Program-made: the position numbers and the translations under genes
In this document: positions 1 through 13,776 of the stretch, piece by piece
Layout of the letters: each line of letters begins with the position of its first letter
Numbering within the stretch: the stretch's first letter is position 1
Notes under the pieces: model-generated
Database searches by the model: none
What the model was told of the DNA's origin: nothing
The model's input: only the letters and a program-made list of their open reading frames with translations
Origin: Clostridiaceae bacterium
GTDB lineage: Bacteria > Bacillota > Clostridia > Saccharofermentanales > Fastidiosipilaceae
DNA: 13,776 nucleotides
Direction of reading: 5' to 3'
Assembly (NCBI GenBank): GCA_012514965.1
Contig: JAAYZH010000181.1
Coordinates: 1 to 13,776, forward strand

Positions 1-122
1 ACTACACCGGCTACACCCGTCAGCGCGAAAATGAAGAGTACGAGCCGCGTCAGCTGAACTATTCCACCGGTTTGGTCATGGACCAGGCGCACCGCCCCAA
101 GCCTTCTGCCGTGACAAAATAG
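1..122 (+). CDS. 3' end of an unidentified protein
   Basis: An open frame enters from the left edge (first full codon at base 3) and ends with TAG at 120-122, giving a 39-residue C-terminal tail that starts YTGYTRQRENEEYEPRQLNY and ends RPKPSAVTK. The tail is polar and rich in Tyr, Arg and Glu, with no motif I can assign to a family. The codon choice looks like that of the confident genes here, which supports a real gene, but the start, length and function lie outside the window. It is followed by a minisatellite and a terminator-like hairpin, as expected at the end of a transcription unit. Confidence 0.55.
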   Translation, partial: YTGYTRQRENEEYEPRQLNYSTGLVMDQAHRPKPSAVTK

Positions 123-175
123 TAGGCTTGTCGCCCTCCCCGCGCTGCTCAAGTGATCTGAAGATCGATTCAGGC

Positions 176-334
176 GGAGAAAGCGGAGAAGCCGGAGAAG
201 CCGGAGAAGCCGGAGAAGCCGGAAAAGCCGGAGAAGGCGGAGAAGCCGGAGAAGGCGGAGAAGCCGGAGAAGCCGGAGAAGGCGGAGAAGCCGGAGAAGG
301 CGGAGAAGCCGGAGAAGGCGGAGAAGCCGGAGAA
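176..334. repeat. 9-bp minisatellite (GGAGAAGCC / GGAGAAGGC)
   Basis: About 17.7 tandem copies of a 9-base unit, alternating mainly between GGAGAAGCC and GGAGAAGGC, with rare variants (GGAGAAAGC, GGAAAAGCC). Because 9 is a multiple of 3, one forward frame stays open as a Gly-Glu-Ala/Gly string. It has no ribosome site and only a TTG start, so I treat it as non-coding. It lies 54 bases after the stop of the upstream gene. Such arrays expand and contract by slippage, so copy number probably differs between strains. Confidence 0.9.
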
Positions 335-363
335 ATTTGTAAACTATATTGAAAATCCGTTGC

Positions 364-411
364 GGCGAGGCGTCGTTGTCCTGTTCTTGGGACTAGCGCC
401 CCGCCTCTTTT
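364..411 (+). terminator. Possible intrinsic terminator after the leftmost gene
   Basis: GGCGAGGCG (364-372) can pair with CGCCCCGCC (397-405) with one A-C mismatch, closing a 24-base loop. TCTTTT follows. The long loop and interrupted T-tract make it a weak candidate, but its place downstream of the only + strand gene at the left edge fits termination there. Confidence 0.35.
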
Positions 412-557
412 ATGTTATAAAGGAAGTGGGAGCAGTAGAATAAGGTTTCTCTCTTATTTCAAGAGTTTGTGCTTTTTGTGTGCTTGTTTTGTTGCTCCCT
501 TTTCTTATAATTCCGTCGGTGCAGATCTCCTCTTCGATCGAACTGGTATATGACTTC

Positions 558-938
558 ACAAAGGGCTGCCTCAAATGACGTTTGTCTGGGTTTGGGGTAA
601 AGCCACTGAAAGAGCCGCCCCTGAAAATGGAGATCACTGCCTGAACTTTTTCAGTAACCTCGTTTGGGGTTCGGATAAACGTCGAATTTGTGCCTAGAAG
701 CCCGAATTGTGGCAAAATCCTGAGTTGTGTGTGCCTTCCGCTTGGATAACTCGGATATTTGTCGCCAGAACCCCGAATCGTGGCAAAAAACCGAGTTGTG
801 CGGCCACTCCGCTTGGACAACTCGGATATTTGACCCGAAACCCCCGAATCTGAGCCCAACTCCGTTTCCTCGACTGTCCGCCATCCATCAGTAAAAAGAA
901 TGTAAAAGGAGTCGCCTTGTTTTGAGGCAGCCTCTTGT
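558..938. mobile_element. MITE-like stretch bounded by 18-bp inverted repeats
   Basis: ACAAAGGGCTGCCTCAAA at 558-575 is matched in inverted orientation by TTTGAGGCAGCCTCTTGT at 921-938 (16 of 18 positions). The GGCTGCCTCAAA core resembles the terminal repeats of some insertion sequences (the GGCTGTCTCAAA type), so the 381-bp unit could be a non-autonomous element. It has no transposase and no credible gene. Its interior carries 71-bp hairpin repeats. I could not find a clear target-site duplication, so the element status is inferred; the inverted repeats could also just be the base of a large stem. Confidence 0.45.
670..864. repeat. 71-bp tandem hairpin repeats (REP-like)
   Basis: Nearly three imperfect copies with an exact 71-base register: GGATAAAC at 673, GGATAACT at 744 and GGACAACT at 815. 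The middle copy forms a clear hairpin: AACTCGG (748-754) pairs with CCGAGTT (791-797), with an inner partly paired ATATTTGTC / GGCAAAAAA segment. On the minus strand the units contain CCAAGC, four bases, then GGCACACAC. The same two blocks with the same spacing occur on the plus strand at 7187-7205, so these loci belong to one dispersed repeat family. The minus frames crossing this region stay open only through the repeats and show no family features. Confidence 0.75.
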
Positions 939-1000
939 TTATCTGCAGAGGCTTGCCGGCAAAGGAATCTGATGCAATTACTCTCGCGGGGCGAAAGTCT

Positions 1001-1520
1001 GAACTTTCTTGAACTGCGCCGTCCGGATTACAGCGATTTTTGTCATTTCGGACAACCCTGGTGACAAAAAGTCTTCTAATCCGAGATAGCGGGACAGAAC
1101 AAGTTCATTATTTCCCATAAAAGGTCGTTTTAAAGGATCTTTCTGGACTTTATTGAACTGCGAGACTCGGAATACAGCGTTTTTTGTCATTTCGGACGCT
1201 CCTGGTGACAAAAAGTCTTCTAATCCGAGACAGCGGGACAAAACGAGTTCATTATTTACCATAAAAGGTCGTTCATATAGACCTTTCTAGACTTTATTGA
1301 ACTGCTCGGCTCGGAATATAGCGTTTTTTGTCATTTCGGACGACCCTGGTGACAAAAAGTCTTCTAATCTGAGTGGCGGCGTTGCGGCTCGGATTACAGC
1401 GATTTTTGTCATAGTCCGAGCCTCCTCACGACAAAATGCACTCGAATCTAGGAGACCAGGCCGGAATACCGCGATTTTTGTCATGTCGTCAGGTGCCCCC
1501 AGCGACAAAAACTCCATTCC
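1001..1520. repeat. Array of five TTTTTGTCA/TGACAAAAA hairpins, partly 144-bp tandem
   Basis: Five hairpin modules lie at 1023-1085, 1166-1229, 1310-1373, 1388-1453 and 1461-1520. The first three repeat with a 143-144-base period, including the spacer (GTTCATTATTT...ATAAAAGGTCGTT). Their typical design is an outer arm CTCGGATTA, about 6 unpaired bases, an inner arm TTTTTGTCA, a loop of about 16 bases, TGACAAAAA, 6 unpaired bases and TAATCCGAG. In copy 1 the inner arms are 1037-1045 and 1062-1070. Copies 4 and 5 are diverged and lack the long spacer. The array sits between the end of a + strand gene and the end of a minus-strand gene, so bidirectional termination or transcript 3'-end protection is possible. 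Confidence 0.85.
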
Positions 1521-1541
1521 AGCCCCCACCTACTTCGTCCC

Positions 1542-2612
1542 CTAGAGCTTTTTGGCCTGCAGCTGCGCGAGGATCGCGAGTTCCGCAGCCTTCCAGATTC
1601 GGCTCTGTGGCATCGCCAGGTCTGTGCCCTCAAGACAATCCTTGATCAGATAGCTGAAGAACGGGAATCCGGTCTGCTTGTCCGTGTCAATACGCCAATT
1701 GCCTTCCCCATTTACAAGGTAGACCACCGCCCGCGCCTCGTCCTCAGCGACGTTAATATATTTTCGCAGCTCTATGTAGCCCTCTGTGCCGAGGAGGAAA
1801 ATACGGCCGTCGCCCCAGACCGGCAGGCCGGCTGGGGTGTACCAGTCGACCCGGCAATTCGCCAGGACGCCGTTGTCGGCGCGGAATTGGCAATCGCCGT
1901 AATCCTCGAATTCGGGATACTCGGGATGTTTGTGATTAGCTACGTGACTGCTGACCAGGTCGGCCTCACGAGCCCCGCTGAAGGCCAGGAACTGCTCGAT
2001 CTAGTGACTGCAAATGTCGATCAGAATACCGCCGGCTGGTTCGGCTTTGTAGAACCAGTCAGGATTACGTTCAGGCTGGAAGAGATGAGGGCCCATGCTG
2101 GTGATCTGAACCAGACGGCCGATCGCGCCTTCACGGAGCAAGCGTTCGGCGTGAATCGCAGCTTCGTTGTTGATGTGTTCGCCGTAGTAAACGAAGTAGC
2201 GTTTGCCGGTTTCGGCAGCGACCGTTTTTGCACGAGCCAGCTGGTCCAGGGTGGTGAGCGGGGCTTTGTCCGTGAAGTAATGCTTGCCGGCTTGCATGGC
2301 GCGGATACCGATATCAGCGCGTTGATTGGTGACGGCGGCAGCCGCTAGCAGCCGCACCTCCTGGTCCTGCAAAATCTCGTCCAGGCCGTGAGCAAGTCGC
2401 GCGCCAGGAAAACGGCGCGCAAATGCAGCCGCCTTCACCGGGTCTGGGTCATAGACCCATTTGACCGATGCGCCGGCGTTGATGAGGGCTTCCGTCATTC
2501 CGTTAATGTGAGAATGCTCAAGATAAGCTGCGCCAAACACAAACTGGCCGGGCGACAATGGCAGGGGCTGGAAGAACGTGGGTCTATAAAGCTCCGGTAC
2601 TTCTACGCTCAT
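1542..2612 (-). pseudogene. Gfo/Idh/MocA oxidoreductase with an in-frame amber codon
   Basis: Read from ATG at 2612, the frame encodes a 356-codon Gfo/Idh/MocA-type NAD(P)-dependent oxidoreductase, a normal family length, but TAG at 2003-2001 is codon 204. Before it come the Rossmann part, FTDKAPL (Lys116) and GGILIDICSH, with the DxxxH pair Asp199/His203. After it the same frame resumes at once as IEQFLAFSG and runs through a typical C-terminal domain to TAG at 1542. Relatives have DIGSHQ-I-EQFL, so TAG most likely replaces CAG (Gln) by a single C-to-T change. Other genes here end with TAG, which argues against code reassignment. Start support: AAAGGGAG lies upstream. It sits 26 bases downstream of the rhodanese gene, probably in one operon. 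Alternatives are readthrough or a sequencing error. Confidence 0.8.
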
Positions 2613-2638
2613 GACGTTGCTCTCCCTTTGAAGTCATT

Positions 2639-2956
2639 TTACTTCCTGTTTGAGCCAAAGTACATGCCGTAACCGCCCACGACGTCCACAACGTCATAAC
2701 CGTCACGCGTCAGCTGACCGCAGCACATACGACTGCGTGCCCCGCTTTGGCACATGAGATAATAGGTTTTGTCCTTCTTCAGATACTTCGCGGGGTCACT
2801 GATCAGCTTCTGCATGGGAACGTTTTTCGCTGTACGGAGACTGCCGCCGCTGAACTCGTAGGTCTCGCGAATATCAATCAGCTCGATTTTACCAATCAGT
2901 GCATCCAGTTCGTTCACGGGAACGGTCTTCCCCTTGCTGCGTCCAAACATAAACAT
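2639..2956 (-). CDS. Single-domain rhodanese-like protein
   Basis: The 105-residue protein is one rhodanese domain. It shows ELIDIRETYEFSGGSL (the usual D-R-E-F/Y-xxGH region, here with GGS), then YYLMCQSGARSRMCC, where Cys69 in the CQSGARS loop is the expected persulfide-forming cysteine. A second pair, Cys78-Cys79, lies just after it. No signal peptide is seen, so it should be cytoplasmic, moving sulfane sulfur between thiols. The start is supported by GAGGAGG eight bases upstream; a second ATG two codons later is possible. The gene precedes the broken oxidoreductase by 26 bases. The exact sulfur donor and acceptor cannot be told. Confidence 0.88.
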   Translation of the reverse strand: MFMFGRSKGKTVPVNELDALIGKIELIDIRETYEFSGGSLRTAKNVPMQKLISDPAKYLKKDKTYYLMCQSGARSRMCCGQLTRDGYDVVDVVGGYGMYFGSNRK

Positions 2957-3099
2957 AAATTTTTCCTCCTCGCCGCGCTGTGGTCATCAGCTAGCGGTTA
3001 CTATTCTATAGTTCGTCGCACATAATAGCTTAACGAGTTGCGTTTATTCGTAATGTTTTGCCCCATTCCAGCAAATAATTTTGCACGTACTCTGCCTGA

Positions 3100-3825
3100 T
3101 TACTTGTGCAATTTGTCAATTTCCGCGGCCAAAGCCTCCGCAATGCGTTGGGCGCCCGGGATGTTGGGATGGACCCCGTCGAAAATAAACCAGTCACGTC
3201 TACCTTCGGTATAGGCATAGAGGTCAAAGACCGGCAGGCCTAAGCTGCCGCACATGTCAATAATCGCATCACGAATTTCCGTGACAATCGCGGGTTGGAC
3301 GCCGTAGAAGCCAGGCCCTTCCGTTCGCTTGGGGTGCGGAAAGGCGTAAGGCGGTGTCAAGATCAGAATGTTCGCATCGGGCAACGCTTCACGGTAAGCT
3401 GTGATCAAGCTGGTATATTCTTCGACGAAACTGGCGGGTCCCTGCCAGTTCTCGGCCTTCGAATCATTGGTGCCGAAGCCGAGGAGAACGAGGTCCGGCT
3501 GCGCTTCGAGACTCAAGCGGTATTTACGGTAGCTGCGGTAAGGATGGACGCCGCTGTGCATGGCCGTGGCCTTGTTTTGGCCAAAATTGATGACCTGGTA
3601 GCGCGGCCGCAGGAGCAGCCCGAGCCGATGCGGCCAGGCATGGCGGAACCAGTTGGGCAAAAACATGCCATACACGCTGCTGTCACCAACACAGGCGACA
3701 CGTTTCCGATCGCCACGCGGACGGTAAACAACGGGCCAAAACCAGAAGCCCCAGAAGGCCAGGACCGCAAGTGTTACGAGCCCCAGTCCGGTCAGGAGCG
3801 CAAGAATAATATAAAATGTTTTCAT
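3100..3825 (-). CDS. Membrane-anchored SGNH/GDSL-family hydrolase
   Basis: The 241-residue protein begins with MKTFYIILALLTGLGLVTLAV, a hydrophobic N-terminal helix (about residues 3-32) that acts as an anchor or uncleaved signal. The SGNH blocks follow in order: VGDSS (Ser49 nucleophile), INFG (around Asn80), GTND (118-121) and DGVHPN (Asp216, His219). This family de-esterifies carbohydrates, lipids or small acyl esters, and the domain would face outside the membrane. The start has a strong GGGGGAG site four bases upstream. The gene is divergent from the alpha/beta hydrolase across a Fur/PerR-like box, so the two may share control. The substrate is unknown; carbohydrate esterase is my favoured guess given the glycoside hydrolases nearby. 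Confidence 0.85.
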   Translation of the reverse strand: MKTFYIILALLTGLGLVTLAVLAFWGFWFWPVVYRPRGDRKRVACVGDSSVYGMFLPNWFRHAWPHRLGLLLRPRYQVINFGQNKATAMHSGVHPYRSYRKYRLSLEAQPDLVLLGFGTNDSKAENWQGPASFVEEYTSLITAYREALPDANILILTPPYAFPHPKRTEGPGFYGVQPAIVTEIRDAIIDMCGSLGLPVFDLYAYTEGRRDWFIFDGVHPNIPGAQRIAEALAAEIDKLHK

Positions 3826-3882
3826 TCCACTCCCCCACTGCAGTCTTCACAGAAGAATCCCGTGTCAGAAACACAGAATTTA

Positions 3883-3902
3883 TATTATGATAATCATTAT
3901 AA
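3883..3902. promoter_or_regulatory. Fur/PerR-family operator in the divergent promoter region
   Basis: TATTATGATAATCATTATA (3883-3901) matches the classical 19-base Fur box GATAATGATAATCATTATC at 16 positions. The 7-1-7 core TGATAATCATTATAA (3888-3902) differs by one base from the Bacillus Fur core TGATAATNATTATCA, and by one base from the PerR box TTATAATNATTATAA. It lies between two divergent starts (3825 on the minus strand, 3996 on the plus), 57 and 93 bases away, where it could control either or both. Which regulator of the family binds cannot be decided by eye. Confidence 0.7.
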
Positions 3903-3995
3903 ACAAGTCCTGCTCCGTCTGGGAGAATCCGCGCGGGGCATCTGCGGAAATTGTCAACAGCGTCCGGCCAGGCCGTGCGAGAGAGAGGTCATCAG

Positions 3996-4946
3996 ATGAA
4001 TCCAGTCGTACGTTTAGGTCTCAAGATCGCGTCCATGCCGATCTTTGGCGTCTCGAAGAGTTATCCCCTCCTGCGCAAGGCGCAGGAAGCATTCGCCCCC
4101 GAGCTGGACAAAGACGAAGAAGACGACTTCGTCCTCCTGGACCAGTACCTGCTGTCTGATGACGGCGAATCCCACGTGCCGATACGCGTTTTTGTGCCGA
4201 AGAACGAGCTCAAGAACGGTCTGATCATCTTCATACACGGCGGCGGCTTCGTCACCGGAAACGTCGACATCTACACGGTCCCCTGCGCTCGGCTCGCGAC
4301 CCGTACCGGCCGCATTGTGTGCTCGATCGACTATGCTTTGGCCCCCGAAAACCCCTTCCCTGCCGGACTGGAAGACTGTCTGGAAGTGACACGGGAGCTC
4401 AGTGATTACTTCACTGCGAAGAATGACCCGCGCCTGCACCCGATTACCATTATGGGTGACTCGGCGGGCGGCAACCTTGCCACAACCGTCGCGCGCCTCT
4501 TGCGCGAAGAAGAAGCCACAGGCCCCGACTTGCAGATCCTGCTCTATCCGGCGGTCGGCAATGACTATACTGACAGCTCGCCCTTCCCATCGGTCCAGGA
4601 AAAGGGCGAGAGCTACGGCCTTACTGCCAAAAACATGCAGGAATACTATGAGCTCTACCTTCCGGATCCCGCGCTCCTCGACGACCCGCGCGTTTCGCCA
4701 CTGGCAGCCGAAAACTTCTCCGTTCTGCCTCCAGCCTTGATCGCCACTGCCGAGCATGATCCTCTGCGTGACGAAGGAGAATACTATGGCAAGGTTTTGG
4801 CCAAAGCCGGCGTACCTGCAATCGTCAAACGCTTTGCTGACGTGCCCCACGGTTTCTTCAGCAACCCGCGGATTTTTCCGGATGAGAATGACGCACTCCT
4901 CGAAATGATCAAGAACTTCCTGGACAGTTGGAAATGCGAGAAATAA
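3996..4946 (+). CDS. Alpha/beta hydrolase, HSL/fold-3 esterase family
   Basis: This 316-residue protein carries the hormone-sensitive-lipase family signature: HGGG (81-84, oxyanion hole), GDSAGG with nucleophile Ser156, Asp255 in AEHDPLRDEGE and His285 in VPHGFF. It should hydrolyse acyl esters of short or medium chains. I chose ATG 3996 because AGAGAGG lies 7-8 bases before it; the frame continues upstream to a TTG at 3951 without a ribosome site. No signal peptide is seen, though the first 20 residues are basic and amphipathic. It is followed after one base by the acyltransferase/membrane fusion gene, so the two are almost surely co-translated. The upstream Fur/PerR-like box suggests metal or peroxide control. 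Confidence 0.88.
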   Translation: MNPVVRLGLKIASMPIFGVSKSYPLLRKAQEAFAPELDKDEEDDFVLLDQYLLSDDGESHVPIRVFVPKNELKNGLIIFIHGGGFVTGNVDIYTVPCARLATRTGRIVCSIDYALAPENPFPAGLEDCLEVTRELSDYFTAKNDPRLHPITIMGDSAGGNLATTVARLLREEEATGPDLQILLYPAVGNDYTDSSPFPSVQEKGESYGLTAKNMQEYYELYLPDPALLDDPRVSPLAAENFSVLPPALIATAEHDPLRDEGEYYGKVLAKAGVPAIVKRFADVPHGFFSNPRIFPDENDALLEMIKNFLDSWKCEK

Positions 4947-4947
4947 C

Positions 4948-7029
4948 ATGGACATACAACAAAGACGTAATGAAGAAGCCAAGAAACTCGAGCGTCAGCG
5001 CCTGGCCAGGCCGCGCATCGGCGAACGACCCTGGCTGCCCCTCGACAACGCCTCGAAAATCTTCCTCTCGACCATGACCTCCATAGACACCAAGGTCTTC
5101 AGACTCACAGCAGGCATGACCGAGCTGGTTCGCCCCGAACTCCTGCAGGAAGCCCTTGACACAGCCTATGACAGCTTCCCCCTCTACCACGGCATCATCC
5201 GGCGCGGTATCTTCTGGTACTTTGTCGAAGAATCCGACCTCCGACCAAAGGTAGAAGAAGAATCGGACATCCCCTGCGCCCAGATCTATGCAACCTCCTA
5301 TCGCGGCCTCCTCTTCCGTGTACTTTATCGGGACAATCGCATCCATCTCGAAGTCTTCCACGCCCTGTCCGACGGCAACGGTGCGATCAGTTTTTTCCAA
5401 CTCTTGCTGATCAGCTACCTGCGTCTTTGTCGTCTGGCTGATGGCAAAGTCTCCGAGGCCGTTTTGCCCTACTACATCGCCACCGACAGCAACCGCGACA
5501 GCTTTGCCGAATACTTTAAGAACAAGGTCGAAGAGGCCAAAGAAGAGGCCAAAACCGAGGCCAAAGCCGAGCCCGAGGCAATCGTCTCAGCACCGCCCGA
5601 GCCCGCCGATGTCGATCCGCCTCCTGTCAAAGTCCAGTCCAAAGCCCCGATCTACCGCATCCGCGGCGCCAAAACCCTCGACGGCCGCATGAACGTCATG
5701 GAGCTGCACCTGCGCACCTCCAAAATCCTCACAGCCGCCCGCGCCGCCGGAGGCACAGTAACCTCCTACCTGAGCGCGATCTTTATGCAAGCCATTTACG
5801 AAACAATCCCCGTCAAGAAACGGCAGCGGCACAGCTGGCAGATCGTACTCTCCGTGCCCGTCGACCTCCGCCAATTCTATCCCTCCCTGACCTCGCGCAA
5901 CTTCTTTGCCACCGTCATGCTGCGTCACGTCTTCATCCCCGGCGAGACCATCGATCTCGCAGCGCTGACAGACGAACTCTCCGACCAGCTCAAGCAAGAG
6001 GGCAGCAAAGACAAAATCTCCCGAAAAGTCGCCAAGCTCGTCAAACTCGAAAGCTCCTGGCCCCTGCGCGTCACGCCCCTCTATGCCAAAGACCTCATCC
6101 TGCGCATCGGCAACTCCATCAATAATCTCGGCATCACAGCCTCCATGACCAACGTCGGCCGTTTCCGCCTTCCGGGCGAGATCACCGACGATATGCAGGA
6201 GTGCCTGATCATGACCTCCGCTGTCCGTCCGCAGTTTTCGGTCGCCTCCTACGACAACGACCTCGCCATCACTTTTACCTCACCGAAAATGTCGACCGCC
6301 ATCCAGGACCGTTACCGCGAAATTCTCGAAGGCCTAGGCTTCGAAATCGCCTTCGCCGTCGAATCCGTCACCCCTGAAACCGAGTTCAGCATCTACAAAC
6401 AACCACACGTTTCCGGCACCAGCGGCCAGGTCACCGATGACAAGCAAGGTCGCACCAGCGCGGACTATCCACCCTACCCCCTCGTACCAGTGGAAACGAA
6501 CCTTCCTTTGGCCCAGCGCCTCCTGCTGCTCATCAGCCTCCTCGGCTTCCTGCTCTACGCGGCAGTCAATAGTCTGTGGGGCTTAGACCTGCCTTTCTCC
6601 ATCCTCGCTCTAGCCATAGGAACTCTATGGGTCATGGTCACCGGCATTCTTGGCAACCGACACAATCCCGCCTGGGCAATCCTCCTCCAGACCATGGTGA
6701 TCAGTGTTGCCCTGATCGGCGCAGACCTTCTATCCGGCTGGCGGGGCTGGTCGCTCACCTGGGCCTTGCCCATCGTCAATGTCAGCTCCTTGCTAGGCAC
6801 ACAAATCACGCTTATGGCCTCGCGCAAAGCGCTGGAGCGAGGGGTCTTCTTCCTCCAGGCTCACGCGATTCTGGCCCTGCTTCCTGTCCTGTTTATCATC
6901 CTGGGCTGGGTCGACCCATTATGGCCAAGCGTCACTGCCACAAGTCTGGCCGCCCTCTCCTTCGTGCTGACCGCGATCCTGCGGCGACGCGTCCTCGATG
7001 AGGAAGTCAGGCGAAAACTGCATCTGTAG
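4948..7029 (+). CDS. Condensation/alcohol-acyltransferase-like domain fused to a polytopic membrane domain
   Basis: The 693-residue protein has three parts. Residues 30-190 and about 235-475 look like the two halves of a condensation/wax-synthase-type acyltransferase: HALSDG (138-143) fits HxxxDG with His138 as base, and later segments such as LSVPVDLRQFYP (301-312) and GITASMTNVGRF (395-406) fit this fold. Between them lies a charged Glu/Lys/Ala/Pro linker (193-232). Residues 520-680 hold about five to six hydrophobic helices, similar in my reading to the DUF6320-type membrane domain seen beside such acyltransferases. The likely role is acyl transfer to an alcohol at the membrane. The start is one base after the esterase stop, with only a weak ribosome site, implying translational coupling. 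The donor, acceptor and product are unknown. Confidence 0.75.
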   Translation: MDIQQRRNEEAKKLERQRLARPRIGERPWLPLDNASKIFLSTMTSIDTKVFRLTAGMTELVRPELLQEALDTAYDSFPLYHGIIRRGIFWYFVEESDLRPKVEEESDIPCAQIYATSYRGLLFRVLYRDNRIHLEVFHALSDGNGAISFFQLLLISYLRLCRLADGKVSEAVLPYYIATDSNRDSFAEYFKNKVEEAKEEAKTEAKAEPEAIVSAPPEPADVDPPPVKVQSKAPIYRIRGAKTLDGRMNVMELHLRTSKILTAARAAGGTVTSYLSAIFMQAIYETIPVKKRQRHSWQIVLSVPVDLRQFYPSLTSRNFFATVMLRHVFIPGETIDLAALTDELSDQLKQEGSKDKISRKVAKLVKLESSWPLRVTPLYAKDLILRIGNSINNLGITASMTNVGRFRLPGEITDDMQECLIMTSAVRPQFSVASYDNDLAITFTSPKMSTAIQDRYREILEGLGFEIAFAVESVTPETEFSIYKQPHVSGTSGQVTDDKQGRTSADYPPYPLVPVETNLPLAQRLLLLISLLGFLLYAAVNSLWGLDLPFSILALAIGTLWVMVTGILGNRHNPAWAILLQTMVISVALIGADLLSGWRGWSLTWALPIVNVSSLLGTQITLMASRKALERGVFFLQAHAILALLPVLFIILGWVDPLWPSVTATSLAALSFVLTAILRRRVLDEEVRRKLHL

Positions 7030-7165
7030 GCGCGGCGCGGTAGGCGGTGCGGGCGGCGTAGCGGATCCGAGGGCGCCGGGCGCCGCGCGGCGCGGTAGGC
7101 GGTGCGGTAGGCGGTGCGGGCGGTGGGCGCCGGGCGCGGCGCGGCGCGGTGGCGTGTGGTGGCGT
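7030..7165. repeat. Very GC-rich direct-repeat tract
   Basis: Almost pure G/C with short words such as GCGGCGCGG and TAGGCGGTGCGG. A 21-base sequence at 7032-7052 recurs exactly at 7087-7107 (55-base offset), with a further TAGGCGGTGCGG piece just after. GGCGCCGGGCGCC-type palindromes lie between. GGATCCGAGGGC at about 7062-7073 resembles GATCCGAGGGC at 7224-7234, tying the tract to the REP-like units on its right. It starts right after the stop of the acyltransferase gene, and the strong secondary structure may end transcription, but there is no T-tract. Confidence 0.8.
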
Positions 7166-7284
7166 GTGGACAAAATTTTCGATATTCCAAGCTTCGGGCA
7201 CACACTTTCGCAATTTTTGTCCAGATCCGAGGGCTGGGTGGACAAAATTCTCGATCACCCAAGCAGCTCGGACCACACCCAGCC
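7166..7284. repeat. REP-like hairpin repeats, about 72-bp period
   Basis: GTGGACAAAATT-TCGAT--CCAAGC occurs at 7166 and again at 7238, a 72-base step. GGACAAAATT (7168-7177) can pair with AATTTTTGTCC (7212-7222), and GGCTGGGT (7232-7239) with ACCCAGCC (7277-7284). CCAAGC (7187-7192), four bases, GGCACACAC (7197-7205) matches the minus strand of the 670-864 repeats with identical spacing. The repeat therefore belongs to the same dispersed family. It lies about 270 bases before the RAYT-like gene, the arrangement known for REP sequences and their transposases. Confidence 0.7.
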
Positions 7285-7303
7285 TCTCAGCCATCTCGTT
7301 CAC

Positions 7304-7321
7304 AAATTGTTAACACAATTT
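7304..7321. promoter_or_regulatory. 18-bp palindrome upstream of the redox operon
   Basis: AAATTGT-TAAC-ACAATTT is a perfect 7-base inverted repeat around four bases. It lies 14 bases before a candidate -35 box, a place where a repressor or activator dimer could bind. It does not fit the spacing of the Rex or FNR consensus, so no regulator is proposed. Confidence 0.4.
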
Positions 7322-7335
7322 AGCAGGGACAGAAC

Positions 7336-7364
7336 TTGAATTCAGTCTCGAAGCGTAGTATTCT
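7336..7364 (+). promoter_or_regulatory. Candidate sigma-A-type promoter
   Basis: TTGAAT (7336-7341), 17 bases, then TATTCT (7359-7364); each box matches four of six consensus bases. It would give a leader of roughly 185 bases that includes the 15-bp repeats before the RAYT-like start codon. The assignment rests on spacing and position only. Confidence 0.4.
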
Positions 7365-7396
7365 ATCTGCGGTGGGGACGGAACTTGAATGAGATT

Positions 7397-7456
7397 GAAT
7401 TCAATGAGATCGAATTCAATAAAGTCGAATTCAATAAAGTCGAATTCACTGAAATC
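7397..7456. repeat. Four 15-bp tandem repeats with GAATTC
   Basis: Four contiguous 15-base units (7397, 7412, 7427, 7442) of the form GAATTCAATRARRTC or near variants, preceded by a related degenerate unit beginning GAACTTGAATGAGATT at 7381. Every unit starts with the palindrome GAATTC, so sites recur about every one and a half helical turns, alternating faces. They fall in the presumed leader of the RAYT-like/reductase operon, about 100 bases before its start codon. An array of protein-binding sites or a simple slippage repeat are both possible. Confidence 0.8.
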
Positions 7457-7554
7457 GCATAATAAAGAATTCCATTGGACCGAACCAAATAGTTTCGAAT
7501 CACAATGCCCCCCAATAACATGAATCCTTACACAAACACAGAAAGGAGCGCCCC

Positions 7555-8313
7555 ATGGCAAGAATATCGCGGCAACGCAATCTATATGGTCTATACCACA
7601 TCAGCCAGCAGAGTCAGGCGGATCGCGAGATTTTCCAGAACGAAGAACAGCGGACGCTCTTTCTGCAAGCGTTGCAGCAGGCACTCCAGCAATACCGTTT
7701 TCAGCTTTTGGCCTACTGCCTGATGGAGCCGGACCAGTACCACCTGATCGTGAGCCTGGAGGGTTGCGACATATCGAAACTCATGTCGAGCCTGAACATC
7801 AGTTATACCAGAGCCATCAGCAGTTCCGCCGGACTCTTCAGAGAGCGGTACAAGAGCCGCCTGCTCCGGACACCTGCTGAAGTTGAGGAAGTCTTGTCGG
7901 CTATTCGGCAGCGCTCGACGCGCGGAGACAAGTGGAACAGCTTCTGCAGCCTGGACCACTTGCAGGGTCTGACCCAGGCTCTGAACGTGCCGCAGATCAC
8001 ACCGGAGCTGGTGAAGAGCCTCTATACCGAGGATGTGCTGCAGTCGGTTTTGCCCTGTTCAAGCAGGAACGGCCCCTGCCTTACCTCGCCGGAGGCACTC
8101 AGGATCTACCTGAAGAAGCTGGCCGCTGCGGAGGGCTTGAGTCTGGAAGAAGCTTTGGCGGACAAAGACCTGCGCAACAGCTGGATCTGCCAGGCCAGAC
8201 GCGAATCTACACTTAGTCTTCGCCAGATCGGCGAGGTGTTCGGCGGTTTGTCCGAATCTATGGTGAGTAAAGTAATTAAACAACACACGCAGCAAGGAGT
8301 AACGCATGCTTGA
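7555..8313 (+). CDS. RAYT/Y1-transposase-like protein with a degenerate HUH motif
   Basis: The 252-residue protein resembles REP-associated tyrosine transposases (Y1_Tnp): YGLYHISQQSQADREIFQ at the N-terminus, AYCLMEPDQYHLIV where active members have LMPNHxHLLV, SLNISYTRAI with Tyr84 as candidate catalytic tyrosine, GLFRERYKSRLL, and a WNSF block replacing WSSY. The first HUH histidine is Gln61 (Q-Y-H63), so normal metal binding and nicking are doubtful. The C-terminus (about 218-245, SLRQIGEVFGG...SMVSKVIKQH) reads as a helix-turn-helix. AAAGGAG seven bases before ATG supports the start. Its end overlaps the reductase start by 8 bases, an unusual place for a transposase, and REP-like repeats lie upstream. 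A domesticated DNA-binding regulator is a reasonable alternative. Confidence 0.75.
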   Translation: MARISRQRNLYGLYHISQQSQADREIFQNEEQRTLFLQALQQALQQYRFQLLAYCLMEPDQYHLIVSLEGCDISKLMSSLNISYTRAISSSAGLFRERYKSRLLRTPAEVEEVLSAIRQRSTRGDKWNSFCSLDHLQGLTQALNVPQITPELVKSLYTEDVLQSVLPCSSRNGPCLTSPEALRIYLKKLAAAEGLSLEEALADKDLRNSWICQARRESTLSLRQIGEVFGGLSESMVSKVIKQHTQQGVTHA

Positions 8314-9343
8314 TTTATCACTCAATTTGAATCTGGACGGAGCGGCCAAAGCCAAGCCGGACAGCCCGGCACCGGCCCGCACCGAGCCTCGCGCAGACAC
8401 TCTCTACGATATCCTCGTACTGGGCGGAGGACCGGCAGGTCTCAACGCAGCTCTGTATGCCAGCCGCAAAGGCTTGAAAGTCGCTGTTTTTGGCGAGCGG
8501 ATTGGCGGCCTGTTGCTGGATACTTCCTCCGTAGATAATTATATCGGCGGCGGTGATACCAGCGGGTATGATTTGGCCATGAACTTTGAGCGCGATGTGC
8601 GTGCACTGGGCGTGCCGATCCTGGAAGGTTACCGTATCGAGGGCTGGCATCGCGAAGGGGAAAACCTGATTCTCGAAGCTACGAACGGCGAGCATTATCA
8701 CGGCCGCACGGTCATTCTGGCAACTGGTTCTATGCCACGTCACCTGGGTGTGCCGGGTGAAGACGAACTCTCGGGTCGCGGCGTCAGCTATTGCGCCATT
8801 TGTGACGGGCCGCTCTACCGCGGCAAGCGCGTGGTCATCTCCGGCGGCGGCAACTCCGCGGTCCAGGCCGCGATTGATTTGTCCCGCCTGGTGTCGGAAG
8901 TAACCGTGGTGCAACGGAGTGTCTTCCGTGCTGACCAGGTTCTGATGGATGAAGTGAGCAAGCTGGCTAACGTCACCCTATTCACGCAGACCGATATTCT
9001 CCGCATTCGCGGTGAGCAGAAGGTCGAGGGCGTGGATGTACGCGACAAGGCTACTGGCGAAGAGCGTTTTATATCCGCGGATGGTGTCTTCATTGAGATT
9101 GGACATATTCCGCAGCTCGGACCATTTGTCGGTGCTTTGGCCGTCAATGACAGCAATGAAGTTATAGTCGACGCCCACAACCACACAAGTGAACCCGGTG
9201 TCTTCGCCGCCGGCGATGTGACACCCACTGAATACAAACAGATCGTAATTGCCGCAGCCGAAGGCGCAAAAGCTGCCCTTTCTGTGAACAATTACCTTAC
9301 CACCAAGCCAGCTGCTATACCGGCCACACCGGTTAGTATATAA
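8306..9343 (+). CDS. AhpF/thioredoxin-reductase-like flavoprotein
   Basis: The 345-residue protein is a class II pyridine-nucleotide disulfide oxidoreductase. A poorly conserved 33-residue leader comes first, then the FAD site LGGGPAG (39-45), the redox pair C163-A-I-C166, the nucleotide-binding GGGNSA (180-185) and the C-terminal FAD motif AAGDVTPTEYKQI (301-313). The last third (GDV-YKQIVIAAAEGAKAALS) is closer to AhpF than to ordinary TrxB. The NADPH phosphate motif HRRxxFR of TrxB is VQRSVFR (202-208), so NADH or another donor is likely. AAGGAG lies before the ATG, inside the end of the RAYT-like gene. The double-thioredoxin-fold protein downstream is the probable electron acceptor. No peroxiredoxin gene is present in the window. 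Confidence 0.88.
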   Translation: MLDLSLNLNLDGAAKAKPDSPAPARTEPRADTLYDILVLGGGPAGLNAALYASRKGLKVAVFGERIGGLLLDTSSVDNYIGGGDTSGYDLAMNFERDVRALGVPILEGYRIEGWHREGENLILEATNGEHYHGRTVILATGSMPRHLGVPGEDELSGRGVSYCAICDGPLYRGKRVVISGGGNSAVQAAIDLSRLVSEVTVVQRSVFRADQVLMDEVSKLANVTLFTQTDILRIRGEQKVEGVDVRDKATGEERFISADGVFIEIGHIPQLGPFVGALAVNDSNEVIVDAHNHTSEPGVFAAGDVTPTEYKQIVIAAAEGAKAALSVNNYLTTKPAAIPATPVSI

Positions 9344-9406
9344 ATCAGATCAATCCGGCAGACGCAGAGACGCTGCCATCCCATAAGGGGAAAGAAAGGA
9401 ATTTAT

Positions 9407-10051
9407 ATGACTTACTTAAACGACGAAACCATCGAACAGCTCAAGGAATACTTCAAGGATCTGGACAAAGACGTCCATGTCATCTACTTTAACGCCGAAG
9501 GCGCACAGACCGGTGAAGAAACCGCGACGATCCTCCGTGAAATCACTTCCATCCACGACAAGCTGCATCTGGAAGAGAAAGACCTGGAAGCCGACAAAGA
9601 TCTGGCTGCCGAATATGGCGTCGAGATGTCCCCCTCCTATGTCTTGCTTGATCAGAATCGCAACTTTACCCGCGTCCGTTTCAACGGCATTCCGCTTGGT
9701 CACGAGATTAATTCCTTCCTGAGCGCCTTGGTCGAAGTCGGCGGCAACCCGCCTGCTATGCCTGAAGAGATGAAGGCTCGTATTGCCAAAATCGACAAGC
9801 CTGTCAACATCAAGGTTTTCGTGACCCTGGGCTGCCCGCACTGCCCCGGCGCTGTGCAGAAGGCACATGCTCTGGCCCTCGCAAACCCCAATATCCAGGC
9901 TGAAATGGTAGAGGCTCAGACCTTCTCAGAGCTTTCGGAGAAGTTCAACGTGAGTTCGGTTCCGCAGATCGTGTTCAACGACAGCGAGAGCTTCCTGGGC
10001 AACCTGCCTTTCGAAGAGTTCATCAAGACGGCTGAGCTGGTTACGCAATAA
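9407..10051 (+). CDS. AhpF N-terminal-like double thioredoxin-fold protein
   Basis: The 214-residue protein has two thioredoxin folds. The first (about 1-115) lacks cysteines but keeps a cis-Pro-type MSPSYVLL. The second (about 130-214) has LGCPHCPGAV with C143-P-H-C146, and VSSVPQIVFN with the cis-proline Pro186. One silent and one active fold is the layout of the AhpF N-terminal domain; archaeal-type protein disulfide oxidoreductase is the alternative. It should take electrons from the reductase encoded 63 bases upstream and pass them to a peroxiredoxin or other disulfide. AAAGGAA six bases before ATG supports the start, and a strong terminator follows. It is cytoplasmic, with no signal peptide. 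Confidence 0.87.
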   Translation: MTYLNDETIEQLKEYFKDLDKDVHVIYFNAEGAQTGEETATILREITSIHDKLHLEEKDLEADKDLAAEYGVEMSPSYVLLDQNRNFTRVRFNGIPLGHEINSFLSALVEVGGNPPAMPEEMKARIAKIDKPVNIKVFVTLGCPHCPGAVQKAHALALANPNIQAEMVEAQTFSELSEKFNVSSVPQIVFNDSESFLGNLPFEEFIKTAELVTQ

Positions 10052-10087
10052 GTTCGCGGTCAACCCACTCTAACAAGTCTATATTAG

Positions 10088-10125
10088 CCGCTCCCGGTCA
10101 TCAGACCGGGGGCGGTTTTTGTTTT
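10088..10125 (+). terminator. Strong intrinsic terminator of the redox operon
   Basis: CCGCTCCCGGTC (10088-10099) pairs with GACCGGGGGCGG (10104-10115) over 12 base pairs including one G-T, around the loop ATCA. TTTTTGTTTT follows. It lies 37 bases after the stop at 10051, a textbook rho-independent terminator. Confidence 0.93.
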
Positions 10126-10143
10126 CGCGAAAAACCGCCAGAG

Positions 10144-10173
10144 CTTACACTCCTGCCTGTGTTGGACTAGAAT
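10144..10173 (+). promoter_or_regulatory. Candidate promoter for the GH109-like/AzlCD genes
   Basis: CTTACA (10144-10149), 18 bases, then TAGAAT (10168-10173), a five-of-six match to TATAAT. It falls between the terminator and the start codon at 10207, where a promoter is expected. Confidence 0.45.
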
Positions 10174-10206
10174 GGAGAGAATAAATCGCAGAAATGGGGC
10201 AAAGCA

Positions 10207-11409
10207 ATGGAACAGATTCGAATGGGTGTAATTGGGCTGGGCGGCCGCGGGCAGGACCTCCTGCAGCAGGCAATTTTGCCTCGCGCAGAAGTTGCCATTA
10301 CAGCTCTTTGCGATCGCTATCAGGATCGTGTCGATGATACTGCGGCTAAGGTGAAAGCTGCCGGCATTGTATCAGAACCCGCCTTATTCACGGACGCCTA
10401 TGCCTGCCTCGAGAGCGGCACCATGGACGCTGTGCTGATCAGCACATCCTGGGAAGAGCACATTCCTTTGGCCTGCAGAGCCCTGGAGCTGGGGATTGCG
10501 GTCGCTATGGAAGTCGGCGGAGCTTACAGCGAACGGGAGTTATGGACCCTGGTCGAGGTCTACGAAAAGACACGCACACCGTTTATGTTTATGGAGAACT
10601 GCTGTTTTGGCCGTGATGAACTCATGGTCCTGAACATGGTCAAGCAGGGGATCCTGGGCGAAGTCGTGCACTGCGCGGGGGGCTATCTGCACGATCTGCG
10701 GGACGAAATCGCCGGCGGCGAGCAGAACCGGCATTATCGTCTGGAGAACTATCTACACCGCAACACAGAGAACTACCCCACCCACGAGATCGGTCCGATC
10801 GCACGTGTACTGGATCTCAACCGCGGCAACCGCATGCTTACGCTCACATCCGTGGCTTCGCGAGCAGCGGGAATGACTGAATATCTTGAGCAGAACGACG
10901 ATACCTATCCTGAATTGAAGGGCAGAATTTTCCGTCAGGGCGATGTCGTCAGCACGACGATCACCTGTGCCGGCGGCCAAACCATTCACATTACCCTTGA
11001 CACGACACTGCCACGCTACTATTCGCGCGGCTTCACTGTTTCGGGGACCAAAGGCATGTATTGCGAGGAGAACCAGTCGATCTTCCTGGACAGCGAAGAA
11101 TCGCATCGCAAAGCGCACTTCAGCTGGCGTGCACAGTGGGGCAACGTCGAAAACTACAGGGGAGACTTTGACCACCCTATCTGGCAGGCCTTCCTGGCTG
11201 ATGAGGTCCGCGGCGGGCACGGCGGCATGGATTGGCTGGAATTCGACGCCTTCTTCGAGGCATTGAAGAGTGGTGAACCCATGCCTATCGACGTCTATGA
11301 CGCAGCTTCCTGGATGGTGATCAGTGTCTTGGCGGAGCAGTCGATTGCCCTGGGCGGACAGCCGATGGCTTTCCCTGACTTTACCAGGGGGCGCTGGATC
11401 GCCCATTGA
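10207..11409 (+). CDS. GH109-like Gfo/Idh-fold protein
   Basis: The 400-residue protein starts with the dinucleotide motif GVIGLGGRGQ (7-16). It has MEVGGAYS (101-108) where dehydrogenases carry the catalytic EKP lysine, and then ENYPTHEIGPIARVLDLNRG (188-207). The lost lysine and the YPTH-x-GP-x-LDxNRG block are typical of the GH109 alpha-N-acetylgalactosaminidase group, which keeps bound NAD and cleaves glycosides by transient oxidation. Many similar proteins are annotated only as Gfo/Idh/MocA oxidoreductases, so the activity is inferred. No signal peptide is seen, whereas several characterised GH109 enzymes have one. A GGGG-rich stretch lies 8-11 bases before the ATG. The stop at 11409 is 20 bases before AzlC, so joint transcription is likely. 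Confidence 0.8.
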   Translation: MEQIRMGVIGLGGRGQDLLQQAILPRAEVAITALCDRYQDRVDDTAAKVKAAGIVSEPALFTDAYACLESGTMDAVLISTSWEEHIPLACRALELGIAVAMEVGGAYSERELWTLVEVYEKTRTPFMFMENCCFGRDELMVLNMVKQGILGEVVHCAGGYLHDLRDEIAGGEQNRHYRLENYLHRNTENYPTHEIGPIARVLDLNRGNRMLTLTSVASRAAGMTEYLEQNDDTYPELKGRIFRQGDVVSTTITCAGGQTIHITLDTTLPRYYSRGFTVSGTKGMYCEENQSIFLDSEESHRKAHFSWRAQWGNVENYRGDFDHPIWQAFLADEVRGGHGGMDWLEFDAFFEALKSGEPMPIDVYDAASWMVISVLAEQSIALGGQPMAFPDFTRGRWIAH

Positions 11410-11429
11410 GACTTCGCAGCAAGGTAACC

Positions 11430-12137
11430 ATGACGAGCACACATTCGGAATTTCACAAGGGCGTTCTGGCAGGCTTGCCCATCGCGCTGGGCTATTTTTC
11501 GGTGTCCTTCACCTTTGGTATCTTCGCGGTGCGTGATGGCTTCAGCCCCCTGCTCGCCACGTTGCTCTCTCTGACGAATCTATCTTCGGCAGGGCAGTTT
11601 GCCGGGGTCCGGATCATGGCAGACCTGGGCAGCTATGCCGAGCTGGCCGTTGCCGTCCTGCTGATTAACTTGCGTTATCTGCTGATGTCGCTGGCACTTG
11701 CATCCAGACTTGATCCGCGGCTCACAACACCGCAGCGACTCTTGATCGGCTTTGGCGTCACGGACGAGATCTACGCGGTGGCCAGTCAGGCCGAGGTGCC
11801 TCTGGGCAGCCGCTTCTTCTACGGCTTGATGAGTCTGCCGGTCTTGAGCTGGGTAGGCGGCACATTCCTAGGGGCCGCGCTGGGGCCGGTACTCCCCTCT
11901 TCCCTGGCCAGTGCCCTGGGCATCGCGCTCTACTGCATGTTTATCGCGATCATCGTCCCGCCGGCGCGGGCTGACCGCCGCGTCTTGAGCGTCGTGGTCC
12001 TGGCGATTGCGCTGAATCTGGGCTTCCTGCTCCTGCCCGGTTTACGCGATCTGGCTTTCGGCTGGCGCATCACGATCGTGACGGTTTTGGCTGCCGGCTG
12101 TGGGGCTCTGCTTTGGCCAAAGGAGGGCGCCTCATGA
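11430..12137 (+). CDS. azlC: AzlC-family branched-chain amino acid exporter, large subunit
   Basis: The 235-residue hydrophobic protein has about seven to eight membrane segments and AzlC-type blocks: GVLAGLPIALGYFSVSFTFG near the start, LSSAGQFAGV, and LLINLRYLLMSLALASRL. AzlC and AzlD together export branched-chain amino acids and analogues. I chose ATG 11430 because AAGG lies just before it; the frame continues upstream to TTG 11406, which would overlap the previous stop. The last codons overlap the AzlD start through ATGA (12134-12137). An azlC-azlD pair is often under Lrp/AsnC control, but no regulator gene is seen here. The substrate is assigned by family only. Confidence 0.9.
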   Translation: MTSTHSEFHKGVLAGLPIALGYFSVSFTFGIFAVRDGFSPLLATLLSLTNLSSAGQFAGVRIMADLGSYAELAVAVLLINLRYLLMSLALASRLDPRLTTPQRLLIGFGVTDEIYAVASQAEVPLGSRFFYGLMSLPVLSWVGGTFLGAALGPVLPSSLASALGIALYCMFIAIIVPPARADRRVLSVVVLAIALNLGFLLLPGLRDLAFGWRITIVTVLAAGCGALLWPKEGAS

Positions 12138-12451
12138 GCACGGGCGAAATTCTTCTGGGAATCCTCGTCATGGTCCTTGTGACCTACGGCCCGCGCGTGC
12201 TGCCCCTGCTCTTGCTGCGCCGACAGTTGCAGAGTGCCTACCTGCAGGCCTTCTTCGCCTACGTACCCTACGCGGTCATCGCTGCGATGACCGTTCCGGA
12301 TATTTTCTTCGCTGCCAGCCAGCCGGCGGCCGCTGTCCTGGGTACTGCCGCAGCCTTGCTGCTGGCCTATCGGGGACGCTCGCTCATCACCGTGGCCTTG
12401 GGCGGTGTGGCAGTGGTCTTCCTGGTCGAAACGGTCCTGCTGTACTTCTAG
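12134..12451 (+). CDS. azlD: AzlD-family small subunit of the exporter
   Basis: The 105-residue membrane protein has about four hydrophobic segments, with VTYGPRVLPLLLL near the N-terminus and FFAYVPYAVIAAMTVPDIFF in the middle, both typical of AzlD. AGGAGG seven bases upstream, inside azlC, fixes ATG 12134. An in-frame TTG at 12113 is not needed. The ATGA overlap with azlC indicates translational coupling and a fixed subunit ratio. Its TAG at 12449-12451 overlaps the stop of the opposing GH2 gene. Confidence 0.9.
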   Translation: MSTGEILLGILVMVLVTYGPRVLPLLLLRRQLQSAYLQAFFAYVPYAVIAAMTVPDIFFAASQPAAAVLGTAAALLLAYRGRSLITVALGGVAVVFLVETVLLYF

Positions 12452-13776
12452 GGCTCCAGGCACTGGCGAATCAAGCCGGCCAAAACCTCCGGCTCCGGCC
12501 ACTTCGTCACGCGGCGGTCATAGGTGATGAGTCCGTTGATCTCGTCCTCTACATCACTCAGCTGTGTATAGACGGTAGCCGCCAGCCTCCGCACAGGCAA
12601 AATCTCGCTCCTGTAAAGCGACAGGACCGCCGCGCGGTAGTCCGCGGCATCCTTGAACTTCTTATAGCCAAAGAGCGTATCCGAGGTCATGTGGCCTTCT
12701 ACAGGCAGTGAAAATCCGCCAAACTCCGTCAGGGCCAGAGGCCTCCCCAGCGGGTCCCGCCTCGGCTTGAACTGCTTGAAATAGATATGCAAGCTTTGCA
12801 GATCCGGTCCGCCCTGGTCATGCCAGCCGGATGCGTGGTCTACGAGACGCGTCGGATCCAGTGTTTTCAGTTCTATCGCCACCTGTTTGGCATCAAACTG
12901 ACCCCAGCCTTCATTGAAAACGGTCCACAACACAATACTCACTGTATTGCGCAAGGCTTCATAGGTTTCTCTAATAATTGCTTTTTGCGCGCTGCGCCCG
13001 CGAGCAGCAGCCAGGCGTTCTTCGCGATCTCCACCACCGCGGCCAAAGAGCCCATAACGCTTGTCGTCGAGCTTCAGTCCTGCAAAGGGCAGCCACTGCG
13101 TGACCGGTGCTTTGTAACCGCGGCCGCCGTTGACGACATCCTGCCACACTAGGATTCCCAAACGGTCGCAGTGATAGTACCACCGCTGCGGCTCGATTTT
13201 GATGTGTTTGCGGATTAGGTTGAAGCCCAGACTTTTCACTAGGAGAATGTCATCGATCAAGGCTTGATCGGTCGGGGCCGTATAAAGTCCGTCGCTCCAG
13301 TAGCCCTGGTCGAGGACACCGGCCTGCCGGCAGACCTCGCCGTTCAGGAGTAGGCAGGGCTCGCCTTTGGCATCGCTGCCCAGCGCGACGCTGCGCAGGC
13401 CGGCGTAGCCTTCTACACGGTCGAGCAAAGTGCCAGAGACGCTGTAGAGCAGCAGTTCCCAGTTATACAAGAAAGGCTGTTCAGGTGACCAGGCTCGAGG
13501 TTCAGGTATTTGGATGCGCGTCCTGCTGCCGGGCCTGACTTTGGCCTCCGCGACGTTCTTGCCCTCGGTCGTGAAACGCAGCACTGCCTCGGCTCCCGGC
13601 TCCTCCGCATCCAGTGTGTAGGCAACATCGAAGCTGCCCTCCGGCCAGACGGCTTCGACGTGGACCTCCCGGACAAAGCATGTCGGCAGAAACTCCAGCC
13701 AAATACTCTGCCAAATCCCGCTGGTCGCCGTGTACCAGATACCGCCCCGCTCGAGCGCTTGCTTACCCCAGGGCAG
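12448..13776 (-). CDS. GH2-family glycoside hydrolase, 5' end beyond the window
   Basis: The minus-strand frame is open from the right edge to TAG at 12450-12448, giving 442 residues of an unfinished N-terminus. The visible start, LPWGKQALERGGIWYTATSG, then SIWLEFLP, is the end of the jelly-roll sugar-binding domain of GH2. The Ig-like domain follows, then the TIM barrel: FNLIRKHIK, LGILVWQDV, TVFNEGWGQ with acid/base Glu289 of the fragment, and LALTEFGGF with nucleophile Glu351. GH2 members act as beta-galactosidase, beta-glucuronidase, beta-mannosidase and others; the substrate cannot be read here. The GTG at 13584 is internal, because the frame and domain run on upstream. No transport signal can be judged. 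It converges with azlD. Confidence 0.92.
   Translation of the reverse strand: MPWGKQALERGGIWYTATSGIWQSIWLEFLPTCFVREVHVEAVWPEGSFDVAYTLDAEEPGAEAVLRFTTEGKNVAEAKVRPGSRTRIQIPEPRAWSPEQPFLYNWELLLYSVSGTLLDRVEGYAGLRSVALGSDAKGEPCLLLNGEVCRQAGVLDQGYWSDGLYTAPTDQALIDDILLVKSLGFNLIRKHIKIEPQRWYYHCDRLGILVWQDVVNGGRGYKAPVTQWLPFAGLKLDDKRYGLFGRGGGDREERLAAARGRSAQKAIIRETYEALRNTVSIVLWTVFNEGWGQFDAKQVAIELKTLDPTRLVDHASGWHDQGGPDLQSLHIYFKQFKPRRDPLGRPLALTEFGGFSLPVEGHMTSDTLFGYKKFKDAADYRAAVLSLYRSEILPVRRLAATVYTQLSDVEDEINGLITYDRRVTKWPEPEVLAGLIRQCLEP

Follow-up and report, generated by a model that had tools for sequence, protein, structure and literature searches.

Genes of the locus and the fold of the first protein

The window, as the whole stretch of DNA analysed here is called, comprises 13,776 nucleotides and is an entire contig (C141) of a draft genome of 1.84 Mb in 371 contigs, 82% complete. 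Three forward-strand genes make up the locus: 7555..8313 encodes a 252-residue protein that appears to be a domesticated derivative of TIRYT/RAYT transposases, with HUH and Tyr motifs both lost; 8306..9343 a 345-residue flavoprotein resembling thioredoxin reductase and the C-terminal half of AhpF (trxR); and 9407..10051 a protein disulfide oxidoreductase (PDO, gene pdo) resembling the N-terminal half of AhpF. Against NCBIfam models the reductase frame scores 330.5 bits (TIGR03140) and 292.9 bits (TIGR01292), both below their cut-offs, and the PDO frame 225.5 bits (TIGR02187), above the cut-off of 185; the two thus match the two halves of AhpF, and such a pair, a split AhpF or thioredoxin reductase with PDO, consists of known enzymes.

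The 8-nt overlap between the first gene and the reductase described in an earlier note on this DNA was verified, both frames being present, as was a ribosome site for the reductase inside the first gene (AGGAG at 8295-8299, 6 nt ahead of the reductase ATG). The coupling of the two genes by overlap, which the same note emphasised, holds in the window and not beyond it: over 44 related loci, where not every start codon is certain, the intergenic distance varies between about -47 and about 149 nt, ruling out translational coupling as a general trait and leaving the 8-nt overlap as a trait of this lineage.

Residues 1-138 of the 252-residue protein (7555..7968) form a Y1-transposase-like core; the Y1_Tnp (TnpA) core fold is present, and by sequence as by fold the protein matches TnpA-type proteins best, with 28.8 bits for Pfam Y1_Tnp (cut-off 23) and 39.5 bits for NCBIfam REP_Tyr_transpos (NF047646), below its equivalog cut-off of 80, and a PDB sequence search with the single protein gave no match. 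The HUH site at residues 61-63 (7735-7743) is broken as had been reported, reading Y54-C-L-M-E-P-D-Q61-Y62-H63-L. A linker (7945..8088), partly of low confidence in the predicted structure (pLDDT below 50 at residues 132-146 and 165-171), carries C131, C168 and C175, a candidate thiol switch. The helix-turn-helix-like tail also recognised previously occupies residues 172-252 (8068..8310), includes FGGLSES, is among the best conserved parts of the alignment of relatives, and is predicted to be a double-stranded-DNA-binding domain, which we take to resemble DnaA domain IV.

A conserved clade without the catalytic motifs

Relatives were gathered by a protein search, which gave 23 matches (P0001, a near-copy of the window protein; P0002-P0021, of common architecture and without HxH at its site; P0022-P0023, intact), and by scans of genome contigs, where the single protein yielded 184 pattern matches and no relative, and an alignment-based scan yielded 52 loci. 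As these loci were found via two conserved peptides, members lacking those peptides would have been missed. The 52 comprise 43 with a broken HUH site, eight intact and one C-terminal fragment left unclassed (L054), giving 44 broken loci with the window. In a tree of 109 rows, built by a quick method with no bootstrap after removal of near-duplicates and short frames, 59 broken rows lie on one side of a single branch (SH-aLRT 100); L050, L065 and L067 were counted as intact because their sequences hold N-H-x-H and the Y...NP motif, which trimming had hidden from the regular expression.

Catalytic motifs were counted in an alignment of 64 clade rows, some of them near-duplicates, and nine intact rows. 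Q61 aligns with the first His and H63 with the second His of N-H-x-H, one extra residue preceding H63. HxH at its site is found in 0/64 clade rows versus 9/9 intact rows, the HFH of L003 lying a few residues beyond the HUH site; the first His is kept in two clade rows (L030 and L045, with Asp at the second position) and the second in 38/64. Gln at position 61 occurs in 11/64 rows, ruling it out as a diagnostic residue, the conserved trait being the missing HxH (64/64). The suggestion that Gln61 and the reductase linkage are conserved together therefore stands in altered form: Gln61 itself is not conserved, and HUH loss and linkage coincide in 44/44 loci. The catalytic-Tyr motif Y[IVMFL]..NP is matched as a strict pattern by no clade row (0/64), looser patterns matching five (Y..N[PS]) and three (Y...N), and all nine intact rows keep Y[IVMFL]..N. 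In E. coli TnpA-REP, Y115 and N119 lie in a Y---NP motif (PMC8266576, PMC6006769); its placement also follows from an alignment of L041 with 4er8, which is weak. Clade proteins are 210-258 residues long, versus 272-333 in the intact rows.

The 44 clade proteins share a median identity of 42% (minimum 27%), invariant positions are present in their alignment, and the purifying selection that had been anticipated is seen in relatives of the window gene. Among 15 close pairs, all of clade relatives and none including the window's own gene, dN/dS was finite in 12 by NG86 (0.041-0.202, some pairs being saturated) and in ten by YN00 (0.064-0.224).

Genomic context is constant as well. Directly downstream on the same strand lies trxR in 44/44 broken-HUH loci, and pdo is also linked in 42/44, the exceptions being L020, where the contig ends, and L040, where pdo is unlinked; the scan used the sequence of the first protein (hereafter the regulator), so that the locus set is not biased towards particular neighbours. 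Neither trxR nor pdo was found in the flanks examined of the eight closest intact loci (L039, L041, L046-L048, L050-L052). A population of homologues with mostly intact HxH, scattered contexts and relaxed selection, which would have spoken against domestication, was looked for and not observed.

The distribution of the regulator gene is patchy: within the window's family 0/11 further genomes have it, and within the order 5/188 do, the window's included. Stand-alone PDO above the cut-off occurs in eight of 391 genomes of the class, again including the window's, and only three of these eight hold the regulator, at most seven candidates per genome having been scored in the regulator scan; the redox pair thus does not need the regulator. 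Pairs of trxR and pdo with neither regulator nor motif in the stretches examined were seen at L174, L175, L116-L118 (genus code g147) and L173 (G181), and can serve as controls provided by nature.

An operator-like motif and its probable origin in a transposon end

A search of up to 250 nt upstream of the 44 genes revealed the motif GGGACGGTACTTGA, exact in 37, with one mismatch in three and with two in two (42/44 at two or fewer), the outliers being L038, with a weak motif at four mismatches, and L030, with no match in 96 nt. For proteins with a median identity of 42% and a minimum of 27%, a 14-bp non-coding match represents strong conservation. Its last four bases, TTGA, open a -35 hexamer, mostly followed after 16-17 nt by a -10-like hexamer; because each -10 box was picked as the best match over five spacings (15-19 nt), these boxes are putative.

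On the forward strand of the window, a putative operator 1, GGGACAGAACTTGAAT, lies at 7326..7341, recognised as a repeat, by motif scan and by a compound pattern; a putative -35 box TTGAAT at 7336-7341 stands 17 nt before TATTCT at 7359..7364, the putative -10 box of the operon promoter (best of five spacings); and a putative operator 2, GGGGACGGAACTTGAAT, at 7374..7390, 49 nt past operator 1, is near the expected transcription start. The motif copies themselves, GGGACAGAACTTGA at 7326 and GGGACGGAACTTGA at 7375, carry one and two mismatches, and a long leader follows. Two direct copies also occur in the close relatives L003 (46 nt apart) and L177 of G018 (40 nt), where the second copy is likewise near the expected start site. 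The operon promoter thus carries a conserved operator, as judged from sequence.

The repeats between 7166 and 7456 had been suggested as a possible binding target of the protein. This holds for one family, GGGAC(A/G)GAACTTGAAT (7326 and 7375), which recurs in relatives' upstream regions; the other families were not found there. By eye, neither the GTGGACAAAATT repeats at 7166 and 7238 nor the GAATTC 15-mers were seen in the upstream regions of relatives (250 nt for the latter), and both were set aside as targets, so that the GAATTCAATRARRTC-like units of the leader, about four tandem direct copies of 15 nt that lie downstream of operator 2 and ahead of the regulator gene (7391..7456, forward strand), are probably not a target.

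Further repeats were observed in the window. G+C-rich repeats (GGCGGTGCGGTAGGCGG) at 7029-7164, not seen in relatives' upstream regions, directly follow an acyltransferase-like gene and precede the two GTGGACAAAATT units, which lie within 7166-7264; tandem GGAGAAGCC/GGAGAAGGC repeats lie near the contig start at 172-341; and intergenic units of the form GATTTTTGTCATTTCGGAC...GGTGACAAAAAGTCTTCTAATC occur in several copies at 1021-1515, with similar-looking repeats at about 690-860.

The motif GGGACGGTACTTGA is nearly identical to GGGACGGTTCTTGA, the terminal inverted repeat of intact multi-copy relatives, copies of which flank seven intact genes on at least one side: at -57 in L039, with an inverted copy at two mismatches 4 nt past the gene; at -173 in L046, with an inverted copy at the gene end; and on one or both sides of L041, L047, L048, L050 and L051. 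In the more distant intact element L052, the gene is flanked on either side by an end of another kind, GGGGACGGTTCATAA with a hairpin (5781 and downstream). With at most one mismatch, GGGACGGTTCTTGA was counted three times in the genome of L039, 14 in L041, 13 in L046, 47 in L047, 43 in L048, 14 in L050 and 55 in L051 (eight genome handles, two being the same genome), against 0-2 for a reversed control; among the matches listed, the sites often form close inverted pairs. G601, G602 and G604, the genomes of L047, L048 and L051, hold these 43-55 copies beside intact TIRYT relatives. Copies of the repeat number two in the window genome, both at this operon, and 0-4 in clade genomes, compared with 3-55 in the seven genomes of intact relatives.

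TIRYT ends carry a GGGGWSAS motif (PMC3733652, section 16), with which GGGGACGG agrees at 7/8 positions. The same source gives CGTC as the tag of repeats without a dedicated transposase, and the complement of GGGACGGTTCTTGA-like sites contains CGTC, making a link to such transposase-less repeats possible.

Between regulator and trxR, an inverted copy of the motif with at most two mismatches persists in 22/44 clade loci, which rules out that the right end was lost throughout the clade; the background, with three mismatches allowed and both strands scanned, was 22 matches over 417 kb. An alternative count of 20 (up to three mismatches, ahead of the chosen trxR start) is lower owing to poorly chosen start codons. 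In the window, copies are found upstream of the regulator only.

The motif and the gene largely travel together. The compound pattern GGGACRNWACTTGAN{17,20}TANNNT was found in 45/50 clade genomes, some handles being the same genome, with no match for the reversed pattern and with G165, G166, G584, G611 and G591 as the genomes without it. Among the 391 class genomes it matched in four, namely the three gene holders (G000, G254, G512) and G258, the only one of 388 genomes lacking the gene to match, in a scan that also gave two control matches. At the trxR-pdo loci of five genomes without the regulator, trxR was seen and no operator within two mismatches was found in the stretches examined.

In a few genomes the pattern also precedes other genes. 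In G592, the genome of L040, it stands ahead of two genes, the unlinked pdo (L162) and one encoding a DUF302 protein (L163, 1615-2098). G593 and G594 each carry it ahead of an SBF-type transporter gene, the two being alike (L210, 1175-2185, Pfam SBF 113.7 bits, and L176), and G594 has further sites upstream of genes for a 4Fe-4S ferredoxin (L167) and for a rhodanese-domain disulfide reductase (L208, 642-2776). The DUF302, SBF-type transporter and disulfide reductase-rhodanese sites of these three genomes hint at a thiol or metal stress regulon. Both compound-pattern sites of G582 lie ahead of its own regulator gene.

Taken alone, the 14-mer is not specific: with one mismatch allowed it gave 66 matches in 42 clade genomes (0-4 each) versus 30 for the reversed control, and among the matches listed the exact sites are at this operon save two in G592. 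In the window genome GGGACRGWACTTGA has two exact matches, the 7326 and 7375 sites, and allowing one mismatch adds none; as the control also gives two, no wider regulon is seen there. Given these control counts (66 versus 30; 2 versus 2), single one-mismatch sites off the operon mean little: among those examined, the sites at L165, L169, L170 and L172 look like chance, and that before a rubredoxin (L171/L209) is no better than control level.

From transposase to candidate redox regulator

The protein is best described, on this comparative evidence, as a descendant of the active RAYT/TIRYT family and no longer a member of it, because HUH motif, Tyr motif and dispersed repeats are all missing. 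It had been proposed to be a domesticated, non-nicking DNA-binding protein, and the loss of HUH in 64/64 rows, the fixed linkage, the low dN/dS of relatives and the operator-like motif all argue for this. More specifically, it is very probably a nuclease-dead TIRYT that became the autoregulator, most likely the repressor, of a thiol-redox operon, with the former transposon end as its operator.

The ancestor would have been a TIRYT, a RAYT-like Y1 tyrosine transposase gene flanked by terminal inverted repeats. The left end of this element, GGGACGGTTCTTGA, may already have overlapped the -35 box that served transposase expression, so that the transposase bound its own promoter-containing end. 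Such an element presumably came to precede a pair of trxR and pdo genes; after the loss of catalysis its end, now GGGACGGTACTTGA, remained as operator. Strand cutting would have gone, and the fold of the Y1 core and a helix-turn-helix like that of DnaA domain IV would have been kept. The present protein most likely binds the operator as double-stranded DNA, covers the -35 box and shuts the promoter, thereby controlling itself and the thiol-redox genes of its operon. In a few lineages additional genes at other genomic positions, most of them related to redox, would also be under the operator. Binding of the motif by the protein, repression over activation and cysteine sensing are all inferred from sequence.

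Class II activators use a position overlapping the -35 box, and the motif ends inside that box, so the same protein and operator could instead recruit RNA polymerase beside it, an arrangement that we regard as unlikely. In many of the promoters both the -35 and the -10 box are close to consensus, and such boxes need no activator; a second operator lies near the start site in the window and two close relatives; and repression is the usual outcome when a transposase covers the promoter in its own end. With the -35 box covered, promoters near consensus and a second operator present, repression is favoured over activation by a clear, though not overwhelming, margin.

That the motif might serve another, unlinked redox regulator, the dead transposase acting elsewhere, for example on RNA or single-stranded DNA, is improbable. 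The identity of the motif-binding protein is deduced from sequence, and a Y1 core could still hold single-stranded hairpins; against this, the motif nearly equals the ancestral element end, motif and promoter are present in all three gene-holding genomes of the class and in only 1/388 others, a search of the trxR-pdo loci in five genomes without the gene gave no motif within two mismatches in the stretches examined, and the helix-turn-helix is among the best conserved parts of the protein. Slimmer still are the chances that the locus is an element end with a passenger, its inverted repeats mobilised in trans by intact transposases and the trxR-pdo linkage mere hitchhiking: both ends do persist in about half of the loci, and intact-looking Y1 transposases exist in other genomes of the class, but the context is identical in 44/44 loci across deep divergence, a clade genome has 0-4 exact or near-exact copies, against 3-55 in the seven genomes of intact relatives, and dN/dS is low. 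An ordinary pseudogene or annotation artefact, a decaying transposase overlapping the reductase by chance, would fit the lost HUH site of the window copy and is ruled out by selection and conservation in the clade, with open frames of 210-258 residues in 64 rows, dN/dS of 0.04-0.2 in relatives and invariant alignment positions.

If the autoregulator reading is right, the linker cysteines may provide its signal. In the stretch matching window residues 106-178, at least two Cys occur in 62/64 clade rows, Cx2-8C in 54/64 and CxxC in 40/64, compared with 2/9, 1/9 and 0/9 of the intact rows. Redox sensing by these acquired cysteines is plausible on the pattern of their occurrence, and zinc binding is equally possible; a thiol switch is suggested by their acquisition together with the redox nature of most target genes, and would sense the thiol state and be reset by the operon's own products. 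The full scheme, in which a Y1 (HUH) transposase became a redox-sensing repressor with the former transposon end as operator, gained a linker dithiol switch in the lineage that lost catalysis, is reset in a feedback loop by the reductase and PDO under its control, and in some lineages commands a small thiol/metal regulon, is put forward tentatively, at somewhat less than even chances.

TIRYTs, or subclass 2.1 TnpA-Y1 proteins, are RAYT-like, have terminal inverted repeats and carry a DnaA_C- or HTH-like C-terminal domain (PMC3733652, PMC6006769); the window clade resembles them in its Y1 core fold, C-terminal helix-turn-helix and GGGGWSAS-like ends. It differs in having neither HUH nor catalytic Tyr motif, in being shorter (210-258 residues versus 272-304 in the intact locus rows), in lacking dispersed repeats and in its fixed position before trxR-pdo. 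All TIRYTs aligned in PMC3733652 are stated there to keep HUH and Tyr, and the tree of PMC6006769 was restricted to proteins in which the core is complete and the two motifs are present. E. coli TnpA-REP (4er8), proposed to be domesticated yet catalytically intact, is, unlike the window clade, an active single-strand nuclease on REP hairpins (PMC8266576). Within the literature searched (one open library), no description was found of a nuclease-dead Y1-derived regulator, nor of a Y1-derived regulator of a trxR and PDO pair; the terms RAYT, REP-associated and TnpA are absent from the text of PMC8987985.

Across many anaerobic bacteria, a dead-transposase gene stands before the same thiol-repair genes and, from its sequence, looks like a gene switch. 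To our knowledge, the nearest parallel among transposon proteins turned regulators is TldR. Like the window clade, TldR stems from a nuclease of the IS200/IS605 world that lost cutting and gained fixed neighbours, and it acts as a transcription factor (PMC13418256); it is TnpB-derived and RNA-guided, whereas the window clade is Y1-transposase-derived and its target is apparently its own former end, read by the helix-turn-helix. TldR thus indicates that one half of that world, TnpB, can yield transcription factors, and the present clade, if the proposal is true, would supply the matching case on the Y1 transposase side, with no RNA guide and with the transposon end itself becoming the operator. 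Living genomes span the range from an active-looking element, with many repeats, both ends and intact catalysis, to a fixed regulator that has few copies, retains one end or both, is catalytically dead and is followed by host genes, so that each step of domestication is open to a separate test. For a group of Clostridia, it would also mean that a protein now taken for a transposase is a regulator of thiol redox.
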